Shown: one piece after another, positions 1 to 38,446 of the stretch | Layout of the letters: each line of letters opens with the position of its first letter | Position numbering within the stretch: position 1 is the first letter of the stretch | Assembly (NCBI GenBank): GCA_020722265.1 | Contig: DYLA01000006.1 | Location: forward strand, 1-38,446 | Source of the DNA: Anaerolinea sp. | GTDB taxonomy: Bacteria > Chloroflexota > Anaerolineae > UBA4142 | DNA length: 38,446 nucleotides | Reading direction: 5' to 3' | Made by a program: the position numbers and the translations under genes | The notes under the pieces: model-generated | Seen by the model: the letters and a program-made list of their open reading frames with translations, nothing else | What the model was told of the DNA's origin: nothing | Database searches by the model: none

Positions 1-20
1 CTATATACCCAAGCGCTCAT
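1..20 (-). CDS. Start of next complex I gene, probably nuoL (partial)
   Basis: Reading leftward, a GGAGG directly abuts an ATG at 20-18, and the codons to the window edge give Met-Ser-Ala-Trp-Val-Tyr. This fits the hydrophobic N-terminus of a NuoL-type antiporter subunit, and nuoL normally follows nuoK. Only six codons are visible, so the assignment is mostly from position. The Shine-Dalgarno lies unusually close to the ATG. Confidence 0.35.
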
Positions 21-39
21 CCTCCGGCTGGCTATCGGC

Positions 40-663
40 TCACGCATGGATGGCGATTTGGTAACGGCACACCGCGTCTCCCTTGGCGCGACACAAGACC
101 TCCTGAACCTTGAAATCCTCATCGTCCGCCCCCCACGCCAGCACGCCGAAGATGAAACCGGCGGTCGTGTGACACACCGCCGTCTCACTGCTCCAACCGA
201 TGCACCCCGGGCAGTGCGCGTCCTCCCAAAAGAAAAATTCCCCTTCCTCGAACACGCGCACATCCGTCCCCATCTGTTGGCTATACTCTCTGGAAATCCG
301 CTCCAGCGCAAGTTTCACCTTCATCCGCCGAGGCAGCAAACTCACCGCCATCTTGACCGCGTTCGCGAACGTGGCGTTCTCCTCGATCGCCTTCTTGGCG
401 CGCCCGCGTCCGACGCGGTACAAAATCGCCCGTGCCCCGCGCATACCGTAAATCTCGTAGAGTGCGCGATTGATATCGCTCATATAGTGCAACGGATGCC
501 CGCCGCGTTCGGTGTTGCTCGGAGGATAGTTGTCAATGTACTGTGCCAGATTCGCCGTCCGCAGCACCGCGCTCATCCCATTCTTCCCGACGACCTCTTC
601 GATGCCGAGCAGAATCACGCGGAACGCCCGATTTACCAACTCTCTTTCTTCGACCACGCTCAA
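40..663 (-). CDS. V4R (4-vinyl reductase) domain protein
   Basis: A 207-residue soluble protein whose second half matches the V4R small-molecule-binding domain: aromatic stretch around residues 140-150, Cys151-x2-Cys154, Cys164, a glycine-rich helix, and a closing Glu-x2-Cys191 ... Gly-Asp-x2-Cys199 signature. V4R domains are known from bacteriochlorophyll vinyl reductases, archaeal hydrocarbon-binding proteins and XylR-type sensors, where the cysteines bind metal or ligand. The start is a TTG at 663-661 that overlaps the nuoK stop (TTGA), so translation is probably coupled to nuoK. The gene sits between nuoK and the presumed nuoL, an unusual place; a sensor or assembly role for the complex is possible but is inference. 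A shorter start at Met30 cannot be excluded. Confidence 0.8.
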
Positions 664-962
664 CCTTTCAAGATACTCGCTTCGTCCACATCTATGGTCT
701 CGCGCTGGCGGAAGAGGGCGACGATGATCGCCAGTCCGACCGCCACCTCAGCCGCGGCGACTGTGAGAATCAAAAAGACAAAGACCTGTCCGTCGAGATT
801 TTGCAAATAGCGCGCGAACGCAACGAACGCTAGATTCACCGCGTTCAACATCAGTTCGATGCTCATGAACATGATGAGCGGATTGCGCCGCACCAGCACG
901 CCCACCGCGCCGATGCTGAAAAGTATCGCGCTGAGGAAGATCAAGTGGTTGACTGTCAACAT
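660..962 (-). CDS. nuoK: NADH-quinone oxidoreductase subunit K
   Basis: A 100-residue, three-helix membrane protein of typical NuoK length. The second helix carries the proton-pathway glutamate in Met-Ser-Ile-Glu-Leu-Met-Leu-Asn-Ala, and the third holds the second conserved glutamate in Ala-Ala-Glu-Val-Ala-Val-Gly. NuoK is one of the antiporter-like proton-translocating subunits of complex I. It follows nuoJ after an 84-nt spacer filled with 8-nt repeats, and its TGA overlaps the TTG start of the V4R gene. Confidence 0.95.
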
Positions 963-972
963 CTTGTGGTTT

Positions 973-1046
973 CATAGTTGAATAGTTACATAGTTGACTA
1001 GTCCGGCAATTCTCATAACCATCCAACTATGCAACTATCCAGCTGA
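973..1046. repeat. Opposed arms of 8-nt repeats between nuoJ and nuoK
   Basis: From 974 the octamers ATAGTTGA, ATAGTTAC, ATAGTTGA follow each other. From about 1019 the opposite strand reads the same kind of unit (CTATGCAA, CTATCCAG). The two arms can pair around a roughly 20-nt loop. The repeat fills the spacer up to the nuoJ stop. Confidence 0.7.
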
Positions 1047-1550
1047 CTAACGCTTTTTTGCGAGCACTATCACACCCACCATCGCCACCAGCAACAACAG
1101 CGACGTGATTTCGAACGGCAGCAAAAAGTCGGTGAACAACAGTGCGCCGACTGCCTGCACATCGCCGATCTCGGCGAGACGTTCCGGCGTAAACGGACCC
1201 CGCTCCGTCGGCAGGAGCGCGCTCGCCGCGACGATTGCCAACTCGACCGCGAACACGAGACCGCAGAGCGCGGCGAGCGGACGCTGCCACTTGAGCGCGC
1301 CCGCGCCCTGGTCCACCCTCGGACTGAGGAGCATGATGACAAAGACGAACAGAATCAGAATCGCCCCGGCGTAAATCATCACCTGCGCGGCGGCGATGAA
1401 CGGCGCGTTCAGCAAGACGTACAACGCGGCGAGCGCGACGAACACCACGGCGAGACTGAGCGCGCTGTGCACGGCGTTTCGCAGCACCACCATGCCCAGC
1501 GCGGCGACGATTGCAATCGAAGCGAAGAGGTAAAAGATGGCGAGTTCCAT
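1047..1550 (-). CDS. nuoJ: NADH-quinone oxidoreductase subunit J
   Basis: A 167-residue protein with five predicted membrane helices. It shows the NuoJ hallmarks: an N-terminal helix followed by Val-Leu-Arg-Asn-Ala-Val-His-Ser-Ala-Leu, then Ala-Gln-Val-Met-Ile-Tyr-Ala-Gly-Ala-Ile-Leu-Ile-Leu-Phe-Val-Phe in helix 3, the helix known for its pi-bulge. The start codon abuts the nuoH stop with no spacer. In most bacteria nuoI stands between nuoH and nuoJ; here it is missing. A loop of about 25 polar residues with Pro-Arg-Val-Asp precedes the fourth helix, as is usual for the family. Confidence 0.95.
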   Translation of the reverse strand: MELAIFYLFASIAIVAALGMVVLRNAVHSALSLAVVFVALAALYVLLNAPFIAAAQVMIYAGAILILFVFVIMLLSPRVDQGAGALKWQRPLAALCGLVFAVELAIVAASALLPTERGPFTPERLAEIGDVQAVGALLFTDFLLPFEITSLLLLVAMVGVIVLAKKR

Positions 1551-2567
1551 TTATCTACCCAAAAGCACCATCACGACGGCGGTCGCGAAAACATTCGCGA
1601 GCCCGAGTGGCAGCAACACCTTCCATCCAAAGCGCATCAATTGATCGTAACGGAAACGCGGCAGCGTGGCGCGCATCCACATAAAGATAAAAATGAACAC
1701 CGCGATCTTGAGCAAAAGCCAATGTGCGCCGGGCAAGAGTCCGAAAGGTCCCTGATAGCCACCCAGAAACATCGTCGCCGCAATCGCGCTGACCGTGACG
1801 ATGTTGATGTACTCCGCCATATAGAAGAGCGCGAACTTGAGCGAGCCATACTCGGTGCTGTACCCAGCGACGAGTTCCGTCTCCGCCTCCGGCAAGTCAA
1901 AGGGCACACGATTCGTCTCTGCGACCGCGCAGATGCAGTACAGCACAAACCCCACCGGCTGCCACACGACGTTCCAAATCGGTGACTGCTTTTCGACAAT
2001 GTCCACGAGGCTAAGCGAGCCGCTGATCATCAACACGCCAACGAGCGCAAGCCCCAGCGAGACTTCGTAACTGATCATCTGCGCGGCGGAACGCAAGCCA
2101 CCGAGCAGCGAATACTTGTTGTTCGAACTCCAACCCCCTAGCACGATGGCGTACACTCCCAGCGAGCCGACTGCCAACAGATACAGCGCGGCGATACCCA
2201 CATCGGCGATGTAAAAATGGATCGTGTAGCCGGCAATCGTGAGGGGAGGACTGAGTGGAATCACCGCCCACGCGAGGAGCGCGATAGCCACCGCCAACCC
2301 CGGTGCGAGGGTGTACACGATCTTGTCCGCGTTTGCCGGACAAAAGTCCTCTTTGAAAATCGTCTTGACCGCGTCGGCGACCGGCTGAAGCACCGCGATC
2401 GGTCCAACCCGCCCCACGCGATTGGGTCCGATGCGCACCTGGACGCGCGCCATCACGTAGCGTTCCGCCAGCGTCATATACGCGTACGCGCCGAGCAGCG
2501 CAACGACGATGACGATGGCTTTGACCAGCACATCGAGTAGCATCACCATGAAAGGATCGAGAGTCAC
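1551..2567 (-). CDS. nuoH: NADH-quinone oxidoreductase subunit H
   Basis: A 338-residue, eight-helix membrane protein of standard NuoH length. NuoH forms the quinone-entry channel of complex I and links the peripheral arm to the proton pumps. Visible signatures are Glu-Arg-Tyr-Val-Met-Ala-Arg-Val-Gln with Arg-Ile-Gly-Pro-Asn-Arg-Val-Gly near residue 45, the Glu-Asp-Phe segment, and the acidic quinone-site loop Ala-Glu-Thr-Asn-Arg-Val-Pro-Phe-Asp-Leu-Pro-Glu-Ala-Glu-Thr-Glu-Leu-Val near residue 220. nuoE lies 36 nt upstream and nuoJ follows directly. Confidence 0.96.
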   Translation of the reverse strand: MTLDPFMVMLLDVLVKAIVIVVALLGAYAYMTLAERYVMARVQVRIGPNRVGRVGPIAVLQPVADAVKTIFKEDFCPANADKIVYTLAPGLAVAIALLAWAVIPLSPPLTIAGYTIHFYIADVGIAALYLLAVGSLGVYAIVLGGWSSNNKYSLLGGLRSAAQMISYEVSLGLALVGVLMISGSLSLVDIVEKQSPIWNVVWQPVGFVLYCICAVAETNRVPFDLPEAETELVAGYSTEYGSLKFALFYMAEYINIVTVSAIAATMFLGGYQGPFGLLPGAHWLLLKIAVFIFIFMWMRATLPRFRYDQLMRFGWKVLLPLGLANVFATAVVMVLLGR

Positions 2568-2603
2568 GCCAACCTCAAAAGTTTCAGGTTAAGGGTTCAC
2601 ATT

Positions 2604-3077
2604 TTACGACTCGCGCAGTCGTTTCACGATCTCGTCGAGTTTCTCGTCGGTTAAATCCTGCACATGCTCTACGCCGTCAATCAGCATGACCGGCGCGTGG
2701 TTGCAGCCGCCCAGACATTCGGCTTTGTGCAGCGTAATCTTGCCGTCGGCCGTCGTCTCGCCGGCTCGGCAGCCCAGTTTGCGTTCCAGCCGCGCCAGCA
2801 AATCCTCCGCGCCGCGTAGCGCGCAGGGCAAATCGGCGCAAAACAAGAGCGTGTGCGCGCCCGGGCGTGCGCGCGCGTACATCGTATAGAACGTCGCGAC
2901 CGAATTCACTTCAGTTTTCGACATCCCCACTAGGTCGGCAATCTCCTGAATCACCTCGTCCGGCAACCATCCCACTTCACGTTGCGCCAGGTGAAGCGCG
3001 GGCATCACCGCTGAACGCGGATTGGGATATTTCGTCAGCAGTTTTTGGATTTCAGATTTCGCGTTATCAGACAGCAT
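2604..3077 (-). CDS. nuoE: NADH-quinone oxidoreductase subunit E, 2Fe-2S
   Basis: A 157-residue thioredoxin-fold ferredoxin subunit of the NADH-oxidising arm. The 2Fe-2S ligands are Cys80 and Cys85 (Cys-Ala-Asp-Leu-Pro-Cys) and Cys121 and Cys125 (Cys-Leu-Gly-Gly-Cys). The helical N-terminal segment with Ala-Thr-Phe-Tyr-Thr-Met is typical. I start it at the ATG at 3077, preceded by GTGGAG about 7 nt away; a longer frame to 3140 would add 21 residues and run into nuoA. NuoE normally pairs with NuoF, which is absent from this operon, so it must work with a partner encoded elsewhere or in a NuoEF-like electron-bifurcating or formate-type module. Confidence 0.92.
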   Translation of the reverse strand: MLSDNAKSEIQKLLTKYPNPRSAVMPALHLAQREVGWLPDEVIQEIADLVGMSKTEVNSVATFYTMYARARPGAHTLLFCADLPCALRGAEDLLARLERKLGCRAGETTADGKITLHKAECLGGCNHAPVMLIDGVEHVQDLTDEKLDEIVKRLRES

Positions 3078-3099
3078 CGCGTCTCCACAATGACTTGAA

Positions 3100-3456
3100 T
3101 CAATCCCAGTCGAACCCGCCCTTGCGCCAGACGTAGACATAGCCGACTAACAGCACGAGCACAAAGAGCGCCATTTCGATCAGCCCGAACCATCCCAACT
3201 GGCGAAACAGCACTGCCCAGGGATAGAAAAAGATGATTTCGATGTCGAACAGGATGAACAGAACCGCCGTGAGGTAGTACTTGACGGGGACTCGACGGCG
3301 CGCCGAACCGAAAGGTGGCATACCGGATTCGTAGGGAGATAACTTGGCGGGAGTGGGGCGTCGTGGACCGACTAGTGCGGAGATGGTCAGCGCGATCGCG
3401 GCGAACGCGCTCACGACGATGAGCATAACCAGAATGGGCAAATAGTCTACCGGCAT
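3100..3456 (-). CDS. nuoA: NADH-quinone oxidoreductase subunit A
   Basis: A 118-residue protein with three membrane helices. The loop after helix 1 has Lys-Leu-Ser-Pro-Tyr-Glu-Ser-Gly-Met-Pro-Pro, the conserved NuoA quinone-site loop (usually with Tyr-Glu-Cys-Gly; here Cys is Ser). Helix 2 has Phe-Asp-Ile-Glu-Ile-Ile-Phe-Phe-Tyr-Pro-Trp-Ala. It is the first gene of the cluster, with an AGGA a few nt before the ATG and a promoter at 3492-3520. nuoB, C and D, which normally follow nuoA, are missing and nuoE comes next. Confidence 0.94.
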   Translation of the reverse strand: MPVDYLPILVMLIVVSAFAAIALTISALVGPRRPTPAKLSPYESGMPPFGSARRRVPVKYYLTAVLFILFDIEIIFFYPWAVLFRQLGWFGLIEMALFVLVLLVGYVYVWRKGGFDWD

Positions 3457-3491
3457 TGGTATCCTAATGGAAGGAAGTGAAGGACAAATAA

Positions 3492-3520
3492 ATCATATCA
3501 CAAATCGAAAAGTTAGTCAA
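3492..3520 (-). promoter_or_regulatory. Sigma-70-type promoter of the nuo operon
   Basis: On the minus strand TTGACT (3520-3515), a 17-nt spacer and TATGAT (3497-3492) precede nuoA by about 35 nt. Both boxes are one mismatch from consensus. Confidence 0.65.
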
Positions 3521-3529
3521 AAAGTAGAG

Positions 3530-3568
3530 CGAAAGAAAAAGCAAGCGCCCCCGAATTTATTCGGGGGC
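3530..3568 (-). terminator. Rho-independent terminator downstream of tpl
   Basis: GCCCCCGAAT (3547-3556) and ATTCGGGGGC (3559-3568) form a perfect 10-bp inverted repeat. Read leftward it is followed by GCTTGCTTTTTCTTT, so it ends minus-strand transcripts from the tyrosine phenol-lyase gene before the nuo promoter. A second hairpin (CATCGGCT at 3607-3614, AGCCGATG at 3617-3624) without a T tract lies between this terminator and the gene. Confidence 0.8.
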
Positions 3569-3664
3569 TAACGCACGCGGAAACTGGCTCGAGTCGGTTA
3601 CGGCACCATCGGCTTGAGCCGATGCGGGGGCATCTAGGCGGTGGTGCCCCCAAGGGGTGCTCAC

Positions 3665-5071
<1,407 letters not shown>

Positions 5072-5073
5072 TC

Positions 5074-5103
5074 ATTCTACCGCGATTTGCGAAAAAAGAC
5101 CAA
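5074..5103 (-). promoter_or_regulatory. Probable tpl promoter
   Basis: On the minus strand TTGGTC (5103-5098), an 18-nt spacer containing a T run, and TAGAAT (5079-5074) lie about 33 nt before the tpl ATG. The -10 is good, the -35 moderate. Confidence 0.5.
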
Positions 5104-5138
5104 AGATGGAAGGCGCGGGACGACGCCTCCATTGTTTC

Positions 5139-7697
5139 TCACAGCACACTCACCGGATCCACATCCACGCGCCAACCGAGCGGCAACGCGAGATCGGCGA
5201 TGAGGACGTGCGGCGCGAGCCCGCGCACAATGATTTGATAGCGATACTCGCCGCGTACGCGCCGAAAGAACGCGGGCACGGGTCCGATCAAATCGAGCGC
5301 GGGCAAGCCGCGCTGCGCAAGGCGCGTTTGCAACACCCCACGCACGCGCGCCGATTCTTGTTGGGCGCGCGTTTCGTTCGTGTGATGATAGATTAGCCGA
5401 ATCAGCCGATTGAACGGCGGATAGCCCTGCTCGCGGCGAAACGCGATCTCCCGGGCGTAGAACGCGCCGTAATCGTGTACGGACGCGGCGACGATCGCGT
5501 AATGCTCGGGGTTGTACGTTTGCACGATCACTTTGCCGCCCAGTGGACTACGCCCGGCGCGACCCGCGACTTGAGTGAGCAGTTGGAACGTTCGCTCGCC
5601 CGCGCGAAAATCGGGCAAGTTGAGCGCGGTGTCCGCGCTGACGACACCAACGAGCGTGACGAATGGCAAATCGAGTCCCTTGGCGATCATCTGCGTCCCA
5701 ATCAAAATGTCGGCTTGGCGCGCGATGAATTTTTCCAGAATCGCCTCGTGCGCGTCCTTGCCGCGCGTCACATCCCAATCCCAGCGCAGCGTGCGTGCGG
5801 TCGGAAAGCGCGCGCGAATTTCTGCCTCCACTTTTTCCGTGCCAATCCCAAAGTAGCGGATGCGCGCGCTGCCGCACAGCGGGCATTTCGTCGGCACGCG
5901 GTCGCGACGATTGCAGTGATGACACACCAGTTGCTCACCGCTGCCGTGATACGTCATTGGGTTCTCGCAGCGGCGACACTTGAAGACATAGCCGCAATCG
6001 CGACACAAAATAAACGTCGCCGTGCCGCGCCGATTCAAGAACAAAATCACTTGCTCGCGCGCCGCCAACACGCGCGCCATCTCGCGCTGGAGCGCGCGCG
6101 AAAACATCGAACGATTCCCCGCTTTCAGTTCAGCGCGCATGTCAACGATTTCGACGGGTGGCAGTTCGAGGTAGGGCGCATCCGCACCCACGGGGGCTGA
6201 CTCCTGACCGCTGACCGCTGGCTGCTGACCTCTGTGCTCTGACCTCTGTTCTCTGACCTCTGCCCGATGTCCCATCACTCGCTTGGGCAATTCCAACAAC
6301 ACCAACTCGCCGCGCGTCGCGCGATAGTACGTCTCCACATCGGGCGTCGCGTCTCCCAGGATCACGACGGCGCCCGCGCGTCGCGCCAGTTCCAACGCGA
6401 CCTCGCGCGCGTGATAGCGCGGCGATTCGGCTTGCTTGTACGACGGATCGTGTTCCTCGTCCAGCGCGATCAAGCCCAGTTGTGGGAGCGGTGCGAAGAG
6501 CGCGGAGCGCGCGCCGATCACCACATCCACCAACCCATCGCGGCAGCGCCGCCACGTATCGTACCGTTCGCCGATGCTCAAGCGTGAGTGAATGACGGCG
6601 ATGCGTTCAAAGCGCGCGCCAAAGCGGCGAATCGTTTGCGGCGTGAGCGAAATTTCGGGGACGAGGACGATGCCTTGTTTGCCTTGCGCGATGATTTCCG
6701 CGAGCGCGCGCATGTAGATTTCCGTTTTGCCGCTTCCCGTGACGCCGTGGAGTAAGAAGGCGGCGGGTTTCACCGTTTCGGGCTGCTGGTTGGGCGGGCT
6801 TGGAACCTGAAGACTGGAAAGTATCTCATTCCACGCGCGCGCTTGTCCCTCCGTCAACTGGGGCGGTGCGGCGGTCTCGAACGCGCGTCCTGCCAGCGAA
6901 TCGCGCCACGTCTCGTGCGCTTCCAGCGCGACGACACCCGCCGCCTCCAATTTTTGCAAATCGGCGCGCGTGCCGCCCGTTTCCGCGTACACCGCGCTGA
7001 CCCAGACCGCGTTCGCTTCGCGGCGCAGAAATTCGACGATGGCGGTGTAGCGCGGCGCGGCGCGCGATTGCGCGAGGGCGTCGGTAAGTTGCGCGCGGAG
7101 GAGACGAACTGTTTGGATGCGCTTGGGCTTGGCTTGCGCGGGCGTGATAACGGCGCGTTTGACGATGATGCCGCGCCGCGCCAGCGGTTCGATGGCGGCG
7201 TGAAGTTCGCGCGGGAGGGCGCGCACTTTGGTTTCGCCCGCACGCGCGAGGAATTCGACGAGCGCGGTTTGTTTTTCGGTGAGATTGTCGCGTGGCGCGT
7301 TCGGCGCGAGTGCGAGCAGGATTTCGGTTTGCTGTTCGACGCCAGGGGGTAGCATCAAGGCGAGTGCGTCGTGGAGTGGGCAGAGGTACGTGCGCGCGAT
7401 CCAGCGCGCCAGATCGAGGTGCAGCGGGGAGAGAAACGGGCGCACCTCCACGATCGCTTCGATGTCCTTGGTCTGTTCGACGGGTGACGTATCGCTGAAC
7501 GCGATGACGATGCCCTGCAATCGCCGCGCGCCGAACGGCACCCATACCAGTTGTCCCAGCGCGATGGAATCGGCGAGGGGCGCGGGAATTGCGTAGGTGA
7601 ACGCGCGTTCGCGCAGCGATTCCGCCGCGGCGCGCTCTGCCTCGCTGGGTTTGCCGATCGTCAACGGCGTGTTGACGACGATTTGTGCGTATTTCAT
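5139..7697 (-). CDS. priA: Primosomal protein N' (replication restart helicase)
   Basis: An 852-residue superfamily 2 helicase that reloads the replisome at collapsed forks. The N-terminal 3'-DNA-end-binding domain is followed by Walker A (Gly-Val-Thr-Gly-Ser-Gly-Lys-Thr, about residue 318), Asp-Glu-Glu-His, a zinc region with eight cysteines in four Cys-x2-Cys pairs, then Gly-Thr-Glu-Lys-Val-Glu and Gln-Val-Ala-Gly-Arg-Ala-Gly-Arg. I start it at the ATG at 7697; a TTG four codons earlier is in frame but has no better ribosome site. Between the DEEH motif and the zinc region there is an insertion of about 22 residues encoded by nine 7-nt repeats (6197-6262). A 15-bp hairpin ends only 13 nt before the ATG. 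Confidence 0.95.
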   Translation of the reverse strand: MKYAQIVVNTPLTIGKPSEAERAAAESLRERAFTYAIPAPLADSIALGQLVWVPFGARRLQGIVIAFSDTSPVEQTKDIEAIVEVRPFLSPLHLDLARWIARTYLCPLHDALALMLPPGVEQQTEILLALAPNAPRDNLTEKQTALVEFLARAGETKVRALPRELHAAIEPLARRGIIVKRAVITPAQAKPKRIQTVRLLRAQLTDALAQSRAAPRYTAIVEFLRREANAVWVSAVYAETGGTRADLQKLEAAGVVALEAHETWRDSLAGRAFETAAPPQLTEGQARAWNEILSSLQVPSPPNQQPETVKPAAFLLHGVTGSGKTEIYMRALAEIIAQGKQGIVLVPEISLTPQTIRRFGARFERIAVIHSRLSIGERYDTWRRCRDGLVDVVIGARSALFAPLPQLGLIALDEEHDPSYKQAESPRYHAREVALELARRAGAVVILGDATPDVETYYRATRGELVLLELPKRVMGHRAEVREQRSEHRGQQPAVSGQESAPVGADAPYLELPPVEIVDMRAELKAGNRSMFSRALQREMARVLAAREQVILFLNRRGTATFILCRDCGYVFKCRRCENPMTYHGSGEQLVCHHCNRRDRVPTKCPLCGSARIRYFGIGTEKVEAEIRARFPTARTLRWDWDVTRGKDAHEAILEKFIARQADILIGTQMIAKGLDLPFVTLVGVVSADTALNLPDFRAGERTFQLLTQVAGRAGRSPLGGKVIVQTYNPEHYAIVAASVHDYGAFYAREIAFRREQGYPPFNRLIRLIYHHTNETRAQQESARVRGVLQTRLAQRGLPALDLIGPVPAFFRRVRGEYRYQIIVRGLAPHVLIADLALPLGWRVDVDPVSVL
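6197..6262. repeat. Nine 7-nt tandem repeats inside priA
   Basis: Plus-strand units CTGACTC, CTGACCG, CTGACCG, CTGGCTG, CTGACCT, CTGTGCT, CTGACCT, CTGTTCT, CTGACCT. Three units make 21 nt, so the array stays in frame and encodes a polar stretch rich in Arg, Gln, Ser and Glu. Confidence 0.85.
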
Positions 7698-7710
7698 CAG
7701 TGAGACCAAA

Positions 7711-7745
7711 GACGAAGGACGAACGCGGGTCGTTCGTCCTTCGTC
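7711..7745. terminator. Perfect 15-bp hairpin between ammB-like gene and priA
   Basis: GACGAAGGACGAACG (7711-7725), loop CGGGT, CGTTCGTCCTTCGTC (7731-7745). On the minus strand only a short TTT follows, so it may attenuate the transcript or shield the 3' end of the upstream gene; it ends 13 nt from the priA ATG. T-rich sequence follows on the plus strand. Confidence 0.6.
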
Positions 7746-7758
7746 GTCGTTTGCTTTT

Positions 7759-8628
7759 TCACTGTTTACTTTTGTACACGCCCACCGCCATATACCCCAC
7801 CACGTAGTTGGCGTGCGCGCCTTCCCCCGTCACGTCGCCTGAATTCGTGCGGTGCAGAACGCGCACGCGATCCGCGCCCAGCGCGCGCGCGGCGAGCAGC
7901 GCGGTGAGGATCGGCGCGTCGCCGCAGGCGCGACATTCGCCGTCTTGCCAGAAATAACGCGCCAACCCCTCCACATCGAACGCGGCGATCAGTTCTTCTG
8001 TGCGCGCGTCGAATTTTTTGACGGCGGCGTAATCGTCCAGATGCGACAAATCGGAGGAGGCGACGAAGAGGACGCGCCGGGTGCGCGCGAGTTCCGCGAG
8101 CGCGGCGGCAAGTTGTTCGCACACGGGACGCGCCGACTCGCCGACGATGTAGAACGGCAAGCCGAGCATCAGCGGCACCAGTTTGAACGCGCCGAGCGTG
8201 CGCTGGAGGAAGGGCAATTGAATTTCGAGCGAGTGTTCGTGGTCTTGCGTCACGCGCCGCGCGGCGACGCGCCCGGTGAGCGCGTCGATGAATTCTGTGT
8301 CTAGTTCCACTTGACCGAGCGGCGTCCAGTAATATTTTTGGGTGCTGATGGCGAGCGCGCCAAAATCGTCGCGATGGGTGGGGCCCAGCAAAACAACCGT
8401 GTCGTACGTGCGACCTTGGAGTTGACGATACGCGTACGCGGCGGTTGATCCCGAATAAGGATAACCCGCGTGTGGAGAAATCAAAGCGATGAGTTCATCG
8501 TTCGTCGGAAAGAATTCCGCGCGCGCAAGATAATCGTCAACGGTGCGGCGCAACGCTTCGGGCGAACCGGGATACCACGAACCCGCGATGAGCGAGGGGC
8601 GCACATCGTCACGCCAGCGAGTCGGCAT
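7759..8628 (-). CDS. MEMO1 family protein (AmmeMemoRadiSam system protein B type)
   Basis: A 289-residue protein of the MEMO1/AmmB family, related in fold to class III extradiol dioxygenases. The core motifs are Ser-Pro-His-Ala-Gly-Tyr-Pro-Tyr-Ser-Gly at about 51-60, Leu-Leu-Gly-Pro-Thr-His, Asp-His-Glu-His-Ser-Leu-Glu-Ile-Gln-Leu-Pro-Phe-Leu, Ala-Ser-Ser-Asp-Leu-Ser-His, and a late Cys-x2-Cys-Gly. The histidines are the metal ligands of related dioxygenases; human MEMO1 binds reduced metal. GGAGGTG stands 5 nt before the ATG. The usual partners, an AMMECR1-domain protein and a COG1180 radical SAM enzyme, are not adjacent. The reaction of the bacterial family is unknown. Confidence 0.88.
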   Translation of the reverse strand: MPTRWRDDVRPSLIAGSWYPGSPEALRRTVDDYLARAEFFPTNDELIALISPHAGYPYSGSTAAYAYRQLQGRTYDTVVLLGPTHRDDFGALAISTQKYYWTPLGQVELDTEFIDALTGRVAARRVTQDHEHSLEIQLPFLQRTLGAFKLVPLMLGLPFYIVGESARPVCEQLAAALAELARTRRVLFVASSDLSHLDDYAAVKKFDARTEELIAAFDVEGLARYFWQDGECRACGDAPILTALLAARALGADRVRVLHRTNSGDVTGEGAHANYVVGYMAVGVYKSKQ

Positions 8629-8649
8629 CGCAACACCTCCATCGCGCCT

Positions 8650-8680
8650 AGTAGGGACGAATCGCTGGACCGTCTCTACT
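8650..8680. repeat. Hairpin overlapping the infA stop codon
   Basis: AGTAGGGACG (8650-8659) pairs with CGTCTCTACT (8671-8680) with one G-T pair. The right arm includes the TAG stop of infA. The form, an arm with GTAGRGACG around a short centre, looks like a dispersed palindromic repeat. Confidence 0.6.
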
Positions 8681-8924
8681 TTTTGAACCGATACGTGATG
8701 CGTCCGCGCGTCAAATCGTACGGCGAAAGTTCCACCGTCACGCGGTCGCCCAACAGGATGCGGATATAGTACATTCGCATCTTGCCCGAAATGTGCGCGA
8801 GGACGCTGTGGCCGCTATCGAGTTGGACGCGGAACATGGCGTTGGGCAACGCTTCGGTGACGACGCCTTCGGCTTCGATCACGTCTTTTTTCTTTTTGTC
8901 TTCACGTTCTGCCGTTTTAGGCAT
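8676..8924 (-). CDS. infA: Translation initiation factor IF-1
   Basis: An 82-residue S1-like OB-fold protein that occupies the ribosomal A site during initiation. The core matches IF-1: [15 protein letters not shown], then [13 protein letters not shown] and a closing [10 protein letters not shown]. A lysine-rich N-terminal tail of about 13 residues makes it longer than the usual 72. AGGAG precedes the ATG, and a small hairpin (ACGGACG and CGTCCGT, 8947-8963) lies in the leader. It is away from the ribosomal protein and secY cluster where infA is often found. Confidence 0.95.
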
Positions 8925-9056
8925 ACCTACTCCTGAAAGGTGACTTACGGACGAGCCGTCCGTTTACCACGGTATTGGCAATTTCTCGATCCACCGCGCG
9001 AGGGGATGGGTTCGCCGCGCGCGCCGCGGCGGGAGCGGCGCGGCGGCGTCCAGATG

Positions 9057-9083
9057 TTGAGACGCCCCGCCGGGGCGTCTCAA
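9057..9083. repeat. Perfect palindrome overlapping the ftsK stop codon
   Basis: TTGAGACGCCCCG, a central C, and CGGGGCGTCTCAA make a 27-nt perfect palindrome whose right arm contains the ftsK TGA. No T tract follows on the minus strand, so it is better read as a dispersed hairpin repeat or 3'-end stabiliser than a classical terminator. Confidence 0.75.
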
Positions 9084-11287
9084 CTCGACGCGGGCAACAC
9101 GACGCGCGATTTGCCGCCCCCTTCGTCGGGTCCGACGATGCCGCGCTCTTCCAACTGATCCATCAGGCGTGCCGCGCGCGGATAGCCAATGCCGAGTTTG
9201 CGCTGCAGAAATGAAATCGAAGTGCGGTCCGATTGGCGCACGATGGCGATGGCTTGTTCGATCAGGTCCTCGTCGCTCCCCTCTTTGGTGCTGTCAAGGT
9301 CTTTCCACGGTGCTTGGCGCGCGATGTCGCGCAAATCGGTGATGGCTTTGTCGCGCCAAAAGTGAACGAGCCGCGCGAGTTCGTCATCGGACACAAAGCA
9401 GCCCTGCAAGCGCATCAACTTGGACGAATCGCTTGCCATATACAGCATATCGCCGCGGCCCAGCAATTTTTCCGCGCCCAGTGTGTCCAGCACGACGCGC
9501 GAGTCTACGCTGCTCGTCACCGCGAACGAAATGCGCGAGGGGAAATTCGCCTTGATCAGCCCCGTGACCACATCCACCGAAGGACGCTGCGTGGCGATGA
9601 CCAGATGAATTCCCGTGGCGCGCGCCATCTGCGCGAGGCGCGTCAACAATTTTTCCGTCTCCTCGGGCGCGACGAGCATCAGGTCGGCGAGTTCGTCAAT
9701 GAGCGCGACGATGAACGGCATCGTGTCGCCGTGCGCCTTGTTCATCTTTTCGTTGAAGGCGTCAATGTTGCGCACTTTTTCTTTGGCAAACAAGGTAAAG
9801 CGATTGTCCATCTCGCGCGTCAGCCAGCGCAGGCACGGCACCACCTCGTTCACGTTGACGATGACGGGGCCCAAGAGATGCGGGATGTCGTTGAAATTTA
9901 CCAGTTCGACGCGCTTGGGATCAATCATAATCAAGCGCAGATCGTCGGGTGAGTTGTTGAAGAGCAAGCACGCGGTAATCGCGTTGATGCACACGGATTT
10001 GCCCGACCCTGTGGCGCCCGCGATCAAGAGGTGCGGCATCGCGCCCAGATCGGCGACGTTCACCGCGCCAGACACATCGCGCCCCAGTGCGATGGTGAGC
10101 GGGTATTTTTTCTTTTTCGATTTGAAGGTGTCGTCTTCCATCACGCCGCGCAGCGAGACGACCGAGACGGATTGATTGGGCACCTCGATTCCGACGACGG
10201 GTTTGCCCGGCACTGGCGTTTCGATGCGAATCGGCGCGACGGCGAGCGCGAGTTCCAAATCGTGTTGCAGGGCGGCGATGCGATTGACCGAGACTTTGCG
10301 TGGGCGGATTCGTCCATCGCTGCTGCGCCGTTCGATGAAGCCGGGTTCCAAGCCGAATTGCGTGACGGTGGGTCCCGCGTGAATTTCGACGACTTTGGCG
10401 GGAATGCCAAAGTTGGCGAGTGTTTCTTCGATGAGGCGCGCTTTGCGATTCGCGTCGGTTTCGCCGTACTTGGCTTCGCTCGCCAAATCGAGCAAGTCGA
10501 GTGGCGGGAGCGCGGGGGCGCGCCGGCGCGGGAGCCCGCGTGGAGTCAAAACGGCAGGTGGCGTCGCGGGAGTTTTGGGCGCGGGTTTGATGCCAAAGAC
10601 CGGGCGCGCGGCTGACGCAGGCATCGGCGGTGCGGAAGGTTGCGCAGGGGGCGTGGGAGGGGGAGTCGCAAGCGTCGGCGCGGGTTTTCGCTCCATCGGT
10701 TTTGCCATCGGCGCGGTGGGACCTGTCTGTCCGGCGCGCGCGGCGAGTGCGTCGCTCCACGCGCGCAGACGCGCCGCGCTCATTCCCAGAATCGCCGGCA
10801 GCGTGGCGAGTCCCACCGCGCCCAATGCGATTTGCGCCCCGCTCACGCCGACGAGGGATGCCAAGCCGTACCCAATCGCCCAGCCGATAAAGCCGCCCCC
10901 TGCGCCGGTGTACGCCAGCAGAGCCGGGTCGTTGGTAGGGGTGAAGAGATGAATCAACGCGAGGAGAATGGCGAAGAGAATTTCACCGGCAAAAACCCTG
11001 CCCCATTCCAATGCCGCCACCTCTTCGCCGCGACGCAGCAAGAACGCGCCTGCTCCAAAGACGAAGAACGGAAGCGCAAACGCTCCCCAGCCAACGAGCC
11101 GCAGCCAAAGGAATGACCACGCCTCGCTGACGAAACCGGAGGTGACGCGTAGCAGCGTCAGCAGCGTCAGCCCGCCAAGCAAGAACAGAGCCATAGCGAT
11201 CATCGCGCGCTGGCGCGTCGCGTCGATCTTCAGCCCCACGCGAGAGAAAATATCTTCCGGTTGCTCTCTGGCTCGCCGATGAGTCAT
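9080..11287 (-). CDS. ftsK: DNA translocase FtsK/SpoIIIE
   Basis: A 735-residue septal DNA pump for chromosome segregation. About four membrane helices fill residues 28-170, followed by an Ala/Pro-rich linker (190-260), the alpha/beta motor with Walker A Gly-Ala-Thr-Gly-Ser-Gly-Lys-Ser near 425 and Walker B Ile-Asp-Glu-Leu-Ala-Asp-Leu, then Ala-Thr-Gln-Arg-Pro-Ser-Val-Asp-Val and the C-terminal gamma winged helix (Ser-Phe-Leu-Gln-Arg-Lys-Leu-x-Ile-Gly-Tyr-x-Arg-Ala). The linker is short for the family. I start it at the ATG at 11287; a GTG one codon earlier is equally close. The S1-domain gene ends 7 nt upstream, so the two are cotranscribed. Confidence 0.96.
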   Translation of the reverse strand: MTHRRAREQPEDIFSRVGLKIDATRQRAMIAMALFLLGGLTLLTLLRVTSGFVSEAWSFLWLRLVGWGAFALPFFVFGAGAFLLRRGEEVAALEWGRVFAGEILFAILLALIHLFTPTNDPALLAYTGAGGGFIGWAIGYGLASLVGVSGAQIALGAVGLATLPAILGMSAARLRAWSDALAARAGQTGPTAPMAKPMERKPAPTLATPPPTPPAQPSAPPMPASAARPVFGIKPAPKTPATPPAVLTPRGLPRRRAPALPPLDLLDLASEAKYGETDANRKARLIEETLANFGIPAKVVEIHAGPTVTQFGLEPGFIERRSSDGRIRPRKVSVNRIAALQHDLELALAVAPIRIETPVPGKPVVGIEVPNQSVSVVSLRGVMEDDTFKSKKKKYPLTIALGRDVSGAVNVADLGAMPHLLIAGATGSGKSVCINAITACLLFNNSPDDLRLIMIDPKRVELVNFNDIPHLLGPVIVNVNEVVPCLRWLTREMDNRFTLFAKEKVRNIDAFNEKMNKAHGDTMPFIVALIDELADLMLVAPEETEKLLTRLAQMARATGIHLVIATQRPSVDVVTGLIKANFPSRISFAVTSSVDSRVVLDTLGAEKLLGRGDMLYMASDSSKLMRLQGCFVSDDELARLVHFWRDKAITDLRDIARQAPWKDLDSTKEGSDEDLIEQAIAIVRQSDRTSISFLQRKLGIGYPRAARLMDQLEERGIVGPDEGGGKSRVVLPASS

Positions 11288-11294
11288 CACCTAC

Positions 11295-12299
11295 TCATTC
11301 CGAGAGAATCAAACTCTCCCAATAACCGGGGTCGAGCGGCGGGGGTGGTGGAACTCGATGCCGATTCGTTTGCCGCGTCCCTGCGTGTTCTGTTTTCGAT
11401 TCATTACGGCGCAGGCTCAACCGGGCGCGTTGCTGCGCGGCGTCAATTTCTACCACACGCACACGCACCGTTTGCCCTTCTTGGACGACCTCGCTGGGGT
11501 GCGTGAACTCGCCTTCGATCTCCGAAATATGCACCAGGCCTTCGACACCTTCGGCAAGGCGAACGAACGCCCCAAAGGGCACGAGCGTCGTGATGGTGCC
11601 TTCCACCCAGTCACCGGGACGCGTCTTGTCCGCGATCTCTTGCCACGGATTCGGCTGGAGTCTTTTGAGACTGCACGCGATCCGTTTCTGCTCGCGGTCC
11701 ACCTCGATGATGTACACCTCCACTTCTTGCCCGGGCGATAGGATGTCGCGCGGGTGGGCGACGTACTGCCACGACAGTTCGGAGACGTGGATCAATCCTT
11801 CGACGCCGCCGAGATCAACGAACGCGCCAAAATCGGTCACGTTGCGGACGATGCCGTGTCGCGTCTGGTTCGGTTCGATGGTCGCCAACAACTGCTCGGC
11901 GCGCGAGGGGGGCGGGTTGACGACACGTTCGGAGAGAATCAGCCGATTGCGCGCGCGGTCGAATTCGATGACCTTGACGCGTACGTTCGAGCCGACATAA
12001 CGCGCTAATTCTTGCCGGCGCGCGTCCTCCGTCACTTGGCGCGACAACCCAGTCAACTGCGATGCCGGGACAAAGCCGCGCACATCGCCCAAATCCACAA
12101 GCAAGCCTCCACGATTGTATCCCACGACGCGCAGTTCGAGTATCGTGCCTTGCGCGTAACTAGTCTCGGCAATCGTCCAGCCGCTGGGGGCTGGTGGTTC
12201 TGGCGGCGCGGCGTTCGAAGCGAGTGGCGTGCGCGCCCCTAACAAGATGTGCCAATACTCTTCGTCCGGTGCTTCTTCCCATGGCTTGACCTCAGACAT
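11295..12299 (-). CDS. rpsA: S1 domain RNA-binding protein (ribosomal protein S1-like)
   Basis: A 334-residue protein with three S1 OB-folds after an acidic N-terminal tail. The first repeat is divergent (from about residue 50), the second has Gly-Ala-Phe-Val-Asp-Leu-Gly-Gly-Val-Glu-Gly-Leu-Ile-His, the third Gly-Ala-Phe-Val-Arg-Leu-Ala-Glu-Gly-Val-Glu-Gly-Leu-Val-His. Short S1 proteins with three or four repeats serve as ribosomal S1 in Gram-positive and Chloroflexota-type genomes. The start is the ATG at 12299 with GGGAGG 10 nt before; a frame extending to 12566 runs through the promoter at 12510-12539 and is not coding. The leader of about 200 nt is structured. It could also be a general S1-type RNA-binding protein not bound to the ribosome. 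Confidence 0.85.
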   Translation of the reverse strand: MSEVKPWEEAPDEEYWHILLGARTPLASNAAPPEPPAPSGWTIAETSYAQGTILELRVVGYNRGGLLVDLGDVRGFVPASQLTGLSRQVTEDARRQELARYVGSNVRVKVIEFDRARNRLILSERVVNPPPSRAEQLLATIEPNQTRHGIVRNVTDFGAFVDLGGVEGLIHVSELSWQYVAHPRDILSPGQEVEVYIIEVDREQKRIACSLKRLQPNPWQEIADKTRPGDWVEGTITTLVPFGAFVRLAEGVEGLVHISEIEGEFTHPSEVVQEGQTVRVRVVEIDAAQQRARLSLRRNESKTEHAGTRQTNRHRVPPPPPLDPGYWESLILSE

Positions 12300-12314
12300 T
12301 TGCGCTGAACCTCC

Positions 12315-12486
12315 CAACCTATCCGCAAACAAAAAATCGGTTATCCTGCCCTCGCTGGGGTCTGCGACCCGCGCGTGTCCGCGAAGGGTGACGCGCCTCG
12401 ACTTTGCACGAGGATGCGTCGGTGGAGTAACCGAATTACAATCTGCTAACCAACTCTTCGCCCAAATCGAAAAGCAACCTATCCGC
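12315..12486 (-). repeat. Direct 12-nt repeat in the S1 leader
   Basis: GCGGATAGGTTG (minus strand) occurs at 12486-12475, soon after the transcription start, and again at 12326-12315, directly before the GGGAGG ribosome site. The two copies flank the folded domain. Confidence 0.6.
12331..12433 (-). ncRNA. Structured leader RNA: three-way junction plus U tract
   Basis: On the minus strand CGGTTACTCC (12433-12424) pairs with GGATAACCG (12346-12338) as a closing stem, directly followed by A and six U (12336-12331). Inside are two branches: GACGC..CCTCG with CGAGG..GCGTC (12420-12390) and CCCTTCGC with GCGAGGG (12388-12349), the latter holding a 5-bp hairpin GGGTC-GCA-GACCC (12370-12358). The stem next to the U run could act as a terminator. 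It looks like a riboswitch or ribosomal-protein leader, but I recognise no known family. Confidence 0.55.
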
Positions 12487-12509
12487 GCGACTCTTCCCCA
12501 ACCGATTGT

Positions 12510-12539
12510 ATTATAAGCGGAATGGCGCGAATTTGTCAA
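12510..12539 (-). promoter_or_regulatory. Consensus promoter of the S1-ftsK-infA-priA block
   Basis: Exact TTGACA (12539-12534), an 18-nt spacer and exact TATAAT (12515-12510) on the minus strand. Transcription would start near 12503, giving a leader of about 204 nt before the S1 gene. Confidence 0.85.
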
Positions 12540-12716
12540 GGCAACGCGAAGATTGATTCCAGACAATTTAGATGAGAACTACAGCGATTTCTGGCGATTT
12601 GGGCGTTGGTTACCTTCCCGACCACCCCGACGCGCTATCAGGCCAAGGGGTGTAATGGGGGCATCGGACAGGCCAGAGTCGAGTCAGTGGCTTTTTGGCG
12701 AACGCGGGGATGCCGA
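12540..12716. other. Spacer without recognised gene
   Basis: Between the S1 promoter and the stop of the c-di-AMP-receptor-like gene I see no coding region, clear terminator or repeat. Confidence 0.5.
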
Positions 12717-13313
12717 TCACAGGTGTTCGAGCCGTGCCACGTCCAGCACAAAAATCGTCGCCATGGACTGATTCGTTTCGCAATTGCGACGTACTTGCTC
12801 CACAATCGCATCCACGCGCTCGGCGCGGATGGCGATGAGCAAGGTCGTATTGGCGCGCTGCGAATACCCTCCCGTCGTTCCAAGTATCGTCACGTGATAA
12901 CTCCAATCGGTCAGCATCTCGACGAGTTGGTTCGATGGCTCGCGCGCAACGATGGCGAGGAGCATTTGCAACTTGCCTGGTTCACTCGGCGCGCGCACAT
13001 AATCCACTACGGAGCGTGCCGCACCGAGGTGAACATAGCGCGCTACTGGACAGACGAACAACGTCGCGCCACTGATCCTCGTCTCGATCGGCGCGTGGAT
13101 CGCGCGGCGATGGCATGTGTCCAGCAGCACTGTGCGCGCGCGTTCGAGTTCGCGCGCGTTCAAGCCGATGAGCAATGTGACGTTGTGCGCGCCCAAGAAT
13201 CCGCCCACGCTCGCCAGCACGGTCACCGCAAAGCCCGCGCGCGTGAGCGCGTGGATCGTCGTGTCCGCATCGTCGCGCTGAACGATTGCCAGTACGAGTG
13301 TATCAATCTCCAT
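12717..13313 (-). CDS. Two-domain c-di-AMP receptor-like (DarA/PstA, PII-like) protein
   Basis: A 198-residue protein made of two tandem PII-like domains of the cyclic-di-AMP receptor family. Domain 1 (1-100) has Leu-Ala-Ile-Val-Gln, Val-Gly-Gly-Phe-Leu-Gly-Ala-His-Asn-Val-Thr and Gly-Ala-Thr-Leu-Phe-Val; domain 2 (107-198) has Leu-Ala-Ile-Val, Thr-Thr-Gly-Gly-Tyr-Ser-Gln-Arg-Ala-Asn-Thr-Thr and Ala-Thr-Ile-Phe-Val. The Thr-Gly-Gly-Phe/Tyr ... Asn-Thr-Thr loop contributes to nucleotide binding in DarA. Known members are single-domain trimers of about 109 residues, so the duplication is unusual. I start at the ATG at 13313; a frame further upstream would overlap the C45 gene. It is the last gene of the probable operon that starts at rpiR. 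Ligand binding is inferred; domain 1 has lost the first Thr. Confidence 0.75.
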   Translation of the reverse strand: MEIDTLVLAIVQRDDADTTIHALTRAGFAVTVLASVGGFLGAHNVTLLIGLNARELERARTVLLDTCHRRAIHAPIETRISGATLFVCPVARYVHLGAARSVVDYVRAPSEPGKLQMLLAIVAREPSNQLVEMLTDWSYHVTILGTTGGYSQRANTTLLIAIRAERVDAIVEQVRRNCETNQSMATIFVLDVARLEHL

Positions 13314-13371
13314 TTCCAGCTTTCTACGCCATGCGCCCGTCGTCGCTCTTGCGTCTCTGCGTCCTTTGTCT

Positions 13372-14430
13372 TTACAACCTGTACGTCTCGTAGCTCCCCT
13401 GACAGGGCCAGCCATTGCAGAACAACAAACGTCGTTGCGCGGGCAAGTAAATTGCCGCCGAGATCGTGTCCGAATCGTTCAGCGGACGATGACGACAGAG
13501 CGCGGTTCCGTCGTGATGTGCGGCGATGCGTTTGGCGTACGTCACATCAATCGTACCGTACGCTTGATCCAGCAGTGCACGCGCGGTTGTGTAACGCGCG
13601 CGCGTTTCGTCGTACGTCGTGCTGTTCCGAAAAACGTTCGCGGCGATCAACTCCGCGCTGACAAAATGATTCGTCGCCACGACCATATCCTCTCGCGGCG
13701 CGAGGAAACCACACGCGCGAAATCCGTTTTCGACGATCGCACACTCACCGTCAGCATCTATCAGAGTCAGATTGCCCGCGCCCATACAGCGTACGCTTTT
13801 CAAGTACGCCAGCGCGTCGGCGGTACTTGCGTAACGTTCCAAGATATTCATCATCAGCGCCAAGCGCGCCAAGCCAGGTCCAATGTCGCGCGACGAGACG
13901 TGTGTATCGGCAATCGCCAGCCCGCGCTCGTTCATCCCCGAACTGAAAACGCCCGGGCTGCCCGCGCTCGTCGCGTAGATATAGCGATACCCTTCGAGCG
14001 GCGCGGCGTACGCGATGACGCGCATCGGAATATGCGCTTCGTAATAATCGCGATTCTTGGCGAGCAGTGGCATGCCGTCGCGCGTGGCGGAACGCGACGC
14101 CGCCCAAACGGTGCAACCTTCGGGCTGGGTCTTGGCGAGCAACAAATCTTCCAGATACGACGCGGCGACGTACTGCAACAAGCGCGCCCGTGGAATTTGC
14201 AACGCGTCCGCGATGCCTTCCATCATCAGCATCGTCGGACGTGCGTCTGGCTCACTCTCCCACGCGCGTTGCAGTTCGTCCAAGATCGCTGGGCTCAAGC
14301 CACCGGTGCGCGTCAAGCCCTCCAAGCGCGCGCCCATCGTCGCCAAAATCAAAGGACGCAGGTCAGAGACCTGCCTCCCGTGCTGCAAACCCATTTGATA
14401 ATGATCGCCGTGCAGTGATAATACTTTCAT
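13372..14430 (-). CDS. C45 family acyltransferase/amidohydrolase (Ntn hydrolase)
   Basis: A 352-residue homologue of acyl-CoA:6-aminopenicillanic-acid acyltransferase, a self-cleaving N-terminal-nucleophile enzyme. The N-terminal helical part (His-Gly-x-x-Tyr-Gln-Met-Gly-Leu-Gln-His-Gly-Arg) is followed by the processing site Gly105-Cys106-Thr-Val-Trp-Ala, then Lys-Asn-Arg-Asp-Tyr and Ser-Ser-Gly-Met-Asn-Glu-Arg-Gly-Leu. Autocleavage before Cys106 would free the nucleophile. Bacterial members hydrolyse or transfer acyl groups on amino acids and peptides; substrates are mostly unknown. It lies directly behind oppF, with an 8-nt repeat array between them, which suggests it processes what the transporter brings in. 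Confidence 0.87.
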   Translation of the reverse strand: MKVLSLHGDHYQMGLQHGRQVSDLRPLILATMGARLEGLTRTGGLSPAILDELQRAWESEPDARPTMLMMEGIADALQIPRARLLQYVAASYLEDLLLAKTQPEGCTVWAASRSATRDGMPLLAKNRDYYEAHIPMRVIAYAAPLEGYRYIYATSAGSPGVFSSGMNERGLAIADTHVSSRDIGPGLARLALMMNILERYASTADALAYLKSVRCMGAGNLTLIDADGECAIVENGFRACGFLAPREDMVVATNHFVSAELIAANVFRNSTTYDETRARYTTARALLDQAYGTIDVTYAKRIAAHHDGTALCRHRPLNDSDTISAAIYLPAQRRLLFCNGWPCQGSYETYRL

Positions 14431-14436
14431 ACTGCT

Positions 14437-14475
14437 CTACCGTCCCACCATCCTACTGTCCCACCGTCTCACTGA
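14437..14475. repeat. 8-nt tandem repeats between oppF and the C45 gene
   Basis: Plus-strand units CTACCGTC, CCACCATC, CTACTGTC, CCACCGTC, TCACTGAT. The array overlaps the oppF stop codon. Confidence 0.7.
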
Positions 14476-15488
14476 TACTTCCAACACGCAACGCGCTGTT
14501 TGCCGATTTCGAAGAACGGCGGCGTCTCCTGCTCGCAGATCGAACCGACGCGCGCGAAACAACGTGGGTGAAAGCGACAACCCCGCGGCGGATTGATTGG
14601 ACTAGGTACCGTTCCTTGCAGAATGATGCGCTGTCGTCGCCGCGTTTTGTCGAGCGAGGGAATCGCGGCGAGCAGCGCTTGCGTGTACGGATGCAACGGC
14701 TGCGCGTACAACTCATCGGTCGCACCTTCTTCCACGAGGCGTCCCAGGTACATCACCGCGACGCGATCGCTGATGTGGTAGATCAAACTCAAATCGTGCG
14801 CGATGAACAAGTAGGTCAGGTGAAATTCCTCTTGTAACTCTTGCATCAAGTTGATGACCTGTGCTTGAATCGAAACATCAAGCGAGGAGACGGGTTCGTC
14901 CGCGACGATGAATTGGGGCTGCATCGCGAGCGCGCGCGCGATGCCAATGCGTTGGCGTTGTCCACCCGAAAATTGATGCGGATATTGATCGAGATTGCGC
15001 GCGTGCAGTCCGACGCGATGCAACAACTGACCGACGATTTCTTCGCGCGCACTCACGTCCTTCAAGCCGCGATTGATCAGCGGCGTCGAAACGATTTCGC
15101 GAATCGTCTTGCGCGGGTTGAGCGAGGAGTACGGATTTTGGAAAATCACTTGCGCTACCCGATAGAATCCCAAGCGTTCGACGGGCGTAGATTTTTCTTT
15201 GCCTGGCTCGAGCCCCCCTTCGCGAAGAGGGCGGCCCTTGAAAAAGATCTCACCCGCCGTAGGGGTATCGAGCCGACTGATCAAACGTCCCAGCGTCGTC
15301 TTGCCGCAACCACTCTCGCCGACCAAGCCCACCGTTTCGCCTTGTTCGATTTTGAGACTCACGCCGTCAACCGCGTGCACAACGAGGTCTTGGGCGCGCG
15401 CCAGCGTACGCGCCAAGAGGCTGGGGCGAATCGTGAAGTAACGCTTGAGCGCGCGCGTCTCGATGAGAGGAGCGTTGTTGGGATTCAC
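14469..15488 (-). CDS. oppF: Oligopeptide/dipeptide ABC transporter ATPase F
   Basis: A 339-residue cytoplasmic ATPase that powers peptide uptake together with OppD. Walker A Gly-Glu-Ser-Gly-Cys-Gly-Lys-Thr-Thr, Q-loop [11 protein letters not shown], signature Phe-Ser-Gly-Gly-Gln-Arg-Gln-Arg, and Walker B [11 protein letters not shown] are intact. The C-terminal oligopeptide domain has Cys-Arg-Phe-His-Pro-Arg-Cys-Phe ... Cys ... Cys, which in the family binds a 4Fe-4S cluster. The start is a GTG at 15488 that overlaps the oppD stop by four bases and is preceded by GGGAGGTG; a frame extending to 15956 is antisense-like and rejected. Confidence 0.94.
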
Positions 15489-16477
15489 ACGGCACCTCCC
15501 GCTGCGTTGACGCGCACACAGCGGACGTGGTGTCCAGGCGCGACCTCGAAGAAGGGCACGAGTTCGTTTTGACAAATCGGTTGCGCGAAACTGCAGCGCT
15601 CTGCGAACGCGCACCCAGGCGGCACGGCGGCCAGATCGGGCACGTTGCCGGGAATCGGCTCGATGCGCGTGCGCGGCGCGACGATGCGCGGGATGCACGT
15701 CAACAATCCGCGCGTATACGGATGTTGCGGCGACTCGATCACCTGATCGGTCGCGCCGATTTCGACGAGGCGTCCTGCGTACATCACCGCGATGCGCTGG
15801 CAAAATTCGGCAGCGAGATCGAGGTTGTGCGTGACGAGAATGATTGCGGTGCCGCGCACGTCGTTGATGCGGCGCATCAAATCCATAATTTGCGCTTGGA
15901 TCGTCACGTCGAGCGAAGTGGTCGGTTCGTCGGCGAGCAAGAGCTTCGGTTCGCACGCCAGCGCGATGGCGATCAGCGCGCGCTGTTGCATCCCCCCGCT
16001 GAATTGATGCGGATAATCGTGATAACGATCCATCGGCGACGAGATGCCGACTTCGGTCATTAGTTGCAACACCCGCTCTTTTTCGCGCGCGAAGTGATTG
16101 TGCGCGATGTGATGAATCCGCAGCGATTCGCGAATCTGCTCGCCCACCGGGAACGCGGGATTGAGCGACGTGAGCGGGTCTTGAAACACCATCGCAATGT
16201 CCCTGCCGCGAATATCACGCATCTCACGATTCGAAAGTTGGAGCAAGTCGCGACCCTGAAACAAGATCTGGCCTGACGCGATGCGTCCTGGCGCGGAAAT
16301 CAAGCGCAGAATCGAAAGCATCGTCACGCTCTTGCCGCAGCCCGATTCGCCGACGATGCCGAGACGTTCGCTGTGCGCCAAACTCAAACTCACGTCGGCG
16401 ACCGCGTACACCAAACCGCGCCGTGTCGGAAACACCGTCGTTAGATTTTTTAGTTCAAGGAGAGGTGTATTTTCCAT
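15485..16477 (-). CDS. oppD: Oligopeptide/dipeptide ABC transporter ATPase D
   Basis: A 330-residue ATPase partner of OppF. Walker A Gly-Glu-Ser-Gly-Cys-Gly-Lys-Ser-Val, Q-loop [10 protein letters not shown], signature Phe-Ser-Gly-Gly-Met-Gln-Gln-Arg, Walker B [11 protein letters not shown] and the His switch Val-Thr-His-Asn-Leu are present. The C-terminal cysteines (Gly-Cys-Ala-Phe-Ala-Glu-Arg-Cys, then two more) mark the same Fe-S-type extension as OppF. TCAAGGAGAGG precedes the ATG. The 55-nt gap to oppC is filled with GGGGTCA repeats. Confidence 0.95.
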
Positions 16478-16532
16478 AGGGGTCAGGGGTCAGGGGTCAG
16501 GGATCGGTAAACTGGCCGCTGACCCCTGAATC
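16478..16532. repeat. 7-nt repeats with opposed arm between oppC and oppD
   Basis: From 16478 AGGGGTC is repeated three times plus AGGGATC, and the opposite arm CTGACCCCTGAATCC closes the spacer. The arms can form a hairpin on either strand. Confidence 0.75.
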
Positions 16533-17465
16533 CTATTCGATTTTCAACCGCGGATCCAAAATATCGCGTAGCCCTTCGCCAAAGACGTTGATCGCGACGA
16601 CGAGGAGCAGGAGCGCAAGCCCTGGAAACGTAGAGACCCACCACGCGGTCAGCAAGTAATCGCGTCCGCTGGAGACCATCGAACCCCACGCCGGCGTGGG
16701 TGGTTGAATCCCCAGACCCAGAAAACTGAGCGACGCTTCCATAATGATCATATAGCCCAACCGCAGCGTGCCAAGCACAAAGACCGATTGAATCACGTTC
16801 GGCAGGATTTCTGACGCGATGATTGCCGCATCGCTTTGTCCCGCGACGCGCGCGCCATCCACGTATTCTTTCGTGCGCTCTGCCAGCACTTCGCCGCGCA
16901 CCAAGCGATAGAATTCCACCCAGCCCTTGAAGGCGAGCGCCATAATGAGATTGACGAACCCAGGTCCCAAGAACGCCATCACGCCAATCGCAAAGATGAG
17001 GAACGGAAACGCGAGCAAGAGATCGGCAAAGCGCGAGAGAATTTCGTCGAGCCAGCCGCGATAATAGCCCGCCAGCGCGCCGAGCGCGGTGCCAACGAAC
17101 ACGGAAATCGCGACGCTCAGCAAACCGACCGCGAGCGAGACGCGCGTGCCAAAAATGATGCGCGTGAGCAGATCGCGCCCCTGATCATCCGTGCCGAGCA
17201 GATATTTCCAGTTGCCTTCGGCTTCCCACGCGGGCGGCTCAAAGCGCAAGAGTAGCGTACCGCGCGTCGGATCGTGAATCGTGATCTGATCCGCGAAAAT
17301 CGCGGCGAGGATGAAGAGCGCGACGATGACGCCACCCATCAAGACGAACGGGCGTTGCCACAGTTCGTATCCCAACTCGGCAAGGGCACGCCACCACAGC
17401 CGCAAGCGAATGCGGAGCGTGTAATCCCAGCCGCGCGCGACGCGCGTTGGTGCGTGTGCCGTCAT
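16533..17465 (-). CDS. oppC: Oligopeptide/dipeptide ABC transporter permease C
   Basis: A 310-residue permease with an N-terminal OppC-type helix followed by the BPD_transp_1 domain. The EAA loop reads Glu-Tyr-Val-Asp-Gly-Ala-Arg-Val-Ala-Gly-Gln-Ser-Asp-Ala, and Leu-Gly-Thr-Asp-Asp-Gln-Gly-Arg-Asp-Leu-Leu-Thr-Arg is the family landmark before the core. I use the ATG at 17465; ten extra residues from 17495 would be encoded by the repeat array. No strong ribosome site is visible. It pairs with OppB to form the channel. Confidence 0.93.
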   Translation of the reverse strand: MTAHAPTRVARGWDYTLRIRLRLWWRALAELGYELWQRPFVLMGGVIVALFILAAIFADQITIHDPTRGTLLLRFEPPAWEAEGNWKYLLGTDDQGRDLLTRIIFGTRVSLAVGLLSVAISVFVGTALGALAGYYRGWLDEILSRFADLLLAFPFLIFAIGVMAFLGPGFVNLIMALAFKGWVEFYRLVRGEVLAERTKEYVDGARVAGQSDAAIIASEILPNVIQSVFVLGTLRLGYMIIMEASLSFLGLGIQPPTPAWGSMVSSGRDYLLTAWWVSTFPGLALLLLVVAINVFGEGLRDILDPRLKIE

Positions 17466-17571
17466 TGATACCCCATCGATGAGCCAATTAACCAATGAGC
17501 CAAACTCTTTGCAAGAGTACGCCTAGCGCACTGAATTTGGTTCATTGGCTCATTGGTACATTGGTTCATCT
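17466..17571. repeat. Opposed 8-nt repeat arms between oppB and oppC
   Basis: Units of the type TTGGCTCA/TTGGTTAA run on the minus strand at 17470-17502, and TGGTTCAT, TGGCTCAT, TGGTACAT run on the plus strand at about 17538-17570. The arms face each other around a centre of about 35 nt. Confidence 0.75.
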
Positions 17572-17574
17572 GTT

Positions 17575-18585
17575 TTACAACGTGATTTTCGGATTCAAAT
17601 ACGTGTACAAAATATCCACGACCAGATTCGTCAAGACGAAGGTGATGGCGTAAATCATCACCGCGCCTTGAATCAGCGGAAAGTCGCGATTGAAGATTGC
17701 GTCCACCACCAAACGCCCCAAGCCAGGCCAACTGAAGACTGTCTCGACGATCATATTGCCGCCGAGCAAGACGCCCACTTGCAAACCGACGACGGTGATG
17801 GTGGGGATGAGCGCATTGCGCAAGGCGTGCTTCATCACCACGCCCCACTCGCTCGCGCCTTTCGCGCGCGCCAGTTTGATGTAATCGCTCCGCAACACTT
17901 CGAGCATACTCGACCGCAAGACGCGCGCGATGATCGCGGCGACTCCCGCGCCGAGGGTGAGGGAAGGCAAGAACAAGTGCTTCAAACTATCTTCGAGGGC
18001 GCGCCCATTTCCCGTGAGCAAACTATCCAGCACGTACAACCCGGTAACCTCTTGGAGTGGCACATCGTAACTCAGGCGACCTTGCGCGGGCAAGACTTGC
18101 AGGCGCACCGCAAAAAAGAGAATCAGGATAATGCCGAGCCAAAAGCCAGGCATCGAAATTCCCAAAAACGCGCCCGCCATACTCATGCGGTCGAGCAGCG
18201 AATTTTGTCGCACCGCCGAAAGGATACCGATCGGCAGCGCGATGATCAGACTGATGAAGAGCGCGCCCAGCGTCATTTCGATTGTCGCGGGCAGGCGTTC
18301 GGTCAGCAGGTCAATCACGGGCTTGTTGCGGATGTACGAGTAGCCCAAGTTGCCGCGCAGTGCATCGCCCAAAAAGTACCCCAGTTGGACGTGCAAGGGT
18401 TCGTCGAGATGAAATTGCTGGCGCAGTTGTTCGATCTCGCGTTGCGTCGCGGCGGCAGAGCGACCTAGCATAATGTCAACCGGATCGCCTGGGGTGAGGC
18501 GGATGAAAAAGAACACGATGATCGCGACGCCGAACATAATCGGAATCGTCGTCAGCACGCGCTCGAGAATCTTTACGGCTTTCAT
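17575..18585 (-). CDS. oppB: Oligopeptide/dipeptide ABC transporter permease B
   Basis: A 336-residue permease with six predicted helices. It starts with the family form Lys-Ile-Leu-Glu-Arg-Val-Leu-Thr-Thr-Ile-Pro-Ile-Met-Phe-Gly-Val, has Arg-Leu-Thr-Pro-Gly-Asp-Pro after helix 1, and the EAA loop Asp-Tyr-Ile-Lys-Leu-Ala-Arg-Ala-Lys-Gly-Ala-Ser. The ATG at 18585 is chosen because 19 upstream residues open to 18642 are translated 8-nt repeats. No clear Shine-Dalgarno is seen in front of it. Confidence 0.94.
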   Translation of the reverse strand: MKAVKILERVLTTIPIMFGVAIIVFFFIRLTPGDPVDIMLGRSAAATQREIEQLRQQFHLDEPLHVQLGYFLGDALRGNLGYSYIRNKPVIDLLTERLPATIEMTLGALFISLIIALPIGILSAVRQNSLLDRMSMAGAFLGISMPGFWLGIILILFFAVRLQVLPAQGRLSYDVPLQEVTGLYVLDSLLTGNGRALEDSLKHLFLPSLTLGAGVAAIIARVLRSSMLEVLRSDYIKLARAKGASEWGVVMKHALRNALIPTITVVGLQVGVLLGGNMIVETVFSWPGLGRLVVDAIFNRDFPLIQGAVMIYAITFVLTNLVVDILYTYLNPKITL

Positions 18586-18593
18586 AATTATAC

Positions 18594-18828
18594 CCAATGA
18601 GCCAAACGCTGTGCTCAATGAGCCCATTTGCCAATGTGCCAATGAGCCAAATCATTTTGTCACACCGCTTTCCCGCCAGCGCTTGAAGTGAGCGTAAAGC
18701 CAGCGGACGTGCCTTCCGCATACTTGACAGTTTGACCGCCTCACAAAGGCTTCTAGGGGAATCAGTATGTCATTTGGCTCATTGGCGAATTGGTTTATCG
18801 GTTCATTGGCTCATTGTCTTTTACTTCA
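18594..18828. repeat. Repeat-bounded element between oppA and oppB
   Basis: Left arm (18594-18654) is built of 8-nt units reading CCAATGAG/CCAATGTG on the plus strand; right arm (18773-18826) reads TTGGCTCA, TTGGCGAA, TTGGTTTA, TCGGTTCA, TTGGCTCA, TTG. Between them lie about 115 bp of unrelated sequence without a gene. The right arm runs into the last codons of oppA. Confidence 0.7.
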
Positions 18829-20524
18829 AGCACACATCGTGCAAATTCTCGCGGCTATCGGACGCGGGTTGCCAGTTCTGCACGCGCGCGGACGCTGCCT
18901 CGATCGCCTCGGGTAGGACGAGGAAGACCGCGGGGGCTTCGTCGTAGATCAGTTTTTGTGCTTCGTAGTAGATGGTCTTGCGTTTGGCAGGATCGTTTTC
19001 CGTTTCGCCTGCTTTGATCAACTCATCTACGCGCTTGTTCGAGTATCCCGAAAAGTTGCCGCGCCCGTACGTCGAACCGGTGACGAGCGAGTGCCACTTG
19101 GCTTCCATGTGACCGACGGGATCGAACGCGGAATCGCCCCAGTCACCGATGTAGGCTTGACGTTCGCGCGCAAGCAGTTTCGGGCGCACGACATTGTACT
19201 CCCACACGCGTACGCTTGCATCAATGCCCACATCGCGCAACATTGTCGCCACCGCTTCAGCGATTGGACGCATCGAACCAATCGTGTCAATCACGAACGC
19301 GAATGGCTTGCCTTCTTTCATCAACATTCCACTGGCGTCGGGCGTCCAGCCCGCTTCCTTCAACAGCGCGAGCGCTTTGGCTTTGTCGTACGCGTACGGC
19401 TTCAGGCTGGGATCCGCCATATTGTTCGTTGGCATCAACGGACCCGCGAGGGGTTTCGCCAAGCCGTTGTACACTTTTTTGATGATGAGGTCTTTGTCTA
19501 CGGCATAGTTCAGTGCTTGGCGTACTTTGGGGTTGTCGAACGGGGCTTGGGTGACGTTGAACTCCAGCCAAATCGGGCGGGTGCCTGGAACGGTCTTGAC
19601 TTGAACGCCAGGAACTTTTTGCAGCGTGCCGACCAACTCGGCGGGAACTTCGGTGATGATGTCCACTTCGCCTGCGAGGAGCGCGGCGACGCGCGTCGAG
19701 TTTTCGGGGATGACGCGGAACACGGCTTTGGCGACGCATGCTTTACCAACAGGTGCGAGTGTTGGCGCGCCGCCATAGTAATCCGCAAAGCGTTCCAGCG
19801 CGACTTCTTCCAAGCCCGTCTTGGCAGAGACGAACTTGAACGGACCCGTACCCATCGGTTTTTCGATCAAGCCCTTGGTGCCGACTTTGGTGACGTAGGC
19901 CTTGGAGACGATTTGCGTGTGGACGAGCATCTGCATCCCCGCCGGCCACGGCGCCGTGAAATTCACGATGACGGTGTAATCGTCTTTCTTGGCCGCGCTG
20001 CTAAAGGGACCGAGGAACCCTTTACGCAAAGCCGTGTGTGGTTTCGGAAACTCGATCGCGTTCGTTTTGAAAACGCGCTCGAAGGTGTAGATGACATCGT
20101 CCGCTTTCAATTCACTGCCGTCGTGGAACTTGACGCCCTTGCGCAGCTTGATCTCCAGCGTTTTGGTGTCCAGCCACTTGACGGATTCGGCGAGTTCCAT
20201 ATGCACGCCGCTGGTATAGTCGCGTGTGACCAAACCATCGTAGATGTTGCGGATGACGGTTTCCGCTTCGCGACTGCTGTGATCGGCGGGATCAATGCCC
20301 GAGGGCGCGCGCGCGAGCGCGACGACGAGCGTATCGCGCCCAGGGACCGCTGTCGGCTGAACGACGACGGTGCGTTCGGCGACGACGGTTTTCTCGACGA
20401 CTTTTTCGACGGGCTTTTCGACGACGACCGTCTTTTCGACCACTTGGGGAGTGGGTGTGGCGCACGCGGCGAGCAACACTAGCACTGCCAACGCGCCCAA
20501 CTGAATCATTCGAACTCGGTTCAT
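18821..20524 (-). CDS. oppA: Peptide/opine ABC transporter substrate-binding lipoprotein
   Basis: A 567-residue SBP_bac_5 family protein. A signal peptide ends in the lipobox Leu-Leu-Ala-Ala-Cys (Cys21), followed by a Val-Val-Glu-Lys-Thr-Val-type repetitive linker (28-60) common in Chloroflexota binding proteins. The binding domain starts at Asp-Thr-Leu-Val-Val-Ala-Leu and contains the cluster 5 landmarks Asp-Gly-Leu-Val, Leu-Arg-Lys-Gly-Val-Lys-Phe-His-Asp-Gly, Ala-Asp-Asp-Val-Ile-Tyr-Thr-Phe-Glu-Arg, and Val-Arg-Gln-Ala-Leu-Asn-Tyr-Ala-Val-Asp. GGAGG precedes the ATG. It delivers peptides or peptide-like compounds to OppBC. Its place behind the opine dehydrogenase suggests an opine-like ligand, which is inference. 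Confidence 0.92.
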   Translation of the reverse strand: MNRVRMIQLGALAVLVLLAACATPTPQVVEKTVVVEKPVEKVVEKTVVAERTVVVQPTAVPGRDTLVVALARAPSGIDPADHSSREAETVIRNIYDGLVTRDYTSGVHMELAESVKWLDTKTLEIKLRKGVKFHDGSELKADDVIYTFERVFKTNAIEFPKPHTALRKGFLGPFSSAAKKDDYTVIVNFTAPWPAGMQMLVHTQIVSKAYVTKVGTKGLIEKPMGTGPFKFVSAKTGLEEVALERFADYYGGAPTLAPVGKACVAKAVFRVIPENSTRVAALLAGEVDIITEVPAELVGTLQKVPGVQVKTVPGTRPIWLEFNVTQAPFDNPKVRQALNYAVDKDLIIKKVYNGLAKPLAGPLMPTNNMADPSLKPYAYDKAKALALLKEAGWTPDASGMLMKEGKPFAFVIDTIGSMRPIAEAVATMLRDVGIDASVRVWEYNVVRPKLLARERQAYIGDWGDSAFDPVGHMEAKWHSLVTGSTYGRGNFSGYSNKRVDELIKAGETENDPAKRKTIYYEAQKLIYDEAPAVFLVLPEAIEAASARVQNWQPASDSRENLHDVCLK

Positions 20525-20575
20525 GCTTTTCCTCCTTCGCTAATGAACAACAATCAATCGGTCGAATCAGTACGA

Positions 20576-21724
20576 CTACCGCATCGCATCCCCCCTTTCG
20601 ACGTTAGGTGATGGGGTGACTAGATTGGGAATAGACTCAATCACCTCATCTCCCATCACCAATCTTTTCACTTCTGCGATCTTCATACCTTCGATGCCCA
20701 ACTGCCGCGCGTTTCTACCCTCGCGCCAGAAATCGCGCCCCAGCAGCGCGCACGCGACATTCGCCAGCCCCTCGCACGTGGGCATCGGCACGTTGGCGAT
20801 GCGTCCCAGCGCAACCATCGGCACGAGACCCGTCGGCACGTCTTCCCAAAGGTAGCGCACATCAATCGCGCGCGGTGCGGCGATGCCGCGATACGCCGCG
20901 TTGCTCTGGATGCGCTCGTACAGCGTGTCGCCTGTGATACCGTCGTAACTGCGCGCCAGCCACTCGCACGCGGATTGCGCCTGCACGCCGAGCGCGCGCG
21001 CGAGCGCGAGGCGTTCCGCATCCATCACTTCGATCAAGCGCGCGATGCTCGGCGTCAGATCGCGATAAAATTCGAACGGCCTCCCCGACTCGATGCGCCC
21101 GACGCTGAGAATCGTCGTCGTCGGATGAAACATCGCACCGATGTTGTCCAACCCAGTTTCCAAAACGTCCGCCGCCGCGACGAATTGCGGGAACAGCGGA
21201 TTGACGCGCGCCAATACGTGTGCGGTATCGCGCGCGGGGAGCGCGGCGAGCGTCACCTCGCGCTTGACCATCGAAATTCGCACGCGCGCAGGCGCGGCGA
21301 TGCGGCAGGTGTAGAGCAATGTTTGCGCTTCGGCGACGAGCACGCGCGCTGTGGTGCCGTGCTCGCGCAGCACATTGCGAAATTCGAGCGCGCCGCCTGT
21401 GCGACCTGGATTCAGGATGATCACTTGGTCATCCCGCAAATATGGCGCGCACGCCTGCGCCATAAACGCGTGCGCGTTTGCGGGGACGACGACGAAGATA
21501 ATATCGGCGTTCGCGATCACCGGCGCGATGTCAGTCGTGACAAGTTCCAGCGCACCGAATCCCTCGACGACGCCTTCGCAGGTGACGCCGCGCGCGTTTT
21601 GCAAATCGGCAATTTCGTGCGCGAATTTGTTGTAGAGGCGGACGGGATAGCCGCGCAACGCGAGATCGCCCGCGAACGCGTGCGCGCCATTTCCCGCGCC
21701 GAGAATGGCGATGGGTGGTCTCAT
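20576..21724 (-). CDS. Opine dehydrogenase family NAD(P)-dependent enzyme
   Basis: A 382-residue member of the octopine/nopaline dehydrogenase family. The N-terminal Rossmann domain opens with Ile-Ala-Ile-Leu-Gly-Ala-Gly-Asn-Gly-Ala-His-Ala-Phe-Ala; the C-terminal domain has Phe-His-Pro-Thr-Thr-Thr-Ile-Leu-Ser, with the family's catalytic-site histidine region, and Glu-Phe-Tyr-Arg-Asp-Leu-Thr-Pro. Such enzymes reversibly join or split an amino acid and a 2-oxoacid. In a catabolic operon the oxidative (splitting) direction is likely. The last roughly 20 residues are encoded by a repeat array with opposed arms, so the C-terminus may be recently altered. The spacing to the mutase gene (13 nt) and to oppA (51 nt) supports cotranscription. 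Confidence 0.85.
   Translation of the reverse strand: MRPPIAILGAGNGAHAFAGDLALRGYPVRLYNKFAHEIADLQNARGVTCEGVVEGFGALELVTTDIAPVIANADIIFVVVPANAHAFMAQACAPYLRDDQVIILNPGRTGGALEFRNVLREHGTTARVLVAEAQTLLYTCRIAAPARVRISMVKREVTLAALPARDTAHVLARVNPLFPQFVAAADVLETGLDNIGAMFHPTTTILSVGRIESGRPFEFYRDLTPSIARLIEVMDAERLALARALGVQAQSACEWLARSYDGITGDTLYERIQSNAAYRGIAAPRAIDVRYLWEDVPTGLVPMVALGRIANVPMPTCEGLANVACALLGRDFWREGRNARQLGIEGMKIAEVKRLVMGDEVIESIPNLVTPSPNVERGDAMR
20605..20665. repeat. Opposed repeat arms within the 3' end of the opine dehydrogenase gene
   Basis: GGTGATGGGGTGACTAG with ATTGGGAA on one arm face TCAATCACCTC and ATCTCCCATCACC on the other. The pattern is an octamer-like degenerate array and it is translated as the C-terminal tail. 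Confidence 0.55.
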
Positions 21725-21726
21725 CT

Positions 21727-21752
21727 TTCTTTTGGGCTCATTGGCGCATAGG
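21727..21752. repeat. 8-nt repeats between mutase and opine dehydrogenase genes
   Basis: TGGGCTCA, TTGGCGCA, TAGGCACA on the plus strand. The unit resembles those in the oppA-oppB and oppB-oppC spacers, and the array also encodes the last residues of the mutase. Confidence 0.6.
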
Positions 21753-24700
21753 CACAGCGAGTTGTACCAACTCGCGCTTCATCACGCGCAACGCTTGCTC
21801 GGGATTCACGTGGCCGTACAATCCTCCCAGAATGCTCACCAAGTACTGCGCGTCGAGTAACACTGTGCCATTGGGGCGCAAGACATTCGGCTCATCCGGA
21901 TTGTAGATCACGCCTTGCGCGATCAGCGCCAGATCGTCCAGATAGCCGGGGGCGCGTGTTTGGCACTTGTGATACACCGTCCCGCCGATGACCAACACGG
22001 TGACGGGCTGGTTCAAAAAGTTGACGCCGTACTGCAAAAAGTACGTCTCGGTCTCGTCCACGTAGCCGACGTGCTTGCGCGTCGCGGTCGCCAGAATCTC
22101 GCGCGCCAACCATGCGCGCGCAGTGTTTTCCACTGCCGTCGTTGGCTGGAGGTGTGGATGCGCAGTGATCCACGACAAGTAGCGATCCAAGTCAACTTCG
22201 GTGTGACCGTCGCGGTTGAATAGAAATTCCCCGAACTGATCGGCGAGCGGCGTGAACGCATCGGGGAAGCGGCGCGCCAGAAACGTGCTCAATTCCCGTT
22301 GCATCGCGCCATTCTGAAAACGCTCCAGCTCCTTGAGATTCTCGGCGTTGTATGCCAGCCCGTATTTGCCCTCCACGCGGCGATACGCGAGGGGCGTGTT
22401 CGGCGTTTTCAAGATCGTGCGCTTGACGCGCTTGGTGCTATCGGGTCCGGCGTAGACGAACAGTGGATTGTCTTGGACGTTGGAGAAAAAGTCGGTCGTC
22501 GCGCCGCCGATGTCGAGGGCGAGAATGTTGCCGATGCCCTCTTCGTCGCCATGTCCGCGCGCGAGCAGATTGATGCCGCGAAACGCCGCGCGCGGCGTTG
22601 GAATGAACGGCGCGTCCATGTATTCTTCGACGACGTCGAACCCCTTGCCACGAATGATGACCGTCTGGAACAATTCGCGAATCGTTTCATTGACTACTTC
22701 GATTTGAAAGCGATTCACTTCGGGCATCACGTTCGCGGTGACGCGAATGTCCACGTGATTCGCGCGAAAGATATTTTCGATTTGCTCGCGCGCGTCTTGA
22801 TTGCCCGCGTAGATGACCGGCACGCCGTACTGCGCGTAACTCGCATAGCGCGCGTTCTCGGCGAGCAGGCGCGCGTTGTGCAATTGCGTCTCCGTGTCGC
22901 CGCCGTCATCCGTGCCGCCTGCCATCAAAATGATTTCGGGTTGGTCGTCGGTGTAGATCGCGCGCGCTTGTTCGGGCGTGAGTTTGCCCGCGTAACTGGC
23001 GAGCAGTTTCGCGCCCGCCGTGAGCGCGGCGAGATCGGCGGCAAAGCCCGATTCGGCTTCGGTCAGCGAGACGGTGACCATCTTCAAGCCACCTTTCGCG
23101 CTGGAGCAAGGGAGACGCACGTCGAATTGACTCATCGCCGCGTCGAGTGGTTTCCAATCGCCGCGTGCTTTGCACGCATCGAGAACACCCAAGCCATTCG
23201 CCAAGCCGATGCGAATATCCTCGATAGTCGTGGGGACGTACCGCAGAGAGAATTCTTCGCTCTTGGCGTCGAACAAGCCGACTTTGGAATACGTCGAACC
23301 GAAATCCACGACGAGCGCGCGCTGGGTTTGCAAGCGCAGTTGCGCGATGCTCTTGCCACGAATTGTGACTTCTTGATCCTCTTCTTCCTCCGCCTCTGCC
23401 GTTTCGGTGATGAACGATTCATCGGCGGCGACGGAAATCGTCTTGTCGAAATACCAAGGAAACCGTTGACGGACCAAATCGACGCGTTGGATTTCGTCTT
23501 TAACAGGAATGCCATCCCATGAGGCGATGCGGCACGTGCCATCCACCACTTTGGTTTTGCACTTGCCGACCATCTCGTACTTTTTATCGGCGACGGTCAA
23601 GTGTGGCGCTTGATACAACCCGATTTGCAAACCAAGTTCGAGGGCGTCGGGGCTGATGAGTCCACATGTTTGGGTCGAGTAGTGCGCTGCGTTCGCGAAC
23701 GACAGGAGCATCGTTTCATAGTTGCGTTCCTTGTCTTCGTTTGGCTCCTTCGCCCATTCGAAAAAGTTGGCGACGGTCACGGGACCTTCGTAGCCACCGA
23801 GTAGCGCGCCGTGCAGGATGTTGTACATCGCGTTGCGTTTCAGTTCCGCGATGCGATTCCGCACCCAGGGATCCGCCCAAATATCAGGCACGTGACCTTT
23901 CGCAAAATCCCAACATACTTGCTTGGTGATCTGACACGACTCGATAATGTCTTCGGCTTTGGCTTCGTGATGCGCTTCCGAGTGCGTGACCACATGCAGG
24001 ATGTCCGGTTCGAGGTAGAGTTGCGTGTAGATGCCGAACGCCAGATGTCCCTTGGCTTGGTACAAGTCGGGCGGGAAACTGGGGAGACCTGAACGCGTTT
24101 GCTTGATGATGTGAAAATCGTAATGGCGCGTCAAGGGTTCGATGAGTTCGAATGCGGCTTTCATCTTGGCGAGATCGTCGAGGGCAGAAATTTCGGGCGG
24201 CAATTCGAACATCATTTGCATCACGTAATGCTTGACGCCGAGTTTGAGTGCCATCAAGCCAACGAGGACATGATCGGTCACTTGCATATCGTCGCTGGCA
24301 TACCGCAAGCCCCATTGGTGTGGATCGTTGATCTCGCACGGCTTGCCCACGCTCGCCCAGTAACGAATCACGTCGTAATGTTCGCGGAACGAATCGTGGA
24401 TCGAAATTGGTCCGCGCCCATCCATGCGATTGTAAAAGAAGATCGGCACGGCCGGGAAGCATGAGTTGAGATGCTCCTGCCACAATTTCGCGAGTTCGAG
24501 CAATTCGTCGGTGCCGCTGTAGATGCGCGCCATGGGATAATTGCCGCGCCGCGTCGCGGCTTTGAGGCGCTTGAGGTCTTCGATGGTGCGAATCGGCGCG
24601 CCGCCTTGCCCCGCGAGATATTTGCCTGGGTCTTCTTCGCCGCGAATGAATTTGGCGAGAAGTTCTTGCGACGTTTGATCGGGCGCGAGCGAAACGATTT

Positions 24701-25397
24701 CGAGCGCGCCCGCGTCCGCGAGTTTTTCGACGCCCTCGATCGTCGGCTCGATCGTTTCTGCGGCGATGCCGATGTGCGCGCGAATGATCGGACGATTCTC
24801 ACGCTCGCGCACTTGTTGGATGCGTTCGACCAGATAATCAGACCAGCGCACGAGTGTTTCTTCGCGCTGGACTGGCTCGCGGCGCGCGAACCGCTCCAAT
24901 TCTTCCATTGTGATGTAATCGTCCGCGATCACCTCGAAGAAATGATGGAACTCGGGTTTGTTGCTGTACTCTTGGTTGATTTGTTCGAGGTCGTAGTGGC
25001 GTTCTTCAGGCGGTGTGAACGGGTCGGGTTCGACGGGGACACCTGTCATCGAGCGGACGAGATTCGCCGCGGGGCGCAAGCCGCCAAAGCAGAATCGAAT
25101 CCCCGAATCTTTGGGATGTAAACCGTACTGCGTGGCGGTGGTGACGAATTCGCTAATGAGTTTGTCCACGTGCAAGTCGCCAAGGCGCATCGAAACGCCG
25201 ACGACTTCGGGCCGCGCTTCGCGAATTTTGTTGATCACTTCGGAAATGGGTACGGCTGGACCGAGTTTGACCGAGACGTAGCCGAGTCCTAGGTCTTGCA
25301 TCCAATCGGCGAAATTCTCGACGCCGAGATTGTGGACGCACTTGCCGATCGCGCCGACCATCACACGGCGTTTTTTGCGAGTATCTGATGTATCCAT
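21738..25397 (-). CDS. Fused B12-binding / glutamate-mutase-like / MutL-type reactivase protein
   Basis: A 1219-residue three-part protein. Residues 12-125 form a cobalamin-binding domain opening with Gly-Lys-Cys20-Val-His22-Asn-Leu-Gly25; the family motif is Asp-x-His-x-x-Gly, so the axial His is kept but Asp is Cys. Residues about 130-660 resemble, remotely, the TIM-barrel large subunit of glutamate mutase (Arg-Gly-Pro-Ile-Ser-Ile-His-Asp, Asp-Pro-His-Gln-Trp-Gly-Leu). After an acidic linker, residues 690-1219 are a MutL/GlmL ATPase of the ASKHA fold: Val-Asp-Phe-Gly-Ser-Thr-Tyr-Ser-Lys-Val-Gly, Met-Ala-Gly-Gly-Thr-Asp-Asp-Gly, Leu-Ala-Leu-Asp-Ile-Gly-Gly-Ala-Thr-Thr-Asp. These parts are usually three genes. 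I chose the ATG at 25397, where AAGGA precedes by 5 nt; starts at 25403 and 25436 are possible. Substrate unknown; an amino-acid carbon-skeleton or amino mutase is likely. Confidence 0.8.
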   Translation of the reverse strand: MDTSDTRKKRRVMVGAIGKCVHNLGVENFADWMQDLGLGYVSVKLGPAVPISEVINKIREARPEVVGVSMRLGDLHVDKLISEFVTTATQYGLHPKDSGIRFCFGGLRPAANLVRSMTGVPVEPDPFTPPEERHYDLEQINQEYSNKPEFHHFFEVIADDYITMEELERFARREPVQREETLVRWSDYLVERIQQVRERENRPIIRAHIGIAAETIEPTIEGVEKLADAGALEIVSLAPDQTSQELLAKFIRGEEDPGKYLAGQGGAPIRTIEDLKRLKAATRRGNYPMARIYSGTDELLELAKLWQEHLNSCFPAVPIFFYNRMDGRGPISIHDSFREHYDVIRYWASVGKPCEINDPHQWGLRYASDDMQVTDHVLVGLMALKLGVKHYVMQMMFELPPEISALDDLAKMKAAFELIEPLTRHYDFHIIKQTRSGLPSFPPDLYQAKGHLAFGIYTQLYLEPDILHVVTHSEAHHEAKAEDIIESCQITKQVCWDFAKGHVPDIWADPWVRNRIAELKRNAMYNILHGALLGGYEGPVTVANFFEWAKEPNEDKERNYETMLLSFANAAHYSTQTCGLISPDALELGLQIGLYQAPHLTVADKKYEMVGKCKTKVVDGTCRIASWDGIPVKDEIQRVDLVRQRFPWYFDKTISVAADESFITETAEAEEEEDQEVTIRGKSIAQLRLQTQRALVVDFGSTYSKVGLFDAKSEEFSLRYVPTTIEDIRIGLANGLGVLDACKARGDWKPLDAAMSQFDVRLPCSSAKGGLKMVTVSLTEAESGFAADLAALTAGAKLLASYAGKLTPEQARAIYTDDQPEIILMAGGTDDGGDTETQLHNARLLAENARYASYAQYGVPVIYAGNQDAREQIENIFRANHVDIRVTANVMPEVNRFQIEVVNETIRELFQTVIIRGKGFDVVEEYMDAPFIPTPRAAFRGINLLARGHGDEEGIGNILALDIGGATTDFFSNVQDNPLFVYAGPDSTKRVKRTILKTPNTPLAYRRVEGKYGLAYNAENLKELERFQNGAMQRELSTFLARRFPDAFTPLADQFGEFLFNRDGHTEVDLDRYLSWITAHPHLQPTTAVENTARAWLAREILATATRKHVGYVDETETYFLQYGVNFLNQPVTVLVIGGTVYHKCQTRAPGYLDDLALIAQGVIYNPDEPNVLRPNGTVLLDAQYLVSILGGLYGHVNPEQALRVMKRELVQLAVPMRQ

Positions 25398-25457
25398 ATC
25401 CATCCTTCGGGCTGGTTGTGTACCCACGAATTTCATAGGGGCATAGAGGAAAATCTG

Positions 25458-25490
25458 TTTTCTTCGCTGTGCTCTCTGCGTCCTCTGGCT
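25458..25490. repeat. Degenerate 8-nt repeats between rpiR and mutase genes
   Basis: GCTGTGCT, CTCTGCGT, CCTCTGGC follow each other in the 60-nt spacer. A similar CTTGCGTCTCTGCGTCC stretch lies between the C45 and c-di-AMP-receptor-like genes near 13348. Confidence 0.4.
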
Positions 25491-25495
25491 ATTTC

Positions 25496-26353
25496 CTACT
25501 CCAGCACCAACTTGCCGCGCCGATACGCGGCATCAATCTGGCGGAGTGCGCGTGCGGTTTGCTTGGGGCGCGTGTAGGAGAGCGCGGCGATGAAGGTGTT
25601 CATCAACGCGAGCATCCCTGTCAGCGAGAGCGAGTGCGCCGCGCCGGCTGTGGCGACTTGAAACGCAAAATGGGCACGCTGTGCAATCGGTGCGACAGGG
25701 CTATCGGTGATGGCGATGCGGGTGGCGCCGATGCGCTGCGCGTGTTCCATCGCCGCGACCGTGTCGGCGACGTAACGCCAAACACTGATGCCGATCAACA
25801 CGCTCGCGGGTTCCAAGCGCGCAAGTTCGAGGGTCAGCGGGATGCCGCCGTTGAGCGCGGGGCGCGCATCGAATCCCATCACATTCAGCGAATGTGCCAG
25901 ATACAGCGCGGGTCCCGCCGAAAGTCCGCCGGCGACGACGAGGATGTGGCTAGCACGCGCGAGCGCACGTGTCGCTGCCCAAAACTGTTGCTGATCGAGT
26001 GAATTGAGCGTGCTGCTCAGATTTTGTGCGTCGAGTTCAAAGACGCGTTGGATGACATTTTCGACGCGAACACTCGTGCGTTTGCGTTCGATCTGCTGAA
26101 CTTTGTGGACGTAGGTGGGTAAATTGGCGCGCACGGCGGCTTGGAGTTCGGGATAGCCGTCGTAGCCGAGGGCTTGGCAGAAACGCACGACGGTCGCGTT
26201 GCTCACGCCGACCTGCCGACCAAGTTCAGCGGCGGAAGCGAACGCGACGAAGAGACCGTTATCGAGGATAAGGCGCGCCAACTTTTGGTGCGCGCGGCTG
26301 AGTGTGGGGAAAACCGTCGTGATTCGATTTTCGAGCGGTACGGCATTGCCCAT
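25496..26353 (-). CDS. RpiR-family transcriptional regulator (HTH + SIS)
   Basis: A 285-residue regulator with an N-terminal HTH_6 domain (Glu-Leu-Gly-Arg-Gln-Val-Gly-Val-Ser-Asn-Ala-Thr-Val-Val-Arg-Phe-Cys-Gln is its recognition part, about residues 41-58) and a C-terminal SIS sugar-isomerase domain (Leu-Val-Val-Ala-Gly-Gly-Leu-Ser-Ala-Gly, Ile-Ala-Ile-Thr-Asp-Ser) that senses a small ligand, often a phosphosugar. The start at 26353 gives the usual family length; an earlier ATG at 26392 is possible, but anything upstream of about 26404 would overlap the promoter. It is the first gene of the transporter/mutase operon and probably binds the paired operators at 26436-26480. Confidence 0.88.
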   Translation of the reverse strand: MGNAVPLENRITTVFPTLSRAHQKLARLILDNGLFVAFASAAELGRQVGVSNATVVRFCQALGYDGYPELQAAVRANLPTYVHKVQQIERKRTSVRVENVIQRVFELDAQNLSSTLNSLDQQQFWAATRALARASHILVVAGGLSAGPALYLAHSLNVMGFDARPALNGGIPLTLELARLEPASVLIGISVWRYVADTVAAMEHAQRIGATRIAITDSPVAPIAQRAHFAFQVATAGAAHSLSLTGMLALMNTFIAALSYTRPKQTARALRQIDAAYRRGKLVLE

Positions 26354-26411
26354 CGGCGGCGCAATCCTGGGGCGATGAGGACGCATCTCCATCGCCCATT
26401 CGACTGCGCGC

Positions 26412-26440
26412 ATTATAACACAGGTTGCGAGAAAATGCAA
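26412..26440 (-). promoter_or_regulatory. Promoter of the rpiR-mutase-opp operon
   Basis: TTGCAT (26440-26435), 17-nt spacer, exact TATAAT (26417-26412) on the minus strand. The -35 box is part of the proximal operator. Confidence 0.75.
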
Positions 26441-26480
26441 TAGATGTTACAAAACTGACCTGGATGCAATGACCGTTACA
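26436..26480. promoter_or_regulatory. Two dyad operators, probable RpiR binding sites
   Basis: TGCAA-N6-TTACA occurs at 26436-26451 and again at 26465-26480, centre spacing 29 bp, about three helical turns. Each site is an imperfect palindrome (TGYAA opposite TTRCA). The proximal site covers the -35 box of the rpiR promoter, as expected for autoregulation. Confidence 0.65.
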
Positions 26481-26568
26481 GCGCTCCACCCTCCCTTCGG
26501 CTTGCCTTGCTCGCGTCTCTCGCTTTGGCGCGCGCGAGCCAGCGCGCTTCGGGCCGCTGGAGAACAAC

Positions 26569-26597
26569 TTGACGACGAACAATTGTTCTGTTATAAT
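26569..26597 (+). promoter_or_regulatory. recA promoter
   Basis: TTGACG (26569-26574), 17-nt spacer, exact TATAAT (26592-26597). The leader is about 155 nt. The SOS box lies in the spacer. Confidence 0.82.
26577..26588. promoter_or_regulatory. LexA SOS box in the recA promoter
   Basis: GAACAATTGTTC is a perfect palindrome that fits the Gram-positive type LexA/DinR consensus GAAC-N4-GTTC (core CGAAC on the left, GTTCT on the right). It sits between -35 and -10, so LexA would block RNA polymerase. Confidence 0.8.
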
Positions 26598-26760
26598 AGC
26601 CTTGTGTCAACGCTCAAGAGTTGACCCTTTCTAGATGACTGGCCACTCTTCCAGCCGATCTGTGTCGGCGTGCGGCACGTGTTTGTGCTTGCGTTTTGCG
26701 CCCACTTGTTGTAAACTATAGGTGCATGTTTTTCAGAGGGGTGGCACAAAGGAGCAAATC

Positions 26761-27816
26761 ATGGCCGAGTCTGGCAAAACCAAGTCGCTTGAAACCACTC
26801 TGGCGACCCTCAAGAAACGGTTCGGAGAAGGGGCGATTATGAAATTGGGTGAGGGAGCCAATATGAAAGTGGATGCCATCCCCACCGGTTCGGTCTCGCT
26901 CGATCTCGCGCTGGGCATCGGTGGGATTCCGCGCGGACGCGTCACCGAAATCTACGGTCCCGAAGCCTCAGGCAAGACAACGATCTGCCAGCACATCATC
27001 GCGGAAGCGCAAAAGATGGGGGGCGTTGCCGCCTTTATTGATGTGGAACACGCGCTCGACCCCAGCTATGCTGCCAAGTGCGGGGTCAACGTGAGCGAAC
27101 TGCTCGTCTCGCAGCCCGATACCGGCGAGCAAGCGCTCGAAATCGCCGAGGCGCTGGTGCGCTCCGGCGCGGTGGACGTCGTCGTCATAGACTCGGTCGC
27201 CGCGTTGGTGCCGCGCGCGGAAATCGAAGGGGAGATGGGCGATTCGCACGTCGGCTTGCAGGCGCGTTTGATGAGCCAGGCGCTCCGCAAACTCTCCGGC
27301 GCGATCAAGAAATCCAACACGGCAGTCATTTTCACGAACCAGTTGCGCCAGAAAATCGGTGTGATGTTCGGCAACCCGGAGACGACGACGGGGGGGATGG
27401 CGCTCAAGTTCTACTCGTCGGTTCGGCTGGACGTGCGTCCCGTCGAAGCGATCAAAGTCGGCGACGAGGTCATCGGCAATCGAACGCGCGTGCGCGTCAA
27501 GAAGAACAAAGTCGCGCCGCCGTTCCGCAAAGCCGAGTTCGACATCTTGCACAATCAAGGCATTTCGCGCGAAGGGGACCTTCTGGATTTGGGCGTCGAC
27601 TTGGGATTAATCGAAAAGAAAGGCGCGTTCTACTCGGTCGAAGGGACGCGGCTGGGGCAGGGACGCGAGAACGCGCGCGAATTCTTGAAACAGAATCCAG
27701 AGATGATGGCGCATCTGGATCAGAAGATTCGAGAGAAAGCCGGTCTTGCCGGCGGGTTGCCACTGAGTCTCGAAGACCGAGACGAGGGGGCTGAAGAAGA
27801 CGAGGACGAGGAATAG
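26761..27816 (+). CDS. recA: Recombinase RecA
   Basis: A 351-residue strand-exchange ATPase that also triggers LexA self-cleavage. The core is full length: Walker A Gly-Pro-Glu-Ala-Ser-Gly-Lys-Thr-Thr (66-74), Walker B [10 protein letters not shown], loop L1 [10 protein letters not shown], loop L2 with Asn-Pro-Glu-Thr-Thr-Thr-Gly-Gly, and an acidic C-terminal tail ending in Asp-Glu-Asp-Glu-Glu. The ATG at 26761 has AAAGGAG 8 nt before; 13 residues open upstream are not expected to be translated. recX follows 544 nt downstream. Confidence 0.98.
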
Positions 27817-28360
27817 AACGAGTTCTGGATGCGCTCGCCGCTGGCGGGCGCATCGTTGCAAAGGCTCCTCTCGCACGGATGTTCTTTGCCGAAAGGACGC
27901 GCCCGCGCGCGGACGACTCGCGGCGCGTTGGGATTGGCGCAGCGCTCCAAACGCGCGAGAGTAGGGCACACTCACAGCAATTCGAATCTAGGTGACGGCT
28001 GTTCGCGCCGAATGCCGCGTAGGGGCATCGGCGGTTGACGTTCTCCCGCACACGCGGGCGATTTTCTGATTCCGAACACGATGTGGATGGATGGGATGAC
28101 GAGTACGGCAAGTCATAACAACAGGTTGACGCGAACCGGTTGCCCAAGCGTTTTTTCGATTGGTCGCGGCGATACGTTGTCACCGCCACCCCACTCGCCT
28201 ATTGCGGCGAGGGGGTAGCGGAGCGACGCCGCCTCGCCATAATTCCTTCCCCCCATAGTTCGGATCATCACATCGTCACATAAGCCGTGCGCGCGCTAGG
28301 CGCGACTATCGGCGCGCGCGTTCGAATCGCTGTGGGTGATTACCCCGGCGATTTGTTTTT
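27817..28360. other. 544-nt spacer between recA and recX
   Basis: No convincing gene on either strand. It holds a 12-bp hairpin just after recA (27828-27854, GATGCGCTCGCC with GGCGGGCGCATC, one G-T pair, no T tract), a weak stem CCCGC/GCGGG with ATTTTC at 28045-28066 that could terminate recA transcripts, and competing CTCGCC/GGCGAG stems at 28194-28238. I looked for RNase P RNA and tmRNA signatures and found none. Confidence 0.5.
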
Positions 28361-28993
28361 ATGGGACGCATTACTGCACTCGAACCGCAAGCCAAGCACG
28401 CGCGCCGCTTCAATCTCTACGTGGACAACCGCTTCGTTCTGGGATTGTCCGAAATCGTCGCCGCGCGATTGCGCGTGGGCCAAGAGGTGAGCGACGCGGA
28501 TCTGGCTGCGCTCGAACAAGAAGACGCGTTCGAAGCCGCGCGCGAAAAAGCGTTGCGTTTTCTGGAACCGCGCCCGCGTAGCACGATAGAAGTGAAGCAG
28601 CATCTGCTCAAAAAGAAAATCGCGGCGGACGTGGCAGAGCGCGTGGTCGCCCGGTTGACCGAAGCCGGACTATTGGACGATGCCGCGTTCGCCAGATACT
28701 GGGTCGAAAATCGCGAGGAGTTCAAGCCGCGCGCCGCGCGCGCGCTCCGCTTTGAGTTGAAGCGCAAGGGGCTCTCGAACGCCGAGATCGCCGAAGCGGT
28801 GGGCGATCTGGACGAGAGCGAGAGCGCGTATCGCGCCGCGCGCGCGCGCGCCGACCGCTGGCGCGCGCTCGAACGCCGCGCGTTTATGGATAAACTCGGC
28901 GCGTTTCTCATCCGACGCGGCTTTGCGTACGAGGTCGCCAAGGCGACTGCACAGCGATTGTGGGAAGAGACGCGCGCGAGCGAAACGGAATAG
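28361..28993 (+). CDS. recX: Regulatory protein RecX
   Basis: A 210-residue helical-repeat protein that inhibits RecA filaments. The middle carries the RecX signature [16 protein letters not shown]; upstream Leu-x-Arg/Pro-Arg-Ser-x-x-Glu-Val-Lys-Gln-His-Leu and downstream Arg-x-x-Phe-Glu-Leu-Lys-Arg-Lys-Gly-Leu belong to successive three-helix repeats. No Shine-Dalgarno precedes the ATG, which stands after a T run, so the start is less certain than the family call. rny follows after 17 nt. Confidence 0.88.
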
Positions 28994-29010
28994 AGTCTTG
29001 GAGGATCGAA

Positions 29011-30549
29011 ATGGATTGGGGAATTTTGTTGTTTATGCTCTTGGACACGTTCGTGGTGGGTGTGATCGCCTTTGCGGCAGGATATTTTCTTCAAAGGAGT
29101 TTGACCAGTGCGCGCATCCAAGCCCAAGCCGCCGAGGCGGAAAAGACACTAGCAGAAGCCCAGGCGCGGGCGAAAGATGTCATTCTCAAGGCAAAGGACG
29201 AAGCCATCAAGTTCCGTGACGAGGTCGAAGCGGAACTGAAGAAAAAGCGTCAGGACTTGCAGCGCGAGGACGAACGCTTGCGCCATCGCCGCGAGAGTAT
29301 AGACCGCCGACACGAGATGTTGGAGGCGCGTGACAAGAGACTGGAGCGAAAGGAAAAGGACCTCGACCGCGTCCGCGAAGCGCTGGAGGCAACCCAAGCC
29401 AAACAATTGCAAGAGTTGCAGCGCCTCTCCGGCCTGACCGCCGAGGAAGCCAAGGCGCTGTTGCTGCAGCAAATCGAAAAAGAGACGCGGCAGGATGCGG
29501 CGCGCTTGATTCGCGAAATCGAGCAGGAGGCGCGCGAGGAAGGCGAAAGCCGCGCCCGCGAAATCATTGCCACTGCCATCGAGCGCGTCGCCTCCGATCA
29601 GGTCGCCGAAACGACCGTGTCGCTCGTTCCGCTGCCGAACGACGAGATGAAGGGGCGCATCATCGGACGGCAGGGACGGAACATCCGTGCGATCGAAGTC
29701 GCCACGGGAGTTGATCTGGTAGTTGACGACACACCCGAAGCCGTGATACTATCTAGCCACAATCCGGTGCGCCGTGAGGTGGCGCGCCTCGCTCTGAACC
29801 GTCTGATCAACGATGGGCGCATCCACCCGGGACGTATCGAAAAGATCGTCGAGAAGGCGGAAGAAGAAGTCAACGCGCAAATCCTCCAAGCCGCCGAGCA
29901 AGCCATGCTCGAACTGGGCATCACCGGGTTGCATCCGGAACTGGTGAAACTGCTGGGGCAATTGAAATTCCGCACGTCGTACGGGCAGAACGTTCTTGCC
30001 CATTCGGTCGAGACGGCGCACCTTGCCGGGATGATGGCGGCGGAACTGAAAGCGGATGTGGCGGTCGCCAAGTTAGGCGCGCTCTTGCACGACATCGGCA
30101 AGGCGGTCTCGCACGAGGTTGGGGGGGCGCACGCGCTTACCGGCGCGGAGATCGCGCGCAAGTACGGCGTGCCGGATACGGTATGCGACATCATCGCCGC
30201 GCATCACGGCGAAGCGGAAGCGCTGTCGCTGGAGAGCGCGCTCGTCGTCGCCGCCGACGCGATCAGCGGGGCGCGCCCGGGCGCGCGGCGCGAGTCGCTG
30301 GAGCAGTACTTGAAACGCGTCGAGTCGCTCGAACAGATGGCGAACGCGTTCCCCGGCGTACAACAGTCGTACGCCATTCAGGCGGGGCGCGAGATTCGCA
30401 TCATCGTCAAGCCGGAAGATATTGACGACCTGGGCGCGATCAATCTGTGCAAGCAGATCGTTCGCAAGGTCGAGGATAATCTAGAATATCCGGGGCAGAT
30501 CAAAGTGACCGTGATTCGCGAGACGCGCGCGGTCGAATACGCCAAGTAA
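29011..30549 (+). CDS. rny: Ribonuclease Y
   Basis: A 512-residue membrane-anchored endoribonuclease that starts mRNA decay. An N-terminal helix (residues 4-26) is followed by a long charged coiled coil (30-200), a KH domain with [12 protein letters not shown], and the HD domain with His-Ser-Val-Glu-Thr-Ala and Leu-Leu-His-Asp-Ile-Gly-Lys. The ATG at 29011 has GGAGG 8 nt before; a longer frame starting at 28960 overlaps recX and lacks such a site. Its specificity factor RicT is encoded 1.5 kb downstream on the other strand. Confidence 0.97.
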
Positions 30550-30737
30550 ATTTGCCATATCGATCCCTGTCACACGTGATCTTATCCGATTCGGTTGGAC
30601 GCATCGTAACAGAAATCAACATGATTGCGCGCTCGCGCGGCACGTTCGTTCGGTGTGGGCGCGCCACGACGCATCTTCACGCGAGAATTTGAATCGGAAA
30701 CCAACATTCTCGGCGTTGTGCGTCAAAGGAGGGATCC

Positions 30738-31052
30738 ATGGTAGACACCATCAAAGTCTCTGCCAAGTCGCGGTCAACCGCCGTTGCGGGCGCGATCGCC
30801 GGTGTCATCCGCGAGCACAAACACGCGGAGGTGCAAGCCATCGGCGCAGGGGCGGTGAACCAAGCGGTCAAAGCCATCGCTATCGCGCGCGGTTATCTGG
30901 AGCGGGATGGCTTGGACATCGCTTGCGTCCCTGTCTTCGTCGAGGTGGATGTGAGCGGTGAGGAACGGACAGCCGTCAAATTCCTCGTCGAAGTCAGTCG
31001 AACCTTCACGCCGATTCCGGCCGCCGCGCCGCCTCCGCCCGCGCAGGGCTAA
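30738..31052 (+). CDS. spoVS: Stage V sporulation protein S (SpoVS family)
   Basis: A 104-residue Alba-like fold protein. The first 86 residues match SpoVS closely (Lys-Val-Ser-Ala-Lys-Ser, Val-Ala-Gly-Ala-Ile-Ala-Gly, Ala-Ile-Gly-Ala-Gly-Ala-Val-Asn-Gln-Ala-Val-Lys-Ala-Ile-Ala-Ile-Ala-Arg); a Pro/Ala-rich tail is added. In Bacillus it affects sporulation and lies downstream of rny, the same order as here. Many non-sporulating bacteria have it, and a nucleic-acid-binding or chromosome role is suspected. AAAGGAGG precedes the ATG. The 188-nt gap before it shows no clear promoter. Confidence 0.92.
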   Translation: MVDTIKVSAKSRSTAVAGAIAGVIREHKHAEVQAIGAGAVNQAVKAIAIARGYLERDGLDIACVPVFVEVDVSGEERTAVKFLVEVSRTFTPIPAAAPPPPAQG

Positions 31053-31103
31053 ACTCGAAAGGAGCGCATCTTCGAAACTCGATGGACGGGTTCGAACCGC
31101 CGC

Positions 31104-31916
31104 GTGGATTTGCATACGCACTCCACCGCGTCGGATGGCGAGTTGTCGCCAGCGGAGTTGGTACGCTTCGCCCTCGCGCGCGGCTTGGCGGCGATCGCGC
31201 TGACCGATCACGACACGGTTGCCGGCTTGGACGACGCCATCGCCGCCGCGCGCGGCACCGCGCTCTACGTCGTCCCCGGGGTCGAACTCTCTTGCGACGT
31301 GTACAAGAACGAAGTCCACATTCTCGGTTACTTTATCAATTGGCGCGATGCGGCGTTCCTTGCGATGCTGGACAAGTTTCGCGATGGACGCTATGGGCGC
31401 GCCGAGAAGATGGTGCGGAAACTCGCCGCGCTCGGCGCGCCCATCTCGTTCGAACGCGTCAAGCAAATCGCCGGGGACGCCTCCATCGGACGACCGCACG
31501 TGGCGCAAGCGCTGGTGGAAGCCGGGCATGTGGTGTCCGTGGTCGAGGCGTTCGACAAGTACATCGGACGGAATGCTCCCGCGTACGTGGAGCGATTCAG
31601 GTTGATGCCAGCGGACGCGGTGACGTTGATTCTACGAGCCGGGGGTGTGCCTGTTCTGGCGCATCCGCGCGAGGTGACCGATTATATCTATCCGCTCGTG
31701 AAGGCGGGGCTGGTGGGGCTGGAGGTGAATTACGGTCTGTACGATGACGCGACCCGTGCCGATCTGGCACGGTGGGCGCGGCAGTACGGGCTGATTCAGA
31801 CCGGCGGCACCGATTTTCATGGTCCCAACCAAGCCGTTCACAGTGCGATGCTCGGCGAGGTGGATGTGTCGTTCGATGTGGTGGAACAATTGCGGGAGAA
31901 AGCCGCTGCGACCTAA
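31104..31916 (+). CDS. PHP-domain phosphoesterase (RNase AM/TrpH-like)
   Basis: A 270-residue metal-dependent phosphoesterase. Metal ligands are visible in order: Asp-Leu-His-Thr-His-Ser, Leu-Thr-Asp-His-Asp-Thr, Gly-Val-Glu-Leu-Ser, His in Val-His-Ile-Leu-Gly-Tyr, Ile-Gly-Arg-Pro-His-Val, Leu-Ala-His-Pro-Arg-Glu, and Gly-Thr-Asp-Phe-His-Gly. The inserted helical domain is that of the YciV/TrpH group, which trims 5' ends of rRNA and hydrolyses 3',5'-nucleoside bisphosphates. The start is a GTG at 31104 without a nearby ribosome site; GGAG at 31061 suggests translation might begin further upstream, but no standard start codon is in frame there. A strong terminator follows. Confidence 0.85.
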   Translation: MDLHTHSTASDGELSPAELVRFALARGLAAIALTDHDTVAGLDDAIAAARGTALYVVPGVELSCDVYKNEVHILGYFINWRDAAFLAMLDKFRDGRYGRAEKMVRKLAALGAPISFERVKQIAGDASIGRPHVAQALVEAGHVVSVVEAFDKYIGRNAPAYVERFRLMPADAVTLILRAGGVPVLAHPREVTDYIYPLVKAGLVGLEVNYGLYDDATRADLARWARQYGLIQTGGTDFHGPNQAVHSAMLGEVDVSFDVVEQLREKAAAT

Positions 31917-31957
31917 AAACCTGCCGGGGTTTTCCGAACCCCGGCAGGTTTTCTTTT
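31916..31957 (+). terminator. Strong rho-independent terminator after the PHP gene
   Basis: AACCTGCCGGGGTT (31918-31931) and AACCCCGGCAGGTT (31937-31950) form a 14-bp stem with a 5-nt loop, followed by TTCTTTT. The A run before it lets it also work for the convergent ricT transcript. Confidence 0.93.
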
Positions 31958-32028
31958 GCGGCATATTCTTGCCGATCCTTCCGCAGGCTATTGCGACAAT
32001 GCGCTTGAATCGAGAGGCGTAATTCTCG

Positions 32029-32892
32029 TCAGGTTGCGTTCGAACTTGGGTAGTCCGCTTCGTCGTTGTCGCTCTCGGGAGCGGGGGGCTTGACGCGTTT
32101 GACTTGCGCCGCGAGCACCGTCATATTCGTACCGTCCTCGAACTGTACGACGAGGTTCTCTTTCAGCACATTGCGCGCGATGATGCGCCCTTCTCCGTGT
32201 TCGGTTAGCACCGTTTCGCCGACGCGTGGGATGCGCCCGCGCGCTTGCTGATACAGCGGCTGTTCGAAGGCGAGACAACAGAGAGGGCGCCCGCAGATGC
32301 CGGTGGCAGCGTTCGGACCGAGGGGCATATCTTGGTCTTTTGCCATTTTGATCGTGGCTTTGGGAAAATCGGCGAGGAATTTGCCGCAGCAGAGTTCTCC
32401 GCCGCACGGCGAGAGCCCGCCGATGAGGCGCGCGCGGTCGCGCGGACCGATTTGCCACAACTCGACGCGCGCGGGGAAGAGCACGGCGAGGTCTTTGACC
32501 AGCGCGCGAAAATCCACCCGCCCTTCGGCGACAAAGTAGAACGTCAGGTGACTGCCATCGAAGTTGTACTCGGCCGTCAGGAGACGCATCGGCAGCCCGT
32601 GCTTTTCGACTTGGGCGCGGCACAGCGCCAGGGCGTCCGCTTCCTGCAAGCGCAATTGCTGCCACTGCGATAGGTCGAACGGCGTGGCGCGGCGCAGAAT
32701 CGGACACAGTGCATCAGTGGGCGGATTCGCCATCGGTTCTGGCGCGAGGATGACGCGCGCGGCTTGATGACATTTTTCGGTATCTACGATGACGTATTCG
32801 TTGACGCGTAGGTTTTCGTAACCGGTCGCATCGCCGTAAATCGTTTGCGGCAACCGCCGGATTCGCAGTCCAACTACCCAACGGGCAGTCAT
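32029..32892 (-). CDS. ricT: PSP1-domain protein RicT (YaaT)
   Basis: A 287-residue member of the YaaT/RicT family. The hallmark cysteine motif Cys-Gly-Gly-Glu-Leu-Cys-Cys-Gly ... Cys-Gly-Arg-Pro-Leu-Cys-Cys is complete; in Bacillus the Ric complex binds 4Fe-4S clusters and directs RNase Y to specific transcripts. The PSP1 core runs from about residue 30 to 120, and an acidic low-complexity tail closes the protein. GGAG precedes the ATG. It follows holB, the same order as in Bacillus. No ricA or ricF is near. Confidence 0.92.
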   Translation of the reverse strand: MTARWVVGLRIRRLPQTIYGDATGYENLRVNEYVIVDTEKCHQAARVILAPEPMANPPTDALCPILRRATPFDLSQWQQLRLQEADALALCRAQVEKHGLPMRLLTAEYNFDGSHLTFYFVAEGRVDFRALVKDLAVLFPARVELWQIGPRDRARLIGGLSPCGGELCCGKFLADFPKATIKMAKDQDMPLGPNAATGICGRPLCCLAFEQPLYQQARGRIPRVGETVLTEHGEGRIIARNVLKENLVVQFEDGTNMTVLAAQVKRVKPPAPESDNDEADYPSSNAT

Positions 32893-32977
32893 AGTCCACT
32901 CCGCCTATACGACTGCCGGCAACAGACTGCCAGCCATCGCTAGGGAAATCTAACATAGTCGAGGCTAGGATGTTCAA

Positions 32978-32998
32978 CGCCTGCCCTGGAGGGCGGCG
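32978..32998. repeat. Hairpin between holB and ricT
   Basis: CGCC-t-GCCCT and AGGGC-GGCG form a 9-bp stem with one bulge. Beside it lies a GTAGGGACGTTGCCCC fragment (minus strand, about 33017-33002) of the dispersed palindrome type. Confidence 0.45.
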
Positions 32999-33013
32999 CG
33001 AGGGGCAACGTCC

Positions 33014-34081
33014 CTACGAACCAAGCCCCGGCAGATTGAGCAGCAACACCTGGAGCGCGAGGCGCGCGTTGATGTTCTGGGTGAGATAACGCGAGGTCTC
33101 GCGAATCGCTTTCAGCGCGCGATGCACCTGCGCGACGCTGAACTGCGCGGCATGCGCGCGCAGCGCGTCTGTGTGATCCACATTCGTGACGCGTGCCCCA
33201 TCGCCGGTCGGCGTTTGGATGAGCAGCACGTCGCGCCACCAGCCCAGCCACAGGTCGAGCATCTCCAGCAACTCGTCCGGCGTCTTGGCGAGTTCGACGG
33301 CGCGGGACAAGCGCTCGGCGCGCCCCTCGTTTAGTGCGTCGTTCAGCGTGGCGAGGTGGCGGCGGCGCGACTCCATCAGGGCGGGGTTCGCGTGCGCCCG
33401 GACCGCCCAGCCGAGACGTCCACCGGAGACGTGCGCGAGCAGACGTGCCTGCGCCGGCTCCACGCCCCATCGCTCGATCAACGCGGTTTCCACCTGTGCG
33501 GGCGTCAGCGGGCGGAGCGCGAAAATTTGGCAGCGTGACGAAATCGTCGGCAGCAACAGGCTAGCATCGCGCGCGGTGAGAATTAGGCGCGTGTGGCGCG
33601 GCGGCTCTTCGAGTGTCTTGAGGAAGGCGTTGGCGGCTTCCTCGTTTGCCTCCTCGAAGCGCCGCAGGATGATCACTTGCCAGCGTCCCTCGAAAGGCGC
33701 GAGCGAAACGTTGTGCTGGATCGCGCGAATTTGGTCTATCTTTAGGATGCGGCGTTCCCAATCGTTCGCGCGCGGTGGAGGGAGCGAATTCTCGTCAGGC
33801 TTGAAACCGATGGGTACGCCTTCGATGACCTGAACGTCGGGATGGCGGTCGCGCGCGATTTTTCGACACGCCTGACATTCACCGCAGGGACGATTTTCGG
33901 CGAGGCACAGCAACGCCTGCGCGAGCGCGCGCGCCAGTGTCGTCTTGCCGATGGCGTGCGGACCGGTAAAGAGGTACGCGTGCGCGACGCGATCGGCGAC
34001 GAGGCTGCGCGCGAGCGCGTCCACGACCCACGCGTGCCCGACCAAGCCCCAGTTTGCCCGAATCTCCTCTTGCGCCGCCAT
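33014..34081 (-). CDS. holB: DNA polymerase III delta' subunit
   Basis: A 355-residue AAA+ clamp-loader subunit. It has Gly-Pro-His-Ala-Ile-Gly-Lys-Thr-Thr (40-48), a zinc module with Cys59, Cys66, Cys69, Cys72, the sensor/arginine-finger region Thr-Ile-Ser-Ser-Arg-Cys-Gln, and Asn-Ala-Phe-Leu-Lys-Thr-Leu-Glu-Glu-Pro-Pro. The Walker A is kept although delta' is often inactive. The start is the ATG at 34081; a frame running to 34474 overlaps the divergent radical SAM gene. The -10 box ends 7 nt before the ATG and no ribosome site fits between, so the mRNA may be leaderless. Confidence 0.94.
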   Translation of the reverse strand: MAAQEEIRANWGLVGHAWVVDALARSLVADRVAHAYLFTGPHAIGKTTLARALAQALLCLAENRPCGECQACRKIARDRHPDVQVIEGVPIGFKPDENSLPPPRANDWERRILKIDQIRAIQHNVSLAPFEGRWQVIILRRFEEANEEAANAFLKTLEEPPRHTRLILTARDASLLLPTISSRCQIFALRPLTPAQVETALIERWGVEPAQARLLAHVSGGRLGWAVRAHANPALMESRRRHLATLNDALNEGRAERLSRAVELAKTPDELLEMLDLWLGWWRDVLLIQTPTGDGARVTNVDHTDALRAHAAQFSVAQVHRALKAIRETSRYLTQNINARLALQVLLLNLPGLGS

Positions 34082-34088
34082 CGAGTCT

Positions 34089-34117
34089 ATTGTATCACGA
34101 TTGCACGGGCAAACCAA
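34089..34117 (-). promoter_or_regulatory. holB promoter
   Basis: TTGGTT (34117-34112), 17-nt spacer, TACAAT (34094-34089). The expected transcription start falls at or within two bases of the holB ATG. Confidence 0.55.
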
Positions 34118-34180
34118 ATTTGGCGCGGGGTGGGAACGCGGGTAAAATCGGTAGGTGGCGGACGGAGAAAAGGGAGGCGC

Positions 34181-35116
34181 GTGTTCGAACCCGCTTATTT
34201 GAAATGGCTGCGCGCGGGAGAATTTGCGGAACGCGTGCGCGCGGCGTACCAACATCTGGAACGGTGCGATTTGTGCGCGCATCACTGCGGCGTCAATCGC
34301 CGCGAGACGACGAAAGGAAGTGTGTGCCGTACCGGCGAACGCGCGCGCGTTGCGAGTTTCAGTCCGCATTTCGGCGAAGAGGCGCCGCTCGTCGGAAGCG
34401 GCGGCTCGGGCACGATTTTCTTTGCGTGGTGCAACCTGCGCTGCGTGTACTGCCAGAACTATGAAATCAGTCAACTCGGCGAGGGGAGCGAAGTCGAGCC
34501 GGAAGAACTCGCTGCGATGATGTTGCGTTTACAAGCGTACGGCTGTCACAACATCAATTTCGTCAGTCCGAGTCACGTCGTCGCTCCGCTTCTCGCGGCG
34601 ACGTTCATCGCGGCGCAAGCCGGTCTGCGCATCCCCATCGTGTACAACACCGGCGGCTACGATTCGCCGGAGGCGCTGGCGCTGCTCGACGGGGTGGTGG
34701 ATATCTATATGCCGGATGTCAAGTACGCCGATGCGGGGCTGGCGCGCCAGTACTCGAAAATCCGCGACTATCCGGCGGTCAATCGCGCGGCGGTGAAAGA
34801 AATGCATCGTCAGGTAGGCGATCTGGTGATGGACGCGCGCGGGATAGCGCAGCGGGGTCTGCTCGTGCGGCATCTCGTTTTGCCCAACGATCTCGCCGGG
34901 ACGCGCGAGACGCTCCAGTGGCTCGCGCGCGAGATTTCACCGAATACGTATCTCAATCTGATGGATCAGTATCGCCCGTGCTACAAGGCGCGGGAGTATC
35001 CCGAACTCGATCGGCGGATCACGCGCGAGGAATATGCGCGCGCGGTGCACTGGGCGGAGGAGGTCGGCTTGACGCGGCTGGACGCGCGCGCGCCCTTGCG
35101 GGCATTGCGGTTATGA
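34181..35116 (+). CDS. PflX-type radical SAM protein
   Basis: A 311-residue radical SAM enzyme of the COG1313 group, named for resemblance to pyruvate formate-lyase activators. The radical SAM triad is Cys84-x3-Cys88-x2-Cys91 in Trp-Cys-Asn-Leu-Arg-Cys-Val-Tyr-Cys-Gln-Asn-Tyr. Ahead of it Cys29-x2-Cys32-x3-Cys36 and Cys49 form a second cysteine set that may hold a zinc ion or extra cluster. The GTG at 34181 follows AGGGAGG by 3 nt. The function of the group is unknown. It is divergent from holB, and radA follows under its own promoter. Confidence 0.85.
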   Translation: MFEPAYLKWLRAGEFAERVRAAYQHLERCDLCAHHCGVNRRETTKGSVCRTGERARVASFSPHFGEEAPLVGSGGSGTIFFAWCNLRCVYCQNYEISQLGEGSEVEPEELAAMMLRLQAYGCHNINFVSPSHVVAPLLAATFIAAQAGLRIPIVYNTGGYDSPEALALLDGVVDIYMPDVKYADAGLARQYSKIRDYPAVNRAAVKEMHRQVGDLVMDARGIAQRGLLVRHLVLPNDLAGTRETLQWLAREISPNTYLNLMDQYRPCYKAREYPELDRRITREEYARAVHWAEEVGLTRLDARAPLRALRL

Positions 35117-35131
35117 TTTGCGATTTCGTGT

Positions 35132-35160
35132 TTGACGCGCGCCCCGTTGCGTTGTAGAAT
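35132..35160 (+). promoter_or_regulatory. radA promoter
   Basis: TTGACG (35132-35137), 17-nt spacer, TAGAAT (35155-35160), about 40 nt before the radA ATG. Confidence 0.65.
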
Positions 35161-35207
35161 GTAAGGGTAGAACAAGTGTTTGTCGGCGAGATACGCGCGA
35201 GGTTGCT

Positions 35208-36587
35208 ATGCCCCCCAAATCCAAGACTCACAGCCAATGGACGTGCCAGCAATGCGGTTTCATCTCGACCAAAGCGTACGGCCGATGCCCGGAGTGCGGC
35301 GAATGGGACTCGATGGTCGAGACGGTGGTGACGCGCGCGGACGAAAAGAAATCCGCGCTCGCCGCGCTCGCGCCGCGCAGTGTGCCGCAGAAAATTTCCG
35401 ACGTCGTCACCGAAGGGTTCACGCGCATCGCCGTACCGATGCCGGAACTCGCGCGCGTCCTCGGCGGCGGCATCGTGCCGGGTTCGCTCGTCCTCATCGG
35501 CGGCGAGCCGGGCATCGGCAAAAGTACGCTGCTCCTGCAAATGGCGGCGCTGCTCGCACAGTCGGAGGGCACGGTGCTGTACGTCTCCGGCGAAGAGTCG
35601 GTGCAGCAAACCAAGATGCGCGCGGAACGCCTCGGCTTGAAACCGGACGCGCTCTACCTCCTCACCGAGACGAACCTCGACGAGATCGTCGCGCACGTCG
35701 AACGGCTCACGCCGCGCCTCGTCGTGATTGATTCGATTCAGACGGTTTATCTCGAAGAACTGACGAGCGCGGCGGGAAGCATCTCGCAGGTGCGCGAGTC
35801 GGCGGCGCGGTTGATGCACATCGCCAAGGCGACGAACGTCGCGATCTTTCTCGTCGGACACGTCACCAAAGCCGGCGCGATTGCGGGTCCGCGCGTGCTG
35901 GAGCATATCGTTGACACGGTGCTGTATCTCGAAGGCGAACGCTTTCACGCGTACCGCTTGCTGCGGTCGGTGAAGAATCGCTTTGGCGCGACGAGCGAGG
36001 TCGGCGTGTTCGAGATGACGCAGGAGGGGATGGTCGAGATTGACAATCCCTCGCGCGCGTTTCTCGCCGAGCGCGCGCCGGACAGTGCGGGGAACGCGAT
36101 CGCGGTGACGATGGAAGGGACGCGCCCACTCCTCGTCGAGATTCAGGCGTTGACGAGCGCGAGCGCGTTCGCGCTGCCGCGCCGCACGGCGAACGGGTTC
36201 GATATGGGGCGCTTGCTGCTGCTGACAGCGGTGCTGACGCAGCGCGTTGGGCTCAAGTTGTCGGCGCAGGATGTGTTCGTCAATGTCGTCGGTGGTTTGA
36301 AGATTACCGAGCCCGCCGCCGATTTGACGGTCGCGCTCGCGATCGCGTCGTCGTTTCGCAACCAGCCGGTCGCGTCCGATCTCGTGGTGGTCGGTGAAGT
36401 CGGCTTGAGCGGCGAATTGCGGACGGTGAGTCAGGCGCAGCGTCGTCTGACCGAAGCCGCGCGGCTGGGGTTCACGCGCGCGCTCGTGCCGCAATCGCTG
36501 GTGCGGATGAAGGACAAGCCGGCGGGAATCGAGTTGGTCGGCGCGCGGACGCTGGCGCAAGCGATGGATGCCGCGCTGGTGCGGTGA
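35208..36587 (+). CDS. radA: DNA repair protein RadA (Sms)
   Basis: A 459-residue branch-migration helicase that helps RecA. An N-terminal zinc finger (Cys13, Cys16, Cys27, Cys30), RecA-like ATPase with Gly-Glu-Pro-Gly-Ile-Gly-Lys-Ser-Thr (99-107), the RadA-specific Lys-Asn-Arg-Phe-Gly (256-260) and a C-terminal Lon-protease-like domain without catalytic use are all in place. GAGG stands 5 nt before the ATG. recA lies 7.4 kb upstream in the same orientation. Confidence 0.96.
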   Translation: MPPKSKTHSQWTCQQCGFISTKAYGRCPECGEWDSMVETVVTRADEKKSALAALAPRSVPQKISDVVTEGFTRIAVPMPELARVLGGGIVPGSLVLIGGEPGIGKSTLLLQMAALLAQSEGTVLYVSGEESVQQTKMRAERLGLKPDALYLLTETNLDEIVAHVERLTPRLVVIDSIQTVYLEELTSAAGSISQVRESAARLMHIAKATNVAIFLVGHVTKAGAIAGPRVLEHIVDTVLYLEGERFHAYRLLRSVKNRFGATSEVGVFEMTQEGMVEIDNPSRAFLAERAPDSAGNAIAVTMEGTRPLLVEIQALTSASAFALPRRTANGFDMGRLLLLTAVLTQRVGLKLSAQDVFVNVVGGLKITEPAADLTVALAIASSFRNQPVASDLVVVGEVGLSGELRTVSQAQRRLTEAARLGFTRALVPQSLVRMKDKPAGIELVGARTLAQAMDAALVR

Positions 36588-36603
36588 GGGGCGAAGGTTG
36601 CGT

Positions 36604-36632
36604 TTGACCAAATCGCCAATCTCGACTAAAAT
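36604..36632 (+). promoter_or_regulatory. ffh promoter
   Basis: TTGACC (36604-36609), 17-nt spacer, TAAAAT (36627-36632). Only 8 nt separate the -10 box from the GTG of ffh, so the transcript probably starts at or next to the start codon. Confidence 0.65.
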
Positions 36633-36640
36633 AGCGCACT

Positions 36641-37969
36641 GTGTTCGATAGTCTAAGCGAGAAACTGGGCGCGGTCTTCAAGAAACTCTCCGGCAAGGGC
36701 AAACTGTCCGAAGCCGATGTGGACGCCGCGCTGCGTGAGGTCCGCCTTGCGTTACTCGAGGCGGATGTTAATTTCAAAGTTGTCAGAGAGTTCCTCGCCC
36801 GCGTGCGCGAACGCGCCATCGGCGAAGAAGTGATGCGCTCGCTCTCGCCGGCGCAAATGGTCGTCAAGATCGTCAACGAAGAACTCATCAAGACGCTGGG
36901 CGAGCCGGCAAAAATTGACTTGTCGGGCGAGCCGCCGCACGTGGTGATGCTCGTTGGTCTGCAAGGGTGCGGCAAGACGACGACGGCGGCGAAACTCGCG
37001 CTGCAACTGCGCAAGCATCAGCAAAAGCCGTTGCTGGTCGCGGCAGACACGCGCCGCCCAGCGGCGATTCAGCAAATTCAAACACTCGGCAAGCAACTCG
37101 ATATTCCGGTACATTCAGAACCGATTTCTGTTCCACCGCCAACCATCTGCGCGAACGCGGTCGAGCGCGCCCGCGACGGCGCGTACAGCGTCGTCCTGCT
37201 CGATACGGCGGGACGTTTGCACATTGACGATGAGTTGATGCGCGAACTGGAAGAGGTCAAGCAGAAAGCCAAGCCGCAAGAAGTCCTCCTGGTAGTGGAT
37301 GCGATGACCGGGCAGGAAGCGGTGCGCGTCGCTGATGAATTCAACAAGCGGGTCGGCTTGACCGGGCTGATTCTCACCAAAGTGGATGGCGATGCGCGCG
37401 GCGGTGCGGCGCTTTCGGTGCGCTCGGTGACCGGCGTGCCGATCAAGTACCTTGGCGTCGGCGAAAAGCCCGACGCGCTCGAAGCGTTCTTCCCGGACCG
37501 CCTCGCTTCACGCATCCTAGGGATGGGCGATGTCCTCACGCTCATCGAAAAAGCCCAGGAGACCCTCGACCAAGAAAAGGCGCAACAGGCGGCGGAGAAA
37601 CTGCTCAGGGCGCAGTTCACCTTCGAGGACTTTCTCGAACAATTGCAGCAGATCAAGAAGATGGGACCGGTCTCGCAGTTGCTGGGAATGGTGCCGGGGT
37701 TTAGCCAGATCGCGAAAGAACTCCCTGCCGATGTGACCGACCAGCAGATGAAGCGCGTCGAGGCGATTATCAATTCGATGACGCGCGAAGAGCGTCAGCA
37801 TCCGGAAATACTGAACGGTTCGCGGCGCAGGCGCATCGCGCTGGGGAGTGGAACGTCGGTGCAAGAAGTCAATCAATTGGTGAGTCAATTCAAACAGATG
37901 CAGCGCATGATGCAGCAATTGAAAAGTGGCAGGGGACGCGGTTTGTTCCCAGTAATTCCCGGGTTCTGA
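36641..37969 (+). CDS. ffh: Signal recognition particle protein Ffh
   Basis: A 442-residue SRP54 GTPase for cotranslational membrane targeting. N domain 1-90, G1 motif [10 protein letters not shown] (106-115), Asp-Thr-Arg-Arg-Pro-Ala-Ala, Asp-Thr-Ala-Gly-Arg, Thr-Lys-Val-Asp-Gly-Asp and the methionine-rich M domain with Ser-Arg-Arg-Arg-Arg-Ile-Ala-x-Gly-Ser-Gly-Thr are clear. The start is a GTG with no Shine-Dalgarno. The C-terminal tail ends Val-Ile-Pro-Gly-Phe. rpsP follows after a repeat-filled spacer. Confidence 0.97.
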
Positions 37970-37977
37970 TAGTGAGC

Positions 37978-38060
37978 GGTAGTCAGTAATCAGTAGTCAG
38001 TAATCAGTAGTCAGTAATCAGTAGTCAGTAATCAGTAATCAGTATGCGGTAATCAGTGGG
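37978..38060. repeat. 7-nt tandem repeats between ffh and rpsP
   Basis: AGTAGTC and AGTAATC alternate about ten times with a few variants (AGTATGC, GGTAATC). Units point in one direction only, unlike the opposed arms in other spacers. Confidence 0.9.
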
Positions 38061-38089
38061 CAGATGGCTCACTACGGAAAAGGAGTATA

Positions 38090-38395
38090 ATGGCAGTCAA
38101 AATTCGTCTTACTCGCGTGGGCGCGAAAAAACAACCAGCCTACCGCGTCGTTGTGATGGAGGAGCATAGCAAGCGGGATGGCAAGTCGGTCGAACGGCTT
38201 GGTTACTACGACCCGCGCGCGGAACCGCCGACCGTCGTGTTGAACGAAGAGCGCACCAAGTACTGGCTCGGTGTTGGCGCGCAGCCGACGAGCGCGGTCG
38301 GTGTGTTGCTCCGTAAAGCCGGCATCAGCGACAAGTACGTCAAGATGCGCGCCGCGCGCAAGTCCAAATCAGAAAAAGCAGCCGAAGAAGCCTAA
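38090..38395 (+). CDS. rpsP: 30S ribosomal protein S16
   Basis: A 101-residue S16. The start Ala-Val-Lys-Ile-Arg-Leu-Thr-Arg-Val-Gly-Ala-Lys-Lys-Gln-Pro-Ala-Tyr-Arg-Val-Val and Leu-Gly-Tyr-Tyr-Asp-Pro-Arg are the family core; a Lys/Glu/Ala tail is added. AAAGGAG precedes the ATG. The ffh-rpsP order is common in bacteria. Confidence 0.97.
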   Translation: MAVKIRLTRVGAKKQPAYRVVVMEEHSKRDGKSVERLGYYDPRAEPPTVVLNEERTKYWLGVGAQPTSAVGVLLRKAGISDKYVKMRAARKSKSEKAAEEA

Positions 38396-38425
38396 CGAAC
38401 TATCGCACTCTCACCGGAGAAGATT

Positions 38426-38446
38426 GTGGACCTCCAAGGTCTCGTG
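38426..38446 (+). CDS. Start of next gene, probably khpA (partial)
   Basis: CCGGAGAAG stands 4 nt before a GTG at 38426, and the remaining codons read Val-Asp-Leu-Gln-Gly-Leu-Val. The KH-domain RNA-binding protein KhpA usually follows rpsP and begins in a similar way. Only seven codons are inside the window, so the name rests on gene order. Confidence 0.4.

Follow-up and report, generated by a model that had tools for sequence, protein, structure and literature searches.

What kind of RNA lies between a perfect promoter and an S1-domain gene of Anaerolinea sp., and what would it control? The stretch of DNA analysed here as a whole, called the window, comprises 38,446 nucleotides of contig DYLA01000006.1 (GCA_020722265.1). 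On its minus strand, a leader of about 200 nt separates a consensus promoter from a gene for an S1-like protein. A preliminary description of this DNA had folded the leader into a three-way junction and had read it as an attenuating riboswitch or an autoregulatory ribosomal-protein leader. The reading favoured here, at a probability of roughly three in four, is that the leader is a transcription attenuator, in which an intrinsic terminator precedes a cluster composed of the S1-like gene, ftsK, infA, a Memo-like gene and priA.

Promoter, leader and gene cluster

The comparison was based on S1-like orthologues, about 60-70% identical, from 12 other genomes of the window's family (f1) and six genomes of its sister family (f2). 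A further f1 genome (G003, 70% complete) gave no S1-like match, and the remaining 13 f1 genomes, including that of the window, form the sample. The promoter agrees with the consensus as completely as had been claimed (Table 1) and was found at all 13 f1 loci, where the leaders span 145-223 nt after TATAAT. When up to three mismatches are allowed, the promoter pattern occurs once per genome in 8 of the 14 f1 genomes. Conservation among the relatives extends to the sequence of the -35/-10 spacer, in which an operator or some unusual promoter contact may reside; it reads AATtCGCGCCATTcCGC (window 12510-12539, f1 loci L133-L140). An exact 12-nt direct repeat, GCGGATAGGTTG, occurs in the window at 12486-12475 and 12326-12315, with one copy within the 5' leader motif and the other just before the Shine-Dalgarno sequence (SD); on inspection by eye, a second copy was not seen in the relatives.

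Table 1. Coordinates of the leader elements and of the genes behind them in the window
Feature	Position	Strand	Remark
Promoter TTGACA-18-TATAAT	12539-12510	-	consensus match 12/12
5' leader motif GTCGCGCGGATAGG	12478..12491	-	same position in most relatives
Upstream box AGTTGGTTAGC, consensus AGTCGGTTG	12445..12455	-	complementary to terminator 3' arm
Terminator stem, 5' arm TTCGGTTACTCC	12424..12435	-	conserved
Two inner arms	12420-12390 and 12388-12349	-	apical stretch of the window; unconserved in relatives
Terminator stem, 3' arm GGATAACCGAT	12336..12346	-	conserved
U6 tract	12331..12336	-	directly after stem
Shine-Dalgarno GGGAGG	12310..12315	-	upstream of S1-like ATG 12299
S1-like gene, 334 aa, three S1 domains	11295..12299	-	ATG 12299
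Paired terminal peptides of the S1-like protein			PWEE..YW / D.GYW.S
ftsK	9080..11290	-	4 bases after S1-like stop codon
infA-like	8676-8924		downstream of ftsK
Memo-like	7759-8628		downstream of infA-like
priA	5139-7709		downstream of Memo-like

The first gene had been described as S1. Its S1 domains stand, but the label of ribosomal protein S1 is insecure, because the protein scores below the bS1 equivalog cut-offs and the window genome encodes another S1 protein (440-aa frame, G000:C8). Among protein matches with named records, the best shows 51% identity and the better ones come mostly from Chloroflexota. In the S1-like proteins of f1, an N-terminal PWEExPDEGYW and a C-terminal PPPPxDxGYWxSL flank the S1 domains.

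The order S1-like, ftsK, IF-1-like, Memo-like and priA is kept at the f1 loci as far as the contig extends, and in f2 for the most part, and since this order behind the leader is conserved, control of several genes is possible. Ten gaps between ftsK and the IF-1 gene (54-240 nt) hold neither a strict promoter-like pattern nor a run of five T, which makes a single transcript from the S1-like gene through priA plausible. Several of these gaps contain strong hairpins without a U-tract. In the window, a long perfect inverted repeat (GTTGAGACGCCCC / GGGGCGTCTCAAC, about 9060-9095), likewise without a U-tract, was observed just after the ftsK stop codon; the corresponding gaps of the relatives hold other hairpins. 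Those of two genomes (L147 and L148) contain long palindromes with GCGAAGCAATC-type ends that are alike between the two and are possibly dispersed repeats.

Conservation of the putative terminator stem

Promoter, closing stem, U-tract and SD were found together in all 13 f1 genomes having the S1-like gene. In each of these leaders, the stem and then the U-tract lie between promoter and start codon, as is required of an attenuator, and SD and ATG follow downstream of the hairpin. The f1 hairpin has the form (A/G)TCGGTT(G/T)TTCC ... GGAA..AACCGATTTTTT. At the f2 loci with a visible promoter region, reading of the sequences by eye revealed a short leader without the hairpin.

The closing stem is selected as RNA, as supported by covariation. 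In the aligned arms, 90.8% of the cells are paired as against 84.0% in shuffled alignments, and the covariation score of the stem is 0.270 as against 0.168 (sd 0.023); none of 500 shuffles attained either the observed percentage or the observed score. The signal collapses when the partner arm is slid along. Two-sided changes were seen at six stem pairs of the aligned f1 arms, one of which (column 4, L011) hinges on the alignment position given to an extra pair. Arms from the same genome pair better than arms swapped between species, and none of 20,000 permutations matched them. When the changes were mapped on the protein tree, stem pair 8 alone was found to take the states U-A, G-C, A-U and G-U, of which A-U is that of the window, and pairs 6, 7, 10 and 11 likewise change on both sides. 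With the bulge corrected in the alignment, 144 of 152 stem cells are paired, and the f1 hairpins have a mean folding z of -4.0. The stem abutting six U that had been proposed from the single sequence is thus present in the window (Table 1) and is borne out by covariation among its relatives. The window stem itself is bulged and has a long apical stretch, and for this reason its terminator may be weak.

The remainder of the three-way junction fared differently. The two inner arms fold in the isolated 103-nt piece (-42.1 kcal/mol, z -2.9 relative to shuffles) and also when the leader is cut off at the U-tract. For the 214-nt transcript, the minimum free energy structure is a different fold without the closing stem (z 0.14), and the whole f1 leaders have a mean folding z of -1.48. 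In the relatives, the stretch between the arms of the stem measures about 7-36 nt, as against 67 nt in the window, and none of the 12 contains a counterpart of the inner arms. Besides the closing stem, RNAalifold on 11 leaders yielded only a helix of 3 pairs, located further 5'. The three-way junction as a conserved unit was therefore rejected: the relatives form a simple long hairpin without the inner arms, and the junction is, judged from these sequences, this genome's decoration of that hairpin. The window is the sole representative of its genus among the sampled genomes, and a genus-level function of its inner arms is possible. More generally, a striking fold of a single sequence can be a local embellishment of a hairpin that is itself simple and conserved.

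Specificity of the hairpin and motifs upstream of it

No Rfam family matches the window leader at gathering score, and a permissive scan gave a single, irrelevant match at an E value of 9, in agreement with the preliminary description, which had been unable to place the leader in a known class. The f1 and f2 genomes were searched with a covariance model (R1) built on the hairpin. One top match per f1 genome was obtained, with E values of 1e-8 to 3e-6, and each lies at the S1-like gene; the six f2 genomes gave no match at E ≤ 0.05. Second matches at E 0.2-0.9 were obtained in several f1 genomes. At E ≤ 0.05, the model also matched a leader in genome G005 (L155, G005:C228) and, in genome G006, a site that is an antisense echo of the palindromic stem. 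The L155 leader, in which GGTGGCACCACG and a terminator-like hairpin precede a gene resembling tryptophanyl-tRNA synthetase, is apparently a T-box. A search of 396 genomes of the class, run with stricter filters that missed two true members, added weak matches, of which the four inspected lie at other genes. The possibility that the hairpin is a dispersed repeat was rejected, the 103 nt being single-copy in the window genome. Within the genomes searched, the predicted leader terminator is family-specific and restricted to the S1-like gene.

Two short motifs were found 5' of the hairpin. Most f1 leaders carry a GTCGCGCGG-like motif some 20 nt downstream of TATAAT, and a copy of GTCGGTTG stands 17-18 nt before the stem in five f1 leaders and nearby in others; the enrichment of both words over shuffles is mild. 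The second of these, the GUCGGUU box, is complementary to the 3' arm of the terminator. Only 76 of 20,000 swaps between genomes paired as well, relatedness being uncontrolled in this comparison. In the window, stem and upstream copy both read GGTTA, and in another f1 leader (L005) both read TCGGTCGTT; in several relatives, the antiterminator pairing is poor or absent. The box is hence best described as a weakly supported candidate for an antiterminator strand that would compete for the 3' arm. Pairing of the 5' GCGCGG motif with the hairpin loop was rejected, since it is no better than that of swapped pairs (2963/20,000). Nor was there support for base pairs between the SD region and any of three leader parts, namely the 5' motif, the upstream segment and the loop. 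Ahead of the hairpin, the f1 leaders show no structure in excess (mean z +0.32), which argues against an aptamer riboswitch.

Proposed attenuation, its alternatives and known systems

Under the attenuator reading, RNA polymerase would start at the consensus promoter and transcribe a leader of roughly 140-220 nt, in which the stem AUCGGUU(G/U)UUCC...GGAA..AACCGAU would form before the U-tract and ahead of the SD and stop part of the transcription. Conserved position, covarying stem and U-tract are observed, and from these we infer that the hairpin terminates transcription. The S1-like gene would then depend on read-through for its expression, as probably would ftsK and the genes downstream. The short conserved motifs and the lack of excess structure upstream make an RNA-binding protein, and not a metabolite, the most likely signal, so that the regulator is probably of this kind. 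By analogy with known systems, the leading candidate would be the S1-like protein itself, acting back on the leader of its own gene, and such a protein might expose or cover the GUCGGUU box competing for the 3' arm. This fuller scheme, a family-specific attenuator worked by the S1-domain protein through the GUCGGUU strand and joining S1-like protein and IF-1 with the FtsK/PriA cluster, is only a tentative proposal and, taken as a whole, unlikely on present evidence.

A fixed, unregulated partial terminator that merely lowers expression of the cluster would also account for the stem as the sole well-supported helix, and no regulator or ligand has been identified; however, two upstream motifs and the promoter spacer are kept, and in some genomes the upstream box follows the stem. 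A constant brake would not require as much, so that this explanation appears doubtful. An independent small RNA of some 100-170 nt, with the S1-like gene served by read-through or another start site, would suit the geometry of promoter and terminator and the occurrence of the element at this locus only in f1. It is rather improbable, as the element always lies directly before the SD of the S1-like gene and its body is poorly conserved beyond the stem and the two motifs, which is unusual for a trans-acting RNA.

An aptamer riboswitch, or a ribosomal-protein leader mimicking rRNA, built on the three-way junction would draw on the folding of closing stem, two arms and U6 in the isolated piece. 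No conserved structured aptamer was found, as the upstream region lacks excess structure and the inner arms are unshared, and no conserved protein-binding RNA structure was detected either, the closing stem alone being well supported; with the negative Rfam result, such a leader is very improbable. Of the preliminary proposal, the attenuator-like cis-acting leader is retained and the riboswitch or ribosomal-protein mimic is not. Leader-peptide attenuation, in which a short upstream frame would couple the position of the ribosome to the terminator, can hardly be credited: some leaders contain short frames with SD-like sequences, but none keeps its position, length or sequence across the f1 leaders, and a leader peptide was rejected.

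The attenuator reading would add a conserved cis-regulatory RNA element without an Rfam match in a little-studied bacterial lineage, and the cluster behind it may link ftsK, infA and priA with an S1-type RNA-binding protein. If this is true, translation (S1-like protein, IF-1) would be joined with chromosome segregation and replication restart (FtsK, PriA).

Attenuators are enriched at operons of RNA-binding proteins, and the rimP-leader was reported as a conserved terminator that lacks an aptamer (Naville and Gautheret 2010, PMC2965389). The S1-like leader terminator resembles it most closely in kind, both having a signature-bearing terminator stem in the 5' UTR of an RNA-binding-protein operon without a larger aptamer. 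Membership in the rimP-leader family was rejected, since operon and signature differ (rimP-nusA-infB and GGGc...gCCC, PMC2965389, as against AUCGG...CCGAU in the S1-like leader). With T-boxes, the leader shares an expression platform of hairpin plus U, and the weaker model match at G005:C228 is T-box-like, whereas the window leader itself has no T-box match in Rfam. The L20 and L10(L12)4 attenuators of B. subtilis (PMC10931766) likewise stand before operons of RNA-binding proteins and are comparable to the attenuation and possible autoregulation proposed here; they differ in that no conserved structured binding site was detected in the S1-like leader. In E. coli rpsA (bS1), an S1-type protein regulates its own mRNA, as may be the case here; that autoregulation is translational and acts at an initiation region that lacks a canonical SD (PMC10931766). 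The S1-like leader, in contrast, has a canonical SD with a terminator-like hairpin before it, and if the S1-like protein controls this leader, S1 autoregulation would here work through transcription attenuation and differ from the translational control of rpsA.
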